A stretch of 64,000 bases of DNA. It comes from Actinoallomurus soli (GTDB lineage Bacteria > Actinomycetota > Actinomycetes > Streptosporangiales > Streptosporangiaceae). The position numbers were made by a program, and so were the translations under genes. This document shows, piece after piece, positions 1 to 64,000 of this stretch (the stretch's first letter is position 1; each line of letters begins with the position of its first letter). The stretch spans positions 36,907 through 100,906 of the forward strand of contig NZ_JAMXMV010000024.1 in NCBI RefSeq assembly GCF_024055715.1, read 5' to 3'. The notes beneath the pieces were generated by a model, which saw nothing but the letters and a program-made list of their open reading frames with translations, had not been told where the DNA came from and made no database searches.

Positions 1-8
1 GGTCAAGT

Positions 9-1052
9 GTGCGACGCAATGTCGGATTGGTCCTGGTCGGAGTCGCGGCCTTCTTCCTCGCCCTCGCCACGCTCGTGCGGTTCTACGTCGCGAACCAGGT
101 GATCGCCGCCCCGGCGAACTTCTTCCAGCAGTCGACGCTGGAGGCCACCGGCGCCTCGTACCTCGACACCGCCACCCTCAAGATGCGCGACGGCGTGCGC
201 CTGCGGGCGGTGAACACCGTCCGCGGCGACGCGCGCGCCGCCACCAACAAGATCGCCGTGTGGGACTCCTTCACCTCCATCGAGGACCCCGCGACGAAGA
301 AGAGCGTCGAGATCCAGCAGCAGCGCGCCGCCTTCGACCGCCGGACCGGGACGCTCTACAACATCAAGGGCGCGTCGGTGGGCAGCGACACCGGCGTCCG
401 GCAGTCCGGGATCGGGACGTTCTGGCCGATCGGCGTGAAGAAGCGCTCCTACCCGTACTTCGACATCTCGACGAAGCGGACCTGGCCCGCGGTCTTCGCG
501 GGGGAGGAACGGCTCCAGGGCATCACGACGTACCGCTTCGTGCAACGGATCCCCCCGACGGTCACCGAGTCCGTCAAGGGCGGCCTGCCCGCGTCGCTGC
601 TGAAGGTGAAGAACCCCAAGAAGCTCCCGGGCTATGACAAGAAGACCGGGAACGTCGCCGTCGACCGCGTCTACGACGCGACCGTGACGCTCTGGGTGGA
701 TCCGCGCACCGGCGGCCAGGTGAACCAGGAGCAGAAGGTCCGGACCACGCTCCGCACCAAGGACGGCGTGGACCGGCTCGTCGCCGCGAACCTGGACCTG
801 AGGATGACCGACGCGAGCCAGAAGGCCCTCGCCAAGATCAACAAGGACCAGGCGCTGAAGATCACGGCGTTCCGGGCGATCGTCCCGATCGGCGGCGCGG
901 CCCTCGGGCTGGTCCTGCTCGTCGTCGGGCTCGTGCTGGCGATCCCCGGACGCGAGACGATCATTCCGCTGCCCGACGGCGCCGACGAGAGCGCGAGCAC
1001 GACGAAGGCGGACGGCCCGAGCCAGGCCGTCCGCCCTCGGTCCGGAAACTGA
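9..1052 (+). CDS. DUF3068 (PorA-like) membrane protein
   Basis: Protein of 347 aa from a GTG start only eight bases into the window, so an upstream start cannot be excluded. Residues 5-27 form an N-terminal membrane segment, followed by a long soluble domain, a second membrane segment at about 290-313 and a short polar C-terminal tail. This two-TM layout and the opening pattern (VRFYV, then PANFFQQSTLEATGAS) are typical of the actinobacterial DUF3068 family, sometimes named porin PorA family. The biochemical role is unknown; the large domain would lie outside the membrane. The gene converges on the M1 peptidase gene with a 4-bp gap, so the two share a 3' boundary but no operon. Confidence 0.85.
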   Translation: MRRNVGLVLVGVAAFFLALATLVRFYVANQVIAAPANFFQQSTLEATGASYLDTATLKMRDGVRLRAVNTVRGDARAATNKIAVWDSFTSIEDPATKKSVEIQQQRAAFDRRTGTLYNIKGASVGSDTGVRQSGIGTFWPIGVKKRSYPYFDISTKRTWPAVFAGEERLQGITTYRFVQRIPPTVTESVKGGLPASLLKVKNPKKLPGYDKKTGNVAVDRVYDATVTLWVDPRTGGQVNQEQKVRTTLRTKDGVDRLVAANLDLRMTDASQKALAKINKDQALKITAFRAIVPIGGAALGLVLLVVGLVLAIPGRETIIPLPDGADESASTTKADGPSQAVRPRSGN

Positions 1053-1056
1053 CCGA

Positions 1057-2421
1057 TCAGCCGTCGATGCGGTGCTGCGTCCAGAAGGACGTCAGGTCGG
1101 TCGAGGTCGCGGCCTGGGCCGCCGCCTTGAACTCCGCCGTCGTCGACACGCCGTACCAGTGGGACTGCGCGTAACTGCGCAGCAGGTTGGTCATCGCGGT
1201 CGTGCCGATCAGCTGGCGCAGGTCGTGGAGCGCGCACTTGCCGTAGGAGTACACGACCGTGCTGTACCGGCTGGAGTGCGCGTCCCAGTACGCCATGGAG
1301 TTGGTGATCTTCTCGGCGGACGACGCCCAGGAGACGTTGTTCCAGCAGCCCGACCCGGTGAGGCCCTGGTACAGGTCCGTGGAGTAGTCGGCGAACGCCT
1401 CGTCCAGCCACGGGCTGTTGTACTCGTCGTCGCCGACGATGCCGTACCACCACTGGTGCGCCAGCTCGTGCGCGAGCGCGGTGGAGCTGACCAGGTCCAG
1501 GACGAAGCCGGGGTACTCCATGCCGCCGAACCAGTAGCCGTTGTCCAGCACGACGTCGACCTCGCCGTACGGGTACGCGCCGAACCGCCCGCTGTGCGCG
1601 TCGATCGCGGACTTGGCCGTGCTCAGCATCGAGTTCGCCGAGCTGGAGCTGATCGAGCTCACCCGGTAGACGTTGATCTTCACGCCGTTCGGCGACGTGC
1701 CGGAGACGAGGCCGAACGGCCCGGCCGCCCAGGCGAAGTCGCGGACCTGCTTCGCGGTCGCCGTCGTGACCGTCCGGCCGGAGGAGCCGGGCGTGTCCAC
1801 CGACGTCCCGGTCGCGGGGACGCTGATCGAGCTCGGGTGGTCCAGCGTGACCGTGAAGTCACTGGCGAGGCTGTAGAACGACTCGCCGTTGTCGGTGTAC
1901 GGGTCCAGGTGCCAGCCCGACGCGTCCCGGATGGCCAGGACCGGCAGGGCGTTGCCGAGGAAGTTGTACGACCCGTCGCGGCCGAACCGGTCGACGCCGC
2001 TCGGGACCACGATGCTCAGGTCGAATCCGATCGAGCCGCTCTGCCCCTGGTTCAGCGGGCTCGGCAGGGTGACCTTCAGCGCGGTGCAGCCGACCTCGAG
2101 GGAGCCGGCGGTGCCGCCCGTGACGTTCGAGACCGTGATGGGCGTCGACGGGCAGCTGCCGTGGTAGTTGTCCCACAGCCGCAGGTAGACCTCGGTCAGC
2201 GGGGTGGCCGAGGCGTTCGTGAAGCTCACGCTCTCGTGGCCGGTCCAGGTGGAGCCGCTGGAGTTGCTGGTCAGGTTGACCGTGTACGACGGCGTCGCCG
2301 GCGTTCGTACGCTGTCCGCGAGCGTCGCGGACGGATTCTGCGGGGCCGCGGCGTGGGCCGCGCCGATCGGGGTCAGCGCCGTCGCCGCCGAGGCGACCAG
2401 CGCGAGCAAAGCCTTCTTCAA
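1057..2421 (-). CDS. Secreted M1-family zinc metallopeptidase
   Basis: Protein of 454 aa with a Sec signal peptide (residues 1-24, ending AHA). The gluzincin signature is complete: GGMEY at 299-303, HELAH at 318-322 and the third zinc ligand E341 in WLDEAF, which is the exact HExxH-18-E spacing. M1 enzymes are aminopeptidases; a secreted form of this size probably trims extracellular peptides. The start codon is TTG (2421-2419), chosen because AGGAG lies five to six bases upstream and the next residues form the signal peptide. It lies downstream of the M4 peptidase gene on the same strand, but a strong hairpin (2444-2472) separates them, so it probably has its own promoter or depends on read-through. 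Confidence 0.9.
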   Translation of the reverse strand: MKKALLALVASAATALTPIGAAHAAAPQNPSATLADSVRTPATPSYTVNLTSNSSGSTWTGHESVSFTNASATPLTEVYLRLWDNYHGSCPSTPITVSNVTGGTAGSLEVGCTALKVTLPSPLNQGQSGSIGFDLSIVVPSGVDRFGRDGSYNFLGNALPVLAIRDASGWHLDPYTDNGESFYSLASDFTVTLDHPSSISVPATGTSVDTPGSSGRTVTTATAKQVRDFAWAAGPFGLVSGTSPNGVKINVYRVSSISSSSANSMLSTAKSAIDAHSGRFGAYPYGEVDVVLDNGYWFGGMEYPGFVLDLVSSTALAHELAHQWWYGIVGDDEYNSPWLDEAFADYSTDLYQGLTGSGCWNNVSWASSAEKITNSMAYWDAHSSRYSTVVYSYGKCALHDLRQLIGTTAMTNLLRSYAQSHWYGVSTTAEFKAAAQAATSTDLTSFWTQHRIDG

Positions 2422-2443
2422 AGGAATCTCCTGGTGATGAAGA

Positions 2444-2472
2444 GGGCCCCGCGCGGGTGACGCGCGGGGCCC
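2444..2472 (-). terminator. GC-rich hairpin after the M4 peptidase gene
   Basis: A perfect 12-bp stem (GGGCCCCGCGCG with CGCGCGGGGCCC) closes a 5-base loop, starting 14 bases after the M4 stop codon. It lacks a T-run, as is usual in actinomycetes. It also sits in the leader of the downstream M1 gene, 23 bases before its TTG start. Confidence 0.75.
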
Positions 2473-2485
2473 CGATGGATCACGG

Positions 2486-4960
2486 TCAGGATGCGTTGAT
2501 GGCGACGTCGTCGATCGTGAAGCTCGTCTGCAGGCCCGAGTCCTCGGTGCCGCTGAACGATAGCGTCACGGTCTGGCCCGCGTAGGACGACACGTCGAAG
2601 GTCTTCTGCGTGTATCCGGACGCGGCGTTGACGTTGCTGTAGGTGGCCAGGGTCGTGCTGCCGACCTTGACCGTCAGCTTGTCGTAGACCGTGCTACCGG
2701 TCTCGTCCGTGTCGATGTGCAGCCAGAAGCTGAGCGAGGCGCTGCAGCCGGACGGGATCGTCACCGACTGGGTGGCGCTGTCGGTGTGGGTCGAGCCGTA
2801 CCCGTCCAGGTAGGCGAAGTAGCTGCCCGAGTGCGGGCTCTCACCGCTGCTGCTGGTGGACACGACGCCGGAGGTGGTCGTCCACGGTGCGGTGCCGCTC
2901 TCGAACCCGCCGTTGCTCACCTTGTTGCCGGGCGAGGAGCATCCGCCGCCGACCGGGTTCACGGTCCAGGTGAACGTCGTGGTGCCGGTCGCGTTCGAGG
3001 TGTCCTTCGCCGTCACGGTGACCGAGGAGGTGCCGGCCGTCGTGGGCGTGCCGGAGATCAGGCCGGTGGAGGAGTTGATCGACAGCCCGGCGGGCAGGCC
3101 CGTCGCGCTGTAGGTCAGGGCCTGCCCGTTCGGGTCGCTGGCCTGGATCTGCAGGCTCACCGCGGTGCCGACCGTGGTGGTCTGGTTGCCGGGGTTGGTC
3201 ACCGACGGGCTGCCGGGCTGGCCGGAGCAGGTGCCGGGGACCGGGTCGGAGCCGGTGACGCTGACCGCCGCCCAGGCGGCGTTCACGGTGTTGTACTCGG
3301 TGCAGTGCGCGCCGTACAGGTCGGCGGCGGCCTTCAGCGAGTCGGTCCGCGCCTGGGAGTAGTTCTCGTTGCTGTTGGCGTACGACGCGAGCGCCTTGTA
3401 CCAGATCTTGCCGGCCTTGTCGTTGCCGATGCCGGTGACCGTGGAGCTGTTGCACGTCGGGCTGTTGCCGTAGCCGTGGTCGCCGCTGCCGACGGCCAGC
3501 AGGAAGAACCAGTGGGACAGCGGGCCGAGCGAGTAGTGCGGGTCCAGCGAGCCGTTGCTGCTCGTGTAGCAGTTCGGCGAACTGCCGTCGAGCGAGGGGT
3601 TGTACATGTAGCGCAGCGGCTTGCCGTCGCCGTTGATGTTGATCAGCTCGCCCATCGTGTAGTCGGGCGTGTCCTTGGCGTTGTTCGCGTAGAACTCCAC
3701 CATGGTGCCGAAGATGTCGCTGGTGCCCTCGTTCATGCCGCCGGTCTCGCCGTTCTCACCCCAGCCGGTGAGCGCGCCGCTGACGCCGTGGCTCATCTCA
3801 TGGCCGGCGACGTCGATCTCGACGAGGGGACGGGAGTTGCCGGAGCCATCGCCGTACGTCATCTGGGAGCCGTCCCAGAACGCGTTGACGTAGGCGTTCC
3901 CGTAGTGCGTACGGGACGGCACGCCCGCGCCGTTGCCGAAGATGCCGTTACGGCCCTGGACGTTCTTGTAGTAGTCGAACGTCTCCGCCGCGCCGTAGTG
4001 CGCGTCGACGCCGGCCGAGGCCGGGTCGCTGTTGGTCCCGTTCCCGAACGTCCCGGTCGAGTTGCTGAACGTCGTGCCGGTGCCGCTCGTCGCGTGGTTC
4101 AGGTTCGTGGTGTACCCGTTGCCGTGCGACGGGTCCTTCATCGTCCACGTGCTGCCGGACTGCGTCAGGTCGATCGGCACCGTGCCGCTGTAGATCGAGT
4201 TCCCCGTGCCCGCGGTCAGGGGGCTCACGCCACCGTTCGGCGTGGCCTTGGCGCGTGCTTCGGCGGCGCGCTGCTGCGCCGGCGACAGGAACGTGTCGAT
4301 CTCGTCCCGCTTGGTCACGACCTTGCCCTTGGTCGCGTCCACCAGGACGTGCAGCACGCTCGGCGTACGGTCGGCGCGCACGCCGCGTACGACGGTCTCC
4401 CACACCAGCTGGGAGGACCGTCCGGTGGCCCACACGGCCAGGTGCGGCGTGCCGACCGAGGACACCGTGCCGGCGAGCTGCGTCCGCGAGGTACGGGCCG
4501 CGTCGGCGGCGGCGACGTGCGGCGTCGTGGACACGGCCGAGGCGGGGGTGGCCGTGTTCAGCGCGCGGTACGTGCCGCCCGGCTTGAGGTGGACGATCAG
4601 GTCGCCGCCGTAGACCGGCAGGCCGTGGAACGTCCGGTCGAACCGCACGTCGGCCGCGCCGTTCTTGTCGACCACGACCGTGCGCGGCGTGAAGGCGTCA
4701 CCCGACTTCACGTGCCCGGCGCTCTTGTGCGCCGCGAGGGCCTTACGCGCCTGGGCGACGACCTGGGCGCGGGTGGAGGGGGACGTGTTCACCGTGAAGT
4801 CGCTCGGCGTGAACGCCGAACGCCCCGCCGGCTGTGGTTTGGCGGGGGCCTTCACGGGAACCTGGGACGGGGCGGCGGTGACGGCCGGAGCCGTCAGCAG
4901 TCCGCCTGCGACGGCGATGACGGCCGTGGCCGACACCGTCGCGATGCGTCGTTTGGACAT
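2486..4960 (-). CDS. Secreted M4 (thermolysin-type) metallopeptidase with C-terminal beta-domains
   Basis: Protein of 824 aa starting at the ATG at 4960 (MSKRR). AAAGGA lies 11 bases upstream, while an in-frame longer start at 5002 would put that site inside the gene. Order: signal peptide (about 1-30), FTP/PepSY-type propeptide (to about 240), M4 catalytic domain, one putative-Ig repeat (He_PIG-like, about 585-670) and a C-terminal beta-sandwich resembling carbohydrate-binding or pre-peptidase domains. Catalytic motifs are HEMSH (387-391), the zinc-ligand Glu411 in GMNEGTSD, and GPLSH (479-483) with the transition-state His. The predicted role is a secreted endopeptidase released from its prodomain. 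It is followed by a terminator and then the secreted M1 enzyme. Confidence 0.93.
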   Translation of the reverse strand: MSKRRIATVSATAVIAVAGGLLTAPAVTAAPSQVPVKAPAKPQPAGRSAFTPSDFTVNTSPSTRAQVVAQARKALAAHKSAGHVKSGDAFTPRTVVVDKNGAADVRFDRTFHGLPVYGGDLIVHLKPGGTYRALNTATPASAVSTTPHVAAADAARTSRTQLAGTVSSVGTPHLAVWATGRSSQLVWETVVRGVRADRTPSVLHVLVDATKGKVVTKRDEIDTFLSPAQQRAAEARAKATPNGGVSPLTAGTGNSIYSGTVPIDLTQSGSTWTMKDPSHGNGYTTNLNHATSGTGTTFSNSTGTFGNGTNSDPASAGVDAHYGAAETFDYYKNVQGRNGIFGNGAGVPSRTHYGNAYVNAFWDGSQMTYGDGSGNSRPLVEIDVAGHEMSHGVSGALTGWGENGETGGMNEGTSDIFGTMVEFYANNAKDTPDYTMGELININGDGKPLRYMYNPSLDGSSPNCYTSSNGSLDPHYSLGPLSHWFFLLAVGSGDHGYGNSPTCNSSTVTGIGNDKAGKIWYKALASYANSNENYSQARTDSLKAAADLYGAHCTEYNTVNAAWAAVSVTGSDPVPGTCSGQPGSPSVTNPGNQTTTVGTAVSLQIQASDPNGQALTYSATGLPAGLSINSSTGLISGTPTTAGTSSVTVTAKDTSNATGTTTFTWTVNPVGGGCSSPGNKVSNGGFESGTAPWTTTSGVVSTSSSGESPHSGSYFAYLDGYGSTHTDSATQSVTIPSGCSASLSFWLHIDTDETGSTVYDKLTVKVGSTTLATYSNVNAASGYTQKTFDVSSYAGQTVTLSFSGTEDSGLQTSFTIDDVAINAS

Positions 4961-5033
4961 GAGCGGGGAAATCCTTTCGCCAAGGGGGTGGGCCCGCGCC
5001 ATCGCGGGCAGGCGGAAGGGGCAGGGTCTCGGC

Positions 5034-5048
5034 CCTCCGGTTCGGAGG
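5034..5048. promoter_or_regulatory. Inverted repeat upstream of the M4 gene
   Basis: CCTCCG-GTT-CGGAGG is a perfect 6-bp-arm inverted repeat lying 74-88 bases before the M4 start, in the gap after the LAL regulator gene. It could be an operator for a protease regulator or a weak hairpin. A second small repeat, GTAGGG-AAAT-CCCTAC (5105-5120), overlaps the regulator's stop codon. Confidence 0.3.
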
Positions 5049-5116
5049 ACCTTGCGCAGAGTGTCCGATTCCGTGGGGAAGCTGAGAAGACCCTTCAGAC
5101 AGCCGTAGGGAAATCC

Positions 5117-8071
5117 CTACGCCGGGCGGTCCGCCGCGCGCGGGCTCGTGACGGCCCGGGTCAGGCCGACGCGGGACCGCACGCCGAGCTTGCGGTACGA
5201 CCTGGTCAGCGCCGCCTCGACCGTCTTGATGCTCACGAACAGCCGGGCCGCGATCTCCCGGTTCGTGGCGCCCTCGGCGACCAGCGCGGCCACGCGGCGC
5301 TCCATGCCGGACAGCGCGCGCAGCGGGTCGTCGTCCCCGGCCGCCGTCGGCACGCCCAGGTCGAGCCGGTCCAGTTCGGCGGTCACCGCCGCGATCCAGG
5401 GCGCGGCCTTGGCGCGCAGCAGCACCCGGCGGGCCCCGTGCAGCGCCTCCCGCGCCGCCGGAACGTCCCGCGCGCGCAGGTACAGGCGGCCGAGCTCGAG
5501 GCGGGCCCGCCCCTCCTCGACCGGGTAGGGGAGCGCCGCCTGGGCCCGTACCGCCCGCTCCAGCGCGGGTACGGCTCCGTCCAGGTCCCCGCGCGCGGCG
5601 AGGACCAGGGCGGCGGCCCGGTCCAGGGCGGCCAGCACGCTAGGCCGGCCCAGCCGGGCGGCCTGCCGCCTCGTCTCCTCGATCAGCTCGTCCGCCTCCG
5701 CGACCTCCCCGATCGCCGCGAGCGCCTCGGCGAGGTCGGCGTGCCAGCGCCGCAGGCCGGGCTCGGCCAGGCCCTGCGCCGCCTCCATCGCGCGGACCCG
5801 GCGAAGGGCGGCGACGGCCCCGGCCGGGTCGCCGCGCAGCAGCCTGATGTGCCCCAGCGCGTGCAGCGTCGTCGGCAGGAACAGCAGGTCCCCGTCGTCC
5901 TCGCTGTGCCCGACACCGCGTTCGGCGGCGGCCAGGCCACGGTCCACCGAGCCGCCCGCGGCCTCGGCGAACGCGACCGCGCACCAGGCGGGCCCCTGGC
6001 TCAGCTCGCTGTCCTGCGCCAGCCGCAGACACTGGTAGGCCAGGTCGAGGCCCCGGTCGCAGCGGCCGCGCGCGGTCTCCACGTGCGCGGACCCGTACAG
6101 GCACATGAAGAGGCTCTCCACCGCGCCCCGCTGGCGCACCGCGTACGTCAGCGCGCGCAGTTCGGCGCGCGCCTCCTCCAGCCGGTCGTGCAGCAGGTGG
6201 TGCTTGTGGCGCAGGTACACCGGGCCGTTGTGGCCGAGTCGGATCGCCGGATCCTGCGGGCCGGCCAGGGCCCGCGCCATGGTCCGCTCGGCCTCCGGCG
6301 ACCCGATGTGGAACTCCGCCAGGGCCTGTTTGGCCAGGGCGAGCAGCTCCGTGCTGCGGTCGCCCGCCTCGGCCGCCAGCCGTGCCGCCGTCGCCGCCTC
6401 CGCGCGGGCCTGCGGCGCGGAGCCCTTGACCAGCCAGGCCCGCCAGGCGAGGCGGTAGTGCAGCGGCGCGAGCAGCGCCGGGTCGTCCCGCGCGTCGGCC
6501 AGCGCGCGCGGGAACACCTCGTCGAGTTCGGCGAGGGCCTGCCCGCACGAGTCCAGCAGCACGATCCACGCCCGCACCCGCTCGGCGGGCGGTACGGCCA
6601 CCGCCAGGACGTGCTCGGCGATGCCGCGCGCCATCGCGAACTCGCCGGCGGCCAGCGCGTCCTCGGCGGCGGTGAGCCGCAGCCCCGGCTCCGCCTCCGG
6701 CTTGGTGGTGCGCTCGGCGGCCAGGAGCCCCAGCCGCGCGGCGGCGGCACGGGCCCCGCGCCGGCGCGCCGCGGCGGCGGCCTCCGCGAGGGTCTCGGCG
6801 ACCTGGGCGTCACGGCCCGGCGCGACCACGGCGAGGTGGTGCGCGCGTTCGACCGGGTCGGTGACCGCGTCGGCGAGGGCCGCGTGGGCGGCGAGCCGGT
6901 CCCGCTCGGCCGACTCCGCGTACAGCACCGCCGACAGCAGCGGATGCGTGAACCGGATGACGTCCCCGGGCGCGACGATCCCGGCGTGCCGCGCCTCGGC
7001 GATGTCCGCGGCGGCCTCCGGCCGGCCCGCGGCGCGCAGCAGCGCGAGCGTCGGCCGCGCCGCCGCGCCGGCGACGAGCAGCGTCTGGCGGGCGCCGGAG
7101 GAGAGCGCGAGCAGGCGCCCCATCATCAGCGTGCGCAGCCCGTCCGGCACCGGGAGCGGCGCCGCCGGATCGAGCGGCTCGTGGTGGTCGGCGAGCGCCC
7201 GGCCCAGTTCCAGCGCGAAGAAGGGGTTGCCGTCACTGGCCCGGTGCACTTTGGCCAGGACCGGACGGGGCAGCCGCAGGTCGGCGAGCAGCCCGCCGAT
7301 CTCCGCGGTCGTCATCGCGGGCACGGGCAGGGTCAGCACGGGCGGTGGGCACAGCCCCGGCGGATCCTGCGGCTCGCCCGGGCCCGCGCGCAGGCCGACC
7401 AGGGCGCGCAGGGGCAGCCCGTCGGCGCGCCGGGCGATGAAGGCCAGCAGCTCCGCGCTCGGCGCGTCCAGCCACTGCGCGTCGTCGACGACGAGCAGCA
7501 CCGGCGCGGCGGCGCAGAGCGTACGGAAGGCCGCCAGCACGGCGACGCGCAGGCCGAGGACGTCGCGCTCGCCGACCGGGTCGTCGCGGCGCAGCAGCGC
7601 CGCCTCCAGGACGTCCCGCTGGTGCTTGGGGAGCGTGTCCAGCAGATCGTCGCCGGTCTCGGCCAGCAGGTCGATGAGGCCGAGGAACGGCAGGTGCCGT
7701 TCGGTCGCCGACAGGGAGCAGCGCAGCACCCGGTGATCGGTGAACTCCTCGGCCAGTGCCGCCAGCAGAGTGGACTTGCCGATGCCGGCGGGCCCGGTCA
7801 GGACGACGCTGCCGCCCACGGCGAGGTGGTCGCGGGCGCGGGCGAGAAGAGGGGCGCGGTCCACCAGCGCGGGCGGCGAGAGCTCGCCGATCCGCGCCTG
7901 CGCCGGTGGGAGCGGTGGCGGTTCGCCGACCCGCGCCTGCGCCGGTGGGGGCGGTGAGGGTTCGCCGGCCCGCGCCTGCGTCAGGGCAGGCGGCGACGGT
8001 CCCCTGACCTGCGGCCGCGCTGCCGCCGGCCGGGAGGCCGTTCCATTGGCTGATCCGAACGGATCGGTCAT
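5117..8071 (-). CDS. LAL-type transcriptional regulator: AAA ATPase with LuxR HTH
   Basis: Protein of 984 aa, the usual size of large ATP-binding LuxR (LAL/MalT-like) regulators. A P-loop (GPAGIGKST, 93-101) and a Walker B segment (VLLVVDDAQWLD) begin a STAND-type ATPase, followed by several hundred residues of Ala/Leu/Arg-rich helical repeats (TPR-like). A LuxR-type HTH ends the protein (about 915-970; GATNREIAARLFVSIKTVE). The ATG at 8071 has GGAGG ten bases upstream. The N-terminus carries an unusual Pro-rich tract with three 13-residue repeats (about 28-66), encoded by a 39-bp minisatellite. The effector and target genes are unknown; the adjacent secreted peptidase genes on the same strand are plausible targets but this is a guess. 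Confidence 0.9.
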   Translation of the reverse strand: MTDPFGSANGTASRPAAARPQVRGPSPPALTQARAGEPSPPPPAQARVGEPPPLPPAQARIGELSPPALVDRAPLLARARDHLAVGGSVVLTGPAGIGKSTLLAALAEEFTDHRVLRCSLSATERHLPFLGLIDLLAETGDDLLDTLPKHQRDVLEAALLRRDDPVGERDVLGLRVAVLAAFRTLCAAAPVLLVVDDAQWLDAPSAELLAFIARRADGLPLRALVGLRAGPGEPQDPPGLCPPPVLTLPVPAMTTAEIGGLLADLRLPRPVLAKVHRASDGNPFFALELGRALADHHEPLDPAAPLPVPDGLRTLMMGRLLALSSGARQTLLVAGAAARPTLALLRAAGRPEAAADIAEARHAGIVAPGDVIRFTHPLLSAVLYAESAERDRLAAHAALADAVTDPVERAHHLAVVAPGRDAQVAETLAEAAAAARRRGARAAAARLGLLAAERTTKPEAEPGLRLTAAEDALAAGEFAMARGIAEHVLAVAVPPAERVRAWIVLLDSCGQALAELDEVFPRALADARDDPALLAPLHYRLAWRAWLVKGSAPQARAEAATAARLAAEAGDRSTELLALAKQALAEFHIGSPEAERTMARALAGPQDPAIRLGHNGPVYLRHKHHLLHDRLEEARAELRALTYAVRQRGAVESLFMCLYGSAHVETARGRCDRGLDLAYQCLRLAQDSELSQGPAWCAVAFAEAAGGSVDRGLAAAERGVGHSEDDGDLLFLPTTLHALGHIRLLRGDPAGAVAALRRVRAMEAAQGLAEPGLRRWHADLAEALAAIGEVAEADELIEETRRQAARLGRPSVLAALDRAAALVLAARGDLDGAVPALERAVRAQAALPYPVEEGRARLELGRLYLRARDVPAAREALHGARRVLLRAKAAPWIAAVTAELDRLDLGVPTAAGDDDPLRALSGMERRVAALVAEGATNREIAARLFVSIKTVEAALTRSYRKLGVRSRVGLTRAVTSPRAADRPA
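7882..7998. repeat. 39-bp tandem repeat (three copies) inside the LAL gene
   Basis: Copies start at 7882, 7921 and 7960, each with the core TCGCCGAnCCGCGCCTGCG in slightly varied form. The period is a multiple of three, so the reading frame is kept and 13-residue units of the type PPPPAQARVGEPP result. Copy number is likely to vary among strains. Confidence 0.85.
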
Positions 8072-8234
8072 CCGTGCTGGCCCTCCGGGCTCGCTCCAAC
8101 GTAGGAGCCCCGAGCGGGCAAGCTAACAATCGGTCATACCGCCGTCAACACCTCTGGTTGGGATGTTCTTCGTATTCGTCTGCTACGCGTTCCAGTGTGC
8201 GAGCCCGGACATCACCCGGGGCTTCCGAGGAAAC

Positions 8235-8258
8235 CTAACTAGAACCTGTTGCAGTTAG
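8235..8258. promoter_or_regulatory. KstR-like palindrome
   Basis: TAGAACCTGTTGCA (8240-8253) matches every fixed position of the KstR consensus TNNAACNNGTTNNA known from mycobacteria. Flanking CTAACT (8235-8240) and AGTTAG (8253-8258) extend it with the same centre to a 24-bp imperfect palindrome in which 9 of 12 pairs match. It lies 27-50 bases before the GTG of the flavoprotein gene and about 165 bases before the LAL gene start. Confidence 0.55.
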
Positions 8259-8284
8259 CTGTCGCGGCACCTATGGTCGGGACT

Positions 8285-9397
8285 GTGCGGACACGGGTAA
8301 CGGAACTCTTCGGCATCGAATATCCGATCTTCGCCTTCAGCCACTGCCGCGACGTCGTCGCGGCGGTCAGCCGCGCGGGCGGCATGGGCGTCCTCGGCGC
8401 CCTCTACTTCACCCCCGAGCAGCTGGAGACCGAGCTGGCGTGGATCGACGACCACGTCGGCGGCAGGCCGTACGGCGTCGACGTCGTCATGCCCGCCAAG
8501 TACGAGGGCGCGGACCTCGGTGACGCCGGCGAGCTGCTCTCCAAGCTGCAGGGCATGATCCCCGAACGCCACCGGCAGTTCGTCAACGACCTGCTGGAAC
8601 GTCACGGCGTCGACCCGCTCACGGAGGAGGGCGCGGGCCACTACCTCCTCGGCTGGACCGACGCCACCGCCCGCCCCCAGGTCGAGGTGGCGCTGAAGCA
8701 CCCGATCGCCCTCCTGGCCAACGCGCTCGGGCCGCCCCCGGCGGACGTCGTCGAGCAGGCGCACCAGCACGGCGTGAAGGTCGCCGGCCTGGCCAGCAAC
8801 GCCCGCCACGCCAGGAAACAGGTCGAGGTCGGCGTCGACATCATCGTCGCGCAGGGCACCGAGGCCGGAGGCCACACCGGCGACGTGGCGACGATGGTCC
8901 TCATCCCCGAGGCCGTCGACGCCGTCGGCCCGGACACCATCGTGCTGGCCGCGGGCGGCATCGGCCGCGGCCGTCAGGTCGCCGCCGGCCTCGCGCTCGG
9001 CGCCGAGGGCGTCTGGACCGGCTCGATCTGGCTCACCGTCGAGGAGGCCGACACCCCCGAGGCGTCCCGCGACCGGCTCCTCGCCGCGACGTCGCGTGAC
9101 ACCGTGCGCTCCCGCTCCTGGACCGGCAAGCCCGCACGGATGCTCAAGACCGCCTGGACCGACGCCTGGGAGTCCCCGGAGTCGCCCGGCACGCTCCCGA
9201 TGCCGATGCAGTTCATGCTCATCTCCGACGCGCTCCGGCGGATCAACCGCGCCGGCGCGGGGGAGCTGACGACCTTCCCGGTCGGCCAGATCGTCGGCTC
9301 GATGAACCAGGTCAAGACCGCCTCCCAGGTGATCTACGACCTCATCGAGGAGTACGTCGAGACGATGGAACGCCTGAACGCCCTCACCGAATCCTGA
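8285..9397 (+). CDS. Nitronate monooxygenase / 2-nitropropane dioxygenase-like flavoprotein
   Basis: Protein of 370 aa when started at the GTG at 8285 (MRTRVTELFGIEYPI), the usual N-terminus in this FMN TIM-barrel family. Earlier in-frame TTG (8249) and ATG (8273) codons lack ribosome sites, and the TTG lies inside the palindrome at 8235-8258. Family landmarks are AFSHCRDVVAAVSRAGG near the start, IVAQGTEAGGHTGD in the middle, and the FMN-phosphate loop around VLAAGGIGRGRQVAAGLALGA. Members oxidise nitronates or act as uncharacterised flavin oxidoreductases; mycobacterial relatives occur in sterol catabolism (IpdC). The KstR-like site suggests a lipid or sterol role, which is inference. Confidence 0.82.
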   Translation: MRTRVTELFGIEYPIFAFSHCRDVVAAVSRAGGMGVLGALYFTPEQLETELAWIDDHVGGRPYGVDVVMPAKYEGADLGDAGELLSKLQGMIPERHRQFVNDLLERHGVDPLTEEGAGHYLLGWTDATARPQVEVALKHPIALLANALGPPPADVVEQAHQHGVKVAGLASNARHARKQVEVGVDIIVAQGTEAGGHTGDVATMVLIPEAVDAVGPDTIVLAAGGIGRGRQVAAGLALGAEGVWTGSIWLTVEEADTPEASRDRLLAATSRDTVRSRSWTGKPARMLKTAWTDAWESPESPGTLPMPMQFMLISDALRRINRAGAGELTTFPVGQIVGSMNQVKTASQVIYDLIEEYVETMERLNALTES

Positions 9398-9405
9398 CCA
9401 CCGGT

Positions 9406-9441
9406 GCCGCCGGCGGGCGCGGGCCCGCGCCCGCCGGCGGC
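9406..9441. terminator. Perfect 36-bp palindrome between convergent genes
   Basis: The left half (9406-9423, beginning GCCGCCGGCGGG) is exactly complementary to the right half (9424-9441), so all 18 pairs match. It fills most of the 57-bp gap between two convergent genes and can act as a bidirectional terminator. The practical loop would be formed by the central GGGCCC. Confidence 0.8.
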
Positions 9442-9454
9442 CCGCCACGGCGGC

Positions 9455-10468
9455 TCAGGCGGGCTGGACGGCGTCGATCTCGGCGAGGATCTCGCGCTTG
9501 CGGTCCTCGCCCAGGAAGGACGCGCGAACGCCGTTGCGGGCCAGATCGGCGAGCTGCTCGCGGCCGAGCCCCAGGTCCCGCGCCGCCACGCGGTACTCGT
9601 TGGTCAGCGTCGTGCCGAACATCGGCGGGTCGTCGCTGTTCAGGGTCACGTACAGGCCCTCGGCCAGCATCCGGGGGAGCGGGTGCGCGGAGATGTCCGG
9701 CACCTGCTTGGTGCAGACGTTCGAGGTCGGGCACACCTCCAGCGGCAGCTGCGTCTCCCGCAGGTACGCCACCAGCTCCGGGTCGTCGAGGCAGGCGATC
9801 CCGTGCCCGATCCGCTCGGCCTTCAGCTCCCGGATCGCCTCCCAGATCGTCTCCGGACCGCTCATCTCCCCGGCGTGCGGCACGCTGTGCAGCCCCGCGG
9901 CGATCGCGGCGCGGAACGCGTCCCGGATCGACTGCTGGTGCGAGAGCCGGTCCTGCTCGACGCCGCCGATGCCGAAGCCGACGAGCTTCTCCGGCGGGTG
10001 GTTGAGTGCGTGGTCGAGGGTTCCGCGGTCGGCGTCCTCCCCGAACTCGCCGGGGATGTCGAAGACGTAGGCGACCTCGATCCGGTCCGCGACCTCACGG
10101 GCGGCGAGGTCCAGCGCCTCGGTGACGGCCGGCATCGTCATCCCGACCGACACGTGGGAGTACGGCGTGACGGTCAGCTCGACGTACCGGACGTTCTGCG
10201 CGGCCAGGTCCCGTGCCACCCCGGTGACCAGCGTCGCGACGTCCTCCGGCTCCCGGATGAGGCCGTTGACCGCGAAGTAGACCTCGGCGAAGTGCGGGAA
10301 GTCGCGGAACTCGAAGAACTCCCGCAGGGCCGCCTCGTTCGTCGGCACGGTGTGGCCGGTGTGCCGCCGGGCCAGCTCCAGCACGGTCGGCACGGACGCC
10401 GAACCGACCAGATGAACGTGAAGTTCGACCTTCGGCAGCGCGTTGATGAAGTCATCGTTGACGGTCAT
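9455..10468 (-). CDS. Adenosine deaminase-family amidohydrolase
   Basis: Protein of 337 aa from ATG at 10468. Zinc-site motifs of the ADA family are present: H17-x-H19 (ELHVHL), HAGE in the middle, and SDDP near the C-terminus, together with VCPTSN. The usual reaction is deamination of adenosine to inosine in purine salvage. Related actinobacterial enzymes also deaminate aminodeoxyfutalosine for menaquinone synthesis, so the substrate is not certain. No clear ribosome site precedes the ATG, so the message may be leaderless. The gene converges on the flavoprotein gene across the 36-bp palindrome. Confidence 0.85.
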   Translation of the reverse strand: MTVNDDFINALPKVELHVHLVGSASVPTVLELARRHTGHTVPTNEAALREFFEFRDFPHFAEVYFAVNGLIREPEDVATLVTGVARDLAAQNVRYVELTVTPYSHVSVGMTMPAVTEALDLAAREVADRIEVAYVFDIPGEFGEDADRGTLDHALNHPPEKLVGFGIGGVEQDRLSHQQSIRDAFRAAIAAGLHSVPHAGEMSGPETIWEAIRELKAERIGHGIACLDDPELVAYLRETQLPLEVCPTSNVCTKQVPDISAHPLPRMLAEGLYVTLNSDDPPMFGTTLTNEYRVAARDLGLGREQLADLARNGVRASFLGEDRKREILAEIDAVQPA

Positions 10469-10599
10469 GCGGGGGAAGCTAACAGCGCCGAATCCCGCCG
10501 AGCCAGAGATTTCCGCCGAACCTGACACCGATTGGTCAATTTCCGCACAAGCCGGGACTGTGGCCCGCCGCGGGGCCATGGTCCCGGTGAGGTCGGCCG

Positions 10600-10989
10600 C
10601 TACCAGCGGAGCAGCCAGGCGAGGACGCGGCCGGCGACGAGGTAGACACCGGCGGCGAACAGCCAGTTCTCCGTGAGCTGCTTGCGCGCGTCGCCGTTGC
10701 GGAACACGTCGTGGAACGGGGTCGCCAGCCAGGTGCCGGCCCGCATCACGGCGTGCACCACGTCGTTCGCCTGGTTGGCGCCGCCCCAGGTCAGCGCGAT
10801 GCCGAACAGCAGGATGAGGGTGATCGTCCAGGCGGCCAGCCACACGAACGCGCTGAGCCCGTCATGCCGCTGGAACCGCCGGACGCGCGTGGTGTCCCAG
10901 CGCCGGGTCCGGGAGTCGCTCACCGCCGGGGCCGAGGCCGTCGTCTCCGCCGCCGAGTCGCGCCGACGCCGCCATATCTGCGTGGCCAT
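10600..10989 (-). CDS. Small membrane protein, unknown function
   Basis: Protein of 129 aa with a basic N-terminus (RRRRD, then RRWDTTRVRRFQRHDG) and two hydrophobic segments, about 46-66 (LSAFVWLAAWTITLILLFGI) and 109-128 at the C-terminus. AGGAGG six bases before the ATG supports the start. Similar short two-TM proteins without assigned function are common in Streptosporangiales; no catalytic motif is visible. It lies 131 bases upstream of the deaminase gene on the same strand. Confidence 0.7.
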   Translation of the reverse strand: MATQIWRRRRDSAAETTASAPAVSDSRTRRWDTTRVRRFQRHDGLSAFVWLAAWTITLILLFGIALTWGGANQANDVVHAVMRAGTWLATPFHDVFRNGDARKQLTENWLFAAGVYLVAGRVLAWLLRW

Positions 10990-11183
10990 CTGTTCCTCCT
11001 CAGAGGCCCGAGTTTTGACGGAGTTGTCCCTCAGAGAAAAGCCACTAAACGGTCACTTCCTGTAATCGCCTGCGATGAACCATGTCGTCCTGACATGGTG
11101 AGCAGCCGAATCGAAGGTCCGTTCGCCCTCGACCCGCGGGAAGGAGAGAGGCGCTTCGTGCGGAGGAGGGCGCGTTGTCCTAG

Positions 11184-11345
11184 TGTGCTTTCGTCGACGA
11201 GTCCGAGTCCGAGTCCAACCGCGAACTCGATCCCGACGTCTATATCCTCGCCGCGTCCATCCTGCCGCCCGAATCCAGGGCGGCTGTACGCGAAGCGATG
11301 GTGCGGTCGCGCCTGCCGGGTGAGCGCAAGGTGCACTGGTATCAC
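11184..11345 (+). pseudogene. Remnant resembling a DUF3800-like gene
   Basis: The reading frame opens directly after an in-frame TAG (11181) and has no start codon before 11298. It encodes CAFVDESESESN, then VYILAASILPP, then LPGERKVHWYH. An N-terminal FVDES plus a VYILAA strand is the pattern of actinobacterial DUF3800-like proteins that begin with a short acidic motif. After HWYH the similarity stops and all three frames look degraded as far as 11490. I call it a truncated relic; assignment to the family is from pattern memory only. Confidence 0.4.
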
Positions 11346-11491
11346 GCATGGCGATTTCAAAGTCGGTTGCCTGACCGTTGCGGTCGTGCCGTCGGATACG
11401 CGGATCTGCCCGAGCACAATGGCGTCCTGGCCGGCCGCCCGGTGGGTCATCGCCGAAAACAGCACCAGCGGCCGATGATCACGGACGCTGT

Positions 11492-12112
11492 TCAGCGCGG
11501 ACGCAGGCTGTCGAGGAAGTGGCGGGTGCGACGGTCGTAGTCCTCGCGGCGGGGTCTGGGCATCTCGCGCAACGCGAGGCCGTTGGCGACATCGGCCCAG
11601 AAGAGGTCACCGGGGGTGAGGTCCGCGCGGAGCACTCCGGAGTCGCGGCCGGCTTCCACGATTTCGGCGGTCGCATCGGTGACCGCTTTGGCGAGCCTGG
11701 CCAACTGCTCGGACTCCGAGTACGTCGCCAGCATGACGTCGGTGAAGGCGGGCTCGCGGTACTGCAGATCGCGCCGGGCGCCGACCCAGCCGGAGATGCG
11801 TTCCCACGGGTCATCCGCGCGGCGCGCCGCATCCATTGCCGAGTACAGCTCAGAGGTGACCAGTTCCTCGATGACCGCGTCGATCAGGCCCTTCCGGCCT
11901 CCGAAGTGGTTGTAGATCGTGGCCTTGCTGACCCCCGCGGCGGCCGCGACCTGCGCCAAGGGGGTGCCGAGCCCGCGCCCGCGGAACGCGGTCAGCGCGG
12001 CCGCCCGGATCTGAGCGACGTTGCGCGCGGCATCGGCGCGAAGCGACCCGCCACCGCTCCCGGCGGCCTCATCGGCGGCAGGGGCGGTGCCCTTGCCCGG
12101 TTCTGACATCAT
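11492..12112 (-). CDS. TetR-family repressor
   Basis: Protein of 206 aa. The ATG at 12112 has GGAGG six bases upstream; longer in-frame starts would run through the operator palindromes. An N-terminal linker rich in Gly/Ala precedes a classic TetR HTH (about 30-75; TPLAQVAAAAGVSKATIYNHF). The C-terminal helical domain is of the type with a bacterial TetR_C fold and offers no ligand clue. It is divergent from an SDR gene, and the 104-bp gap carries two copies of a CACGTG-centred palindrome, so autorepression plus control of the SDR is likely. Confidence 0.9.
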   Translation of the reverse strand: MMSEPGKGTAPAADEAAGSGGGSLRADAARNVAQIRAAALTAFRGRGLGTPLAQVAAAAGVSKATIYNHFGGRKGLIDAVIEELVTSELYSAMDAARRADDPWERISGWVGARRDLQYREPAFTDVMLATYSESEQLARLAKAVTDATAEIVEAGRDSGVLRADLTPGDLFWADVANGLALREMPRPRREDYDRRTRHFLDSLRPR

Positions 12113-12129
12113 GAGCCCCCTCCGGTAAC

Positions 12130-12145
12130 TTGACCACGTGGTCAA
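12130..12145. promoter_or_regulatory. TetR operator copy 1
   Basis: TTGACCACGTGGTCAA is a perfect 16-bp palindrome, 18 bases upstream of the TetR start codon. It is the left member of a pair with centres 34 bp apart, a spacing close to three helical turns, which would place both on one face of the DNA. Confidence 0.8.
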
Positions 12146-12163
12146 CTTAACCATAGGGTCAAG

Positions 12164-12179
12164 TTGACCACGTGGTCGA
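12164..12179. promoter_or_regulatory. TetR operator copy 2
   Basis: TTGACCACGTGGTCGA differs from copy 1 at one position only. It lies 37 bases before the SDR start codon, where it would overlap the SDR promoter or leader. Confidence 0.78.
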
Positions 12180-12216
12180 CAATGCCCTGTCAACCGGATT
12201 CTAGGAGCAGCCGCCT

Positions 12217-12951
12217 ATGCCGAAATCCATTGCCGTGGTCGGGGCCGGCCCCGGACTCGGCCGAGCCGTCGCCCGTCGCTACGCCCGCGAGGGCTACACC
12301 GTCGTCCCGATCGCCCGCCGGCAGGAACCGCTCGACGCGCTGGCGGCCGAGCTCACCCGCGCCGGAGCCACCGCGCATCCCCTCACCGCCGACCTGTCCG
12401 ACGAGCGCGCGGTGCCCCGGCTCGCCGAGCAGATCCGCGCCAGGGTCGGCAGCCTCGATGCGATCTACTACGGGCCCTCGGTGCGCGGATACATCCCCGT
12501 CCTCGACCTGACCGCCGACCAACTGCGCGACCTGATGCCGCTCGCCGTCTACTCGCTCGTGGACCTCGTGCACGAGTTCCTGCCGGACATGCTCGACCGG
12601 AAGCAGGGAGCGGTCCTGGTCGCGATGGCCGCCGGCGCCGTGCAGGGAATGCCGCAGCTGTCCGGCACCGCCGTCCTGGCCGCCCAACGCAACTACCTCC
12701 AGGCGCTGCAGGCCGAGGTGACCGAACAGGGCGTCCACGTCGGCAGGCTCTACATCGGCGCGGTGATCGAGCACAGCGCATTCCACCAGCAGCAGGAGAC
12801 CGCCCGCGCCACCGGCCAGCCGGTCCTGGACATGCCCGTGGTCGACCCCGACCAGCTTGCCGACTTGCTCTGGAGCATGCAGAGCAGTACACACGAACAC
12901 GAAGTCCTCCACCCGAAGGACCTCTTCGACCGAACCGACCAGTCACACTGA
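12217..12951 (+). CDS. Atypical SDR-fold protein without the catalytic Tyr/Lys
   Basis: Protein of 244 aa with a Rossmann nucleotide motif at the N-terminus (VVGAGPGLG, residues 6-14) and overall SDR length. Where classical SDRs have S-x12-Y-x3-K, this protein reads QLSGTAVLAAQRNYLQAL, so neither Tyr nor Lys is at its normal place. It may bind NAD(P) without being a normal oxidoreductase, or use another chemistry. AGGAG nine bases before the ATG supports the start. It is transcribed away from the TetR gene under the paired palindromes, so its expression should respond to that repressor's ligand. Confidence 0.8.
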   Translation: MPKSIAVVGAGPGLGRAVARRYAREGYTVVPIARRQEPLDALAAELTRAGATAHPLTADLSDERAVPRLAEQIRARVGSLDAIYYGPSVRGYIPVLDLTADQLRDLMPLAVYSLVDLVHEFLPDMLDRKQGAVLVAMAAGAVQGMPQLSGTAVLAAQRNYLQALQAEVTEQGVHVGRLYIGAVIEHSAFHQQQETARATGQPVLDMPVVDPDQLADLLWSMQSSTHEHEVLHPKDLFDRTDQSH

Positions 12952-13071
12952 TCACGGGTAACGCCGATCAGTGTCGCCCGCTGGTGTCACACCGGCGGGC
13001 GATGGACCACAAGGGGCGTGGAGGCGGCCGTCCCCACCTCCACGCGTCTCCCCACCACTGCAGAGGGCGCC

Positions 13072-13284
13072 GTGTCCCACCCCAATGCCCGGCTGACCGT
13101 CCACGGCAGAAGGCTCCTGGTCGACCGGATTCGGTCCGGCAGGCCCATCGCCCACCTGGCCGATTAAATGGGCATCTCCCGCACCACCGCCCATAGGTGG
13201 GGCCGTCGTTGGCGAGCCGAAGGCGACGCGGGCCTGTACGACCGCTCCATCAAGCGGGCGAACCGCCGCGGATCGCCGGGTTAG
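13072..13284 (+). pseudogene. IS481-family transposase N-terminal remnant
   Basis: From GTG 13072 the frame reads MSHPNARLTVHGRRLLVDR, then RIRSGRPIAHLAD, then an in-frame TAA (13165), then MGISRTTAHRWGRRWRAEG, then DAGLYDRS, ending at TAG 13282. This is the HTH head of an IS481-type transposase (sequence order HGR, IAHLA, TTAHRW, GLYDRS). The stop lies inside the helix-turn-helix and the DDE catalytic part is missing, so it cannot act. No terminal inverted repeat was recognised. It occupies the 403-bp gap between the SDR and kinase genes. Confidence 0.75.
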
Positions 13285-13354
13285 TCAGTGATCGTTAAAG
13301 TGGGCCCTCGGGAAGTCCGGTGCCGCCTCCGGACAATCGCGTGCGTGTGGGGGT

Positions 13355-15400
13355 GTGGTGGAGTCGCTCGCGCCGGGAGATCCTGCGCACATCGGCCCAT
13401 ACAAGCTGGTCGGGCGTCTTGGCGCCGGCGGGATGGGGCGGGTCTATCTCGGTCGTGATGTCGACGGCCGGCAGGCGGCCATCAAGGTGGTGCGGGCCGA
13501 ACTCGCTGACGAGCGGGACTTCCGCCGCCGGTTCGCCCGGGAGGTCAAGGCCGCCCGTGCGGTCGACGGCAGGTACACCGCCGCGGTCTTGGACGCCGAC
13601 CCCGATGCCGAAACTCCGTGGCTGGCCACCGCCTACATTCCAGGCTCCTCGTTGGCCGACCACGTGGCCGATCACGGTCGGATGGACGAGGGCGAGTTGC
13701 GTCGCCTGGCGGCGGGTTTGGCGTACGCGCTGTCGGCGATCCACACCGCAGGGCTCATCCACCGCGACCTGAAGCCGTCCAACATCCTCCTCGCCGGTGA
13801 CGGTCCCCGCGTCATCGACTTCGGCATCGCCCGGGCAGCCGAAGCCAGCGCCCTCACCCGCACGGGTGTCACGATCGGGTCCCCCGGCTACATGTCCCCT
13901 GAGCAGATCAACGGCCGGCCCGTGGAGACACCCAGCGATGTCTTCTCGCTCGGCGCGGTGCTCGCCTACGCCGCCACCGGCCGCTCCCCGTTCGGCGCGG
14001 GTGCCACCCCCGCTCTGCTCTACCGGGTCGTGCACAATCCGCCCGACCTGAGCGACGTCCCCGCCGCGCTGCTGCCGCTGGTCAGCGCCTGCCTGGACAA
14101 GCGCCCGGCGGCCCGGCCGACCGTCCAGCAGATCCTGGCCACCGTCGTGCCACCGGTGATGGTCGCCCCGACCATCACCGAATTGCCCGAAACGCACGTC
14201 GAACCACCCGACACCCACGTCGCCACCAGAACGCTGCCTGTGAGGCCGGTGCTCAGCCGGCGGCGCGTCCTGGCCGCCGGAGGCGCTGCCGCGATCACCG
14301 TGACCGCCGCAGTGACCGCCCCCGCGTTCCTGACCGGGTCGCGAAAGAAACGCCGTACCAACGGCCCCAGCCCCGCTCCGGTCGATACGCGCTCGGTCAA
14401 CCCGCCGCGGATCCTGTGGCAGCTGACCGTCAACACCGGGACTCCTGCGGTCGCCACCCGGGATACGGTCCTGGTGACCGAGAATGCCGAGACGGACGAT
14501 GGCGAGGTCAACGGGACGCTGTCCGGTCGGGATCCCGGGAACGGCGCGCGCCGTTGGAAGTGGTCCGCTCCCGCCACGCCGGCGATCCGCGCGGTCGCCC
14601 AGGATCACAACACGCTCTACGTGGCCACCGAGTCCCGGCTCTACGCCCTCCAGGAGTCCAGAAGAAAGCAGCTGTGGTCTGCCAAGGCGCCTTTCTCCGT
14701 GATCGATGTGGCGGACACCGCGGTGGCGGGCTGGACCCGGGACGGTTCTGCCGTCTCGACCCTGATCTGCCTGGATCGGACGCACGGCCACCAGCGATGG
14801 ACCTACAGCGCCGGGGCCGCCGACACGTCTTGGATCAGCGTCTCCGACACGACCGTGGCCTTCGCCGATGGCGGGGAGATGACCGCTCCGAACGTCTACG
14901 CCATGGACACGGTGACGGGCAGGCAACGCTGGCAGTTCGCCGCCGGCAGGTATCTCGGCCCTCCGTTGGCCACCAGCGACGCCGTGTACGTGGGCGGTCA
15001 GGAATCATCGCCGTTCTGCGCGCTCGACGCCAAGACCGGTCAGGTCCGCTGGAAGGCCGCGTTCGGGCAGACCGACGTGGCCCCGGCGGCCGATCAGTCA
15101 ACGGTGTACGTCATCGACGACAGTGCCAACACCCTGCACGCTCTCAACGTCACCGACGGCTCCGAACGGTGGAAGTTCGAAGGCATGGCCTTCCGAGGCG
15201 TGTGGGGCCCGTTCAGCGGCATCGTCTACCTGACCGGCTACTACGACATGGCCTACGCCCTGCACGCCGAAACCGGACGCCTCCTGTGGAGCTACCACGT
15301 GACCAAGCCACAGCAAGCCGCCACCACCGGCGACGGCACTGTCATCCTCACCTGCTCCACGGCCATGAACAAGAACACCGTGTACGGCCTACGCGCGTAG
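13355..15400 (+). CDS. Receptor-type Ser/Thr protein kinase with extracellular PQQ/beta-propeller domain
   Basis: Protein of 681 aa. PknB-type kinase domain: Gly loop GRLGAGGMGRVY (20-31), Lys44 (AAIKVV), catalytic HRDLKPSN with Asp138, DFG at 155-157 and the SPGYMSPEQ activation segment. A juxtamembrane Pro/Thr-rich linker follows, then a membrane segment at about 308-335 preceded by SRRRVL, which looks like an internal twin-arginine-type anchor. Residues 360-681 contain repeated W-x-Y/A-G blades typical of PQQ-binding-like beta-propellers, expected outside the cell as sensor. Start GTG 13355 (or 13358) has only a weak ribosome site. It stands alone, so its substrates are unknown. Confidence 0.92.
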   Translation: MVESLAPGDPAHIGPYKLVGRLGAGGMGRVYLGRDVDGRQAAIKVVRAELADERDFRRRFAREVKAARAVDGRYTAAVLDADPDAETPWLATAYIPGSSLADHVADHGRMDEGELRRLAAGLAYALSAIHTAGLIHRDLKPSNILLAGDGPRVIDFGIARAAEASALTRTGVTIGSPGYMSPEQINGRPVETPSDVFSLGAVLAYAATGRSPFGAGATPALLYRVVHNPPDLSDVPAALLPLVSACLDKRPAARPTVQQILATVVPPVMVAPTITELPETHVEPPDTHVATRTLPVRPVLSRRRVLAAGGAAAITVTAAVTAPAFLTGSRKKRRTNGPSPAPVDTRSVNPPRILWQLTVNTGTPAVATRDTVLVTENAETDDGEVNGTLSGRDPGNGARRWKWSAPATPAIRAVAQDHNTLYVATESRLYALQESRRKQLWSAKAPFSVIDVADTAVAGWTRDGSAVSTLICLDRTHGHQRWTYSAGAADTSWISVSDTTVAFADGGEMTAPNVYAMDTVTGRQRWQFAAGRYLGPPLATSDAVYVGGQESSPFCALDAKTGQVRWKAAFGQTDVAPAADQSTVYVIDDSANTLHALNVTDGSERWKFEGMAFRGVWGPFSGIVYLTGYYDMAYALHAETGRLLWSYHVTKPQQAATTGDGTVILTCSTAMNKNTVYGLRA

Positions 15401-15550
15401 CGGGCCCGTCGCGCACCATCAGGAACTCGCCGAGCGCCACACGACCGGCCGGGGCTAGGCCAGGAGCTGTTCGCGACCTGAACACTCCACTTCCGTAGCG
15501 CTCCACAGAGGGGCTTACAGCCGGTCAGTCATCGGGCGGATCTTTCGCGT

Positions 15551-15567
15551 CACGGTCTCCGACCGTG
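15551..15567. terminator. Hairpin between the kinase and M1 peptidase genes
   Basis: CACGGTC-TCC-GACCGTG forms a perfect 7-bp stem with a 3-base loop, 150 bases after the kinase stop and 90 bases before the peptidase start. It could instead be an operator for the peptidase. Nothing else was recognised in this 257-bp gap. Confidence 0.4.
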
Positions 15568-15657
15568 GGCGGACGCGCACGATCCGCTCCCTTTGCCAGC
15601 CTCTAGGGAGATACCACCGACCGTATTGCGCCGGGAACCCCCATGAGAAAGGTCTCC

Positions 15658-17172
15658 ATGAAGCCCCGTAACAAGCGAACGGCCCGATGCCTCGCCGTCG
15701 TCTCCGTCGCCGCCGCGCTGTCGGGCGTGACCGTGCCCGCCGGTGCCCGTCCCGCCGAGGGGACGCCCGGCGCGGCGAGCCTGGGGGATCGCCTTTTCCC
15801 CTCCCTGGGCAACGGCGGCTACGACGCGCGTTCCTATGACGTGGCCTTCGACTACCGCCCGGCCGTTGCCACCATGGCGGCGCGCGTCACGATGACGGCG
15901 ATGGCGACGCAGAACCTGTCCCGCTTCAGCCTCGACTCCGCCGGACAGCGCATCCGTTCGGTGACGGTGAACGGCAGGCCGGCCGGCTTCCGTACCGCCG
16001 GGGAGAAGCTCTTCATCACACCACCCAGGTCGCTGCCCGACGGGCACCCTTTCGTCACCACCATCCAGTACGTCGCCGACCGCGACGCGAATCCGGCCTC
16101 GCCGGCGGTGAAGATGCCGCAGGGCATGGCCTGGCCCTGGAAACCGTGGGTCAACGCTCCGGACGGGTTCGCCGTGATGGGCCAGGCCGACCGTTCTCAC
16201 GTCATCTTCCCCAGCAACGACCACCCGAGCGACAAGGCCGTGTTCACCTTCCGGGTGACGACTCCGGCGGACCGCACGGCGGTGGCCAACGGCACGCTCG
16301 TTGAGCGGCGTACCACCAACGGCCGGACGACGTTCGTCTACCGCATCGACCGCCCCATCCCGACCGACGTCGTGCAGATCGCGGTCGGCAAGTTCACCCG
16401 GACCGACGCCGTCGGCCCGTTCGGGCTCCCGCTGCACAGCTACGCCCCGACCGCACAGGCCGCCAAGCTCGCACCCGCGATCGCGCGCACCGCGGACCAG
16501 GTCGCCTGGGCCGAACGCACGCTCGGACTGCCCTTCCCCTACAGCACGTACGGGATCCTCGGCGCCCCGAGCGGGTACGACGGGGTGGCGCTGGAGACAC
16601 CGACCATCTCGACGTTCCCGGCCGCCGCCCTCGCCCAGCCGGACGAGAAGGAGTCGCCGACGCAGGTGCACGAGCTGATCCACCAGTACTTCGGCGACAC
16701 CGTCTCGCCCCGTACGTGGGACGACATGTGGCTCAGCGAGGGCCACGCGATGTACTACCAGTTCCGGTACACGTCCGACCGCGGGTTCGAGCCGATGGAC
16801 CAGATCATGAAGGAGATCTACGCCGACGAGGCCCACCAGCGGCCCATCGTCGGCCCGCCCGCGCACATGAAGAACGCGGTCGGCGTGCTGTTCGACACCG
16901 ACGCGCCGGGCGCGCTGACGCTGTACGCGCTGCGGCAGGTGGTCGGCGACCAGACGTTCCAGCGGATCGAGCGCACGTTCTACACCACCTACCGGTACGG
17001 CTCCGCGACGACCCAGGACTACATCGCCGTCGCGAACCGCGTGTCCGGCCGGAACCTGACCGGTCTCTTCGACGCCTGGCTGTACGGCGCGAAGACCCCG
17101 CCGATGCCCGGCCACCCCGACTGGACCGGCCGGCAGCCGTCGCCCTCCGCGACACCTTCATCCGCCCACTGA
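15658..17172 (+). CDS. Secreted M1-family zinc peptidase (second paralogue)
   Basis: Protein of 504 aa. I prefer the ATG at 15658 because GAAAGG lies five bases upstream; the ATG at 15643 has no ribosome site and adds only five residues. A signal peptide covers about residues 1-30 (ending PAGA). Zinc motif HELIH at 338-342 with the third ligand Glu361 in WLSEGH keeps the HExxH-18-E spacing. In place of GxMEN it has GVALETP (310-316), as in divergent secreted M1 proteins. It is only distantly similar to the M1 gene at 1057-2421. The predicted role is extracellular peptide trimming. A strong terminator follows. Confidence 0.88.
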   Translation: MKPRNKRTARCLAVVSVAAALSGVTVPAGARPAEGTPGAASLGDRLFPSLGNGGYDARSYDVAFDYRPAVATMAARVTMTAMATQNLSRFSLDSAGQRIRSVTVNGRPAGFRTAGEKLFITPPRSLPDGHPFVTTIQYVADRDANPASPAVKMPQGMAWPWKPWVNAPDGFAVMGQADRSHVIFPSNDHPSDKAVFTFRVTTPADRTAVANGTLVERRTTNGRTTFVYRIDRPIPTDVVQIAVGKFTRTDAVGPFGLPLHSYAPTAQAAKLAPAIARTADQVAWAERTLGLPFPYSTYGILGAPSGYDGVALETPTISTFPAAALAQPDEKESPTQVHELIHQYFGDTVSPRTWDDMWLSEGHAMYYQFRYTSDRGFEPMDQIMKEIYADEAHQRPIVGPPAHMKNAVGVLFDTDAPGALTLYALRQVVGDQTFQRIERTFYTTYRYGSATTQDYIAVANRVSGRNLTGLFDAWLYGAKTPPMPGHPDWTGRQPSPSATPSSAH

Positions 17173-17196
17173 GCGAGCCGCGGTGACCGCCGCACC

Positions 17197-17233
17197 CGTG
17201 GACGGCCGGATCGCAGGAGCCCGGCCGTCCACG
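17197..17233 (+). terminator. Hairpin terminator after the M1 peptidase gene
   Basis: CGTGGACGGCCGG (17197-17209) pairs perfectly with CCGGCCGTCCACG (17221-17233) over 13 bp around an 11-base loop. It begins 25 bases after the peptidase stop codon. Confidence 0.75.
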
Positions 17234-17357
17234 CGGGTCGGCACGGAACCGGGCCGCACAGTCCGGGACGAGCGCGCGGGCCGGGTACGGGCGTGCGCGA
17301 GCATGGACGCCGGTGTCCTGGCCTGTGCGGGCCGGGCGGTAGGGCGAGGGAGATTCC

Positions 17358-18056
17358 ATGCGGACGATCGGGATGCTCGGTGGCATGAGCTGGGTGTCGA
17401 GCGCGGAGTACTACCGGTTGGCCAACGAGGTGGTCCGGGAGCGGCTCGGCGGCCTGCACTCGGCGCGGCTGGTGATGGCCTCCGTCGACTTCGCCGACGT
17501 CGAGGAGCTGCAGATGAGCGGTCGCTGGGAGGACGCCGGGCGGCTGCTCGCCGACGAGGCGCGCAAGGTCGAGGCGGCGGGCGCCGACCTGCTGCTGATC
17601 TGCACGAACACCATGCACAAGGTCGCCGACCAGGTTCAGGCCGCCGTCGACATCCCGCTGCTGCACCTGGCCGACAAGACCGCGGCGGCGGTCACCGCCG
17701 CCGGGCTGTCCACCGTGGGGCTTCTCGGCACGGCGTTCACGATGGAGCAGGACTACTACCGCGACCGGCTCGCGAGCCATGGGCTCACCGTGCTGGTCCC
17801 GCCTGCCGCCGATCGCGCCGAGGTGCACCGCATCATCTACGACGAGCTGTGCCTGAACGTGATGTCCGACGAGTCGCGCCGGACCTACCGGCGGGTCATC
17901 GCGGGGATGGTCGACGCCGGCGCCGAGGGCGTCATCCTCGGCTGTACCGAGATCGAGCTGCTCGTCGGTGCGGCCGACAGTCCCGTGCCGGTCTTCCCCA
18001 CCACCCGGCTCCACGTGGCGGCCGCCGTTGACGCCGTGCTGCGGCCCGTGCCGTGA
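17358..18056 (+). CDS. Aspartate/glutamate racemase-family protein
   Basis: Protein of 232 aa with the family start MLGGMSW, and the two acid-base cysteines Cys82 (ICTNTMH) and Cys196 (LGCTEIELL) that define cofactor-independent Asp/Glu racemases. It is of the YgeA/RacX type (COG1794), where broad amino-acid racemase activity has been described. GAGGGAG precedes the ATG by about five bases. It is monocistronic, and converges on the OmpA-type gene. A role in cell-wall or D-amino-acid metabolism is possible. Confidence 0.87.
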   Translation: MRTIGMLGGMSWVSSAEYYRLANEVVRERLGGLHSARLVMASVDFADVEELQMSGRWEDAGRLLADEARKVEAAGADLLLICTNTMHKVADQVQAAVDIPLLHLADKTAAAVTAAGLSTVGLLGTAFTMEQDYYRDRLASHGLTVLVPPAADRAEVHRIIYDELCLNVMSDESRRTYRRVIAGMVDAGAEGVILGCTEIELLVGAADSPVPVFPTTRLHVAAAVDAVLRPVP

Positions 18057-18144
18057 CGAACGACTCCGGACGCGTGGCACCGGGCCGGACACGCCATGCG
18101 GGACGAACCCGCTGCGCTCTCGAGTTCACCTCCGCACCGGGCGT

Positions 18145-19680
18145 TCACGGCTTCGGCGCCTGGACGGGGACGTTCGTCACCGCCGGGAAGCCCGGGACCC
18201 GCACGGTGACGGTCCGGACGCCTGCGGGCAGCCGGAACATGTTCCAGCCGACGAGGCTGCCCTGGGCGCGTACGACGACGTCGCCCTGGTGGAGCGAGTA
18301 CCCCGGGAACACCGCCTGCTGCCTGGTGTCCGTGACGTTCTTGTACTCGTCCTGGCCGACGCCCAGCACGATGCGACCCGGCCCGGCATTGCGGAAGACG
18401 TCCGCCAGGTCGGTGGCGAATCCGGCCGGGATCGGGTGCCTGTTGACGTTGTGCAGCGTCCACGTGAGCACCGCGAACCCGCTCGGCTCGCGAATGAGGC
18501 CGGTGACACCGAAGGTCATCGACTTCGGCCACGGCAGCAACGGGATGGGCCTCTTGCCGGCGTGGACCGAGACGAGCGCCGGAGGCTCGGGCCGTCCGGC
18601 CGGGTCCGCGTTCGCGGTGGGCAGTGGCCGCTTGTCCTGCGGCGGCTGTGCCAGTGCGGCGAACGTGATGACGACACGCCGGTTCAGGGCGCGCCCGGCG
18701 GGCTTGGTGTTGTCCGCGATCGGGTCGGCGGATCCGTGTCCGGCGGCCGAGTACCGCATCCCCTGCCGTTTCACCAGTTGGCGCAGTGTGGCACGGACGT
18801 TCTCGGCACGCTTCTTGGACAGGGGGAGGTTCACCGCGTCGGTGCCGGTGTTGTCCGCGTACCCGTCGACCGCGACGGTGTCGCCCGGCGACTTCTCGAT
18901 CTTCGCGCTCACCTGCTTGAGGAGGGTCCTCGCCTTCGCGGTCAAGGCCGCGCTGTTCGTCGCGAAGAGCACGTCGGAGGAGAGCCGGACGCTGGTCTTG
19001 CCGCCGCCGGTCGCGTCGGTCTCGTCGCCGTGCCGGACCGTGGTGACGAGCGGGTAGCTCTCCGGCCCGGCCGCGGGCGTCGTCACCGGGTTCAACGGCG
19101 TGCCGCCCGGCCGCTGATGCAGAACGTACGGCGCGTGCGCCGCGATGGGGACGCCGAGGAACGGCGGCGTGTTCGGGAACACCACGATCATCTTCCCCGC
19201 GCCGCCCGGCGGCGCCGGGAAGGCGGCGTCCACGTCGACCTGCTGCCCGGCCTTGACGTCGGTCAGTTCCGTGCACAGGCAGGCGCCGGCCTGGGTGCGG
19301 AGCACCGGATACTCGGTGGCGTGGGCCGGATCCAGGAGGAGGGCGCCGCTCGGCGCGTGGTCCCCGGGGTGCGCCGGAGCGGCCCACGCGGTCGGCGCGA
19401 CCGCCGATCCGGGCCCCGCGGTGACGCGGAACCGGGCGACGACACGGGCCGGCGCCACCTGGTCCAGTCCCATGAGGTCGACCGTGAACGACTTGCCGGG
19501 CCAGGACATGTAGTGCGTGCGCAGCGGGGCGCCGTCGACGCGTACCACCCCGTGAGCGGACGGCTTCGCCGTGGGGGACGCCGACGCGTCGCCGCCGGTC
19601 TCGTCATTGCAGCCGGCCACTCCGACGACCACGGCCACCGCCGTGACGACCGTCCCCAAGCCGCGGTTGAGCCCGCCCAT
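18145..19680 (-). CDS. OmpA-domain lipoprotein
   Basis: Protein of 511 aa from ATG 19680. The N-terminus has a hydrophobic stretch ending in a lipobox (VAGC, Cys24), so it should be a lipid-anchored surface protein. An OmpA-like peptidoglycan-binding domain lies centrally (about 240-345; VLFATNSAAL, then DGYADNTGTDAVN, then SKKRAENVR, ending RALNRRV). The flanking regions are beta-rich and of unknown function; a roughly 150-residue extension follows the OmpA domain, which is unusual because this domain normally ends the protein. It may bind the peptidoglycan while exposing outer domains. Short tandem repeats lie just upstream. Confidence 0.82.
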   Translation of the reverse strand: MGGLNRGLGTVVTAVAVVVGVAGCNDETGGDASASPTAKPSAHGVVRVDGAPLRTHYMSWPGKSFTVDLMGLDQVAPARVVARFRVTAGPGSAVAPTAWAAPAHPGDHAPSGALLLDPAHATEYPVLRTQAGACLCTELTDVKAGQQVDVDAAFPAPPGGAGKMIVVFPNTPPFLGVPIAAHAPYVLHQRPGGTPLNPVTTPAAGPESYPLVTTVRHGDETDATGGGKTSVRLSSDVLFATNSAALTAKARTLLKQVSAKIEKSPGDTVAVDGYADNTGTDAVNLPLSKKRAENVRATLRQLVKRQGMRYSAAGHGSADPIADNTKPAGRALNRRVVITFAALAQPPQDKRPLPTANADPAGRPEPPALVSVHAGKRPIPLLPWPKSMTFGVTGLIREPSGFAVLTWTLHNVNRHPIPAGFATDLADVFRNAGPGRIVLGVGQDEYKNVTDTRQQAVFPGYSLHQGDVVVRAQGSLVGWNMFRLPAGVRTVTVRVPGFPAVTNVPVQAPKP

Positions 19681-19750
19681 CGCCGCCCCATTCGTGGTGA
19701 TCACGTCGAATCAGTCGCAGGATGGGACGGCAGGACGCTTCCCACGGTTC

Positions 19751-19857
19751 CGTCCTGATCACCGGACCGCGGCGCCCGTCCTGATCACCGGACCGCGGCG
19801 CGCCGTCCTGATCAGCGGACCGCGGCGCGCCGTCCTGATCAGGGCCGCGGCGCCCCG
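19751..19857. repeat. Four tandem REP-like units of 26-27 bp
   Basis: CGTCCTGATCA recurs at 19751, 19777, 19804 and 19831, each copy followed by a version of GGACCGCGGCGC (the last one shortened). Units contain TGATCA and CCGCGG palindromes, and neighbouring units can pair as GGAC...GTCC hairpins. The block fills the 177-bp gap after the crotonase stop and before the OmpA gene, so it may work as a transcription attenuator or terminator. Confidence 0.8.
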
Positions 19858-20670
19858 CTATTCGCCGGTGAAGACGGCGGGGCGCTTCTCCTTGAAGGCG
19901 CGGGCGCCCTCCTTGGCGTCGGCCGAGCCGATGACCGGCCAGCCGAGCTCGTCGGAGATCTTCAGTGCGTCGGCCTCGGGCAGGCCCTCGGTCCTGCGGT
20001 AGGTCTCCAGGATCGCCTGGACCGCGAGGGGGCCGCAGGAGGCGATCTCGTCGGCGATCTCGCGAGCGGTCGCCAGGGCCCGGCCGTCGGGGACGATCCG
20101 GTTGATCAGGCCCATCCGCAGCGCCTCCTCGGGGGAGACGGACCGGCCGGTGAGCAGGATGTCCATCGCGAAGGCGTACGGGATCTGGCGGGGGAGCCGG
20201 ATCGCGCTGCCGCCCATCGGGAACAGGCCGCGCTTCGCCTCGTACAGCCCGAGCGTGGCCCCCTCCGCGACGATGCGGAGGTCGGTGCCGACCAGCAGTT
20301 CGGTGCCGCCGGCGACCGCGTACCCCTCGACCGCACTGATCAGCGGCTTCTTCGGCTGAGAGTCGCGCAGCAGGCCCTTCCAGTGGAAGTCCGGGATCTC
20401 GGACGCGCGTCGCCGTACCCGCTCGTCCTCCGACGGCCGGCCCATGGCCTTCAGGTCGGCGCCCGCGCAGAACTGCCCGTCGGCCCCCGTGAGGATGGCG
20501 ACCCGGACCTCCGGGGTATCGGACACGTAGGCCCACGCGTCGGCCATGCCGACGAGCATGTCGGTGCTGAGGGCGTTGCGGGCCTCGGGCCGGTTCATGG
20601 TGACGATGACGACGTGGCCGTCGCGCTCGACCGTGCAGTGCGGGGTGCTGAGGGGCAGTCGTTCCGCCAT
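19858..20670 (-). CDS. Enoyl-CoA hydratase, EchA19-like
   Basis: Protein of 270 aa from ATG 20670, with GGAGG six bases upstream. Crotonase landmarks: MNRPEARNALS near the N-terminus, oxyanion-hole segment FCAGADLKAMG, AVEGYAVAGGTELLVGTD, then EAKRGLFPMGGSAIRLPRQI. These segments closely match what I remember of mycobacterial EchA19, which hydrates steroid side-chain enoyl-CoA; the identification is by memory, not alignment. It is divergent from the acyl-CoA ligase operon, an arrangement like echA19/fadD19 in mycobacteria. The 170-bp divergent gap has several palindromes. Confidence 0.85.
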   Translation of the reverse strand: MAERLPLSTPHCTVERDGHVVIVTMNRPEARNALSTDMLVGMADAWAYVSDTPEVRVAILTGADGQFCAGADLKAMGRPSEDERVRRRASEIPDFHWKGLLRDSQPKKPLISAVEGYAVAGGTELLVGTDLRIVAEGATLGLYEAKRGLFPMGGSAIRLPRQIPYAFAMDILLTGRSVSPEEALRMGLINRIVPDGRALATAREIADEIASCGPLAVQAILETYRRTEGLPEADALKISDELGWPVIGSADAKEGARAFKEKRPAVFTGE

Positions 20671-20719
20671 GGCCGTCCTCCCTGCTCGCGGCCGCGTACG
20701 CGTCACGCGACACCGAAAC

Positions 20720-20733
20720 AAGAACGGATTCTA
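20720..20733. promoter_or_regulatory. Imperfect KstR-like site
   Basis: AAGAACGGATTCTA keeps AAC and the outer A of TNNAACNNGTTNNA but differs at two fixed positions. A second partial match, GAGAACGTGATCTA, lies about 40 bases downstream. Both are between the divergent crotonase and acyl-CoA ligase genes. Weak on its own; noted because of the exact matches elsewhere in the window. Confidence 0.3.
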
Positions 20734-20735
20734 GT

Positions 20736-20750
20736 GATGCGTATCGCATC
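20736..20750. promoter_or_regulatory. GATGCG-TAT-CGCATC inverted repeat
   Basis: A perfect 15-bp inverted repeat with 6-bp arms in the divergent promoter region of the crotonase and ligase genes, 66 bases before the crotonase start and 91 bases before the ligase start. Size and symmetry suit a TetR-family operator. Confidence 0.5.
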
Positions 20751-20840
20751 CGAACAGGGGTTGTCGATCAAAACGAGAACGTGATCTACTGCGAGCGGAA
20801 CCTCCGTACGACCGGTGTCGAGACGTACAGGGAGTAGTCC

Positions 20841-22418
20841 ATGGGCTCGTTGGGCTTTTGGCGGCTGGCGGACAAGGACCCGGACTGGGTCGCGGCCGTG
20901 GACCCGGACGGGACGGAGTACCGCGCGGCGGAGTTGCTCGCCCGCTGCAACCAGGTCGTGCACGGGCTGCGCGACCTCGGGCTGCGGTCGGGCGACGGGA
21001 TCTGCGGGCTCGTGCCCAACGGCGTCGACGGTCTGGTCCTCTACCTCGCCGCGCTGCAGGCCGGCTGGTACTACACGCCGATCAACTGGCACCTCACCGG
21101 CCCGGAGATCGGCTACATCGTCGCCGACAGTGAGGCCAAGGCATTCTTCGTGCACGAGCGGTACGCGGCCGAGGGCGCCCGAGGCGCGGAGGAGGCCGGG
21201 CTCGACCCGCGGCGGCGGTTTTCGCTCGTGTCGGAGACGCGGAATGGGCACCGTGGGGCGGTGCCGGGGTTCCGGGACTTCGGGGAGCTGGTCGCCGGGC
21301 GGCCGGACACCCTCCCGGAGGACCGTACGAACGGCGCGACCATGCACTACACCTCGGGGACCACGGGGCGGCCCAAGGGGGTCCGCCGCGCGCTGGCCGG
21401 CATCGACCCGGACGACAGCGCGGAGCTGATGACGTTCCTGCTGACGTTCTTCGGCTTCACGCCGGGCCGGCCGAACGCCCACCTCGTCACCTCGCCGAAC
21501 TACCACACGGCGGTCACCCAGTTCGGCGGGTCGGCGCTGCACATGGGGCACACGCTGGTCTACATGGACCGGTGGGACGCCGAGGAGGCGCTGCGCCTCA
21601 TCGAGCGGTACCGGATCACGAACACGCACATGGTCCCGACCCACTTCAAGCGCCTGCTGTCGCTGCCCCAGGAGGTGCGCGAGCGGTACGACGTCTCGTC
21701 GATGCGGTGGGCGATCCACGCGGCCGCGCCCTGCCCGGTGCCGCTCAAGCAGGCGATGCTCGACTGGTGGGGCGACTGCATCTGGGAGTACTACGCCGCG
21801 ACCGAGGGCGGCGGCACGATCGCGAGCCCGCAGGACTGGCGGGAGCACCCCGGGACCGTTGGCAAGGCGTGGCCGATCAGCGAGCTGCTGATCGTCGACG
21901 ACGACGGCAACGAGGTCCCCCAGGGCACGCCCGGCACCATCTACATGAAGATGATGAGCGCCACGTTCGAGTACAAGGGCGACCCGGAGAAGACGCGGGC
22001 GAACCGGCTCAAGGACTTCTTCACCGTCGGCGACGTCGGCTACCTCACCGAGGACGGTTACCTGTTCCTGTCCGACCGCAAGGCCGACATGATCATCTCG
22101 GGCGGGGCGAACATCTACCCCGCCGAGATCGAGAACGAGATCATCGTCCACCCCAAGGTCGCCGACGTCGCCGTCTTCGGCATCCCGGACGACGAGTGGG
22201 GCGAACAGATCAAGGCCGTCGTCGAGCCCGCCGAGGGCGTCGCGCCCGGCCCGGAGCTGGCCGAGGAGATCCTCACCTCCCTGGACGGCAAGCTGGCCCG
22301 GATGAAGTGGCCGCGGTCGTTCGACTTCATCGAGCGGATGCCCCGCGAGCCCAACGGCAAGCTCCTCAAACGCAAGCTGCGGGACCCGTACTGGAAGGAC
22401 CGCCAGAATGCCATCTAG
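20841..22418 (+). CDS. Acyl-CoA synthetase (AMP-forming)
   Basis: Protein of 525 aa. ANL-superfamily motifs: P-loop YTSGTTGRPKGV (about 169-180), YYAATEGGG, the hinge DRKADMIISGGANIYPAE and the C-terminal catalytic Lys in PNGKLLKRKLRDP. It would activate a carboxylic acid as acyl-AMP and then acyl-CoA in the cytosol. GGGAG precedes the ATG by about nine bases. It is the first gene of a five-gene operon with DUF35, two thiolase-fold proteins and a second ligase; its 3' end overlaps the DUF35 gene by 11 bp, indicating translational coupling. Substrate is unknown, with a branched or sterol-derived acid favoured by context. Confidence 0.9.
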   Translation: MGSLGFWRLADKDPDWVAAVDPDGTEYRAAELLARCNQVVHGLRDLGLRSGDGICGLVPNGVDGLVLYLAALQAGWYYTPINWHLTGPEIGYIVADSEAKAFFVHERYAAEGARGAEEAGLDPRRRFSLVSETRNGHRGAVPGFRDFGELVAGRPDTLPEDRTNGATMHYTSGTTGRPKGVRRALAGIDPDDSAELMTFLLTFFGFTPGRPNAHLVTSPNYHTAVTQFGGSALHMGHTLVYMDRWDAEEALRLIERYRITNTHMVPTHFKRLLSLPQEVRERYDVSSMRWAIHAAAPCPVPLKQAMLDWWGDCIWEYYAATEGGGTIASPQDWREHPGTVGKAWPISELLIVDDDGNEVPQGTPGTIYMKMMSATFEYKGDPEKTRANRLKDFFTVGDVGYLTEDGYLFLSDRKADMIISGGANIYPAEIENEIIVHPKVADVAVFGIPDDEWGEQIKAVVEPAEGVAPGPELAEEILTSLDGKLARMKWPRSFDFIERMPREPNGKLLKRKLRDPYWKDRQNAI

Positions 22419-23352
22419 CGAGAAGGAGCCGCTCGTCGCCGACCACGTCCTGGAGTTTCCCGGCGGGTACACGCGATCGGTCGGGCCGGTGATCGGCCGG
22501 TTCCTCACCGAGCTGCGCGACGGCCGCCTCGTCGGGGTCCGTACGGCGTCCGGTGGGGTGCTGTTCCCGCCGGCCGAGTACGACGCCGACGGCGAGGCGG
22601 TCACGGACGAGTACGTCGAGGTCGGGCCCGGCGGCACGGTGACGTCCTGGTCGTGGGTGCCGCGCCCGCGCGCGACCCACCCGCTGGACCGGCCGTTCGC
22701 CTGGGCGCTGATCCGGCCCGACGGGGCCGACACCGCGCTCCTGCACGCCCTCGATGTCGGGACGTTCGAACCGGGCGCGGATCCGCCGAAGTCCCTGCGC
22801 ACCGGCATGCGCGTACGGCCGAGGTTCCGCGCCGAGCGCACCGGCTCGATCCGGGACATCGAGTGCTTCCGGCCCGACGTCACGATGATCACGGTGCCGA
22901 GCCGGGCGGAGTACCGCCTGAACGCGGGCCGGGCGCTGACCAGGTTCCTCGACGGGGTGTCCGAGGGGCGCCTGCTCGGTCATCGCTGTGACGTCTGCGG
23001 CAAGGTCTACGTGCCGCTGCGCGGGCTGTGCCCGGTCGACGGCGTGCCCACGACCGACGAGGTGGAGGTCGCCGACACCGGCACGGTCACGACGTTCGCG
23101 GTGAACAACATCCCGGACCCGCGTGCCCCGCAGGTGCCGTTCGTCTCGGCGTACATCCTGCTCGACGGCTCCGACATCTCCCTGCTCGCGCTGGTCGCCG
23201 GCATCGACGCCGACCGGGTGCGGATGGGCATGCGTGTGAAGGCGGCCTGGAAGCCGCGCGAGGAGTGGGGCCGGACCATGGAGAACATCCGGTGGTTCGA
23301 ACCCACCGGCGAGCCCGATGTCCCCTTCGACGCGATCAAGGACTATCTATGA
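22408..23352 (+). CDS. Two-domain DUF35 OB-fold / zinc-ribbon protein
   Basis: Protein of 314 aa made of two OB-fold halves. The first (about 25-160) lacks cysteines. The second (about 185-300) has a zinc-ribbon-like start (CDVCGKVYVPLRGLCPVDG) with three Cys rather than the usual four. DUF35 proteins partner thiolase-fold enzymes and bind acyl-CoA; the ChsH2-Ltp2 aldolase of steroid degradation is the best known example. Two-domain size and the position directly before two thiolase-like genes resemble mycobacterial Rv3521. It overlaps the upstream ligase by 11 bp and the next gene by ATGA. Confidence 0.85.
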   Translation: MPSSEKEPLVADHVLEFPGGYTRSVGPVIGRFLTELRDGRLVGVRTASGGVLFPPAEYDADGEAVTDEYVEVGPGGTVTSWSWVPRPRATHPLDRPFAWALIRPDGADTALLHALDVGTFEPGADPPKSLRTGMRVRPRFRAERTGSIRDIECFRPDVTMITVPSRAEYRLNAGRALTRFLDGVSEGRLLGHRCDVCGKVYVPLRGLCPVDGVPTTDEVEVADTGTVTTFAVNNIPDPRAPQVPFVSAYILLDGSDISLLALVAGIDADRVRMGMRVKAAWKPREEWGRTMENIRWFEPTGEPDVPFDAIKDYL

Positions 23353-24374
23353 GCAGGGACGTCGCGGTCGTCGCGTTCGCGCAGACGAAGCACACGGGCG
23401 AGGACGCCGGGCTGACCGAGGTGGAGCTGCTCGCCCCGGTCATCACCGAGATCAAGCAGGCCACCGGGCTGAACCGCTTCGGGTTCACCTGCTCCGGTTC
23501 GCTGGACTACCTCGCCGGGGCGCCGTTCTCGTTCGTGTCCGCGCTGGACACGGTCGGGGCGTGGCCGCCGATCTCGGAGAGCCACGTCGAGATGGACGGC
23601 GCGTGGGCGCTGTACGAGGCGTGGGTCCGGCTGCAGCACGGCGACGTCGACACCGCGTTGGTGTACGGCTTCGGCAAGACCTCCCAGGGGTCGCTGCGGG
23701 AGATCATGACGCTGCAGCTCGACCCGTACTACCTGGCGCCGCTCGGCCCCGACCAGGTGTCGCTGGCCGCGCTGCAGGCCCGCGCGTTCCTCGACGCCGG
23801 GCACAAGGAGGACGACCTGCGCGCCGTGGCCGCCCGCTCCCGTGCGGCCGGGCGCGCCAACCCGTACGCCCTCGACCTGCCCGACCCGGCGGATGAGGGC
23901 TACGAGGTCGCGCCGCTGCGCCCGCATGACTGCGCGCCGATCACCGACGGCGCGGCGGCGGTCGTGCTGGCCGCCGGCGACCGCGCCCGTGAGCTGAGCG
24001 GGCACCCGGCCTGGATCCGCGGCATCGACCACCGGATCGAGGCGCACTCCCTCGGCGTCCGCGACCTCAGCCGCTCGGAGTCGGCCGCGCTGGCGGCCGG
24101 GAAGGCGGGCGCGCGGGACGTCGAGGTGGCCGAGCTGCACGCGCAGTTCAGCCACGAGGAGCTCATCCTGCGGGAGGCGATCGGCCTGGCCGACGACGTC
24201 CGCGTCAACCCGTCCGGCGGGCCGCTCGCCGCCAACCCCGTCATGGCCACCGGCCTGATCCGCATCGGCGAGGCGGCGTCGTGGATCCACCGCGGCGAGG
24301 CCCGCCGCACGCTCGGGCACGCGGCGTCCGGGCCGTGCCTGCAGCACAATCTCGTCTGCGTCCTGGAGGCCTGA
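23349..24374 (+). CDS. Thiolase-fold lipid-transfer-type protein (Ltp4-like)
   Basis: Protein of 341 aa starting with the ATG of an ATGA overlap at 23349. It has a thiolase-type core with CSGSLDYLAG in the N-terminal half, SESHVEMDGAWALYEAW, and a C-terminal VNPSGGPLAANP...GHAASGP segment. The canonical C-x-S-G nucleophile loop followed by a helix is not in its usual context, so the protein may be an aldolase-like or structural subunit rather than a thiolase. It is shorter than typical thiolases (about 390 aa). It is paired with the next gene and the DUF35 protein, as in mycobacterial Rv3521-Rv3523, suggesting a heteromeric complex. Confidence 0.8.
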   Translation: MSRDVAVVAFAQTKHTGEDAGLTEVELLAPVITEIKQATGLNRFGFTCSGSLDYLAGAPFSFVSALDTVGAWPPISESHVEMDGAWALYEAWVRLQHGDVDTALVYGFGKTSQGSLREIMTLQLDPYYLAPLGPDQVSLAALQARAFLDAGHKEDDLRAVAARSRAAGRANPYALDLPDPADEGYEVAPLRPHDCAPITDGAAAVVLAAGDRARELSGHPAWIRGIDHRIEAHSLGVRDLSRSESAALAAGKAGARDVEVAELHAQFSHEELILREAIGLADDVRVNPSGGPLAANPVMATGLIRIGEAASWIHRGEARRTLGHAASGPCLQHNLVCVLEA

Positions 24375-24377
24375 GGC

Positions 24378-25535
<1,158 letters not shown>

Positions 25536-25564
25536 CACCCGGACCGGCCCTACGGAGGCCCGCG

Positions 25565-27172
25565 ATGGAGTTCAACCACGCCGACCTGTTCGAGGGACTC
25601 GCGGACGCGATCGGCGACCGCACCGCCGTGGTCGTCTTCGACTCGGCCGGTGGCACGGAACGCCGGACGTACGCCGAGCTGAACGACGAGGCGGACCGGC
25701 TGGCGCACCACCTGCGGGCGGCGGGCGTCGAACCCGGCGGGCACGTCGGGATCCAGCTGTACAACGGCGTGGAGTACGTGGCGGCGCTGCTCGCCGCGCT
25801 GAAGATCCGCGCCGTGCCGGTCAACGTCAACTACCGGTACGTCGAGGCCGAACTGGCCTACCTCTACGACGACGCCGACCTGGTGGCGCTGGTGTACGAC
25901 GCGGAGTTCGAGGACCGCGTCGAGACGGCGGCCGCCGGCGCCTCGTTACTGCGGCACCGGATCGTCGTCGGCGGGCGGTCCCCGCACGCGGTCTCCTACC
26001 CCGACGCCCTGGCGGAGCGGGCCGCCGCCGACTTCCCGGAGCGGTCCGGCCAGGACGTCTACATCATCTACACGGGCGGCACGACCGGCATGCCCAAGGG
26101 CGTCATGTGGCGGTGCGAGGACCTGTTCATGGCGTTCGGCGGCGGCAACCCGTACGGCGAGCCGCGGCGGACGCCCGACGAGGTCATCGAGGCCGCCAAG
26201 GGCTCCGGGCCGCTCGTCATGATGGCGGCCGCGCCGCTCATGCACGGCGCCGCGCAGATGGCCACGTTCATCGGCTGGTGGATGGGCGCGACGCTCGTCT
26301 ACACGCGCCGCTTCGACGCGGCGGAGGTGCTGGCCGCGATCGAGGCCGAGAAGGTCTTCACGGTCAACATCACCGGCGACGCGATGGCCCGGCCGCTCGC
26401 CGACGCCATCGCCACCGGGTCGCATGACCTGAGCTCCCTCGGCGTGCTCAGCTCCACCGGCGCGATCCTCTCGGGCTCCGTACGGGACCGGCTGCAGGAG
26501 CTGCTGCCGAACGTGATGATCCTCGACAACTTCGGATCCTCGGAGTCGGGGTTCACCGCCTCGGGCGTCGAGGGCTCCTCCCCGGAGTCGGGCATGCGGT
26601 ACCGGCCGAACAACGCGCGGCTGCGGGTGCTGGACGACGCGCTCACGGAGGTCGAGCCGGGCTCCGGCGTCATCGGCCAGGTCGCCAAGAGCGGCCACAT
26701 CGCCTTCGGCTACTACAACGACCCGACGAAGACGGCCAAGACGTTCGTCGAGGTCGAGGGCGTGCGCTGGCTCCTGACCGGCGACATCGCGACCGTGGAG
26801 GTCGACGGCACGATCGCGATCTTCGGCCGGGGCTCGCAGTGCATCAACACCGGCGGGGAGAAGGTCTACCCCGAGGAGATCGAGGCGGTGCTGAAACGCC
26901 ACCCCGCCGTCTTCGACGCGCTGGTCACGGGCATCCCCGACGAGCGCTTCGGCAGCCGCGTCGCCGCCGTCGTCCAGCCGTACGGCGAGCCGCCGTCCGC
27001 CGCCGACCTCGACGCCCACTGCCGCGCCGTCCTGTCCGGCTACAAGGTCCCCCGCACCTACGCCTTCGTCCCGGAGATGCAACGCTCCCCGGCCGGCAAG
27101 GCGGACTACCGCTGGGCCAAACACATCGCCCAACAGGCCGCCGTTCATGAGAACGCGTCTTCAACCGACTGA
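25565..27172 (+). CDS. Acyl-CoA synthetase, FadD19-like
   Basis: Protein of 535 aa. ANL motifs: YTGGTTGMPKGVMWR (about 172-186), FGSSESGF, the hinge GRGSQCINTGGEKVYPEE and RSPAGKADYRWAK with the catalytic Lys. The GGTTGMPKGVMWR block and the last motif match the FadD19/FadD17 group that activates C26 sterol acids in mycobacteria; this is pattern recognition only. GGAGG precedes the ATG by six bases and 29 bp separate it from the upstream gene. The last residues (ENASSTD) overlap a fragment of an unrelated gene, so the native C-terminus may have been replaced. Confidence 0.87.
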   Translation: MEFNHADLFEGLADAIGDRTAVVVFDSAGGTERRTYAELNDEADRLAHHLRAAGVEPGGHVGIQLYNGVEYVAALLAALKIRAVPVNVNYRYVEAELAYLYDDADLVALVYDAEFEDRVETAAAGASLLRHRIVVGGRSPHAVSYPDALAERAAADFPERSGQDVYIIYTGGTTGMPKGVMWRCEDLFMAFGGGNPYGEPRRTPDEVIEAAKGSGPLVMMAAAPLMHGAAQMATFIGWWMGATLVYTRRFDAAEVLAAIEAEKVFTVNITGDAMARPLADAIATGSHDLSSLGVLSSTGAILSGSVRDRLQELLPNVMILDNFGSSESGFTASGVEGSSPESGMRYRPNNARLRVLDDALTEVEPGSGVIGQVAKSGHIAFGYYNDPTKTAKTFVEVEGVRWLLTGDIATVEVDGTIAIFGRGSQCINTGGEKVYPEEIEAVLKRHPAVFDALVTGIPDERFGSRVAAVVQPYGEPPSAADLDAHCRAVLSGYKVPRTYAFVPEMQRSPAGKADYRWAKHIAQQAAVHENASSTD

Positions 27173-27276
27173 AGAACGGGACGTACACCGAGAAGACCGA
27201 GGTCACCATGGGGGAGAAGCTCTACATCCCGGAGCCGGTCGACTTCACGCTGGACACCGCGATCTTCCTGGACTGA
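27166..27276 (+). pseudogene. C-terminal fragment of an Uma2-type protein
   Basis: A frame overlapping the ligase stop codon reads RLKNGTYTEKTEV, then EKLYIPEPVDFTL, then DTAIFLD and TGA. The sequence NGTYTE...LxIPEPVxFTLD is how many actinobacterial Uma2-family (PD-(D/E)XK-like) proteins end. There is no start codon or N-terminal part, so this is a truncated relic fused to the end of the acyl-CoA operon. Confidence 0.5.
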
Positions 27277-27339
27277 GCCCGCCCGACGGTCGCGTCGCGG
27301 CTCGGGTCTCCCTTGGCCAGGGATAGACTGAGGGTGATA

Positions 27340-27354
27340 GCTCTAAATCAGAGC
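27340..27354. promoter_or_regulatory. GCTCT-AAATC-AGAGC inverted repeat before marR
   Basis: A 15-bp inverted repeat with perfect 5-bp arms located 29-43 bases before the MarR start codon, a usual place for an autoregulatory operator. Confidence 0.45.
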
Positions 27355-27382
27355 GTCTTCAGCCGGCCGAGAGTGAGGTTCG

Positions 27383-27856
27383 ATGGCGTCGTCCGAGCGT
27401 GCGGAGCTCATCGCGGAGTTGAGCCACCAGGCTCGCGTGAGCACGATGTGGACGGTGCTGCTGCACAACGCCATCGCCAGCCGGTCGGGCATCAACGTCA
27501 CCGACATGCAGTGCGTCAACCTGCTGCAGCTGCAGGGCCCGATGACGCCGGGTCAGCTCGCGGACGCCATGTTCCTCACCACCGGAGGGGCCATCACGGC
27601 CGTGATCGACCGGCTGGAGCGGGCCGGGATGGTGCGTCGCCGCCGCGACGAGAAGGACCGGCGCCGCGTCCTCGTCGAGGTGCTGGAGGACGGCCCGTTC
27701 ACGGAGCTGGGCCGGCGGTTCATGCCGGTGGCCGAGCTGTACGAGAAGGTGCTGACCGGCTACAGCGAGGACGACCTTCGCGTCGTCCTCCGCTACCTCA
27801 CCCGGAACAACGAGGTCTCGCCGGAGGTCATCGAGCGGGTGAAACAACTCGGCTGA
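27383..27856 (+). CDS. MarR-family regulator
   Basis: Protein of 157 aa with a winged-helix core: MTPGQLADAMFLTTGGAIT recognition region, then LERAGMVRRRRDEKDRRRVLVEV as the wing. MarR proteins respond to small phenolic or lipophilic ligands. The gene has its own leader with an inverted repeat at 27340-27354. It follows the acyl-CoA operon by 210 bp, so it may control that operon or itself only; the sequence does not decide. Confidence 0.88.
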   Translation: MASSERAELIAELSHQARVSTMWTVLLHNAIASRSGINVTDMQCVNLLQLQGPMTPGQLADAMFLTTGGAITAVIDRLERAGMVRRRRDEKDRRRVLVEVLEDGPFTELGRRFMPVAELYEKVLTGYSEDDLRVVLRYLTRNNEVSPEVIERVKQLG

Positions 27857-27963
27857 CAGTGATCCAGGTCCCCAATGCGAGCGAGGTCTGTTCTCATGTC
27901 CCACGCGAGCACCGCCACCTTGACTTGGCGAAAGAGCGCAGCCCTGAACTAGGACCTGAGACT

Positions 27964-28530
27964 GTGCGGAAACCCGGTCGCTCCGCCTTCGGACTCGGAC
28001 TCGCCGCCATCGCGGCGCTGGCCGGATGCGGAGGCGGGGCCAAGCCCCCGACCCCTGCCGCGCCGCCTGGAGTCAGTTTTGGGGCGCGCCATGTACCTGC
28101 CGGCCACGAGTCCGCAAAAGAGATAGCCGGGAGTCGGGCAGCGGTCATCCGCTTCATCGCCGCGATGCGGGCGCGCGATCCGGCGGCGGTCGCGCGGACG
28201 GCCGTCGGAACCGACGCCGCGGCCAGCGCGCAGAGCCTCGTCCGGAATTACGCGCACCGGTTGAACGGGTCGGTCACCGTCACCTTCGACGAGGAAAAGG
28301 ACAACCGGGGCCGCACCGCCTGCTTGAACTATCCCGCTTACCCCTACCAGCTCTACCTCTTCGTGGTGAAAGGGAACAACGGCAAGGACAGCACGCATTG
28401 GAAAGTGAGCCTCGGGAACGCGCAAGGCCCGCCCCCGCCGATTCCGCCCGGCCACCCCACCCCTGGCCCGAGTCACGACAAGGACTCCTTCTGTCAGGAC
28501 GGCTTCGACGTTGATCAACCACTTGGCTGA
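27964..28530 (+). CDS. Predicted lipoprotein, unknown function
   Basis: Protein of 188 aa from GTG 27964, with AGGA nine bases upstream. Basic N-terminus plus hydrophobic core ends in ALAGC (Cys20), a clear lipobox, followed by a Pro-rich linker. The soluble domain (about 45-150) resembles small NTF2-like or DUF4878-type extracellular domains: AAVIRFIAAMRARD at the start and a beta-rich end, with two Cys (TACLN, SFCQDG). A Pro/Gly-rich tail precedes the last Cys. No family is recognised with confidence. It is likely monocistronic. Confidence 0.65.
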   Translation: MRKPGRSAFGLGLAAIAALAGCGGGAKPPTPAAPPGVSFGARHVPAGHESAKEIAGSRAAVIRFIAAMRARDPAAVARTAVGTDAAASAQSLVRNYAHRLNGSVTVTFDEEKDNRGRTACLNYPAYPYQLYLFVVKGNNGKDSTHWKVSLGNAQGPPPPIPPGHPTPGPSHDKDSFCQDGFDVDQPLG

Positions 28531-28708
28531 GGACCTTGATCGGGCGCGGGCATCGTCCCGTGGTCGGCGTTCGACGATGGTCAGGCGCACGTATCGGGCC
28601 ATCACCGGCAGCGCGGCCCCGCCGCACCGGCGCCCCGGGCACGGACGTCTGACGGTTGGACACCTCGACGCCGCCATCCGCCGGCTGAAAGCCCGGGGCT
28701 GCGGTTCC
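28531..28708. other. Noncoding gap between convergent genes
   Basis: This 178-bp stretch between the lipoprotein and the alcohol dehydrogenase genes shows no frame with coding character, no clear hairpin and no repeat. Confidence 0.5.
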
Positions 28709-29758
28709 TTAGCCGATGGGCTGGTCGAGGTCGGACAGGTCGAGTACGAAGCGGTAGCGGACGTCGCCGCGGCCGAGGCGGTCGAGTGCCTCCTGGACGC
28801 GTGCCGAGGGCAGCACCTCGACGTCGGCCGTGATGGCGTGGTCGGCGCAGAAGTCCAGCAGTTCGGCGGTGTGGCGGCGGCCGCCGGTGCCGGAGGAGGT
28901 CAGCTTCTTGCGGCCCTGCACCAGGTCGAGGACCTGGACCGGCTGCTTCAGGGGGTAGCCGAGCAGGGCGAGGGTGCCGTCCAGGGCCGCCATGCGCAGT
29001 AGCGGGGACAGGTCGTGCGCGACGGGGATGGTGTCCAGGATGAGGTCGAACCTGCCGCGTGCCCGCTGGGTCTGCCGGTCGTCGGTGGTCACCAGGGTGT
29101 CGGCTGCTCCGAGCTTGTGGGCGTCGCCGGCCTTGCCGGGGGTGCGGCTGAGGACGGTGACCTCGGCACCGAGCGCGGCGGCCAGCTTCACCCCCAGGTG
29201 CCCCAGCCCGCCGAGGCCGGCCACGGCGACCCGGCTGCCCGGTCCGATCCCGGCCGCGCGCAGGGGCTCCCAGACGCTGATCCCGGCGCACATCAGCGGG
29301 GCGGCGGCGGCCTGGTCGAGCCCGCCCGGCAGGCGGTAGGCGAACCGGTCGCGCAGCACGTATTCACGGCTGTAGCCGCCCTGGGTCTTGGTGCCGTCGA
29401 CGCGGTCGGTCCCGCCGTAGGTGGTGACGGGGCCCTCGTAGCAGAAGTTCTCCTGCCCGATCCGGCACATCGCGCAGACCCCGCACGAATCGACGATGGT
29501 CCCGACCGCGACCCGGTCACCTGCCGAGAACGCGGTCACCGCGGCGCCGACGGCGGTGACCGTGCCGGTGAACTCGTGGCCGGGCACCAGAGCGCCCTCG
29601 CCGAGAAGGCCGCCGATCCGGTGCAGGTCGCTGTGGCACACGCCGCAGTAGTCGACGCGGACCGCGAGGTCGTCGTCGCGCAGGTCGCGGCGCTCGATCC
29701 GGACACGCCGCAGCGTGGTCGTGCCTTTGGCACTCATCCAGCCGGTGGTGGTACGCAT
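28709..29758 (-). CDS. Zinc-dependent alcohol dehydrogenase (CAD/YahK-like)
   Basis: Protein of 349 aa from ATG 29758; GGAGG lies five bases upstream, so longer in-frame starts are not needed. Catalytic zinc site: CGVCHSD (Cys41) and GHE (His61, Glu62). Structural zinc: Cys92, Cys95, Cys98 and Cys106 (SCGVCAMCRIGQENFC). The Rossmann motif is GLGGLGHLGVK. This is the NADP-dependent cinnamyl-alcohol-dehydrogenase group that reduces many aldehydes. It is divergent from a TetR gene, and a perfect inverted repeat (29770-29789) sits just upstream of its ribosome site, so TetR control in response to an electrophile is likely. Confidence 0.92.
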   Translation of the reverse strand: MRTTTGWMSAKGTTTLRRVRIERRDLRDDDLAVRVDYCGVCHSDLHRIGGLLGEGALVPGHEFTGTVTAVGAAVTAFSAGDRVAVGTIVDSCGVCAMCRIGQENFCYEGPVTTYGGTDRVDGTKTQGGYSREYVLRDRFAYRLPGGLDQAAAAPLMCAGISVWEPLRAAGIGPGSRVAVAGLGGLGHLGVKLAAALGAEVTVLSRTPGKAGDAHKLGAADTLVTTDDRQTQRARGRFDLILDTIPVAHDLSPLLRMAALDGTLALLGYPLKQPVQVLDLVQGRKKLTSSGTGGRRHTAELLDFCADHAITADVEVLPSARVQEALDRLGRGDVRYRFVLDLSDLDQPIG

Positions 29759-29769
29759 GGATTCCTCCA

Positions 29770-29789
29770 AACAGACTATTCGGTCTGTT
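29770..29789. promoter_or_regulatory. TetR operator AACAGAC-6-GTCTGTT
   Basis: Perfect 7-bp arms (AACAGAC, GTCTGTT) flank TATTCG, 12 bases before the alcohol dehydrogenase start. A related half site, ACTAGTCTGTCTG, lies at about 29826-29838, near the TetR start, consistent with control of both divergent genes. Confidence 0.7.
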
Positions 29790-29851
29790 CCTACGGTAGG
29801 CCACGCTCGACCCAGAAGTAAACCAACTAGTCTGTCTGCTAGGCTGGGATC

Positions 29852-30430
29852 ATGCCCGAGCTGCCGACCACCCCGAAGGGCGTCGCGACCAGGCGCCGGA
29901 TTCTGGACGCGGCCGCCGAGGAGTTCGCGCAGTGGGGCATCGCCGGGGCCAGGATCGACCGCATCACCGCCGCCGCGCGCACCAACAAGGCCCAGGTGTA
30001 CGGCTATTTCGGCAGCAAGGACGGCCTGTTCGACGCGGTGATCGCCGACCACGCCGACCGCCTCATGAGCGCCGTCGCCTTCGACGCCGATGACCTGCCC
30101 GGCTGGGCCGTGGGGATGTACGACGAGAACCTGCGCCATCCCGAGCTGGTCCGCCTCATGGCCTGGCTGCGGCTGGAACGACGCCCGGCGGGACGCCTCA
30201 CCGAGACCCCCGACGACGAGCCGAAGATCACCGCCATCGCCGCCGCCCAGGCCGCCGGACGGCTCCGCCAGGGCGACCCCCTCGACCTGATCGCCCTGGT
30301 CATCGCCATGGCCTGTGCCTGGTCCCCGGCCAGCGGTTTCTACGCCGCCACCGCGGACGAACCCGCCACCGACCACGACCGCCGCCGGGCCCTCCTACGC
30401 GAGTGCGTCGCCCGCGCCCTCGCTCCCTGA
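29852..30430 (+). CDS. TetR-family regulator
   Basis: Protein of 192 aa. N-terminal HTH at about 14-60 (RRRILDAAAEEFAQWGIAG, then RIDRITAAARTNKAQVYGYF). The C-terminal domain contains SGFYAAT and many acidic and Arg residues, as in TetR members next to alcohol dehydrogenases. The divergent gap to the dehydrogenase gene is 93 bp and carries a full inverted repeat plus a half site. The ligand is unknown; the simplest model is derepression by an aldehyde or quinone. Confidence 0.9.
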   Translation: MPELPTTPKGVATRRRILDAAAEEFAQWGIAGARIDRITAAARTNKAQVYGYFGSKDGLFDAVIADHADRLMSAVAFDADDLPGWAVGMYDENLRHPELVRLMAWLRLERRPAGRLTETPDDEPKITAIAAAQAAGRLRQGDPLDLIALVIAMACAWSPASGFYAATADEPATDHDRRRALLRECVARALAP

Positions 30431-30544
30431 CCGAACACCCGCCTACCGCCCGGGAGGGGCAGGCGATCACCGACTGCGGGTGTACATGGAGACGGGTCGG
30501 CGGAGCGCAGGGGCGGCCGGCGGTCTCGTCACCCGGGTCGGCCG

Positions 30545-31444
30545 CTACGTGCCGGCGATGGCGGGCTCGGGACGGAACTCCGCGTCGGTGGTCTCGCGGA
30601 GCGCGTCGAGGAGGGCCGTGGTGGCCGGAGGTTCGGGCGGTTCGCCGTACGCGGCGGCGAGGACGTAGCGGGTCGAGCCGGGCAGCGCGACGGTGTGGAC
30701 GTCGGGGTTGCGGGCCGCCTGGAGCGTCAGCGCCGGCAGCGCGGTCACGCCCAGACCGGCCGCGACGAGGGCCTGGACGGCGACGAAGTCGTCGGTGGTG
30801 AACGACACGCGGGGTTCGAAACCCGCGCGTTCGCACATCTCCAGCAGGTGCAGGCGGCAGCGGTCGCAGCCGGCGATCCACTCGGCGTCGGCGTACGCCG
30901 CCAGGTCCGGCTCGGCGGCCTCGGCCGTCACCAGGTGGCTCGGCTCGTCCAGCAGCCGCCACGTGCGGATGTCGTCCTCCTCGGCGCCGGGGTCGTACCG
31001 GAAGATCACCGCGACGTCGACGTAACCGGCGCGGAGCATGCGGACGGCCTCGGGCGGCTCGGCCTCGGTGAGGCTCACCCGGAGGCCGGGATGGCGCTCG
31101 GCCAGCAGTGACGCCGCCCGTGGCACGAACGTGCCGAGCGCCGAGGGGAAGGCGGCCAGGCGCACCCGGCCCTGGTCGAGCCCGACGTGCGCGGACAGCT
31201 CGGCCTCGGCCGCGTCGAGCCGGCCGAGGATCTCCGCGCCCCGTTCGGCGAGCGTCCGGCCCGCCTCGGTGAGGCGGATGCCGCGGCCGACGCGTTGCAC
31301 CAGCTTGGCGCCGGTCTCGGCCTCCAGCCGCGCGAGGTGGTGGCTGACCGACGGCTGGGAGTAGTGCAGCTCCTTCGCGGCGGCCGTCACCGAGCCCGTA
31401 CGGGCCACCGCGACCAGCACCCGGAGCCGGGAAACGTCCAGCAT
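30545..31444 (-). CDS. LysR-family regulator
   Basis: Protein of 299 aa from ATG 31444, giving the normal LysR start MLDVSRLRVLVAVARTGSVT. HTH at about 15-60 (AAKELHYSQPSVSHHLARLE), effector domain from about 90. It is divergent from the cysteine dioxygenase-like gene with a 103-bp gap that holds GCCAATA (31448-31454) and TATTGGC (31484-31490), so it probably controls that gene and itself. A sulfur compound such as cysteine or 3-mercaptopropionate is a possible effector, by inference. Confidence 0.9.
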   Translation of the reverse strand: MLDVSRLRVLVAVARTGSVTAAAKELHYSQPSVSHHLARLEAETGAKLVQRVGRGIRLTEAGRTLAERGAEILGRLDAAEAELSAHVGLDQGRVRLAAFPSALGTFVPRAASLLAERHPGLRVSLTEAEPPEAVRMLRAGYVDVAVIFRYDPGAEEDDIRTWRLLDEPSHLVTAEAAEPDLAAYADAEWIAGCDRCRLHLLEMCERAGFEPRVSFTTDDFVAVQALVAAGLGVTALPALTLQAARNPDVHTVALPGSTRYVLAAAYGEPPEPPATTALLDALRETTDAEFRPEPAIAGT

Positions 31445-31447
31445 GCG

Positions 31448-31490
31448 GCCAATATATCGACCCTGTCTATGGGAGCGGCCAGGTATTGGC
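31448..31490. promoter_or_regulatory. Wide inverted repeat GCCAATA...TATTGGC
   Basis: Two perfect 7-base half sites separated by 29 bases in the LysR/dioxygenase divergent region. LysR tetramers contact separated recognition and activation sites, so this arrangement is a reasonable candidate. Confidence 0.45.
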
Positions 31491-31547
31491 ATTGGACCGA
31501 TGATTGCGTCGTCCGGCAGCCTGGAGGGGATTGAGGAGGTGGCCGAG

Positions 31548-32084
31548 ATGACAGCCGTGCTTGAGACCATGCGCCCTGGCCTGGAGGATCTGGTGACGGG
31601 GGTGCGGGCGGCCGTGGACCGCCACGCCGACTGGCGGGAGACCGCGCGGCTCGTCGCGGCCGAGTTGCGGCGTCACCTGCCCACGCCGGACGTGCTGACC
31701 GCCGAGGAGCGGCTGGGCGACCCCGACCGGTACGTCAGCCACACGCTGTACGTCGAGCCGGGCGGCACGTTCTCGCTGGTGGGGCTCGTGTGGCGGCCCG
31801 GGCAGATCACGCCGATCCACGACCACGTCACGTGGTGCGTCTTCGGCGTGCTGCAGGGCGTGGAGCACGAGGAGCTGTACGTGCAGCGGGACGACCATCT
31901 GGTCCGCGTGGGGGTCAACGACAACCACGTCGGCGAGGTCAGCGGCTTCGCCCCGCCGGGCGACATCCATCGCGTACGGAACTCCGGCGACGACATCGCG
32001 ATCTCCCTGCACATCTACGGCACGGACATCTCCCGCGTCGAGTCCAGCGTGCGACGCGTCTACGACCTGCCCGCGCGGGACTAG
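31548..32084 (+). CDS. Cysteine dioxygenase-family (thiol dioxygenase) enzyme
   Basis: Protein of 178 aa from ATG 31548 (GGAGG eight bases upstream); an upstream in-frame region to 31443 would overlap the operator. Cupin fold with the three-His iron site: His91 and His93 (PIHDHVTW) and His141 (GDIHRVRN). Cysteine dioxygenase or 3-mercaptopropionate dioxygenase activity would oxidise the thiol to a sulfinate; length is a little below the mammalian enzyme and normal for bacteria. The last 59 bp are repeated at 34575-34633, beyond a MarR-MFS cassette. Divergent LysR is the likely regulator. Confidence 0.85.
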   Translation: MTAVLETMRPGLEDLVTGVRAAVDRHADWRETARLVAAELRRHLPTPDVLTAEERLGDPDRYVSHTLYVEPGGTFSLVGLVWRPGQITPIHDHVTWCVFGVLQGVEHEELYVQRDDHLVRVGVNDNHVGEVSGFAPPGDIHRVRNSGDDIAISLHIYGTDISRVESSVRRVYDLPARD

Positions 32085-32132
32085 GGGTATTGACGACAGG
32101 TGCCGTTCGGCGCGCAGGACGTCAAGGACGCC

Positions 32133-32654
32133 TCATTGCGGCCGGCGGGTATCGACCGGCTGCGGCGGATTGGCTCCTGTTCGAGGCCGCCCTCGGTCTG
32201 GACTGCGGCCATTGCCCGCACGTTCGCGCAGCAGACGCAAAGCCGCCGAGAAGCTCGCGCGTTCGTCGTCCGACAGCGCACCGAACAGGTGCCCGAATGC
32301 TTCCTGCTTAGGACCCACCGAACTGACGAACGTCTTGGTGCCGAGTTCGGTGATCTTCACGAGGGTGGCCCGCCGATCGGTCGGATCAGGTTGCCGCTGG
32401 GCGAGCCCATCCCGTTCCAACGTGTCGACGGTCTGGGTAAGGCTACGAGCCCCGGTGCCGGTGAGCGCGGCGAGTTCGGTGAAGCGGCGCGGCCCATGTT
32501 CGTGCAGGATGCCGAGAAGTTTGCTGCATGCCATCGGGATGCTGGAGTCACCCATGGCGGCCTCGACGTGACGATCCACATAACGTCGGAGCACGTGGTA
32601 GAGAGAAAAGAACTCGTCGGCGACCTCTGCCGGGGATGGTGCCTGATCGGCCAT
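32133..32654 (-). CDS. MarR-family regulator
   Basis: Protein of 173 aa from ATG 32654 (AAAGGA nine bases upstream). Winged helix: RFTELAALTGTGARSLTQTVDTL then ERDGLAQRQPDPTDRRATLVKIT. An Arg/Pro-rich C-terminal tail is disordered. It follows the DHA2-type efflux gene on the same strand, 143 bp apart with a large inverted repeat in between. The MarR plus drug-pump pairing is a common drug-responsive module. The pair seems inserted between two copies of the dioxygenase 3' end. Confidence 0.88.
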   Translation of the reverse strand: MADQAPSPAEVADEFFSLYHVLRRYVDRHVEAAMGDSSIPMACSKLLGILHEHGPRRFTELAALTGTGARSLTQTVDTLERDGLAQRQPDPTDRRATLVKITELGTKTFVSSVGPKQEAFGHLFGALSDDERASFSAALRLLRERAGNGRSPDRGRPRTGANPPQPVDTRRPQ

Positions 32655-32712
32655 CGTGTCGATTCCTTTCGACGATCGCCTCACCCGAGTGTCCTGGTGG
32701 GCGTGAAGGTTC

Positions 32713-32778
32713 GCGGGCGGCGGTGAAGATCCTCGGGTCCTCGGGGTGCGGACCTTTGCATTCTTCACCGCCGCCCGC
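32713..32778. repeat. Perfect 17-bp inverted repeat with 32-base spacer
   Basis: Left arm 32713-32729 starts GCGGGCGGCGG and ends TGAAGA; right arm 32762-32778 is its exact complement. It begins 20 bases after the MFS stop codon, so it may be a terminator for the pump gene. The long spacer is unusual for a terminator; a small mobile-element relic is an alternative. Confidence 0.75.
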
Positions 32779-32797
32779 CGGTGTTCTTCTTCAACCT

Positions 32798-34390
32798 CTA
32801 TTCCTGGCTCGGGCTTCCTGGCGTCGGCGATGACGTGGCGGTGGGGAGCGCCCTCTCCGCGGTGCGCTTGGCGTGGCCGGTCGTCCCGACCAGGCCCAGG
32901 GCGAGAACGGCGAGGCCGTAGGCGCCCATCAGGATCCAGCCGGTATGGGTGGCCGTCGCGAGTTGCGCGCGGCTGCCAGCGGTTACGGAGGCGAGTGTCA
33001 CGCCGGCGATGGCGACCCCGATCGTCTGACCGATCTGACGGGTGGTCGCACTGACGCCGGCGGCGACTCCGGCCTGTTCGGGCGGCATGCCGGCGACGGC
33101 CAGCTGGGTGATCGGCCCGCTCGAGGACGAGTTGCCCAGGCCGATCAGCGCGTAGGCGATGAGGAGCCACACGATGGGGATGGTGAGCGTGACCTGGGCG
33201 AGGATCACGCTCGCCGCTGTCACCGCGACGCCGGCGATGACGAACGGGATCCGTGCACCGAACCTGCCAAGGATCTTTCCGTTCCGTGGCCCCCAGAGCA
33301 CGCTCACGATCGCCAGCGGCACCATCAGCAGGCCGGTCTTCAACGGGCCGTAGCCCCGTGCGTCCTGCAGGTAGATGCTGTTGACGTAGAGGAACGAGCC
33401 GAGCGAGGCGAATGAGAACACGGCGATCAGGTTGGCCGCGGAGAACGGAATGCTGCGGAAGAACCGCAGGTCCAACAGCGGTTCGGTCGCACGGGACTCA
33501 TAGGCGATGAATCCGATCAGTGCGAGGAGCGCGACCGCCAGGGTGGTGATGATCGCGGGTGATCCCCATCCCAGCTTCGGGCCTTCGATCACGCCGAACA
33601 CCAGGGCCGCGAGCATCAGCGCGATCAGCGCCTGGCCGCCGACGTCGACCTTGCGAGGACGCGCGGCCTTGGACTCCGGGATGACCTTGGTGGCGACCAC
33701 GATGGCGGCCAGGCCGATCGGAACGTTGATCACAAAGATCCACCGCCAGCCCAACGACGAGCCGACGAGTGCTCCGCCGACGATCGGGCCGATGGCGAGC
33801 GAGAGGCCGGTCACGCCTGCCCAGACGCCGATCGCGCGGGCACGCTCGGCGCGGTCGCTGAAGACGTTGGCGATGATCGCCATGGCGACGGGGTTGAGCA
33901 TCGAGCCGCCGACTCCCTGAATGACGCGGGCGCCGACGAGGAATCCGAGATCGGGTGCGACGGCGCAGAGGGCCGAGCCGAGGACGAATGTGCTCAGCCC
34001 GATGCGGAAGACGAGCTTGCGTCCGGCGCGGTCGGCCATCGACGAGGACAGCATCAGGAGCGTCGCCAGCGCCAGGGTGTACGCGTCGATGATCCACGTC
34101 AGGCTGCTCGCGCTGGTGTGGAAGTCGTGGCCGACCGATGGAAGAGCGACATTGACCGCGGTCATGTCGATGCCGACGAGTAGCACGCTGACGCAGCAGA
34201 CACCGAGGACGATCGAGCGTCCGCGGGATGCGAAGGAGCTCCCCGCGGGGAGTGGGGTGCCGTGCGCGGCCGGCCGCGTGGAGTCGGGCGGCGCTTCCGA
34301 ACCAGGCGACGCGGCTGTGCGGCCATCGCCGGTAGTTCCTCCAGCGGCATCACGCCCGGCGGCAGCCGGTGCGGCAGATGGATTGGACAT
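32798..34390 (-). CDS. MFS multidrug transporter, DHA2 (14-TM) type
   Basis: Protein of 530 aa. After a roughly 55-residue Ala/Pro/Ser-rich leader come about 14 membrane segments. Family motifs: DMTAVNVALPSVGHDF (first TM, motif D1), LSSSMADRAGRKLVFRIG (motif A) and GVGGSMLNPVAMAI (motif B/C area). DHA2 pumps export drugs by proton antiport. GAAAGG lies about nine bases before the ATG. An adjacent MarR gene and two palindromes upstream (34441-34459, 34468-34477) suggest inducible expression. The long hydrophilic leader is uncommon for this family. Confidence 0.9.
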   Translation of the reverse strand: MSNPSAAPAAAGRDAAGGTTGDGRTAASPGSEAPPDSTRPAAHGTPLPAGSSFASRGRSIVLGVCCVSVLLVGIDMTAVNVALPSVGHDFHTSASSLTWIIDAYTLALATLLMLSSSMADRAGRKLVFRIGLSTFVLGSALCAVAPDLGFLVGARVIQGVGGSMLNPVAMAIIANVFSDRAERARAIGVWAGVTGLSLAIGPIVGGALVGSSLGWRWIFVINVPIGLAAIVVATKVIPESKAARPRKVDVGGQALIALMLAALVFGVIEGPKLGWGSPAIITTLAVALLALIGFIAYESRATEPLLDLRFFRSIPFSAANLIAVFSFASLGSFLYVNSIYLQDARGYGPLKTGLLMVPLAIVSVLWGPRNGKILGRFGARIPFVIAGVAVTAASVILAQVTLTIPIVWLLIAYALIGLGNSSSSGPITQLAVAGMPPEQAGVAAGVSATTRQIGQTIGVAIAGVTLASVTAGSRAQLATATHTGWILMGAYGLAVLALGLVGTTGHAKRTAERALPTATSSPTPGSPSQE

Positions 34391-34440
34391 TGACCCAAAC
34401 CTTTCGTCGGAGCGACGAAGCAGAGGTGCCAGGTAGCGAG

Positions 34441-34459
34441 GTACAGGCTATCCCTGTAC
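34441..34459. promoter_or_regulatory. GTACAGG-CTATC-CCTGTAC operator candidate
   Basis: Perfect 7-bp arms around a 5-base spacer, 51 bases before the MFS start. GAGGTACCTC (34468-34477), a perfect 10-bp palindrome, lies nine bases further upstream. MarR proteins bind inverted repeats of this size, so these may be the sites of the neighbouring MarR. Confidence 0.55.
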
Positions 34460-34574
34460 TACTTATTGAGGTACCTCCGAGTTTGGATCTGCTCATCGAG
34501 CCTGTCAAGCAGCCCGGCCAGGCATGCCTCGATGACGGGTCACCGGGCAGGGACCGTGCGCCGTGTGCGGGGGA

Positions 34575-34633
34575 ACATCTCACGCGTCGAGTCCAGCGTG
34601 CGCCGCGTCTACGACCTGCCCGTACGGAACTGA
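34575..34633 (+). pseudogene. Duplicated 3' end of the cysteine dioxygenase-like gene
   Basis: 59 bases match 32026-32084 with seven differences and keep the frame: NISRVESSVRRVYDLP, then VRN and TGA, against DISRVESSVRRVYDLP, ARD and TAG in the intact gene. No start or cupin core precedes it. The relic marks either the remains of a tandem second copy or the far edge of an insertion that brought in the MarR-MFS pair. Confidence 0.8.
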
Positions 34634-34655
34634 CCGGGGGCGCTTGCCGGACGTC

Positions 34656-35183
34656 TCATCGTTTGCGCGGGGCGACGGTGTAGCTGAACGAGATCACGAA
34701 GTCGATCGCGAGCACGAGTCCCCAGGGGACCATCACCGCCCACAGCTTCAGGGTGCGGTGGACGTCGCCGACCAGCAGGGTGAAGACGCCCAGTGCCGCC
34801 GCCCCCACGACGTAGGCGAGGAGGTGGCGAAGCCATTGGCCGCGTTCATGGGCGGCGTGGGCGCGCCCGGTCCTGGGCGCCTTCACGGGAGCGGGGCCGC
34901 CTGCGAAGCGATGGGCGAAGCGCTGGTCGGCCCAGCGGATCATCTGATGGCCGAAGGCGAGCGAGACGCCGATGTAGATCGCGGCCAGGCCGTGGGCGGG
35001 TGAGGCGGGCGCCCCGCGCCGAAGGTCGACGACCGAGGCCGCGAGCAGGACGACGTCGACCATCGGAACGCCGACCAGCAGGACGTTGCCGAGCCTTCGG
35101 GCGCGAAGGAGATAGCGGGTCGCGAGCCCGGTCATCAGCAGCACCCAGAAACCGATCTCGCATCCGACGATCAGAAGGATCAC
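34656..35183 (-). CDS. Integral membrane protein, unknown function
   Basis: Protein of 175 aa from GTG 35183, GAGG four bases upstream. Four to five hydrophobic segments: about 2-20, 34-51, 63-80, 118-139 and 147-166, with a basic loop (about 85-112). No family motif was recognised; the layout is similar to small actinobacterial 2TM/DUF proteins controlled by a neighbouring TetR. It is divergent from a TetR gene with a 65-bp gap containing a CACGGCCGTG palindrome, so the TetR probably represses it. Confidence 0.75.
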   Translation of the reverse strand: MILLIVGCEIGFWVLLMTGLATRYLLRARRLGNVLLVGVPMVDVVLLAASVVDLRRGAPASPAHGLAAIYIGVSLAFGHQMIRWADQRFAHRFAGGPAPVKAPRTGRAHAAHERGQWLRHLLAYVVGAAALGVFTLLVGDVHRTLKLWAVMVPWGLVLAIDFVISFSYTVAPRKR

Positions 35184-35225
35184 AGCGCCTCTTTATTTCG
35201 CACGACTGTATGAAAACGTATTTAA

Positions 35226-35235
35226 CACGGCCGTG
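35226..35235. promoter_or_regulatory. CACGGCCGTG palindrome in TetR divergent promoter
   Basis: Perfect 10-bp palindrome 14 bases before the TetR GTG start. TCGCACG and CGTGCGA on either side of the AT-rich core add a second, wider symmetry, as expected for an operator over the promoter. Confidence 0.45.
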
Positions 35236-35248
35236 CGATAATGGCCAG

Positions 35249-35854
35249 GTGCCGAAGATCGTGGACCACGAGGCGCGCCGGACGGAGCTCGCCGACGCCG
35301 TCGGCCGGGTCATCGCCAGGGACGGGGTGAACGAGGTCTCGATACGCTCGGTCGCCGCCGAGGCCGGCTGGTCGCCAGGTGCGCTGCGGCACTACTTCAC
35401 CACCCGTGCCGAGCTGCTGTCCTTCGCCTGCGAGCAGGTGATACAGCGGGTCACGGACCGGATCACCGAGCTGAGACACACCGGCACCATCCCGCAGGCG
35501 GTCCGCGACATGCTGCTGGAGACCATGCCGGTCGACGCGCGGCGTCACACCGAGGCCACCGTCGCCTTCGCCTTCCTGGCGCTCGGTCTGAGCGATCCGC
35601 GCCTGGCCGAGGTCCAGCGCACCCACTTCAACGGCATGTACGGGCTCTGCCTTCGGCTCATCGAGAGCCTGGCCGCCGAGGGCCTCCTGACGCCCCGGGC
35701 CCCCTCGGCCGAGCTCCTCGCCCGGCGCCTGCACGCGGTCGTCGACGGTCTGTCCATCCAGCGACTGGCAGGCCACCTGACCGCGGAGAGCATGATCACC
35801 CAGCTGGACGCCTATCTGGGCGAGATCATCCACGGCACCGATGGGACCCGCTGA
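35249..35854 (+). CDS. TetR-family regulator
   Basis: Protein of 201 aa from GTG 35249 (MPKIVDHEARRTELADAV). HTH about 20-62 (EVSIRSVAAEAGWSPGALRHYF) and a TetR_C_6-like C-terminal domain with HTEATVAFAFLALG, of the PfmR/BetI-type group. No ribosome site is visible and an AT-rich ATAATG precedes it, so the message may be almost leaderless. It is divergent from the membrane protein gene, its probable target. Confidence 0.88.
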   Translation: MPKIVDHEARRTELADAVGRVIARDGVNEVSIRSVAAEAGWSPGALRHYFTTRAELLSFACEQVIQRVTDRITELRHTGTIPQAVRDMLLETMPVDARRHTEATVAFAFLALGLSDPRLAEVQRTHFNGMYGLCLRLIESLAAEGLLTPRAPSAELLARRLHAVVDGLSIQRLAGHLTAESMITQLDAYLGEIIHGTDGTR

Positions 35855-35864
35855 CTCACGTACG

Positions 35865-36965
35865 TCAGGGGAGCCGTACGACGTCGGTCCGCTCGGTGAA
35901 CTCGTGCAGGATGTCCGGGAGCGGCGCCACGCCGAGTCCGGGGCCGGACGGCACGCTCATCAGGCCGTCCGCCAGCCGGAACGGCTCGGTGAGGTCGCGG
36001 GTGTAGTACCGGTCGGACGCGGAGACGTCGCCCGGCAGCGTGCAGCCGGGCAGGGCCGCGAACGCGAGGTTGGCGGCCCGGCCCAGCCCGGTCTCCAGCA
36101 TCCCGCCGCACCAGACCGGAACGCCGTGCGCCGCGCACAGGTCGTGGATCCGCCGGGCCTCCAGGTACCCGCCGACGCGGCCGGCCTTCACGTTGACGAT
36201 CGAGCACGCGCCCAGGGTGATGGCGTCGGCGGCGGCCCGCGCCGAGACGATCGACTCGTCCAGGCAGATCGGGGTGGTCAGCGCGCGGGCGAGCCGGGCG
36301 TGGCCGAGCAGGTCGTCCTCGGGCAGCGGCTGCTCGATCAGCAGCAGGCCGAAGGGGTCCAGCGCCGCGAGGTGCCGCAGGTCCGCCCGGCGGTACGCGG
36401 CGTTGGCGTCCACCTGCAGAAGGATGTCGCCGAACCGCTCCCGTACCGCGCGCACCGGTTCCAGGTCCCAGCCCGGCTCGATCTTCAGCTTGATCCGCGC
36501 GTACCCCTGCTGGAGGTAGGCGGCCACGGCGTCGAGCAGTTCGGGGATCGAGTCCATGATCCCGACGGACACCCCGGCCGGTACTCGCGTCCGCGTCGCG
36601 CCCAGGTACGCCGCGTACGACATCCCTGACAGGCGCAGCTCGGCGTCCAGCACCGCCATCTCGACGGCGGCCTTCGCCATCGGGTGACCCCGCACGGGTT
36701 CGAACACCGCGCCGAGTCCGCGGGCGGTGACGTCCGCGGGCAGCCGGGGGAGCAGGAAGTCACGGATCACCTGCTCGTCGCCGTTCACGTACTCGGCGGA
36801 GTAGAGAGGGCCCGCGGCGGCGACGCACTCGCCCCAGCCCTCGACCTCGTCGCCGAAGACCCGGACGAGCAGGACCTCCCGGTCGACCTCCGTGCCGAAG
36901 GACGTGCGGAACGGCGTGACCAGGGGCATGCGGATCCGCCGCAACTCCACTCCGGCGAGCTTCAT
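35865..36965 (-). CDS. N-succinylamino acid racemase / o-succinylbenzoate synthase-type enolase
   Basis: Protein of 366 aa from ATG 36965. Enolase superfamily, MenC/NSAR branch: KxK with Lys159 and Lys161 (RIKLKIEPG), metal ligands Asp186 (QVDANAAY), Glu211 (IEQPL) and Asp236 (CLDES), and Lys260 (NVKAGRVGG). Length equals NSAR of Amycolatopsis. The start overlaps the GNAT gene stop (ATGA), so both are translated together. In a characterised Geobacillus operon, NSAR with a GNAT N-succinyltransferase and a desuccinylase turns D- into L-amino acids. No other menaquinone gene is nearby, which favours NSAR over MenC. Confidence 0.85.
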   Translation of the reverse strand: MKLAGVELRRIRMPLVTPFRTSFGTEVDREVLLVRVFGDEVEGWGECVAAAGPLYSAEYVNGDEQVIRDFLLPRLPADVTARGLGAVFEPVRGHPMAKAAVEMAVLDAELRLSGMSYAAYLGATRTRVPAGVSVGIMDSIPELLDAVAAYLQQGYARIKLKIEPGWDLEPVRAVRERFGDILLQVDANAAYRRADLRHLAALDPFGLLLIEQPLPEDDLLGHARLARALTTPICLDESIVSARAAADAITLGACSIVNVKAGRVGGYLEARRIHDLCAAHGVPVWCGGMLETGLGRAANLAFAALPGCTLPGDVSASDRYYTRDLTEPFRLADGLMSVPSGPGLGVAPLPDILHEFTERTDVVRLP

Positions 36966-37729
36966 CTCGGGCGCTCCAGGAGGTAATAACCGGCGCGGGT
37001 GAAACCGCTCACACGGTACCCCTCGGCGAGCGCGCCGCCGAGCGCCGCCCGCTGCGCCCGGCGCCACTCGCGGGCCGCGTCCGGGTCGCCCGCGCGCAGG
37101 GCGGTCACGTCGGCCGGCGTGCCGACCGCCAGGGTCGCGGCGCCCGCCGCGCCGCGCGTCTCCGGACGGTCGGCCGCGTCCGCGCGCAGCACGATCGGGG
37201 TGTCCGCGCCGGGCTCCGGCCGCGTCGCGGGCCGGCCCGCGATGGCCGCCGCGACCTCCGGGCTCCCGATCGGCCAGGTGAGGAGGAGACGGTCGCTCGG
37301 GTCGCCCATGTTCAGCTCGTCGGGCATGTCACCGTAGAAGTCCTCGAGGTACGCGGTGGCGCGCGCCGCCAGCTTGACCAGGTTGAAGTACGCGTTGCGC
37401 CGGGTCAGCGGGTCGAAGGTCCAGCCGATCGTCGTGATGCCCCGGGCCAGCGCCCATTCGCGCTGGTGCACCTTGATCGCGTACCCGACGCCCCGGCCCG
37501 GCACGGCGACGCCCGTGATGTGGGAGTGCAGGCCGCCGTCCGCGGTCGGGAAGGCCGCGCAGGCCCCGATCATCGTGTTCCCGTCGAACGCCCCGGCGAC
37601 GTACCCACCGATGTGCCGCGTCACCTGGAGCATCTCGTACGGCATCGGGTCGGTCGGCCGCCAGACCTCGGCGAGCAGTGAGGATGCGGCGAAGAGCTCC
37701 TCCGGAGTCGTCAGCTCGCGTACGTCCAT
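36962..37729 (-). CDS. GNAT-family acyltransferase (COG3375-like), probable partner of the racemase
   Basis: Protein of 255 aa from ATG 37729 (MDVRELTTPEELFAASSLL). It has an acetyl-CoA-type GNAT core with GVAVPGRGVGYAIKVHQREW as the pyrophosphate loop and FDPLTRRNAYFNLVKLAA downstream, the signature of the COG3375 group found beside MenC/NSAR genes. In that context the likely reaction is N-succinylation of a D-amino acid with succinyl-CoA. The 3' end overlaps the racemase start by 4 bp. The ribosome site is weak. A desuccinylase was not found in the window. Confidence 0.8.
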   Translation of the reverse strand: MDVRELTTPEELFAASSLLAEVWRPTDPMPYEMLQVTRHIGGYVAGAFDGNTMIGACAAFPTADGGLHSHITGVAVPGRGVGYAIKVHQREWALARGITTIGWTFDPLTRRNAYFNLVKLAARATAYLEDFYGDMPDELNMGDPSDRLLLTWPIGSPEVAAAIAGRPATRPEPGADTPIVLRADAADRPETRGAAGAATLAVGTPADVTALRAGDPDAAREWRRAQRAALGGALAEGYRVSGFTRAGYYLLERPR

Positions 37730-37778
37730 AGTCCGATCGTGGCCCCGGACCGGCCGCCCGTGCGCACCGGGGTCACGG

Positions 37779-38936
37779 TCACGGCAGGAACGGGAAGGGA
37801 TTTCCGGTCTTGGACGGGGAGGGGCTGCCACTCCTGGACGGGGACGGGCCTCCGCTCTTCGACGGAGCCGGGCCGCCGGTCTTCTTCGTCTCGGCCTTGC
37901 GGCCGGCCGTGTCCGTGCCGCCGGCGGACTTCTTGCTCGTCCCCGGCGTCGGGGTCGGCTGCGGGGCGTCGCCCTGGGTGCTGGGCGGGGCGATCGAGAC
38001 CGGGAGCGGGATGAGGTTCTGGATGTAGACGTCGAACCACCGGCCGCTGCCGGTGATGTCGGTCAGCTCGTTGCCGAACGGCCCCATCGCCTCGAACGAC
38101 TTCTCCAGGTTGCTCTGGTTGCGCAGCAGGATCTGCTCGACCTTCTGCAGGTTCTGCAGCGCCGGGTTGAGGGTGGCCTGGTTCTCGTGGATGGTCGCGG
38201 TGATCTGCTGGGACAGGGAGACCGTGCCGGTCAGCAGCTGGTCGATCACCGTCCGCCGGTCGTTGATCTCCTGGAGCAGCAGGCCGCCGTTCTGGACGAG
38301 GACGGCGAGGTCGCCACTGCGGGAGGCCAGCAGCGAGGTGACGTTGCTGGAGTGCTTCAGCAGCTCGTTCAGCTCGTCGTCGCGGGAGGACACCGCACGG
38401 GAGATCTTCTGCAGGCCCGCCAGCGTGCGCCGGACGTTGTCCGGCGAGCCCTCCATCGTCTGGGTCAGGGTGTTCATCGCCTTGGCCAGCTGCTTGGTGT
38501 CGATCTGGCCGAGCTGGGAGCTGGCGTCCTGGAGGGCGGGCACCACCTCGTACGGCGCCGTGGTGCGCGAGATCGGGATCTCCCGGCTCGTGGGCTGCTG
38601 CCCCGGGCCCTTGGGATCGAGGGAGAGGAAGTGTGAGCCGAGCAGCGTCTTGATCTTGATCTGGGCCCGCGTCTGCGTCCCGAAGCGCGCGCTGCTGGTG
38701 AACTTGACCTTCACGTGGTCGCCGTCGAGGTCCACGCTCTCGACCTTGCCGACCTTGACGCCGGCGATCCGCACCTCTTCGCCGGGCTTCAGGCCGCCCG
38801 CCTCGCTGAACGCCGCGGAGTACGTCGTGCCACCGGCGAAGTGCTGCAGGTTGAACGCCAGAAGTGTCGCCAGGCCGGCGGTCGCCAGGCCGGCGATGCC
38901 GATCGGCAGCGGATTACGCTCCCGGAATGGACGCAT
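37779..38936 (-). CDS. Solitary MCE-family protein
   Basis: Protein of 385 aa from ATG 38936 (GAGGTG upstream). N-terminal membrane anchor (about 10-28), then an MlaD/MCE domain (about 35-115; YSAAFSEAGGLKPGEEVRIAG), then a long helical region (about 130-290) of the Mce_C/DUF3407 type and a Pro/Ser/Lys-rich tail. MCE proteins form hexameric tubes for lipid or sterol uptake and normally occur as six genes with two yrbE permeases. Here only one gene is present, with no yrbE nearby, so it may join a complex encoded elsewhere. It follows the DUF35-thiolase operon on the same strand after a 250-bp gap with an inverted repeat. Confidence 0.88.
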   Translation of the reverse strand: MRPFRERNPLPIGIAGLATAGLATLLAFNLQHFAGGTTYSAAFSEAGGLKPGEEVRIAGVKVGKVESVDLDGDHVKVKFTSSARFGTQTRAQIKIKTLLGSHFLSLDPKGPGQQPTSREIPISRTTAPYEVVPALQDASSQLGQIDTKQLAKAMNTLTQTMEGSPDNVRRTLAGLQKISRAVSSRDDELNELLKHSSNVTSLLASRSGDLAVLVQNGGLLLQEINDRRTVIDQLLTGTVSLSQQITATIHENQATLNPALQNLQKVEQILLRNQSNLEKSFEAMGPFGNELTDITGSGRWFDVYIQNLIPLPVSIAPPSTQGDAPQPTPTPGTSKKSAGGTDTAGRKAETKKTGGPAPSKSGGPSPSRSGSPSPSKTGNPFPFLP

Positions 38937-39036
38937 CAGCGCGGCACCTCGCGTCGAATCTCGGCGGACTGGGCGCGCGGTCAGGGTGGAACGCCGCCGT
39001 CCACGCGGCACGCGTGCGACACGGAGTGAGCCCTGG

Positions 39037-39061
39037 CGCGTCAGTGAAAAATACTGACGCG
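39037..39061. promoter_or_regulatory. Inverted repeat CGCGTCAGT-7-ACTGACGCG
   Basis: Perfect 9-bp arms around GAAAAAT, 101-125 bases upstream of the MCE start. The A/T-rich spacer and size suit a TetR-type operator. A terminator for the upstream thiolase gene is the alternative, but it lies 126 bases after that stop codon. Confidence 0.55.
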
Positions 39062-39186
39062 TAGCGTGGCCGACAAGAACCCACTGTGCCCGATCCGCCG
39101 CCTACCTGCGCACGAAGCCGCATCCACGCAGGTCAGCAATGCCTTACTGGCAGCGGTGAGTGACGTAACTCACGTCGCTCGCGTAT

Positions 39187-40401
39187 TCACGTTCGGGCGA
39201 TGATCGCCGAGCCGTGCCCGAACAGCCCCTGGTTGACCGCGATCCCGGCGCGGGCCCCCTCCACCTGCCGCGCTCCCGCCCGGCCGCGCAACTGCCAGGT
39301 CAGCTCGCAGACCTGGGCGATCGCCTGCGCGGGGATCGCCTCACCGAAGCTGGCCAGGCCGCCGCTCGGGTTCACCGGGATCCGGCCGCCGAGCGCGGTC
39401 GCCCCGTCGCGCAGCAACTCTTCCGCCTCGCCCGGCTTGCACAGGCCGATGTCCTCGTACCAGTCGAGCTCCAGCGCCGTGGACAGGTCGTAGACCTCGG
39501 CGAGCGACAGGTCCTCCGGCCCCAGCCCCGCCTCCTCGTACGCCGCCGCCGCGTTCGCCGACCGGAACGGCCGCTCGGGCGGATCGACCGCGAGGCTCGA
39601 GTCGGTGGCGAAGTCCGGCAGTTCGAGGGCGGTGTTCGGGAAGGTCGGGGTGACGGTGGCGATCGCGCCGATCCGCACCGGGGCGTCGTGCCCGCGTCGG
39701 CGCGCGTACTCGACGCTGGACAGCACGACGGCCGCGCCGCCGTCGCTGGTCGCGCAGATGTCCAGCAGCCGCAGCGGGTCGGCGACCACCGGCGACGCGG
39801 CCACGTCCGCCGCGGTGACCTCCGCGCGGTACCGCGCGTACGGGTTGTGCCGGCCGTGCCGGGCGTTCTTCACCTTCACGGCGGCGAAGTCGTCACGCGT
39901 CGCGCCGTACAGAGCCATGCGGCGCCGGGCGTACAGCGCGAAGTACACCGGGTTGGTCGCGCCGAGCAGCCGGAACCGCAGCCAGTCCGGATCGTCGGGC
40001 CTGTCCCCGCCGACGGGCGCGAAAAAGCCCTTCGGCGCCGCGTCCGCGCCGACGATGAGGGCGACGTCCACCAGGCCCGCCAGGATCTGCGCCCGTGCCA
40101 CGCTCATCGCCTGCGCGCCGGACGCGCACGCGGCGTAGCAGCTCGAGACGCGCGCCCCCGACCAGCCCAGCGCCTGGGCGAACGTCGCGCCCGCGACGAA
40201 CCCCGGATAGCCGTTGCGGATCGTGTCCGCGCCCGCGACGTACTGAACGTCGGTCCAGGCGAGCCCGGCGTCGTCCAGCGCGTCCCGCGCCGCCGCGAGG
40301 CCGTACTCGACGAAGCTCCGCCCCCACTTGCCCCACGGATGCATGCCCACGCCCAGGACGGCGACGTCTCTGCCGTTTCCGTGGTTCACAGTGGCCGCCA
40401 C
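39187..40401 (-). CDS. Thiolase / lipid-transfer-type acyltransferase with intact Cys
   Basis: Protein of 404 aa from GTG 40401. Thiolase fold with a normal nucleophile loop (CYAACASGAQAMSVA), followed by LDICATSDGGAAVVLSS, VNPSGGLASFGE and a C-terminal GLFGHGSA. This SCP2-thiolase group works on branched or steroid side-chain acyl-CoA. The start lies inside the upstream DUF35 gene (16-bp overlap), so the two proteins are co-translated and probably form a complex. The operon is preceded by an exact KstR-consensus site at 40837-40850. Cys retention contrasts with the thiolase-fold gene at 24378. Confidence 0.88.
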   Translation of the reverse strand: MAATVNHGNGRDVAVLGVGMHPWGKWGRSFVEYGLAAARDALDDAGLAWTDVQYVAGADTIRNGYPGFVAGATFAQALGWSGARVSSCYAACASGAQAMSVARAQILAGLVDVALIVGADAAPKGFFAPVGGDRPDDPDWLRFRLLGATNPVYFALYARRRMALYGATRDDFAAVKVKNARHGRHNPYARYRAEVTAADVAASPVVADPLRLLDICATSDGGAAVVLSSVEYARRRGHDAPVRIGAIATVTPTFPNTALELPDFATDSSLAVDPPERPFRSANAAAAYEEAGLGPEDLSLAEVYDLSTALELDWYEDIGLCKPGEAEELLRDGATALGGRIPVNPSGGLASFGEAIPAQAIAQVCELTWQLRGRAGARQVEGARAGIAVNQGLFGHGSAIIART

Positions 40402-40799
40402 TTCCAGACGAGGTGGCCCGGGTCGAGCTCCTCGACGACGAGTTCGGCCTCCATCCCGACGGCCAGGTCCTCGATGCTCACGCCGCGCGCCACCTGGCCG
40501 AGGACGATGATCCGCTCGGCCGGCAGCTCGACGGCGGCGACGGCGTACGGTTCGAAGTCCTCGCCCGAGACGTACGGCGGCGGGGGGCGGTAACGCGCGT
40601 CGGTGTACGACCAGATCCGGCCCCGGCTCGACAGTGGCGTGATGACCAGGTCGCCGCCGTCGCAGGCGGGGTTGCGGCAGGTCAGCGTCTGCGGCGGGAA
40701 GTAGACGGTGCCGCAGGCGGTGCAGCGGGTGCCGGTCAGGCGGGGAGGGTCGACGGTGAACCAGCCGTCGACCACGGGCTCGGGTGCGGGCTGCGCCAC
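40386..40799 (-). CDS. DUF35 zinc-ribbon/OB-fold partner protein
   Basis: Protein of 137 aa from GTG 40799, AGGAGG six bases upstream. Rubredoxin-like zinc ribbon with four Cys (CTACG at 26-30, then CRNPAC at about 41-46), followed by an OB fold (about 50-130; GRIWSYTDARYRPPPPYVSG). Such proteins bind acyl-CoA as subunit of thiolases or aldolases. It overlaps the thiolase gene by 16 bp. It is first in the operon, and an exact KstR-like box lies 38 bases upstream of the start codon. Confidence 0.87.
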   Translation of the reverse strand: MAQPAPEPVVDGWFTVDPPRLTGTRCTACGTVYFPPQTLTCRNPACDGGDLVITPLSSRGRIWSYTDARYRPPPPYVSGEDFEPYAVAAVELPAERIIVLGQVARGVSIEDLAVGMEAELVVEELDPGHLVWKWRPL

Positions 40800-40836
40800 C
40801 GGCGACCTCCTATTTGACCAAGCGACCGCTCAAATC

Positions 40837-40850
40837 TATAACGTGTTCTA
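40837..40850. promoter_or_regulatory. KstR-consensus box
   Basis: TATAACGTGTTCTA matches all eight fixed positions of TNNAACNNGTTNNA. It lies 38-51 bases before the DUF35 start, where it would cover a promoter. TTGACCAAGCGACCGCTCAA, a looser imperfect repeat, lies between it and the gene. Confidence 0.6.
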
Positions 40851-40902
40851 GTCGAGTGGAAGGGGGCGCCGGCCGGGTGCCGCACGTGCGCCGCGGGTTC
40901 GG

Positions 40903-42123
40903 TCAGGCGGCGGGTGGCTCGGCCGGTCGGGCGGCGGGTTCGGTCAGGCGGCGGGCGGCGAGGGCGCCGATCGCGAGCAGGACCAGGGCGTAGCCGACCG
41001 TGGCGGGCCAGCGGCCGTGCTCGTACGCCAGGCCGCCCGCCGATCCGCCGAGGCTGCTGCCCCCGTAGTAGGCGAACAGGTAGAGCGCCGAGGCCTGCGC
41101 CTTGCCGCCGACGGCGCGCCGCCCGACCCAGCCGCTGGCGACCGAGTGCGCGGCGAAGAAACCCGCCGTGAACACCAGCAGCCCGGCGCCCATGACGGGC
41201 AGCGTGTCCGGCAGTGTCGCCAGCAGCCCCACGGCCGCCAGGGCGAACGCGCCGTACACGACCGGGCGGCGCCCGATCCGGTCGGCCAGCGACCCCGCCG
41301 CCGGAGAGCTGAACGTGCCCGCCAGGTACATCAGGAACACGAGGCCGGTCAGCCACTCCGGCAGCCCGAACGGGGCGGCCAGCAGCCGGTAGCCCAGGTA
41401 GTTGTAGACGGTGACGAACCCCGCCATCAGCACCAGCCCGATCAGGTACAGCCGCCGCAGACCGGGGTCGCGGAGGTGGCGGAGCAGCGACCCCTGCCCG
41501 GCCCGTGCGGGACGGAAGCAGCGCGACGGGGGGAGCAGGGCCCAGAAGGCGAGCGTGAGCAGCAGCGCGCCGGCCGCGGTGACGCCGAGCGCCCACCGCC
41601 AGCCCGCCAGGTCGGTGACGAAGCCGGGGATGAGCCGCCCGAGCAGGCCGCCGATCGTGTTCCCGGCGATGTACCGGCCCATGGCGCCGCCCAGCGCCTC
41701 GGGATGCACCTCGTCGGCGAGGTAGGCCATCGCCACGGCCGGTACTCCGGCGAGCGCGATCCCCTGCGCCGCGCGGATCAGGCCGAGCAGGGGGAACGAC
41801 GGGCTGAGCGGCAGCAGCAGGCCGAGGACCGCCGCCGTGACGGACGACACCAGCATGACCCGCGTACGGCCGAGGCGTTCCGACAGCGAGCTCACCGGGA
41901 TCACCGCGAGCGCGAGCGCTCCGGTCGACAGCGAGACCAGCAGGCTGGACGCCGTCGGGGAGACGCCGAAGACCCGCGAGAGCACCGGCAGCAGCGCCTG
42001 GGTCGAGTACAGCGACATGAAGGTCGTCAGGCCCGCCGCGAACAGCGCGAGGTTCACCCGGCGCAGGCCACGGGAGCCGCGCCGATGGCGTAGGTCAAGG
42101 TCGGGGGGAGAGGTGACGAGCAC
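40903..42123 (-). CDS. MFS transporter (12-TM, YnfM/AraJ-like)
   Basis: Protein of 406 aa from GTG 42123. About 12 hydrophobic segments; first TM region LYSTQALLPVLSRVFGVSP, motif A SLSERLGRTRVMLVS, and the second-half copy LADRIGRRPVVYGAF. The sequence STQALLPVL is typical of the YnfM group of drug/arabinose-type exporters. It is divergent from a LysR gene at 42195, the normal layout for a LysR-regulated exporter. The substrate is not visible from sequence. Confidence 0.9.
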   Translation of the reverse strand: MLVTSPPDLDLRHRRGSRGLRRVNLALFAAGLTTFMSLYSTQALLPVLSRVFGVSPTASSLLVSLSTGALALAVIPVSSLSERLGRTRVMLVSSVTAAVLGLLLPLSPSFPLLGLIRAAQGIALAGVPAVAMAYLADEVHPEALGGAMGRYIAGNTIGGLLGRLIPGFVTDLAGWRWALGVTAAGALLLTLAFWALLPPSRCFRPARAGQGSLLRHLRDPGLRRLYLIGLVLMAGFVTVYNYLGYRLLAAPFGLPEWLTGLVFLMYLAGTFSSPAAGSLADRIGRRPVVYGAFALAAVGLLATLPDTLPVMGAGLLVFTAGFFAAHSVASGWVGRRAVGGKAQASALYLFAYYGGSSLGGSAGGLAYEHGRWPATVGYALVLLAIGALAARRLTEPAARPAEPPAA

Positions 42124-42194
42124 CGTTCCAGGCTGCGCCGTACCCGACCGATGCGTCCAATGAACGATTCGGCGGACACCTATGCTGATGAGTC

Positions 42195-43055
42195 ATGGAC
42201 CTGCAGACGGTGCGCTGGTTCCTGGCGCTCGCCGAGGAGGGGCACGTCACCCAGACCGCGGCCGAGCTGCGGATCTCCCAGCCGGGCCTGTCCCGGGCGG
42301 TCGCCCGTCTCGAACGCGAGCTCGGCGTGCGGCTGTTCGACCGGGAAGGCCGGACGCTCCGGCTCAGCGCGTACGGCGCGATCTTCCGCCGGCACGCGGA
42401 ACGCCTGGTCGCCGAGGAACGGGCGGCCCGCCACGCCCTCGCCCAGGCCGCGGACCCCGAGCGGGGCGAGGTCGGCCTGGCGTTCCTGCACACCCAGGGC
42501 ACCGCGCTGGTCCCGGAGCTGCTCCGCGACTACCGGCGCGAGCACCCGCGCGTGACGTTCAGGCTGAGCCAGGGCAGCAGCGAGCACATCGCGGCCGCCG
42601 TCACCGAGGGCCGCGCGGACCTGGCGATCACCAGCCCGCGCCCGGCGGACCTCGCCTGGCACCCGCTCACGACCGAACGCCTCCGCCTCGCCGTCCCCGC
42701 CGGGCACCGGCTCGCGGGGCGCAGCCGCGTACGCCCGTCCGACGCCGCCGGCGAGCCGTTCATCCTCATGCGGGCCGGGTACGGGCTGCGCTCCATCACC
42801 GACGAGCTCTTCCGCGAGGAAGGGGTCCGGCCCGACATCGCGTTCGAGGGCGAGGAGGCCGCCACGCTCCGCGGGCTGGTCGCCGCCGGGCTCGGCGTCG
42901 CCATCGTCCCGCCCGGCGAGCCGGTCCCCGGCGTGGCCGAGGTCGTCCTCGCGGGGGCCCGGCGGACGATCGGCCTGGCCTGGGTGGACGGCCGGACCCG
43001 CCCGCCCGTCGTCGAGGACTTCCGCCGCTTCGTCATCTCCCGCGCGGCGACCTGA
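42195..43055 (+). CDS. LysR-family regulator
   Basis: Protein of 286 aa, MDLQTVRWFLALAEEGHVT at the start, HTH about 17-57 (AAELRISQPGLSRAVARLE) and effector domain from about 90. It is close to the group of LysR proteins paired with YnfM-like transporters. The 71-bp divergent gap is short, so the two promoters must overlap, giving coordinated control. No strong ribosome site; start chosen by family alignment. Confidence 0.9.
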   Translation: MDLQTVRWFLALAEEGHVTQTAAELRISQPGLSRAVARLERELGVRLFDREGRTLRLSAYGAIFRRHAERLVAEERAARHALAQAADPERGEVGLAFLHTQGTALVPELLRDYRREHPRVTFRLSQGSSEHIAAAVTEGRADLAITSPRPADLAWHPLTTERLRLAVPAGHRLAGRSRVRPSDAAGEPFILMRAGYGLRSITDELFREEGVRPDIAFEGEEAATLRGLVAAGLGVAIVPPGEPVPGVAEVVLAGARRTIGLAWVDGRTRPPVVEDFRRFVISRAAT

Positions 43056-43089
43056 CCCGGACGGAGGAGACCACCCGGGCCTGACCCGC

Positions 43090-43872
43090 TCAGGCGCGGA
43101 CGGAGGAGACCATCCGGCGCAGTCCGGCGAGCCAGCGGTCGCGGTCGGCGGCCTTCCGGCGTTCGAACTCGGCCACCTCGGGGTGGGGCAGGATGAGGAA
43201 CTTCTCGGCGGCGAGCCCCGCGACGGCCACGTCGGCGACGTCGTCGGGTTCGAGGACGGCGCCCGCCGCGGCCACGACCCGGCCCGCCACGCCCTCCAGG
43301 GCCTCGCGGAGCAGCGGGGTGCGCACGCCCTGCGGGCACAGCGCGCTCACCTTGACGCCCTGGTCGCCGTACGTGAGCGCGAGCCACTCGGCGAAGGCCA
43401 CCGCCGCGTGCTTCGTCACCGCGTACGGGGCGTCACCGGGCTGGGTGAGCAGGCCCGCGGCCGAGCACGTGTTCAGGAAGTAACCCTCGCCGCGTTCGAG
43501 CATCCCGGGCAGCGCGGCGCGCGCCGCGTACACGTGGGCCTGGACGTTGACCGCCCAGGCGGCCGCCCACTGCTCCGGCGTGGCCTCCAGCCCGGCGCCG
43601 GTGCCGATGCCCGCGTTCGAGCACACCAGGTCGATCGGGCCGGCCTCGCCGGCGCGGTCGATCATCGTCCGGACCTGCTCCTCGTCGCCGACGTCGACGC
43701 GGAGCGCGAGCGTGCGGCACTCCAGCCCGGCGGCGACCCGTTCCACGGCGTCCCCGTCGAGGTCGGCCAGGCAGAGCGCGGCCGCGCCCTCGGCGGCGAA
43801 CCGGCGGGCCAGCGCGGCTCCGATTCCGCTCCCGGCTCCGGTGATCACGATGTTCTTCCCGGCGATCTGCAT
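43090..43872 (-). CDS. Classical SDR oxidoreductase
   Basis: Protein of 260 aa with all SDR landmarks: TGAGSGIG (11-18), CSNAGIG, catalytic Ser in NTCSAAG and Tyr/Lys in YAVTK. NAD(P)-dependent oxidation of a hydroxyl group is expected. It is divergent from a second SDR gene with an 83-bp gap that includes GAACCTGATTCGGTTG. A role in lipid or steroid modification is possible given the neighbourhood, but no substrate is indicated. Confidence 0.9.
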   Translation of the reverse strand: MQIAGKNIVITGAGSGIGAALARRFAAEGAAALCLADLDGDAVERVAAGLECRTLALRVDVGDEEQVRTMIDRAGEAGPIDLVCSNAGIGTGAGLEATPEQWAAAWAVNVQAHVYAARAALPGMLERGEGYFLNTCSAAGLLTQPGDAPYAVTKHAAVAFAEWLALTYGDQGVKVSALCPQGVRTPLLREALEGVAGRVVAAAGAVLEPDDVADVAVAGLAAEKFLILPHPEVAEFERRKAADRDRWLAGLRRMVSSVRA

Positions 43873-43902
43873 GGCAGGAACGTAACATCCGAGACTAGGC
43901 TG

Positions 43903-43916
43903 AACCTGATTCGGTT
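43903..43916. promoter_or_regulatory. AACC-TGATTC-GGTT inverted repeat
   Basis: Short inverted repeat with 4-bp arms in the gap between two divergent SDR genes, 40 bases before the plus-strand start. Candidate operator; low weight because of the short arms. Confidence 0.3.
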
Positions 43917-43955
43917 GTCAGAAAGATCCGGGCGTCGGTACGAAAGGCGAATCTG

Positions 43956-44729
43956 ATGGGACTCGAGACCGGGCTGGCGGGGAAGACCGCCCTGATCACC
44001 GGCGCGTCGCGCGGCATCGGACGCGCCACGGCCGAGGCGCTGGCCGCGGAGGGCTGCAACGTCGTCCTGTCCTCGCGCAAGCAGGACGCCCTCGATGAGG
44101 TCGCGCAGGCCATCCGGGCCGCGCACCCGCAGGTCGGCGTGCTGCCGAAGGCCGCACACGTCGGCGACGAGGACGCCGCGCGGGCCTGCGTCGAGGCCGC
44201 CGTCGCCGAGTTCGGCAGCGTGGACGTCCTCGTGAACAACGCGGGCACCAGCCCGTACTTCGGCCCGATGGTGGACCTCGACGCCGCGCGGGCCGACAAG
44301 ACCGTGCAGGTCAACCAGTTCGCCGTCGTGCTGTGGACCCAGCTCGCCTGGAAGCTGTCCATGCAGGCGCGCGGCGGGGCGATCGTCAACATCTCCTCCG
44401 TCGGCGGCATGGTGACCGAGCACGGCATCGGCTACTACAACGCCACGAAGGCCGCCGTCATCCACCTCACCCGGCAGTTCGCGATCGAGCTGGCGCCCTC
44501 CGTGCGCGTCAACGCCGTCGCCCCCGGACTCGTCAAGACCCAGCTCGCCCGGGCGCTGTGGGAGAACAACGAGGAGCAGATCGCCAAGTACATGCCGCTC
44601 GGCCGTCTCGGCGAACCCGAGGACATCGCCAAGGCGGTCGTCTTCCTCGCCGGGGACACGGCGAGCTGGCTGACCGGGCAGACCCTCGTCGTCGACGGCG
44701 GCTCGACCGTCCGTCCGTCCATCGCCTGA
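43956..44729 (+). CDS. Classical SDR oxidoreductase (FabG-like)
   Basis: Protein of 257 aa: TGASRGIG (15-22), NNAGTSP, catalytic Ser in NISSVGG and Tyr/Lys in YYNATK, ending with the VVDGG motif usual for FabG-type enzymes. GAAAGG lies eight bases before the ATG. It is followed by an F420-type LLM gene after 11 bp, so the two probably share a message. Actinobacterial orthologues are often annotated 3-oxoacyl-ACP/CoA reductase. Confidence 0.9.
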   Translation: MGLETGLAGKTALITGASRGIGRATAEALAAEGCNVVLSSRKQDALDEVAQAIRAAHPQVGVLPKAAHVGDEDAARACVEAAVAEFGSVDVLVNNAGTSPYFGPMVDLDAARADKTVQVNQFAVVLWTQLAWKLSMQARGGAIVNISSVGGMVTEHGIGYYNATKAAVIHLTRQFAIELAPSVRVNAVAPGLVKTQLARALWENNEEQIAKYMPLGRLGEPEDIAKAVVFLAGDTASWLTGQTLVVDGGSTVRPSIA

Positions 44730-44740
44730 GGAGGCTCCGC

Positions 44741-45685
44741 ATGTCCCGATGGGGAATGACCATCCCGCTCATGGGCCTGCCCCTGGCCGAGCACCGCAAG
44801 GTCGTGGAGGGCCTGGCCGGCCTCGGATACACCGATGCGTGGTCGGCGGAGAGCAACGGGGTGGACGGCTTCACGCCGCTGGCGCTCGCCTCGCAGTGGG
44901 CCCCCGACCTGCGGCTCGGACCGGCGATCGTGCCGGTCTACACCCGCGGTCCCGCCCTGCTCGCCCAGCAGGCCGCCACCCTCGCCGACCTGGCCCCCGG
45001 CCGGTTCGTGCTCGGCCTCGGCACGTCCTCGCAGGTCATCGTCGAACGCTGGAACGGGATCCCCTTCACCGAGCCGTACCAGCGGGTCCGGGACACGCTG
45101 CGGTTCCTGCGCCGGGCGCTCGCGGGGGAGAAGGTCACCGACGAGACGCTCGGCGTGTCCGGCTTCCGGCTGGACAACCCGCCGAAGACGCCGCCGCCGA
45201 TCGTGCTCGCCGCGCTCCGGCCCGGCATGCTCCGGCTCGCCGCGCGCGAGGCCGACGGGGCGATCACCAACTGGCTGGCGCCGGAGGACGTCCGCACGGT
45301 ACGGGGCGTGTTCGGCACGGAGAAGGAGCTGATCGCGCGGATCTTCGTCTGCCCGACGTCGAACGCCGACGAGGCGCGGACACTCGGCCGCCGGCTGATC
45401 GCGGCGTACCTCACCGTGCCCGTCTACGCGGCCTTCCACGAGTGGCTCGGCCGCGGCGCGCGGCTCGCCGCGATGAACGAGGCGTGGGCCGCCGGAGACC
45501 GCCGGGCCGCCCTGGACGCGATCCCGGACGACGTCGTCGACGAGCTCGTCGTCCACGGCTCTCCGGACGCGTGCCGGGCACGCGTCCGCGAGTACGTCGA
45601 GGCCGGTCTGGACACTCCGATCCTCGCCGTCCTGCCGAACAGCGAGCTCTCGATTCCGGACGCCGTGCCCGCTCTCGCTCCCTGA
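44741..45685 (+). CDS. LLM-class (F420-type) oxidoreductase
   Basis: Protein of 314 aa in the bacterial-luciferase-like TIM-barrel family: GYTDAWSAESNGVDGF near the N-terminus, LGLGTSSQVIVERWNG and PPIVLAALRPGMLRLAAREADG in the centre. Most actinobacterial members use coenzyme F420 instead of FMN. GAGGAGG six bases before the ATG. It is co-transcribed with the upstream SDR gene; both could act on one carbonyl or hydroxyl substrate. The reaction is not known. Confidence 0.88.
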   Translation: MSRWGMTIPLMGLPLAEHRKVVEGLAGLGYTDAWSAESNGVDGFTPLALASQWAPDLRLGPAIVPVYTRGPALLAQQAATLADLAPGRFVLGLGTSSQVIVERWNGIPFTEPYQRVRDTLRFLRRALAGEKVTDETLGVSGFRLDNPPKTPPPIVLAALRPGMLRLAAREADGAITNWLAPEDVRTVRGVFGTEKELIARIFVCPTSNADEARTLGRRLIAAYLTVPVYAAFHEWLGRGARLAAMNEAWAAGDRRAALDAIPDDVVDELVVHGSPDACRARVREYVEAGLDTPILAVLPNSELSIPDAVPALAP

Positions 45686-45750
45686 TTTCCGGCCAATGGC
45701 TGGATCCCGGATGTTTGCCGACATGGAGCGTCGGGCATGGCAGGGCGCAT

Positions 45751-45765
45751 GCACGGGGCCCGTGC
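45751..45765. terminator. Short hairpin after the LLM gene
   Basis: GCACGGG-G-CCCGTGC is a perfect 7-bp inverted repeat 65 bases after the LLM stop codon and 41 bases before the next start. Tight spacing makes a real hairpin difficult without fraying, so confidence is modest. Confidence 0.4.
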
Positions 45766-45806
45766 GCCGTGCTGACCTGCAATCCAGACCGAAGGAGCTG
45801 TCGACA

Positions 45807-46097
45807 GTGCTGACGCTGACCGATTCGGCGGTCCAGGTGATCCGTACCGTCACCAGCCAGCCCGAGCTTTCACCGCAGACCGGCCTGCGGATCGCCACCC
45901 AGGGCCAGACGGAGGAGACGGGCACGCTCTCCCTCGCGGTGGCCGAGGGGCCGCAGGCCGGCGATGAGATCGTCGAGGAGCATGGCGCCCGTGTCTACCT
46001 GGAACCGGATGCGGCGACGATCCTGGACGAGATGACCCTGGACGCGAGTGTCGACGAGAACGGGGACGTCACCTTCCGCCTAGCGGAACAGACCTGA
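45807..46097 (+). CDS. IscA/HesB-fold protein without cysteines
   Basis: Protein of 96 aa from GTG 45807, AAGGAG nine bases upstream. MLTLTDSAVQVIRTV at the start and VYLEPDAATILDEMTLDAS towards the end are those of A-type Fe-S carriers (IscA/HesB), but none of the three metal-binding Cys is present; the whole protein has no Cys. It therefore cannot hold a cluster in the usual way. Similar Cys-less homologues are frequent in actinomycetes, often as stress proteins of unknown role. A bidirectional terminator follows. Confidence 0.8.
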   Translation: MLTLTDSAVQVIRTVTSQPELSPQTGLRIATQGQTEETGTLSLAVAEGPQAGDEIVEEHGARVYLEPDAATILDEMTLDASVDENGDVTFRLAEQT

Positions 46098-46112
46098 CCG
46101 AGTGAACCGACC

Positions 46113-46144
46113 GGCCCCGGGCCCGCACCGACGAGCCCGGGGCC
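46113..46144. terminator. Bidirectional hairpin terminator
   Basis: GGCCCCGGGC (46113-46122) pairs perfectly with GCCCGGGGCC (46135-46144) around a 12-base loop, between the convergent IscA-fold and coiled-coil genes. Confidence 0.8.
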
Positions 46145-46154
46145 TTCGGTGTCC

Positions 46155-46550
46155 TCAGGCCGCCAAGCGATCCAGGATCAGGTCCAGCTTGGCGTCCATA
46201 CCGCCGAGCCGGCCCTCGACGGCGGTGAGCCGGGTCTCGACCCGGGTGAGCCGCTCCTTGACGTCCGCCATCTCGGTCGCGAGCCCGTCCAGCCGGGACT
46301 CGACCCGTTCCACCCGGGATTCGACCCGTTCCAGCCGGGATTCGATGGCGGTGAAGCGCTCTTCGTGGCGGGCGAGCGTCTCCTTGATCGAGGCGATCTC
46401 CCCGTAGATCAGGTTGAGCAGCTCAGGCACGCCACCGACCTTACGGTCGGCGGCCACCGCCACCTCCGCCCACCCGTGGGTCGCCATGCGCAGGATCTGT
46501 ACGTCTTTCTCGAGCGCGCTGACCCGTTCTTCGAGGCTCGGCACGAGCAT
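46155..46550 (-). CDS. Coiled-coil protein, unknown function
   Basis: Protein of 131 aa from ATG 46550 (GAAGG ten bases upstream). After about 45 ordinary residues, a nearly continuous coiled coil follows with repeated ESRLERVESRVERVESRL units, then KERLTRVETRLTAVEGRL, with a seven-residue period over residues 65-130. The codons repeat too (CGGGACTCGACCCG type), so the region may expand or contract. No catalytic residues are present; probably an oligomerising or scaffold protein. Confidence 0.75.
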   Translation of the reverse strand: MLVPSLEERVSALEKDVQILRMATHGWAEVAVAADRKVGGVPELLNLIYGEIASIKETLARHEERFTAIESRLERVESRVERVESRLDGLATEMADVKERLTRVETRLTAVEGRLGGMDAKLDLILDRLAA

Positions 46551-46685
46551 GACCGTAGCACCTTCCCCTTGGCCCGTCCTGACGATGGGCGACGAAGTGA
46601 CTACAGCATGTGGTGCCGACAGGACGCGTCCTTGCGCGGACTTTCCCGAGTTCCAGCCAAGCCTCGAACGTCCGCACGCCAAGGG

Positions 46686-47369
46686 TCAGCCGAGGGCCAG
46701 CCACTGCAGGTTCATGTCGGCCAGTCGCCGGTCCTCGGCCGGGGTGAGCGGCTGACGTCCGGTCGCCTTCTCCAGGAAGGTGGCCTGGTCCCATCCCAGC
46801 CTCTGCCGGTCGGCGCCCTCGGACCGGCCCGTCAGGAGTTCCTCCACCACGGAGCCCGCCTCGGGGGTCAGCCACGGGGTGTCTCCCCGCGCGGCGGCCA
46901 GGTCCAGCCCGTGCACGGCGACCTCGACCACTCGGGTGACCAGGAACTCGGACAACAGCATCGCGTCGCCATGCCGCGTCCGCACCACCCGGCCGGCGGG
47001 TTCCGCGCTGCACAGCCGGTGAACGTTCTGCCAGGTGGCGATGAAGTCCTCGGCGAGCGCGCGACCGTCCGGGAAGTCGGCGGCATGTCCCTGGGCCAGC
47101 GCGATACGCGTGTCGTTCGTAGCGGCCGAGAACCGCTCATCGGGCCGGTAGTACTGCCGGGCCGACACCTCGGCCTGGTCCGGCGATGCTCCGGCGAGCA
47201 TCCCGGGCAGCCAGGCGAGCGCCACCCGAACATGGCCGAACAGATCGCGGACCCGCCACGGCTCGCATCGTGTGGGCAGGGCCCAATCCCGATCCGTCCA
47301 GCTCAAGGCCACCTCGCCCAGGCGCGCCGACTCCGCTCTGAACGCCTCCATCACCCGATCACGATTCAT
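46686..47369 (-). CDS. DinB/mycothiol-dependent maleylpyruvate isomerase-like protein
   Basis: Protein of 227 aa from ATG 47369. The N-terminal four-helix bundle has the metal-site pattern of the MDMPI/DinB family: His in DLFGHVRVALAW and Glu/His in RVVEVAVHGLDLA, with WTDRDWALPTRCEPWRVRD ahead. Members use mycothiol for isomerase or transferase reactions in actinobacteria. C-terminal residues (LGWDQATFLEKATGRQPLT) match TIGR03086-like proteins. It appears monocistronic, and the start has a weak ribosome site. Confidence 0.82.
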   Translation of the reverse strand: MNRDRVMEAFRAESARLGEVALSWTDRDWALPTRCEPWRVRDLFGHVRVALAWLPGMLAGASPDQAEVSARQYYRPDERFSAATNDTRIALAQGHAADFPDGRALAEDFIATWQNVHRLCSAEPAGRVVRTRHGDAMLLSEFLVTRVVEVAVHGLDLAAARGDTPWLTPEAGSVVEELLTGRSEGADRQRLGWDQATFLEKATGRQPLTPAEDRRLADMNLQWLALG

Positions 47370-47475
47370 GATCGCCAAACTATCGGGGCGGCCGGGGTGG
47401 ATCCGCGCGCCCGTGCTGAGCGATGAAGGCGGCAATCACTCAGGTGATGCTGCGGCCACCTCGCCGGGGAGCGGG

Positions 47476-48576
47476 TCAGGGTTCGGTGGTATCGCCGGCG
47501 AAGGTGGGGTGGGGGCCGAGGGCCCAGTATTCGAAGAGGCCGTGACCGACGCCGCCCTCGTAGTCGAAGCGGGCGACGGAGTCGACCATGCCCCACATCC
47601 GGGCGGCGTCCTCCGTGCGCCGCAGGTCGTACGTCACGCCCTGGACCTTCAGGTCGGGGCCCTGGTACATGCCGTGCCGCCAGTCGGGTTCGAGGCCGTA
47701 GCCGCTGCCGACCATCAGGTGAGCGGGCAGGAGCGGGGTGACGCGCACGTCGAAGGGCTCGCCTCCCGGCGGTGCGAAGGCGATCACCGCCTCGGTGACG
47801 TCGCGGGTGCCCGGGGCGTACGCCGGGCGGTAGTCGGGGCGGCCGAGGTACTCCGGCTCACGGCCGTCCGGCCACACGCGTACGGCCTCCTCCAGGATCC
47901 GCCGGCCCTGCGCGTCCTCCTGGAGGATGCACAGGATCGCGTGGTCCTCGAACTGCATCGGCGCGTACACCCAGTAGAAACCCGGATTCGCATCCTTCGC
48001 CTGGATGCCCGGCGGCTCGGGCTCGCCGACCGGGCGGATGCCCCAGGATCGGTCGCGGCTGCCCCACCAGCGGTCCGGGGTGACCGGCAGGGTCGTGTCG
48101 TCCACGGTGATCGAGCCGGTCCACCGGCCGGTCTGGGCGAGCCGCCGGGAGTCGAACACCACCCGTTCCCGGGCGCGGACGAAGTGCGGCGGCTCCAGCT
48201 GCGCCGGGATCGCCCCCTCCCAGGTCAGGTCGAACGACAGCCCGTGGTCGTTCGGGCCGAGGACGACGCGCAGGCGTTTCAGGCCCTCCAGCACCTCGAC
48301 GCGGAACGGCCCGACCGTCGTGTCCATCCGGTCGGCGCCCAGTTCGCGGGAGGCGCGGACGACGCGGTGCAGCGGGCCGTACCGGACCAGGGCGAAGGCG
48401 TCGGTGACGCCGAGGTTCGGGTACTGCCCGAGTCCGACGATCAGCATCAGCTCGTCCGACCGGGAGTGGCAGTTGAAGTAGTACCGGTCGTAGAAGTTGC
48501 GGTCGGAGGTGCCCACGTGGCGCATCACGTCGGGGACCTGGTGGACGGGGTGGTCGTCGAGCGGGGAGAGCGTCAT
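47476..48576 (-). CDS. DUF7064/7065-like (tocopherol cyclase/lipocalin-type) protein
   Basis: Protein of 366 aa from ATG 48576 (GGAGG six bases upstream). Beta-rich, with landmarks DRNFYDRYYFNCHSRSDELM, WWGSRDRSWGIRPVG and FYWVYAPMQFEDHA, which I recognise from the tocopherol-cyclase-like/DUF7064-DUF7065 proteins of actinobacteria and proteobacteria. Function is unknown; a lipid or isoprenoid-binding role has been guessed for the fold. The start overlaps the upstream phosphotransferase gene by ATGA, a conserved pairing, which suggests that both act on one lipophilic substrate. Confidence 0.72.
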   Translation of the reverse strand: MTLSPLDDHPVHQVPDVMRHVGTSDRNFYDRYYFNCHSRSDELMLIVGLGQYPNLGVTDAFALVRYGPLHRVVRASRELGADRMDTTVGPFRVEVLEGLKRLRVVLGPNDHGLSFDLTWEGAIPAQLEPPHFVRARERVVFDSRRLAQTGRWTGSITVDDTTLPVTPDRWWGSRDRSWGIRPVGEPEPPGIQAKDANPGFYWVYAPMQFEDHAILCILQEDAQGRRILEEAVRVWPDGREPEYLGRPDYRPAYAPGTRDVTEAVIAFAPPGGEPFDVRVTPLLPAHLMVGSGYGLEPDWRHGMYQGPDLKVQGVTYDLRRTEDAARMWGMVDSVARFDYEGGVGHGLFEYWALGPHPTFAGDTTEP

Positions 48577-49673
48577 CGCGGGCCTCCGGAGGGCGGGCCG
48601 GTCACGGGGGGACGGGGTGCGGGGAGGCCGAGGAGCGCGGCCAGGAGCCGCGAGGCGGTGTTGTCGACGGGGAAGTCGCTGTCGGGCGGCACCAGGCCGA
48701 AGTCGATGAACGCCTGCCCGATCCGCGCCATGATCACCGCGAACTTGAACGCGGACAGGATCTCGTAGTAGGCCAGGTGCCGCATCCGCCGGCCGGTCAG
48801 CTCCTCGTAGTACGCGACGGTGTCGGCGTAGGACGGGAAGCCGGGGAGGCGGGGCACGCCGATGCCCTCCGAGTGGTGCCGGTCCAGGAACATGTACCAG
48901 GCGAGGTCCTCCTCGGGCGCGCCGAGGGTGGCGATCTCCCAGTCCAGCGCGGCGAGCGGCTCGCCGTCGTCGCCGTACAGGATGTTCCCGATGCGGGAGT
49001 CGCCCCACAGCAGGACCGGCGGGTCGGGCTCGGGCGGGCGGTTCTCGCGCAGCCACCGCAGCGCCGCGGCACAGGTCGGCTGCGGCCGGTGGTAGGCCCA
49101 GCTCATGTAGTGCGTGTAGTAGCCGAGCCGCTGGTCGAGTCCGGCGCGCCCGTACCTGGTCCGGTCGAGGAACGCGAAGGGCGCCGGGTCCAGCCGGTGG
49201 ACCTCCGCCATGATCTCCAGGCCCGCGGTCCACATCCGGCGCCGTCGCTCGGGCGGGGCCTCGGCGACCCACCCCGCCTGGTGGTACGGCGGGTCGTCCT
49301 CGGGGGCCCGGCCGTCCACCCGGTCGATGACGTAGAACGGCGCGCCGAGAAGCGTCGTGTCGGCCTCGTACCAGCGCATCGGCGGGACGGGGATCGTGGT
49401 CCGCTCGTCGAGGATGCGCAGCAGCCGGTACTGGTCGGCGTACGGCAGCGGGTCCGGGAACACCTGGTAGCGGACCGGCGCCACCTTGGCGACTAACCGC
49501 TCGGTACGGCCGCCGCACGCGACGTCGAACAGGAGCGTCTCGGCGGAGAACCCGGTCGTGCCGGGTATCTCGAGGTCGGACAGCGTCACCTCGCCGCCGG
49601 ACAGCCGGTCCGCCAGCCATCGGCTCAGCACCGCACTGGTCACCTCGGGATCCCGCTGGTCGGGAACGGGCAT
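48573..49673 (-). CDS. Aminoglycoside-phosphotransferase-fold kinase (APH family)
   Basis: Protein of 366 aa from ATG 49673. APH/choline-kinase fold: substrate-lid region TGFSAETLLFDV, Lys in RLVAKVAP, catalytic HxD-equivalent LLWGDSRIGNILYG and the DFG-equivalent ALDWEIATLG. Here the usual HGD is WGD, as in acyl-CoA-dehydrogenase-associated relatives. It probably phosphorylates a hydroxyl group on a lipid-like metabolite rather than an antibiotic. It is translationally coupled to the DUF7064/7065-like gene and has a well-formed ACCAAG palindrome upstream. Confidence 0.83.
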   Translation of the reverse strand: MPVPDQRDPEVTSAVLSRWLADRLSGGEVTLSDLEIPGTTGFSAETLLFDVACGGRTERLVAKVAPVRYQVFPDPLPYADQYRLLRILDERTTIPVPPMRWYEADTTLLGAPFYVIDRVDGRAPEDDPPYHQAGWVAEAPPERRRRMWTAGLEIMAEVHRLDPAPFAFLDRTRYGRAGLDQRLGYYTHYMSWAYHRPQPTCAAALRWLRENRPPEPDPPVLLWGDSRIGNILYGDDGEPLAALDWEIATLGAPEEDLAWYMFLDRHHSEGIGVPRLPGFPSYADTVAYYEELTGRRMRHLAYYEILSAFKFAVIMARIGQAFIDFGLVPPDSDFPVDNTASRLLAALLGLPAPRPPVTGPPSGGPR

Positions 49674-49729
49674 GTCCGGCCTCCTCGTACGCCCCCGCCC
49701 GTGGTGTCTCCGATGTCGATCAAGGTTTT

Positions 49730-49747
49730 ACCAAGCTGTTACTTGGT
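49730..49747. promoter_or_regulatory. ACCAAG-CTGTTA-CTTGGT operator candidate
   Basis: A perfect 6-bp-arm inverted repeat in the 131-bp gap between the APH operon and the MBL gene, 57 bases before the APH start. It has the ACCAAG/CTTGGT halves of the KstR2 motif (AnCAAGnnCTTGnT) but a longer spacer, so a different TetR protein is more likely. Confidence 0.55.
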
Positions 49748-49804
49748 CCGTCAATGGCGCGCCGGGCGCGGAGACGCCCGCCGGTCGCGTGGCACGATCG
49801 GAGG

Positions 49805-50443
49805 ATGAGGTTGACGAAGCTCGGGCACTCCTGTGTCCGCCTCCAGAAGGACGACCGGACCATCGTCATCGACCCGGGATCCCTCACACCGGAGGGCGAC
49901 GCGATCGCGGGCGCGGAGGCCGTCCTCATCACCCACGAGCACTTCGACCACTACGCCGCGGAACGCCTGCGCAAGGCCGTCGCGGACGACCCGCGCCTCA
50001 CCGTCTACACCTGCCGCGCCGTCGCCGCCGACCTGGACGACCTGGGGGACCGGGTCCGTACGGTCGGCGAGGGGGACGCGCTGACGATCGCGGGGTTCGA
50101 GGTCGCCGTGGCCGGTCAGCGGCACGAGGTGGTCCATCCCGACGTCCCGCCGGTGGAGAACATCGGCTTCCTCATCGACGGGGAGGTCTTCCACCCGGGT
50201 GACGCGTTCACCGTCCTCGAGGCGCCGACGCTCCTCGTGCCGGGCCAGGCGCCGTGGATGAAGGCTCCGGAGATGATCCAGTACCTGCGGGCGGTGGCGC
50301 CGCGCCGCGCGTTCGCGGTCCACGACGGCCTGCTCAACGACGCCGGACTGGGGCTGCTGGACGGCCAGCTCGCCGGGGAGGGCGAGCGCCAGAAGCGGGA
50401 GTTCCGCCGGCTCCGGCCGGGCGAGTCGGTCGACATTCCGTAA
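49805..50443 (+). CDS. MBL-fold metallohydrolase (UPF0173-like)
   Basis: Protein of 212 aa. Metallo-beta-lactamase fold with MRLTKLGHSCVRLQ at the start, the metal motif THEHFDHY (43-50) and later His/Asp ligands in FHPGDAF and AVHDG. This is the UPF0173/YtkL-type group of unknown substrate, near RNase-Z-like hydrolases. GGAGG abuts the ATG directly, which is too close for normal use. Either the real start is the upstream in-frame GTG at about 49790 (adding residues ending WHDRR), or the transcript is leaderless. Confidence 0.82.
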   Translation: MRLTKLGHSCVRLQKDDRTIVIDPGSLTPEGDAIAGAEAVLITHEHFDHYAAERLRKAVADDPRLTVYTCRAVAADLDDLGDRVRTVGEGDALTIAGFEVAVAGQRHEVVHPDVPPVENIGFLIDGEVFHPGDAFTVLEAPTLLVPGQAPWMKAPEMIQYLRAVAPRRAFAVHDGLLNDAGLGLLDGQLAGEGERQKREFRRLRPGESVDIP

Positions 50444-50572
50444 CAGGCCGACTCCCCCTAGGGGAAGGACCCGTAGGTCTGCGGGACGAGCACGGATCGG
50501 TCCCGGGAGCGATGTGACGCGCCGGGCGTGCGGCCTAGCGTCGGAGACAGGCAACCGCGAAGGAGTGTCGCA

Positions 50573-50752
50573 ATGAACGGTCTGTCCCGTCCGCGCCACG
50601 GTCGTGTCATCGCCGGCGTCTGTGCCGGGCTCGGCCGCCGGTACGGCATGTCGGCCTGGACGGTCCGGCTGCTGGCGATCCTGTCCTGCCTGCTTCCCGG
50701 ACCGCAGTTCGTGCTCTACATCATCCTCTGGGTCATGATGCCGGGCGAGTGA
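50573..50752 (+). CDS. PspC-domain membrane peptide
   Basis: Protein of 59 aa with AAGGAG seven bases before the ATG. It is just a PspC domain: a basic N-terminus (SRPRHGRVIAGVCAGLGRRYG) and one membrane helix (about 30-55) ending VMMPGE. Such peptides are frequent in actinomycetes and may act in envelope-stress sensing as truncated forms of PspC. Its last 20 bp overlap the end of the convergent membrane-protein gene. Confidence 0.85.
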   Translation: MNGLSRPRHGRVIAGVCAGLGRRYGMSAWTVRLLAILSCLLPGPQFVLYIILWVMMPGE

Positions 50753-51338
50753 GACGCCTCAGGCGGCGACGGGGGTGTTCCTCCTGCGGCGCGGGCGCGA
50801 CCGCGCGCCGGAGCACGCCGGCCCGGACGCGCTCCAGCACGGTGTGACGGTGCCGGGCGTACCGGGCCAGGCCGCCGACGACCGCGCCGGTGAGGCCGTA
50901 CCCGACGATCACGGCCACCGGCCGCTCCGCCGACAGGGGGATCGCGGTCAGCGCGCAGGCGCAGGCCGCCTGGGCGGGGACGGTCAGCCGGGGCTCGGCC
51001 CCGCGGCGGCGGATCGGCGGGTCGCTGGGACCCCACGGGTCGGCGCGCAGGACGCGGAGCAGGCCGCCGAGCGGGGGCAGCGACCACCACAGCGCCGCCG
51101 CCGACGGCAGCACGATCAGCGGAGCCGCGGCCAGGAAACGGGAGGGGGACAGCACGGCGAGCGCCGCGGTCAGGGCCAGGGCCGCCGCCGTGCAGGCGAT
51201 CACAGCGGCCCGTGCTCGCGTCGCGCTCCGCAGGACCGCCCGCCGGCCGCGCCGGAGGGCGAAGAGGTACGTCTCGGCGGTCGCGTAGGCCCAGCCGGCG
51301 ACGAGGGCCCAGGCGACGGCGTCCAGCGGACTCATCAT
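50733..51338 (-). CDS. Multi-pass membrane protein, unknown function
   Basis: Protein of 201 aa from ATG 51338 (MMSPLDAVAW). Five hydrophobic segments: about 4-20, 44-64, 67-90, 120-137 and 141-158, with a basic C-terminal tail (EEHPRRRLRRL). No family could be named; the arrangement is similar to actinobacterial A24-peptidase-like or DUF proteins, but the catalytic Asp pair is missing. The ribosome site is weak. The 174-bp gap upstream (51339-51512) has no recognisable feature. Confidence 0.65.
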   Translation of the reverse strand: MMSPLDAVAWALVAGWAYATAETYLFALRRGRRAVLRSATRARAAVIACTAAALALTAALAVLSPSRFLAAAPLIVLPSAAALWWSLPPLGGLLRVLRADPWGPSDPPIRRRGAEPRLTVPAQAACACALTAIPLSAERPVAVIVGYGLTGAVVGGLARYARHRHTVLERVRAGVLRRAVAPAPQEEHPRRRLRRLTRPAS

Positions 51339-51512
51339 GATTCGAGGATGAGCGGCGCGGGCGACGGTGAGAAGACGACAACGTTCATACCCGGGAAAGC
51401 TACGGATTCGACTCCGGCGGGTCCCTGAGGGCCGCACCCGAACCGGCGGTGGAGCCATCCCCACCACGGAGTCCCGGGGCCGCCCGTGCGCCCCGTGCCG
51501 GCGGACGCCCCT

Positions 51513-51833
51513 CTAGGCCAGGTGCCAGACGGCGGGGAGGCCCTTGGCGGCGCCGTCGCCGGAGTAGTCGTGCACGACGTCGAGGTAGCCGGCCATGCGC
51601 GCCTGCCAGGCGACGTTGACCGGCAGATCCTCCAGGGCGGCCAGCAGGGCGGCGTAGTCGTCGCAGTCGATGACGTGGAACAGGTCGAGGCCGCTGCGCC
51701 AGATCGTCCACTCGTGCGCGCCGGCGTCCTTGATCGCCTGGACGAGGTCCGGCGGGACCTCCCGGTGCGCCCGCTCGTACTCCTCCTCGCGGCCGGGCTT
51801 GAGCCGGGTGTGCAGTGCGACGCGCAACGTCAC
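51513..51833 (-). CDS. L-rhamnose/L-fucose mutarotase (RhaM/DUF718 family)
   Basis: Protein of 106 aa from GTG 51833, which overlaps the GntR stop codon (GTGA). The RhaM dimeric ferredoxin-like fold is visible: RVALHTRLKPGREEEYERAH, IDCDDYAALLAAL and the C-terminal W-H motif (AVWHL). These enzymes interconvert anomers of 6-deoxyhexoses and so speed entry into dehydrogenase-based pathways. It lies in the minus-strand arm of the fucose divergon and is co-translated with the regulator. The family is named for L-rhamnose, but L-fucose is the substrate that fits the operon. Confidence 0.85.
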   Translation of the reverse strand: MTLRVALHTRLKPGREEEYERAHREVPPDLVQAIKDAGAHEWTIWRSGLDLFHVIDCDDYAALLAALEDLPVNVAWQARMAGYLDVVHDYSGDGAAKGLPAVWHLA

Positions 51834-52537
51834 TCCTCCTCTTCCTGCTGACGGCGGGCCCACTCCTCGACCGCGCCGATGTGGACCGCGGCGGCGACGC
51901 GGGCGCCGTCCGGGTCCCGCTCGACGAGCGCGCGGTAGATCGCGTCGTGCTCGCGGTACGTGCGCGCGAAGACGCCCTCCTCGCGGTAGCCGCGCCAGAC
52001 GCGGGCCCGGAACGTACGGCTGTTCAGCCCGCCGAGGATCGCGGAGAGCACCGGGTTTCCCGCCGCCTCGGTGATGATGCGGTGGAACTCCAGGTCGTGC
52101 CCGACGATCTCCTCGGCGTTCGCGCCCCGCTCCATCGCCGTCATCTCGGCGCGCAGGCGGGCGAGCCCTTCGTCGTCGATGCGGGCCGCCGCCGCGGCGG
52201 CGGCCGCCGGCTCGAGGATCTTCCGCACCTGGACGAGGTGCAGCAGGGTGTCGCCGCGGGAGATCTCCGCGACGACGCCGAAGGTCTCCAGGAGGTCGCC
52301 CGGCTGGAGCTGGGTGACGTAGATGCCGGCCCCGTGGCGCGCCTCCAGGACCCCCATGACGGTCAGGGCGCGGATGGCCTCGCGCATCGAGCTGCGGGAC
52401 AGCCCGAGGTCGGCGGCGAGGTCGCGTTCGGTCGGCAGGCGCTGGCCGGGCGTGAACTCACCCATGGCGATCCGGGTCTTGATCTCCTCGATCGCCCGCT
52501 GGGTGACGGTGGTCCTGGCGCCGGCGTCGTCGGTCAC
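51830..52537 (-). CDS. GntR-family (FadR/FCD subfamily) regulator of the fucose cluster
   Basis: Protein of 235 aa from GTG 52537, with GGAGG/GGGGGAG upstream. GntR winged helix at about 10-70 (GEFTPGQRLPTERDLAADLGLS) and an FCD ligand domain with metal-site residues (Asp/His in GHDLEFHRIITEAAGNP, later AAVHI). FCD proteins sense small acids. It is divergent from the catabolic operon with two TGGTnnnACCA-type sites between, one near each start, so it should repress both arms. The likely inducer is a fucose-pathway acid such as L-fuconate or 2-keto-3-deoxy-L-fuconate, by inference. Confidence 0.9.
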   Translation of the reverse strand: MTDDAGARTTVTQRAIEEIKTRIAMGEFTPGQRLPTERDLAADLGLSRSSMREAIRALTVMGVLEARHGAGIYVTQLQPGDLLETFGVVAEISRGDTLLHLVQVRKILEPAAAAAAAARIDDEGLARLRAEMTAMERGANAEEIVGHDLEFHRIITEAAGNPVLSAILGGLNSRTFRARVWRGYREEGVFARTYREHDAIYRALVERDPDGARVAAAVHIGAVEEWARRQQEEEE

Positions 52538-52584
52538 GCGCTCCCCCTCCTCCGACTGTGGGTCACATCCTGCCGGACGGAGAG

Positions 52585-52595
52585 TGGTCGTACCA
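52585..52595. promoter_or_regulatory. GntR operator O1 (TGGT-CGT-ACCA)
   Basis: Perfect 11-bp inverted repeat followed by ATT, the consensus of FadR-subfamily proteins such as PdhR and LldR (TGGTnnnACCA). It lies 48 bases before the GntR start. Confidence 0.75.
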
Positions 52596-52690
52596 ATTTT
52601 CAGTAAGTAACAACTATGTAACGGGGTATTGCCAGGAGATTGCCCCTTAATGGTCTTATGTCCGCACAAGAGGTCCGATGAGTGCAGGAG

Positions 52691-52701
52691 AGGTCGGACC
52701 A
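52691..52701. promoter_or_regulatory. GntR operator O2 (AGGT-CGG-ACCA)
   Basis: One mismatch to TGGTnnnACCA, 27 bases before the first catabolic gene and 106 bp from O1. A related half site, AGGTCCGATGA (52671-52681), lies just upstream. Spacing allows looping between the two sites. Confidence 0.65.
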
Positions 52702-52727
52702 ACCGTACGAGCAGGGAGTGCGACCAC

Positions 52728-53567
52728 GTGAAGCTGCTGCGTGTCGGACCGGAAGGCGCCGAACGCCCCGCGGTCCTGGCAGAGGACGGCTCGCTCCTCG
52801 ATCTGTCCGGCCTGACCCGCGAGATCGACGGCGACTTCCTCGCCGCGGATCTGGAGCGGGCCGGGGCGGCGTACGCGGCAGGCGAGCTGCCGCCCATCCA
52901 GAAGACCGAGCGGATCGGCGCACCGCTGGCCCGGCCCGGCAAGGTCGTGTGCATCGGCCTGAACTACCGCGACCACGCGGCGGAGACCGGCGCGGACATC
53001 CCGGCCGAGCCGATCATCTTCATGAAGGCGTCGAACACGGTCATCGGCCCGGACGACGACGTGCTCATCCCCCGGGGCAGCGAGAAGACCGACTACGAGG
53101 TGGAACTGGCCGTCGTCATGGGCGGCCGCGCCCGCTACCTGGACTCGCCGGCGGACGCCCGCCCGCTCATCGCCGGGTACGCGATCAGCAACGACGTCTC
53201 GGAGCGGGAGTTCCAGCTGGAGCGCGGCGGCCAGTGGGACAAGGGCAAGTCCTGCGAGACCTTCAACCCCCTGGGGCCGCACCTCGTGACCGCCGACGAG
53301 ATCGACGATCCGCAGGACCTCGGGCTGCGCCTCTGGGTCAACGGGGAGCTCCGCCAGGACGGCACCACCAAGGACATGATCTTCCCGGTCGACCACCTGA
53401 TCTGGTACCTCAGCCAGTTCATGGTCCTGGACCCCGGGGACGTCATCAACACCGGAACCCCGGCCGGCGTGGCGCTGGGCGGTCCGGGCATCCCCTTCCT
53501 GCGCCGCGGGGACGTCATGGAGCTGGAGATCGACGGGCTCGGCCGGCAGCGGCAGAGGCTCGCATGA
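52728..53567 (+). CDS. FAH-family hydrolase, probable 2,4-diketo-3-deoxy-L-fuconate hydrolase
   Basis: Protein of 279 aa from GTG 52728, AGGGAG nine bases upstream. Fumarylacetoacetate-hydrolase fold: [10 protein letters not shown], metal ligands Glu124 and Glu126 in [20 protein letters not shown], and the C-terminal [11 protein letters not shown]. In the non-phosphorylating L-fucose pathway, the final step cleaves 2,4-diketo-3-deoxy-L-fuconate to pyruvate and L-lactate by such an enzyme. First gene of the long operon, overlapping the dehydratase gene by ATGA. Ureidoglycolate lyase-type function is a less likely alternative. Confidence 0.88.
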
Positions 53568-54847
53568 AGGTCATCGCCCTCGAGGCCCACGACATCCGGT
53601 TCCCGACCTCCCGGCAGCTCGACGGCTCGGACGCGATGAACCCGGACCCGGACTACTCCGCGGCCTACGTCGTGCTGCGCACGGACGAGGGCGGCGAGGG
53701 CCACGGGTTCACGTTCACGATCGGACGCGGTACGGAGGTGTGCGTCGCGGCGATCGAGGCGTACGCGCCGCTGGTCGTCGGACTCGACCTCGACCTGTCC
53801 GACCTGGGCGGATTCGCGCGGCGGCTGCTCCACGACTCCCAGCTGCGCTGGCTCGGCCCGGAGAAGGGCGCGGTCCACATGGCCGCCGCCGCGATCATCA
53901 ACGCCGCGTTCGACCTCGCCGGGCGCGTCGCCGGCAAGCCGGTCTGGCGGCTGCTGGCGGACCTGCCGCCCGAGCAGATCGTCGACCTGGCCGACTGGAG
54001 GTACCTCACCGACGCCCTCCGCCCCGAGGAGGCCGTCGACCTGCTGGCGGCGGCCCGCGCGGGCCGGGAGGAACGGGAGGCCGCCCTGCTGGCCACCGGC
54101 TACCCCGCGTACACGACGACGCCCGGCTGGCTCGGGTACACCGACGACAAGCTCGTGGCCCTCGCCCGGGAGGCCGTCGCGGACGGCTTCACCCAGATCA
54201 AGCTGAAGGTCGGCGGCGACCTGGCCGACGACGTGCGCCGCATGGAGCTGGCCCGCCAGGCGGTCGGGCCGGACATCCGCGTCGCGATCGACGCCAACCA
54301 GCGGTGGGACGTCGGTCAGGCGATCGAGTGGGTCGGGGCGCTCAAGCGGTACGACCCGTGGTGGATCGAGGAGCCGACCAGCCCCGACGACATCCTGGGC
54401 CACGCGGCCGTGCGCCGGGCCGTCCGGCCCGTGCGGGTGGCGACCGGCGAGCACGTCGCGAACCGCGTCATCTTCAAGCAGCTGCTGCAGGCCGAGGCGA
54501 TCGACGTGCTGCAGATCGACGCCTGCCGCGTCGCCGGGGTGCCGGAGAACGTCGCGATCCTCCTGCTCGCCGCCAAGTACGGAGTCCCGGTGTGCCCGCA
54601 CGCCGGCGGCGTCGGGCTGTGCGAGGTCGTGCAGCACCTGTCGATGTTCGACTACCTCGCCGTCAGCGGGAGCACCGAGGACCGCGTCATCGAGTACGTC
54701 GACCACCTGCACGAGCACTTCACCGACCCGGTGCGCATCCGGGACGGCCACTACCTCGCGCCGACGGCCCCGGGAATGTCGGCGCAGATCAGGCCCGAGA
54801 GCCTGCGCGAGTACGCCTACCCCGACGGTGCCGCCTGGAGGTCCTGA
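53564..54847 (+). CDS. L-fuconate dehydratase
   Basis: Protein of 427 aa, the normal FucD length. Enolase superfamily, mandelate racemase group: Lys213-x-Lys215 (QIKLKVGG), metal ligands Asp243 and Asn245 (AIDANQRW), Glu269 ([10 protein letters not shown]) and Glu296 (TGEH), catalytic His346 in [15 protein letters not shown], a motif characteristic of FucD. It removes water from L-fuconate to give 2-keto-3-deoxy-L-fuconate. Overlaps the FAH gene by 4 bp and is 1 bp from the SDR gene. L-rhamnonate or galactonate dehydratase are alternatives, but the His motif favours FucD. Confidence 0.92.
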
Positions 54848-54848
54848 C

Positions 54849-55592
54849 GTGGAATTCGACGGCATCAAGGCGATCGTCACCGGAGGGGCCTCCGGCATCG
54901 GCCTCGCCACCGCCCGGCTGCTCACCGAGCGCGGTGCGACCGTGACCTGTCTCGACCTGGCCGAACCGCCCGCGCCCCTGCACGGGGTACGGGCCGACGT
55001 ACGGGACGACGCGTCCGTCCGCGCGGCGGTCGCGGCGGCGGCCGGCCACCTCGGCGGCCTGGACGTGCTGGTCAACAACGCCGGGATCGGCGCGCAGGGC
55101 ACGGTCGAGGACAACGACGACGACGAGTGGCGCGACGTCTTCGACGTGAACGTGTTCGGCATGGTGCGCGTGACCCGCGCGGCGCTGCCGTACCTGCGCC
55201 GATCCGAGCACGCCGCGATCGTCAACACCTGCTCGATCGCGGCCACCGCCGGGCTGCCGCAGCGGGCGCTGTACTCGGCGACCAAGGGCGCCGTGCAGTC
55301 GCTCACCCTGGCGATGGCGGCGGATCACCTGCGCGACGGTATCCGGGTGACCTGCGTGAACCCGGGCACCGCCGACACCCCCTGGATCGGCCGGCTGCTC
55401 GCCGCGACCGGCGATCCGGAGGCGGAGCGGGCCGCCCTTGCGGCCCGGCAGCCGAGCGGCCGGCTGGTCAGCCCGGAGGAGGTCGCCGCGGCGATCGCCT
55501 ACCTGGCCGGCCCGCTGGCGTCGGCGACGACAGGAACGGCGCTGGCGGTCGACGGGGGCATGGCCGGCCTGCGACTTCGCCCAGAGAGATGA
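54849..55592 (+). CDS. SDR, probable 2-keto-3-deoxy-L-fuconate dehydrogenase
   Basis: Protein of 247 aa from GTG 54849. Classical SDR: TGGASGIG (11-18), NNAGIGAQG, catalytic Ser in NTCSIAA and Tyr/Lys in YSATKGA, then PGTADTPWIGRLL, seen in many KDF dehydrogenases. The reaction fits the gap in the pathway: NAD-dependent oxidation of 2-keto-3-deoxy-L-fuconate to the 2,4-diketo acid. It is 1 bp after the FucD stop codon and 7 bp before the transporter gene. L-fucose dehydrogenase activity is an alternative, but an AKR downstream fills that step. Confidence 0.85.
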   Translation: MEFDGIKAIVTGGASGIGLATARLLTERGATVTCLDLAEPPAPLHGVRADVRDDASVRAAVAAAAGHLGGLDVLVNNAGIGAQGTVEDNDDDEWRDVFDVNVFGMVRVTRAALPYLRRSEHAAIVNTCSIAATAGLPQRALYSATKGAVQSLTLAMAADHLRDGIRVTCVNPGTADTPWIGRLLAATGDPEAERAALAARQPSGRLVSPEEVAAAIAYLAGPLASATTGTALAVDGGMAGLRLRPER

Positions 55593-55599
55593 GGACGCG

Positions 55600-56649
55600 A
55601 TGAAGCGAGGAATGCTGGCGGCGGGTGCCGTCATCGCGGCGGCCGCCTGCCTGACGGCCGGGTGTAAGAGCAGCAGCGGCGGCGGCTCGGCCGGCGGCGG
55701 CGCCGTCGGGGTGGACTACCCCCGGTCCGACACCGACTTCTGGAACTCCTACATCAAGTACGTCCCGCAGTACGGCAAGCAGGACGGCCTGGACCTGAAG
55801 ACCACCAACTCCGAGAACGACATCGCCAAGCTCGCCGCCAACGTCCAGTCGCTCATGGGCCAGGGCGTGAAGGGCATGGTCCTGGCGCCGCAGGACACCG
55901 CCGCGGTGGCGCCGACGCTGAACCAGCTGAAGCAGAAGAAGATCCCGGTGGTCACCGTCGACACCCGCCCGGACAAGGGCGACGTCTACATGGTGGTCCG
56001 CGCCGACAACCGCGCGTACGGCGAGAAGGCCTGCAGGTTCCTCGGCGACACGCTGAAGGGCAAGGGCAAGGTCGCGATGCTGGAGGGCGATCTGGCCTCC
56101 ATCAACGGCCGGGACCGCACCGAGGCGTTCGACCAGTGCATGTCCCAGAACTACCCGGGCATCAAGGTCATCGGCCTGCCCACCGAGTGGAAGGGCGACG
56201 TCGGCGCGAACAAGCTGCAGACCACGCTCGCCGCGAACCCGGACCTGAACGGGATCTACATGCAGGCCGGCGGCGCGTTCCTCGCCCCGACGCTCAACGT
56301 GCTGAAGCAGAAGGGCCTGATCTTCCCGCCGGGGAACCCGAAGCACATCACGATCATCTCCAACGACGGCATCCCGGAGGAGTTGAAGGCGATCGGGGCC
56401 GGGCAGATCGACGCGACCGTCTCCCAGCCCGCCGACCTGTACGCGAAGTACGCGCTGTACTACGTGAAGGCCGCCCTCGACGGCAAGAAGTTCGCCCCGG
56501 GCAAGACCGACCACGACTCGACGATCGTCGCGCCGCGGCCCGGCCTGCTCGAGGACCAGCTGCCCGCGCCGCTGGTCACCAAGGACGGCACCTACGCGGG
56601 CTCGCTGAAGGCGACGGACCCCCAGCTCTGGGGCAATCAAGTCAAATGA
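55600..56649 (+). CDS. Sugar ABC transporter substrate-binding lipoprotein
   Basis: Protein of 349 aa from ATG 55600. Signal peptide ends in LTAGC (lipid-modified Cys22) followed by a Ser/Gly linker. A periplasmic-binding type 1 domain (RbsB-like) follows: YPRSDTDFWNSYIKYVPQYG, then GMVLAPQDTAAVAPTLNQLK, VVTVDTRPDKGD, MLEGDLASINGRDRTEAF and ISNDGIPEELKAIGAG. It should bind the transported monosaccharide (L-fucose by context) outside the membrane. The ATGA overlap with the ATPase gene indicates coupled translation. Confidence 0.92.
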   Translation: MKRGMLAAGAVIAAAACLTAGCKSSSGGGSAGGGAVGVDYPRSDTDFWNSYIKYVPQYGKQDGLDLKTTNSENDIAKLAANVQSLMGQGVKGMVLAPQDTAAVAPTLNQLKQKKIPVVTVDTRPDKGDVYMVVRADNRAYGEKACRFLGDTLKGKGKVAMLEGDLASINGRDRTEAFDQCMSQNYPGIKVIGLPTEWKGDVGANKLQTTLAANPDLNGIYMQAGGAFLAPTLNVLKQKGLIFPPGNPKHITIISNDGIPEELKAIGAGQIDATVSQPADLYAKYALYYVKAALDGKKFAPGKTDHDSTIVAPRPGLLEDQLPAPLVTKDGTYAGSLKATDPQLWGNQVK

Positions 56650-58163
56650 GCCATTCCGCCAGCGCCGCGGCCGGCGTACGGCCGGTCGCGGCGGCGCACA
56701 GGATCAGCAAGCGGTTCGGCGTGACCGTCGCGCTCGACGACGTGTCGCTCGCCGTGGACGACGGCGACATCCACGCCCTCGTCGGCCGCAACGGCGCCGG
56801 GAAGTCGACCCTCGTGTCGATCCTCACCGGCCTCGTCCCCCCGGACTCCGGAACGGTGGAGTTCGGCGGCGAGCCCGCCCCGCCGCTCGCGGACCGCGAG
56901 GCGTGGCGGCAGCGGGTCGCCTGCGTCTACCAGAAGCTCACCGTCATCCCCTCCCTGTCCGTGGCCGAGAATCTGTTCCTGAACAGGCAGGGCCGTGGCC
57001 TGATCTCCTGGGGCTCGCTGCGCCGCCGCGCCCGCGAGCTGCTGGACGCCTGGGAGGTCGACGTCGACGTGCGGGCGCCCGCCGAGCGCCTCACCGTCGA
57101 GCAGCGGCAGCTGGTGGAGATCGCGCGGGCGCTGTCGCACGGCTCGCGGTTCATCATCCTCGACGAGCCGACCGCCCAGCTCGACGGCCAGGCGATCGAG
57201 CGGCTGTTCGCCCGCATGCGCTCCCTGCGGGAGTCGGGGGTGACGTTCCTGTTCATCAGCCACCATCTCGACGAGGTGTACGAGGTCTGCGACACCGTCA
57301 CCGTGATGCGCGACGCCCGGCACATCGTGACCTCCCCGGTCGCGGAGCTGGGCAAGGAGGCGCTGGTCACCGCGATGACCGGCGAGGCCACCGGGCTGAT
57401 CGCCCTCGGCGCCGCCCGATCCGCGCCGGCGGGCGGCGCCGCGCCCGTGCTGACCGTCACCGGACTCGGCGTCCCGGGCGTCTTCGAGGACGTCTCGCTG
57501 ACCGTCGCGCCCGGCGAGATCGTCGGGCTGGCCGGCGCCGGCGGCTCGGGCAAGATGGCCGTCGGCGAGTCGATCGTCGGCCTGCGCCGGGCCGCCCGCG
57601 GCACCGTCGAGATCGGCGGTACGACGCCCCGGCCGGGCAGCGTGCCGGCCGCGCTGCGGGCCGGCCTCGGGTTCGTCCCGCAGGACCGGCACCGGGAGGG
57701 CCTGGTCCCCGGTCTGTCCATCGCCGAGAACACCACCCTGACCGTCCCCGAGCGGCTCGGCCGCTTCGGGTTCGTCGGGCCGCGGCGGCGCGACGAGCTC
57801 GGCGCCAAGGCCATCGGCGACCTGGACATCAAGGCGGCCGGGCCGGACCAGCCGGTGTCCGCGCTGTCCGGCGGCAACCAGCAGAAGGTCGTCATGGCCC
57901 GCGCGCTCGCGGGGGACCCGAAGGTGCTGGTGCTCATGCAGCCCACCGCCGGGGTCGACGTCAAGGCGAAGGAGACGCTGCTCGGCACGGCCTCCGCGGC
58001 GGCCACCGGAGGCGCGGGCGTCCTGGTGATCTCCGACGACCTCGACGACCTCCGCCCCTGCGACCGGGTGATCGTCCTGTTCAAGGGCGCCGTCGTCGCC
58101 GAGATGCCGACCGGCTGGGCCGACCACGAACTGATCGCCGCGATGGAGGGCATCCGTGACTGA
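56646..58163 (+). CDS. Sugar ABC transporter ATPase (two NBDs, second degenerate)
   Basis: Protein of 505 aa, RbsA/MglA layout. NBD1: Walker A GRNGAGKST (47-55), signature LTVEQRQ (149-155, without the central Gly of LSxGxQQ), Walker B IILDEPT with Asp173 and Glu174. NBD2: altered Walker A GAGGSGKM (297-304), intact signature LSGGNQQK (407-414) and altered Walker B VLVLMQPT, with Met431 and Gln432 in place of Asp-Glu. One composite ATP site (Walker A1/B1 with signature 2) is complete and the other is degenerate. It powers uptake of the pathway sugar. Overlaps the binding-protein gene by 4 bp and the permease gene by 8 bp. Confidence 0.92.
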   Translation: MSHSASAAAGVRPVAAAHRISKRFGVTVALDDVSLAVDDGDIHALVGRNGAGKSTLVSILTGLVPPDSGTVEFGGEPAPPLADREAWRQRVACVYQKLTVIPSLSVAENLFLNRQGRGLISWGSLRRRARELLDAWEVDVDVRAPAERLTVEQRQLVEIARALSHGSRFIILDEPTAQLDGQAIERLFARMRSLRESGVTFLFISHHLDEVYEVCDTVTVMRDARHIVTSPVAELGKEALVTAMTGEATGLIALGAARSAPAGGAAPVLTVTGLGVPGVFEDVSLTVAPGEIVGLAGAGGSGKMAVGESIVGLRRAARGTVEIGGTTPRPGSVPAALRAGLGFVPQDRHREGLVPGLSIAENTTLTVPERLGRFGFVGPRRRDELGAKAIGDLDIKAAGPDQPVSALSGGNQQKVVMARALAGDPKVLVLMQPTAGVDVKAKETLLGTASAAATGGAGVLVISDDLDDLRPCDRVIVLFKGAVVAEMPTGWADHELIAAMEGIRD

Positions 58164-59169
58164 GACACAGACGGCCATGGCCGCGCCGGCCCGCGGCCGG
58201 ATCACCGCGCCACGGCTGGCGCGCCTGCGCGACCTCGCGCTGGTCCCGGCGATCATCGTGATCGCCATCGTCGGCTACTTCGTCAACCCGGTGTTCCTGC
58301 ACTGGGACAACCTGGTCAACGTCCTGCAGCAGCAGTCGGAGATCTCGCTGCTCGTCCTGGCCGAGGCGCTCATCCTCATCTGCGGGCGGATGGACCTGTC
58401 GCTGGAGTCGACGTTCGGCCTCGCGCCGGGCGTCGCCGCCTGGCTCGTGCTCGCCCCCGGCGTCACGCACGGCGTCGGCTGGCTGTCCGGCGCGTGGTCG
58501 ATCCCGGTCACGCTGGTGATCGGTGCCGTCATCGGCTGGGTCAACGGCCTGCTCATCGTGCGGTTCCGCCTGAACGGCTTCATCGTCACGCTGGGCATGC
58601 TGATCGTGCTGCGCGGCCTGCTGACCGGGATCAGCGGCGGCAAGACGTTCTTCAACCTGCCGTCCTCCATGATCTACCTGGGCAACGCCGTCTGGCTGGG
58701 CCTGCCCGCCTCGATCTGGATCTGCCTGGTCCTGTACGCCCTGGCCATCGCGGTCACCGGCTACACCCGCTGGGGCCGGGCGCTGTACGCCATCGGCGGC
58801 AACGCCGACGCGGCCCGCGCCGCCGGCATCCGCGTCGACCGGGTGCTGTGGGGCACGCTCGTGCTGGCGAGCCTCCTCGCCGCCCTCGGCGGCCTGCTGC
58901 TGACCGGGCGGCTCGCCTCCGTGGCGGCCAGCCAGGGCAACGGCGCGATCTTCACGGTGTTCGCGGCGGCGGTGATCGGCGGCGTCTCGCTCAACGGCGG
59001 CAAGGGCACGATCTTCGGCGCCTTCACCGGCATCCTGCTGCTCTACATGATCCAGAACGTGCTCACGCTCGCCGGCGTCCCGGCGCAGTGGATCGGCGCG
59101 CTGAACGGTGCGATCATCCTCATCGCGCTGATCATCAGCCGGATCACGTCGGGTCAGGCACAGGAGTAG
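58156..59169 (+). CDS. Sugar ABC transporter permease (RbsC-like)
   Basis: Protein of 337 aa from GTG 58156, inside the ATPase gene end. About 9-10 membrane helices; RbsC-type motifs: VLAEALILICGRMDLSLES, GFIVTLGMLIVLRGLLTG, YAIGGNADAARAAGI (the EAA-like coupling loop) and AAVIGGVSLNGGKGTIFG. It forms the sugar channel as a homodimer with the ATPase. Only one permease gene is present, as in ribose-type importers. Followed after 2 bp by the AKR gene. Confidence 0.92.
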   Translation: MTETQTAMAAPARGRITAPRLARLRDLALVPAIIVIAIVGYFVNPVFLHWDNLVNVLQQQSEISLLVLAEALILICGRMDLSLESTFGLAPGVAAWLVLAPGVTHGVGWLSGAWSIPVTLVIGAVIGWVNGLLIVRFRLNGFIVTLGMLIVLRGLLTGISGGKTFFNLPSSMIYLGNAVWLGLPASIWICLVLYALAIAVTGYTRWGRALYAIGGNADAARAAGIRVDRVLWGTLVLASLLAALGGLLLTGRLASVAASQGNGAIFTVFAAAVIGGVSLNGGKGTIFGAFTGILLLYMIQNVLTLAGVPAQWIGALNGAIILIALIISRITSGQAQE

Positions 59170-59171
59170 CG

Positions 59172-60188
59172 ATGGAACGCCGCAGACTCGGAAGGTCGCC
59201 CGTCGAGGTGACGACGCTGTCGTTCGGCGGCGCGGCGATCGGCGGGCTCTTCGCCCCGGTCTCCGACGCCGACGCCACGGCGGCCGTACGCCGTGCCCGC
59301 GAGCGCGGCATCGGATACTTCGACACCGCGCCGCACTACGGCGCCGGCCGGAGCGAACGCCGCCTCGGCGCCGCCCTGACCGACGCGCCCGCCGGCGCCG
59401 ACCGGAGCGGCGCACCCGCCGGTGCCTCACCGACCGGCGCGTCCGCCGTGACCGGTGCGTCCGCCGGGGCGGTCGTGACCGGCGAGTACGTCCTGTCGAC
59501 CAAGGTCGGGCGGTTGCTCGTCCCCCTCGGGCCGGGGGAGCCGCCCGAGCCGGAGGGGTTCGCCGATCCGCCGCCGTACCGGCGGGTCTGGGACTGGAGC
59601 GCCGACGGCGTCCGCCGCTCCCTGGAGGAGTCGCTGAAACGCCTCGGCGCCGACCGCGTGGACGTCGTCTACCTGCACGACCCGGACGAGCACGAGGAGG
59701 AGGTGTACACGACGGCGTACCCGGCGCTGGCCGCGCTCCGTGACGAGGGCGTGGTCGGCGCGATCGGCGCGGGGATGAACCAGACCCCCATGCTGACGCG
59801 GTTCGTCGAACGCCTCGACCTGGACGTCGTGCTGTGCGCCGGGCGGTACACCCTCCTCGACCGGTCCGCCGAGGAGGACCTGTTCCCCGCCTGCGCGCGG
59901 CGCGGCACGTCGGTCGTCGCCGGTGGCGTGTACAACTCCGGGCTGCTGGCGGGGGGCACGACGTACGACTACGCGCCGGCTCCGCCGGAGCTGCTGGAGC
60001 GCGTGGCCCGGCTGGAGCGGATCTGCGCCGAGCACGGCGTGCCGCTGCGCGCGGCGGCGCTGCGGTTCCCGCTCCGGCACCCGGCCGTGGCGAGCGTCGT
60101 CGTCGGCTGCCGCAGCGCGGCCGAGGTCGACGACAACTGCGACCTGTTCGAGCGGGACATCCCCGAGGCCCTCTGGGAGGCCCTGTGA
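59172..60188 (+). CDS. Aldo/keto reductase, probable L-fucose dehydrogenase
   Basis: Protein of 338 aa with AGGAG five bases before the ATG. AKR tetrad: Asp51 and Tyr56 (YFDTAPHYGAGRSE), Lys111 (STKVGR), and His in VVYLHDPDEH at about 167. This fits the D-threo-aldose 1-dehydrogenase/L-fucose dehydrogenase group, which oxidises the sugar at C1 to a lactone with NAD(P). A low-complexity Ala/Gly/Ser/Thr insert (about 72-100, with APAGAS, PTGASA, TGASAG units) lengthens the loop after the tetrad Tyr. Overlaps the lactonase gene by GTGA. Confidence 0.87.
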   Translation: MERRRLGRSPVEVTTLSFGGAAIGGLFAPVSDADATAAVRRARERGIGYFDTAPHYGAGRSERRLGAALTDAPAGADRSGAPAGASPTGASAVTGASAGAVVTGEYVLSTKVGRLLVPLGPGEPPEPEGFADPPPYRRVWDWSADGVRRSLEESLKRLGADRVDVVYLHDPDEHEEEVYTTAYPALAALRDEGVVGAIGAGMNQTPMLTRFVERLDLDVVLCAGRYTLLDRSAEEDLFPACARRGTSVVAGGVYNSGLLAGGTTYDYAPAPPELLERVARLERICAEHGVPLRAAALRFPLRHPAVASVVVGCRSAAEVDDNCDLFERDIPEALWEAL

Positions 60189-61069
60189 GCGAGCTGGTCG
60201 ACGCCCATCACCACCTGTGGGACACCGGCGTCCGCGACTACCCCTGGATGGACGGGCCCTGGGCCGACCCCATCCGGGGCCGCTTCGACGCGGCCCGCTA
60301 CACCGAGCTGATCCGGCCGTACGGCGTGCGGACCTCGATCGTCGTCCAGGCGCTGCAGGACGTCGCGGAGACCTACGACCTCCTGTCCGTCGCGGCCGAT
60401 CCCGTCGAGGCGGATTCCGCCGCGGCCGATCCGGTCGAGGGTGACGCGCCGGGCCCGGTCGCGGGCGTGGTCGGCTGGGTCGACCTCACCGCGCCGGACG
60501 TCGCCGACCGGATCGCCGAGGTGCGCGCGAGCCCGTCCGGCCGGCTGCTCGTCGGAATCCGGCACCTCGCCCAGGACGAGCCGGACCCCGCGTGGCTGCT
60601 GCGCCCGGACGTCCTGCGCGGCGTCGAGGCCGTCGGAGCCGCCGGCCTGGTGTACGACGTGCTGGTGCGGCCGCCGCAGGCCACCGCCGCCCTGGAGCTC
60701 GCGCGCCGGCTGCCGGAGGTGTCCTTCGTCCTCGACCACGCCGGCAAGCCCGACATCGCCGGCGGCGCGTGGGAGCCATGGGCGGGCTGGATCACCGCGC
60801 TCGCCGCGCTGCCCAACGTGACGGTCAAGCTGTCCGGCCTCGTCACCGAGGCGGCGCCGGACTGGGAACCGGTCGGCATCCTGCCGTACGCCCGCCACGT
60901 GCTGGACTCCTTCGGTGCCGACCGCGTGATGTACGGCTCCGACTGGCCGGTCTGCACGCTCGCCGCGTCGTACGGCCAGGTTTTCGACCTCGCCCGGGAG
61001 GCGGTGCCGGCCGGCGACCGGGACGCGGTGTTCGGCGGAACGGCCCGCCGCGTGTACGGACTAAGTTGA
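60185..61069 (+). CDS. Amidohydrolase_2 family lactonase, probable L-fucono-1,5-lactonase
   Basis: Protein of 294 aa from GTG 60185. Metal-dependent TIM barrel: DAHHHLWD near the N-terminus (HxH at 8 and 10), GIRHLAQDE, LDHAGKPD and YGSDWPVC near the C-terminus, as in L-fucono- and L-rhamnono-lactonases. It hydrolyses the lactone from the dehydrogenase to L-fuconate. An Asp/Glu/Ala-rich insert with near repeats (AADPVEADSA, AADPVEGDA; about 70-88) is not found in the typical enzyme. Overlap of 4 bp with the AKR gene. Confidence 0.88.
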   Translation: MSELVDAHHHLWDTGVRDYPWMDGPWADPIRGRFDAARYTELIRPYGVRTSIVVQALQDVAETYDLLSVAADPVEADSAAADPVEGDAPGPVAGVVGWVDLTAPDVADRIAEVRASPSGRLLVGIRHLAQDEPDPAWLLRPDVLRGVEAVGAAGLVYDVLVRPPQATAALELARRLPEVSFVLDHAGKPDIAGGAWEPWAGWITALAALPNVTVKLSGLVTEAAPDWEPVGILPYARHVLDSFGADRVMYGSDWPVCTLAASYGQVFDLAREAVPAGDRDAVFGGTARRVYGLS

Positions 61070-61073
61070 GGTC

Positions 61074-61772
61074 ATGCGGGTCGCACTGTTCGTCACCTGC
61101 GTGAACGACACGATCTTCCCGGGCACCGGGAGGGCGACGGTCCGGCTGCTGGAGCGGCTCGGCTGCACGGTCGACTTCCCGATGGAACAGACCTGCTGCG
61201 GGCAGATGCACTTCAACACCGGCTACCGCGACGACGCCCGAGCGCTGGCCCGCCGCTTGATCTCCGCGTTCGACGGCTACGACGCGATCGTGGTGCCGTC
61301 CGGGTCGTGCGCCGCGATGGTCCGGGAGTGGTATCCCTCGCTCGGCGTCACGCCGCCGGCCGGGGTGCACGAGCTGTCGGAGTTCCTGGTCGACGTCCTA
61401 GGAGTCACCGACGTCGGCGCGTACTTCCCGCACACGGTGACCTACCACCCGACCTGTCACTCGCTCCGGGCGCTGAAGGTCGGCTCCCGGCCGCTCGACC
61501 TGCTGTCCCAGGTGCGCGGGCTCACCCTCGTTCCGCTGGGCGGCGCGGAGGAGTGCTGCGGGTTCGGCGGCACCTTCGCGCTCAAGAATCCCGCCGTGTC
61601 GGCCGCGATGTGCGCCGACAAGGTCCGGGGCGTCCTCGACACCGGCGCCGAGGTGCTGTGCGCCGCCGACAACTCCTGCCTCATGCACATCGGCGGCTCG
61701 CTGATCCGCCAGCGCGCCGGCGTCCGCGTCCTCCACCTCGCCCAGATCCTCGCCTCGACGGAGGAGGATTGA
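61074..61772 (+). CDS. lutA: L-lactate utilisation protein LutA
   Basis: Protein of 232 aa with two CCG (DUF224) domains: QTCCGQMHFNTG (from residue 39) and EECCGFGGTF, with Cys9 (VTCVND) and HPTCHSL as partners. LutA, LutB and LutC together oxidise L-lactate to pyruvate as an iron-sulfur complex at the membrane. GAGG precedes the ATG by three bases and 4 bp separate it from the lactonase gene, so it is part of the fucose operon. This makes sense because the fucose pathway yields L-lactate. Confidence 0.93.
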   Translation: MRVALFVTCVNDTIFPGTGRATVRLLERLGCTVDFPMEQTCCGQMHFNTGYRDDARALARRLISAFDGYDAIVVPSGSCAAMVREWYPSLGVTPPAGVHELSEFLVDVLGVTDVGAYFPHTVTYHPTCHSLRALKVGSRPLDLLSQVRGLTLVPLGGAEECCGFGGTFALKNPAVSAAMCADKVRGVLDTGAEVLCAADNSCLMHIGGSLIRQRAGVRVLHLAQILASTEED

Positions 61773-61774
61773 CC

Positions 61775-63190
61775 ATGGCCACCTTCATAGGGATGCCGGC
61801 CTTCCCGGAGGCGTCGGCGCGGGCGGTCGGCGACGCGCAACTGCGCCACAACCTGCGCAAGGCAACCCACACGATCCGCGCCCGGCGCGCCGCCGTCGTC
61901 GCCGAACAGCCCGACTGGGCCGGGCTGCGCGCCGCCGGTGCGGCGATCAAGGACCGTACGCTCCGCCACCTCGACGTCTATCTCGAACGGCTGGAGTCCG
62001 CCGTCACGGCCGCCGGCGGTCACGTGCACTGGGCCGAGGACGCCGCCGAGGCCGATCGGATCGTCGTCGACCTGGTCAGGGCGACCGGCGAGACCGAGGT
62101 CGTCAAGGTCAAGTCGATGGCCACCCAGGAGATCGACCTGAACGCCGCGCTGGCCGCCGCCGGCATCCGCGCGTACGAGACCGACCTCGCGGAGCTGATC
62201 GTGCAGCTCGGTGATGACCTGCCCTCGCACATCCTCGTACCGGCGATCCACCGCAACCGCGCGGAGATCCGGGAGATCTTCAGCGGCCGGATGGCCTCCT
62301 GGGGCCGTCCCGCGCCCGAGGGCCTCACGGACGACCCGCGCGCCCTCGCCGAGGCCGCCCGGCTTCACCTGCGCGAACGCTTCCTGCGCGCCAAGGTCGG
62401 CATCTCCGGGGCGAACTTCGCGGTCGCCGAGACCGGCACCCTCGTGGTCCTGGAGTCCGAGGGCAACGGCCGGATGTGCGTGACGCTCCCCGAGACGCTG
62501 ATCTCGGTGGTCGGCATCGAGAAGATCGTGCCGACCTGGCGGGATCTCGAGGTCTTCCTGCAGCTGCTGCCCCGCTCGTCGACGGGGGAGCGGATGAACC
62601 CGTACACCTCGATGTGGACCGGCGCGACGGAGGGGCAGGAGTTCCATCTCGTCCTCGTCGACAACGGGCGCACCTCGGTGCTCGCCGACCGGGTCGGCCG
62701 CCAGGCGCTGCGCTGCATCCGCTGCTCGGCCTGCCTGAACGTCTGTCCCGTGTACGAGCGGGCGGGCGGCCACGCGTACGGCTCGGTGTACCCCGGGCCG
62801 ATCGGCGCGATCCTCACCCCGCAGCTGCGCGGCCTCACCGGGCCGCTGGAGGAGTCGCTTCCGTACGCCTCGACGCTGTGCGGCGCCTGCTACGACGTCT
62901 GCCCGGTCGCGATCAACATTCCCGAGGTGCTGCTCGACCTGCGCGCCAAGGTCGTCGCGGGAGACCATCGGGCCGAGCGTCTCGCGATGGGCGCGGCCCG
63001 CCGTGTCCTGGACCATCCGAAGTGGCTCGCCCTGGCCCAGCGCTCGGTCGGCCGGCTCCGCCGCTGGACCCCACGCCACCTGCCCGGACCGCTGTCGGCC
63101 TGGTCCGACACGCGCGAGGTGCCCGTACCGCCCCGCGAGTCGTTCCGCGACTGGTGGGCACGGCGGGCGGGCGAGGAGGGCGGCCGATGA
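61775..63190 (+). CDS. lutB: L-lactate utilisation iron-sulfur protein LutB
   Basis: Protein of 471 aa. LutB/YkgF architecture: N-terminal DUF162/LUD domain (to about 290; MATQEIDLNAAL, then GISGANFAVAETGTLVV) and a ferredoxin domain with Cys314, Cys317, Cys320 and Cys324 (CIRCSACLNVCPVY), then Cys369, Cys372 and Cys376 (CGACYDVCPVAI). It passes electrons from lactate oxidation. GGAGG eight bases before the ATG; its end overlaps the lutC start by ATGA. Confidence 0.94.
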   Translation: MATFIGMPAFPEASARAVGDAQLRHNLRKATHTIRARRAAVVAEQPDWAGLRAAGAAIKDRTLRHLDVYLERLESAVTAAGGHVHWAEDAAEADRIVVDLVRATGETEVVKVKSMATQEIDLNAALAAAGIRAYETDLAELIVQLGDDLPSHILVPAIHRNRAEIREIFSGRMASWGRPAPEGLTDDPRALAEAARLHLRERFLRAKVGISGANFAVAETGTLVVLESEGNGRMCVTLPETLISVVGIEKIVPTWRDLEVFLQLLPRSSTGERMNPYTSMWTGATEGQEFHLVLVDNGRTSVLADRVGRQALRCIRCSACLNVCPVYERAGGHAYGSVYPGPIGAILTPQLRGLTGPLEESLPYASTLCGACYDVCPVAINIPEVLLDLRAKVVAGDHRAERLAMGAARRVLDHPKWLALAQRSVGRLRRWTPRHLPGPLSAWSDTREVPVPPRESFRDWWARRAGEEGGR

Positions 63191-63810
63191 GCTCCCGGGA
63201 TCGGATCCTGGCCCGCGTCCGGGCGGCGCTCGCCGACGTTCCCCGTACGGAGACGCCGGAGGACGTCGAGGTGCCGCGCGCCTACGACCGGAGCCGCTCC
63301 GGGCCCGACGTCGTCGAGCTGCTGATCGACCGACTCGTCGACTACAGGGCGGTCGTGCGCGAGGTCACCGACGTGGTGGCGGCGGTCGCGGACGCGCTGG
63401 CCCGGCGCGGTGCCCACCGGGTGGCGGCGCCCGCGGGCGTCCCCGCCGCGTGGCTCGGCGGCGTGCAGGCGGTCCGTGACGACCCGGCCCTGTCCGCGGC
63501 CGACCTCGACGCCCTGGACGGCGTGGTGACCGGCTGCGCGGTCGCCGTCGCCGAGACCGGCACGATCGTCCTGGACTGCGCCGAGGACCAGGGCCGCCGC
63601 GCCCTCACCCTGATCCCCGACTACCACCTGTGCGTCGTCCGCCGGGACCGGATCGTCCGCACGGTCCCCGAGGCGCTGACGCGCCTCGACCCCTCCCGCC
63701 CGCAGACCTGGATCAGCGGTCCCTCGGCCACCAGCGACATCGAACTCGACCGCGTGGAGGGCGTCCACGGCCCCCGCACTCTGGAGGTCCTCATCACCCC
63801 GGCCCTGTGA
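63187..63810 (+). CDS. lutC: L-lactate utilisation protein LutC
   Basis: Protein of 207 aa with a LUD domain in the second half: GVVTGCAVAVAETGTIVLD, ALTLIPDYHLCVV and the C-terminal SATSDIELDRVEGVHGPRTL, the hallmark of LutC/YkgG. Last gene of the twelve-gene plus-strand operon; the next gene is convergent and begins to end at 63826. No clear terminator hairpin was found in the 15-bp gap. Confidence 0.94.
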   Translation: MSSRDRILARVRAALADVPRTETPEDVEVPRAYDRSRSGPDVVELLIDRLVDYRAVVREVTDVVAAVADALARRGAHRVAAPAGVPAAWLGGVQAVRDDPALSAADLDALDGVVTGCAVAVAETGTIVLDCAEDQGRRALTLIPDYHLCVVRRDRIVRTVPEALTRLDPSRPQTWISGPSATSDIELDRVEGVHGPRTLEVLITPAL

Positions 63811-63825
63811 GACGTGCGGGGGAGT

Positions 63826-64000
63826 TCACACGGGGAAGCGCACGCCGACCAGCCGCTCGGAGGATTCCCAGAGCCTGCGGGCGTCGTCCATGTCGCGCAG
63901 CGGAGCCCACAGCTCCTGCTGTGCGGGAGCGCCGCCGAGGCCGCCCGGTCCCTTGGGGCCGTAGAACCGGCCGCCCTGCGCGTCCGGGCCGGTCGCGGCC
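63826..64000 (-). CDS. SDR oxidoreductase, C-terminal part (runs off the window)
   Basis: Only the last 57 residues are present: AATGPDAQGGRFYGPKGPG, then GLGGAPAQQELW, then DDARRLWESSERLVGVRFPV and stop. The FYGPxGPGGLGG motif and the RLWExSERL ending are typical of retinol-dehydrogenase-like SDRs of actinomycetes. The start is outside the window. It converges on the lut operon. Confidence 0.7.
   Translation of the reverse strand, partial: AATGPDAQGGRFYGPKGPGGLGGAPAQQELWAPLRDMDDARRLWESSERLVGVRFPV

What the first reader, a model, noticed from the sequence alone, without database searches (positions are those of the whole stretch)
51513..63810. A self-contained L-fucose-to-pyruvate divergon that includes its own L-lactate oxidation genes
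Direct: mutarotase and GntR genes on one strand; FAH, FucD, SDR, binding protein, ATPase, permease, AKR, amidohydrolase, lutA, lutB, lutC on the other, with overlaps or gaps of at most 8 bp. Established: the non-phosphorylating fucose pathway (dehydrogenase, lactonase, FucD, KDF dehydrogenase, FAH hydrolase) ends in pyruvate plus L-lactate, and LutABC oxidises L-lactate to pyruvate. Inference: one transcript converts fucose wholly to two pyruvates, without aldolase or kinase. Joining lutABC physically to this route seems uncommon and explains the gene order.
Basis: partly seen in the sequence, partly recalled or inferred. Interest (0 to 1): 0.78.

Follow-up and report, generated by a model that had tools for sequence, protein, structure and literature searches.

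The report
Fucose operon with built-in lactate oxidation
In this actinomycete genome, genes predicted to break the sugar fucose down to pyruvate and lactate lie in one tight gene row with three genes predicted to oxidise that lactate to pyruvate, and a gene tree puts the lactate genes of such rows in two separate lineages, so the joining likely happened more than once.

Summary
In detail: 13 genes at window 51513-63810, two on the minus strand and eleven on the plus strand, with plus-strand gaps of at most 7 bp and overlaps of at most 8 bp. [quoted passage not shown] Function is inferred from sequence; nothing was assayed. Of 8 FucD-bearing genomes of the genus, 6 carry the arrangement on one contig, one is split by contig ends and one lacks lutABC. 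Over 142 FucD-bearing Actinomycetota genomes, LutB lies within 12 kb of FucD in 11, in six genera. A LutB tree rejects one clade for the 13 rows labelled operonic (p-AU 0.0003), and the insertion sites differ, so lutABC was probably recruited at least twice. The genome's only other detected lutABC lies in an L-rhamnose cluster. The idea has a precedent: lldEFG in actinomycete rhamnose regulons (PMC3870299, passages). What I found in no search is the fucose version, its repeated origin, and a predicted TGGTnnnACCA operator whose core also stands before most standalone lut operons examined. Verdict: new variant of a known kind, moderate interest.

The parts
51513..51833 (-). RhaM-type mutarotase, probably L-fucose mutarotase (FucM-like)
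   Evidence: Pfam rhaM 80.3 bits; TIGR02625 only 30.3 of 99.6 bits; PDB RhaU 2qlx E 3e-7
51830..52537 (-). GntR/FCD regulator, predicted regulator of the cluster
   Evidence: Pfam GntR + FCD; NCBIfam best NanR 120 and LldR 104 bits, both under cut-off
52585..52595 (.). predicted operator O1, TGGTCGTACCA
   Evidence: only exact TGGTnnnACCA in the window; the motif stands upstream of 31 of 36 GntR genes at least 55% identical to this one, 0.11 expected
52691..52701 (.). weaker predicted operator O2, AGGTCGGACCA (one mismatch)
   Evidence: largely kept in the genus alignment
52728..53567 (+). FAH hydrolase, predicted L-2,4-diketo-3-deoxyfuconate hydrolase (FucG)
   Evidence: 8gsr E 3e-74; NF053535 321 of 500 bits
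53564..54847 (+). L-fuconate dehydratase (FucD/FucC)
   Evidence: 2hne/1yey E about 8e-190 over nearly the full length
54849..55592 (+). SDR, predicted L-2-keto-3-deoxyfuconate 4-dehydrogenase (FucF)
   Evidence: best PDB match 4dqx, which PMC11199699 places close to type-2 L-KDFDH; residues S129, Y142, K146, R139, T174, R200
55600..56649 (+). sugar ABC transporter, substrate-binding protein
   Evidence: Pfam Peripla_BP_4 174 bits
56646..58163 (+). sugar ABC transporter, double ATPase
   Evidence: Pfam ABC_tran, two stretches
58156..59169 (+). sugar ABC transporter, permease
   Evidence: Pfam BPD_transp_2 118 bits
59172..60188 (+). aldo/keto reductase, predicted L-fucose 1-dehydrogenase (FucA)
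   Evidence: Pfam Aldo_ket_red; best PDB matches are L-galactose dehydrogenases (8scc E 3e-35)
60185..61069 (+). amidohydrolase, predicted L-fucono-1,5-lactonase (FucB)
   Evidence: NF052480 186.5 of 400 bits; 4dlf E 6e-37
61074..61772 (+). LutA, cysteine-rich (CCG) subunit
   Evidence: Pfam CCG, two stretches
61775..63190 (+). LutB, iron-sulfur and LUD subunit
   Evidence: TIGR00273 429.6 of 444.8 bits; Pfam LUD, Fer4_8, LutB_C
63187..63810 (+). LutC, LUD subunit
   Evidence: Pfam LUD 75.7 bits; 2g40 E 8e-50

Best explanation
This is a divergently transcribed gene cluster predicted to import L-fucose, oxidise and split it without phosphorylation into pyruvate and L-lactate, and then oxidise the L-lactate to a second pyruvate with its own LutABC. 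Predicted steps: ABC import; mutarotase; AKR makes L-fucono-1,5-lactone; the amidohydrolase opens it to L-fuconate; FucD makes L-2-keto-3-deoxyfuconate; the SDR makes L-2,4-diketo-3-deoxyfuconate; FAH splits that into pyruvate and L-lactate; LutABC takes L-lactate to pyruvate. The GntR protein likely represses both arms from TGGTnnnACCA sites in the 190-bp intergenic region and is relieved by a fucose intermediate or by lactate. Shown: gene content, order, spacing, conservation in the genus, LutB tree, motif enrichment. Inferred: every enzymatic step, co-transcription, operator function and effector.
For: FucD is a near full-length match to solved L-fuconate dehydratases, far above its match to L-rhamnonate dehydratase (81 bits against 635). 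The SDR's nearest solved relative is 4dqx, close to type-2 L-KDFDH, and it keeps the two arginines that PMC11199699 names in 4dqx (hand count). FAH is nearest to the hydrolase of the parallel rhamnose route. The genome has two GH29 matches and no fucose isomerase. lutABC follows the lactonase by 4 bp and keeps that place in 6 of 8 FucD-bearing genomes of the genus, with a seventh split inside akr by contig ends. LutB lies within 12 kb of FucD in 11 of 142 FucD-bearing genomes, 8 of the 11 on the same strand (about 0.003 expected per pair in 8 Mb). Operonic LutB rows do not form one clade (p-AU 0.0011 for 12 rows; 0.0003 for 13). Among 80 named FucD loci, lutB occurs in 4 of 20 with a FAH gene beside fucD and 0 of 60 without (Fisher p 0.003; relatedness not corrected). 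The second lutABC of the genome lies with rhamnulokinase, RhaS and RhaI genes, where L-lactate is again an expected product. The motif TGGTnnnACCA stands before 31 of 36 related GntR genes against 0 of 44 less related ones.
Against: No assay or expression data. LutB, lactonase, FAH and mutarotase matches are under NCBIfam cut-offs. The AKR is nearest to L-galactose dehydrogenases among solved structures. One close relative (G091) has the sugar genes but no lutABC behind them, and no remnant was found (best E 0.33), so lutABC is dispensable. 131 of 142 FucD-bearing genomes have no LutB within 12 kb. The third arginine of the type-1 L-KDFDH signature is not at its place (L183, with R182 beside it). 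L154, L168, L169, L179 and L183 lack the exact motif.
Confidence: 0.8

Rival explanations
1. lutABC is the cell's general L-lactate oxidation system, parked at the end of the fucose operon; its main substrate would be lactate from outside and the link to fucose is regulatory convenience.
For: The genus LutB clade is sister to LutB of standalone GntR-lutABC operons, and the genome has no standalone lutABC (2 LutB matches in all). In G115 the fucose-linked LutB is the only match.
Against: Separate joining in another lineage and at another site of the cluster; association with FAH, the lactate-forming gene; a second lutABC in the rhamnose cluster; three FMN-dependent hydroxyacid dehydrogenases elsewhere could serve lactate (none reaches an LldD cut-off).
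Confidence: 0.13
2. The cluster serves D-arabinose or L-galactose as well as, or instead of, L-fucose; the last product would then be glycolate or L-glycerate and LutABC would act on another hydroxyacid.
For: The AKR is nearest to L-galactose dehydrogenases in the PDB; [quoted passage not shown]
Against: The lactate-specific partner lutABC fits a 6-deoxy sugar; PMC6336799 (passages) reports that the D-arabinose and L-fucose clusters of one strain were each induced only by their own sugar; FucD is the L-fuconate dehydratase type.
Confidence: 0.06
3. An L-rhamnose cluster.
For: Mutarotase of the rhaM family; FAH nearest to the rhamnose-route hydrolase.
Against: FucD type dehydratase; a separate rhamnose cluster with rhamnulokinase, RhaS and RhaI exists in the same genome.
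Confidence: 0.01

Closest known systems
Non-phosphorylating L-fucose pathway, route 3 (Herbaspirillum huttiense, Xanthomonas campestris; PMC11199699, passages and one section)
   Same: Mutarotase, 1-dehydrogenase, lactonase, FucD-type dehydratase, L-KDF dehydrogenase and FAH-type hydrolase; end products pyruvate + L-lactate.
   Different: The passages seen do not mention lutABC with the cluster (term LutABC: 0 occurrences in the main text). Here lutABC is part of the gene row.
lldD / lldEFG in RhaR regulons of certain Actinomycetales and Rhodobacterales (PMC3870299, passages)
   Same: L-lactate oxidation genes tied to a 6-deoxyhexose pathway, which the authors say probably extends it to pyruvate.
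   Different: Rhamnose, phosphorylating route, lactate by RhaEW, LacI-type RhaR. Here fucose, no kinase, lactate by FAH, GntR/FCD. The genome's second lutABC (L010) looks like an instance of the published case; RhaEW itself was not looked for.
Standalone lutABC with a divergent GntR gene (L170-L172, L174, L176, L178, L180, L181)
   Same: Closest LutB relatives (75-81% identity; sister clade); the same TGGTnnnACCA core in front (8 of 12 regions looked at).
   Different: No fucose genes found beside them; their GntR is under 40% identical to the window's.

Membership tests
Non-phosphorylating L-fucose pathway, route 3 | L-fuconate dehydratase (FucD/FucC) | tested here: met
Non-phosphorylating L-fucose pathway, route 3 | L-KDF 4-dehydrogenase with arginine signature and Ser-Tyr-Lys | tested here: inconclusive
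   S129, Y142, K146, R139, T174, R200 present; third arginine position is L183 with R182 beside it; type-2-like by relation to 4dqx. Positions counted by hand through 4dqx, not aligned to the H. huttiense protein.
Non-phosphorylating L-fucose pathway, route 3 | L-2,4-diketo-3-deoxyfuconate hydrolase (FAH family) | tested here: met
   family and nearest solved relative 8gsr; NF053535 under cut-off; substrate not tested
Non-phosphorylating L-fucose pathway, route 3 | L-fucono-1,5-lactonase (cog3618 amidohydrolase) | tested here: inconclusive
   best family NF052480, 186.5 of 400 bits; 4dlf
Non-phosphorylating L-fucose pathway, route 3 | L-fucose 1-dehydrogenase | tested here: inconclusive
   AKR family; nearest solved relatives are L-galactose dehydrogenases
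Non-phosphorylating L-fucose pathway, route 3 | no reliance on the kinase route | tested here: met
   no PF07881 fucose isomerase in the genome (0 matches); draft genome, 98% complete
Non-phosphorylating L-fucose pathway, route 3 | growth on L-fucose and turnover to pyruvate + L-lactate | not testable with these tools
   needs cells or enzymes
LutABC (LldEFG) L-lactate oxidation complex | three adjacent genes: CCG protein, LUD + 4Fe-4S protein, LUD protein | tested here: met
   LutB 15 bits under the NCBIfam cut-off
LutABC (LldEFG) L-lactate oxidation complex | oxidises L-lactate | not testable with these tools
   needs an assay or a mutant

The most novel reading that the evidence does not exclude
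In actinomycetes, lactate oxidation is a movable last module of deoxyhexose breakdown: lutABC has been drafted separately into fucose operons at least twice and into rhamnose clusters besides, until in this organism no free-standing lutABC is left. A TGGTnnnACCA operator core common to the fucose regulator and to the lactate operons let lutABC pass from one control to the other without a new operator.
Probability: 0.35. Interest if true: 0.6.

Novelty: new variant of a known kind. Interest (0 to 1): 0.42.

Why it matters
If right, one gene row takes L-fucose to two pyruvates and sends the electrons of the last step to the respiratory chain (inferred), so the cell need not lose lactate. It also gives a cheap marker: lutABC beside fucD and FAH points to a 6-deoxy sugar and to route 3. 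Repeated separate recruitment makes the selective value of closing the pathway testable by comparing relatives with and without lutABC, such as G000 and G091.

Tried and rejected
Considered and set aside: rhamnose as substrate (FucD type, separate rhamnose cluster); the cluster as a one-off (it recurs in the genus); lutABC as a recent copy of the genome's other lutABC (72% identity, different LutB clades); one single joining shown by one LutB clade (rejected). The tree cannot tell two gains from one gain with two losses; different insertion sites and relatives with the same layout but no lutABC (G025 L169, Micromonospora L019 and L024) favour gain in the genus. Also tried: FMN-dependent lactate dehydrogenases in the genome (three full-length matches, none over an LldD cut-off), so a further lactate route is not excluded. 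No structure was predicted, and no metagenome or viral collection was searched. Genomes outside Actinomycetota were not searched for the linkage. Rows dropped or placed by hand: duplicates of the same LutB place and hits under 380 query residues were dropped; the row from G049 (L162, 344 residues) was added and has a very long branch; L165 was labelled operonic though its contig carries SDR and AKR but no FucD; G176 was labelled operonic although its cluster is on two contigs; 'alone' means only that none of the 13 window genes was found beside it (L177 has a rhamnulokinase-like hit some 6 kb from lutB). Of 142 LutB-searched genomes, not all LutB rows went into the tree (54 rows). Counted as unlinked: four genomes at 15-27 kb and four at 72-96 kb on the same contig.
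Full report
Observation. The window is G000:C16:36907-100906 of a 9.4-Mb draft genome, and the contig ends 190 bp after lutC.

What the genes are. FucD is a near full-length match to solved L-fuconate dehydratases. In the alignment the enolase-superfamily metal and base residues, as I recall them, are kept. The FAH protein is nearest to the L-2,4-diketo-3-deoxyrhamnonate hydrolase 8gsr. The SDR is nearest to 4dqx, which PMC11199699 (passages and section 10) calls close to type-2 L-KDF dehydrogenase; by hand count the window's R139 and R200 match its Arg170 and Arg231. The position of the third arginine holds L183, with R182 beside it. The amidohydrolase best fits L-fucono-1,5-lactonase but is under the cut-off. 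The AKR is nearest to L-galactose dehydrogenases, so its sugar is the least certain. The mutarotase is a rhaM-family protein. LutA, LutB and LutC carry the expected domains. The genome has two GH29 matches and no fucose isomerase.

How common the linkage is. Several of the 80 are cut by contig ends, so this is a lower bound. In those four the order is fah-fucD-sdr-akr-lutABC-mutarotase-amidohydrolase, not the window's. In whole genomes, FucD was found in 103 of 200 of the family and 40 of 396 of the phylum, the window's own genome included in both. LutB was then sought in these 142 genomes (80, 62): 124 have one, and in 11 it lies within 12 kb of FucD. These are six of the genus (G000, G115, G052, G135, G166, G152) and G016, G160, G049, G002 and G074, each of a different genus; 8 of 11 are on the same strand. 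G049's LutB is only 46% identical. G176 has the cluster split inside akr between two contigs. G091, a very close relative, has the sugar genes without lutABC; as G115 has it and G000 and G091 are closer to each other over most shared flanking genes, loss in G091 is likely. G025 and two Micromonospora loci have the window's layout without lutABC.

Origin of lutABC. A 54-row LutB tree rooted on the f19 rows puts the seven genus rows in one clade (100/100) beside the standalone GntR-lutABC type, and six other fucose-operon rows in another clade (88/99). Holding all 13 together is rejected (p-AU 0.0003; 0.0011 for 12 rows). Two further fucose-near rows lie beside the rhamnose clade and one in the standalone clade. 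The rhamnose rows are one clade (99/89). Labels came from gene content. The tree counts changes and cannot by itself tell gain from loss.

The second copy. The genome's only other LutB match (E at most 1e-10), 72% identical, lies in L010 between a rhamnulokinase and a LacI gene, with ABC genes, RhaS (415.8 bits, cut-off 342.25), a small gene and RhaI (659 bits, cut-off 531.35) on the other side. So both detected lutABC sets belong to 6-deoxyhexose clusters. This matches the published case of lldEFG in actinomycete RhaR regulons (PMC3870299, passages).

Regulation. The 190-bp intergenic region holds the window's only exact TGGTnnnACCA (52585-52595; 0.45 expected in the window) and a one-mismatch copy at 52691-52701. 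The motif lies within 300 bp upstream of 7 of 9 GntR genes at 80% identity or more, 24 of 27 at 55-80%, 0 of 44 at 40-55% and 4 of 4 at 20-40% (expected 0.04, 0.07, 0.13 and 0.02 by mononucleotide shuffles). The last group lies beside lutABC; 8 of 12 lut intergenic regions looked at by hand hold the core, six of them twice. That it is an operator, and common to two regulators, is inference.

Literature. L-fuconate dehydratase with lutABC: 0 papers. lutABC with fucose: 4 papers, listing seen, one of them read in passages. lldEFG with fucose: 2 papers, both read in passages. Further searches. None of what I saw reports lutABC in a fucose cluster; papers outside this library were not seen.

Verdict. 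A real, conserved cluster with a well-supported predicted function. It is a fucose counterpart of a published rhamnose arrangement, with evidence for repeated recruitment: a new variant of a known kind.

Noticed in passing
L179:5506-10094 (G007:C6): A GntR gene of the fucose type (62%) stands before FAH (67%) and lutABC in one row, with no FucD there: the lactate-forming and lactate-burning genes paired on their own.
   Followed up: partly
L199, L200, L202 (f19 genomes): LutABC-like genes (LutB 42-44%) lie about 15-19 kb from FucD in a large island with a second enolase-type gene, SDRs, an AKR and ABC genes.
   Followed up: partly
window 9-1052 (+): PorA porin family gene (PF11271, 242 bits).
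   Followed up: no
window 35865-37067 (-): A second enolase-superfamily protein, about 28% to FucD, in a neighbourhood with MlaD/Mce, thiolase and MFS genes.
   Followed up: no
L165:91-8163 (G001:C119): SDR-AKR-lutABC row directly beside shikimate-pathway-like genes; the FucD of that genome is on another contig (the shikimate reading is by eye).
   Followed up: partly
G000:C11:1254075-1255139 and G000:C2:80332-81213: Two GH29 fucosidase matches in the genome, away from the window.
   Followed up: no
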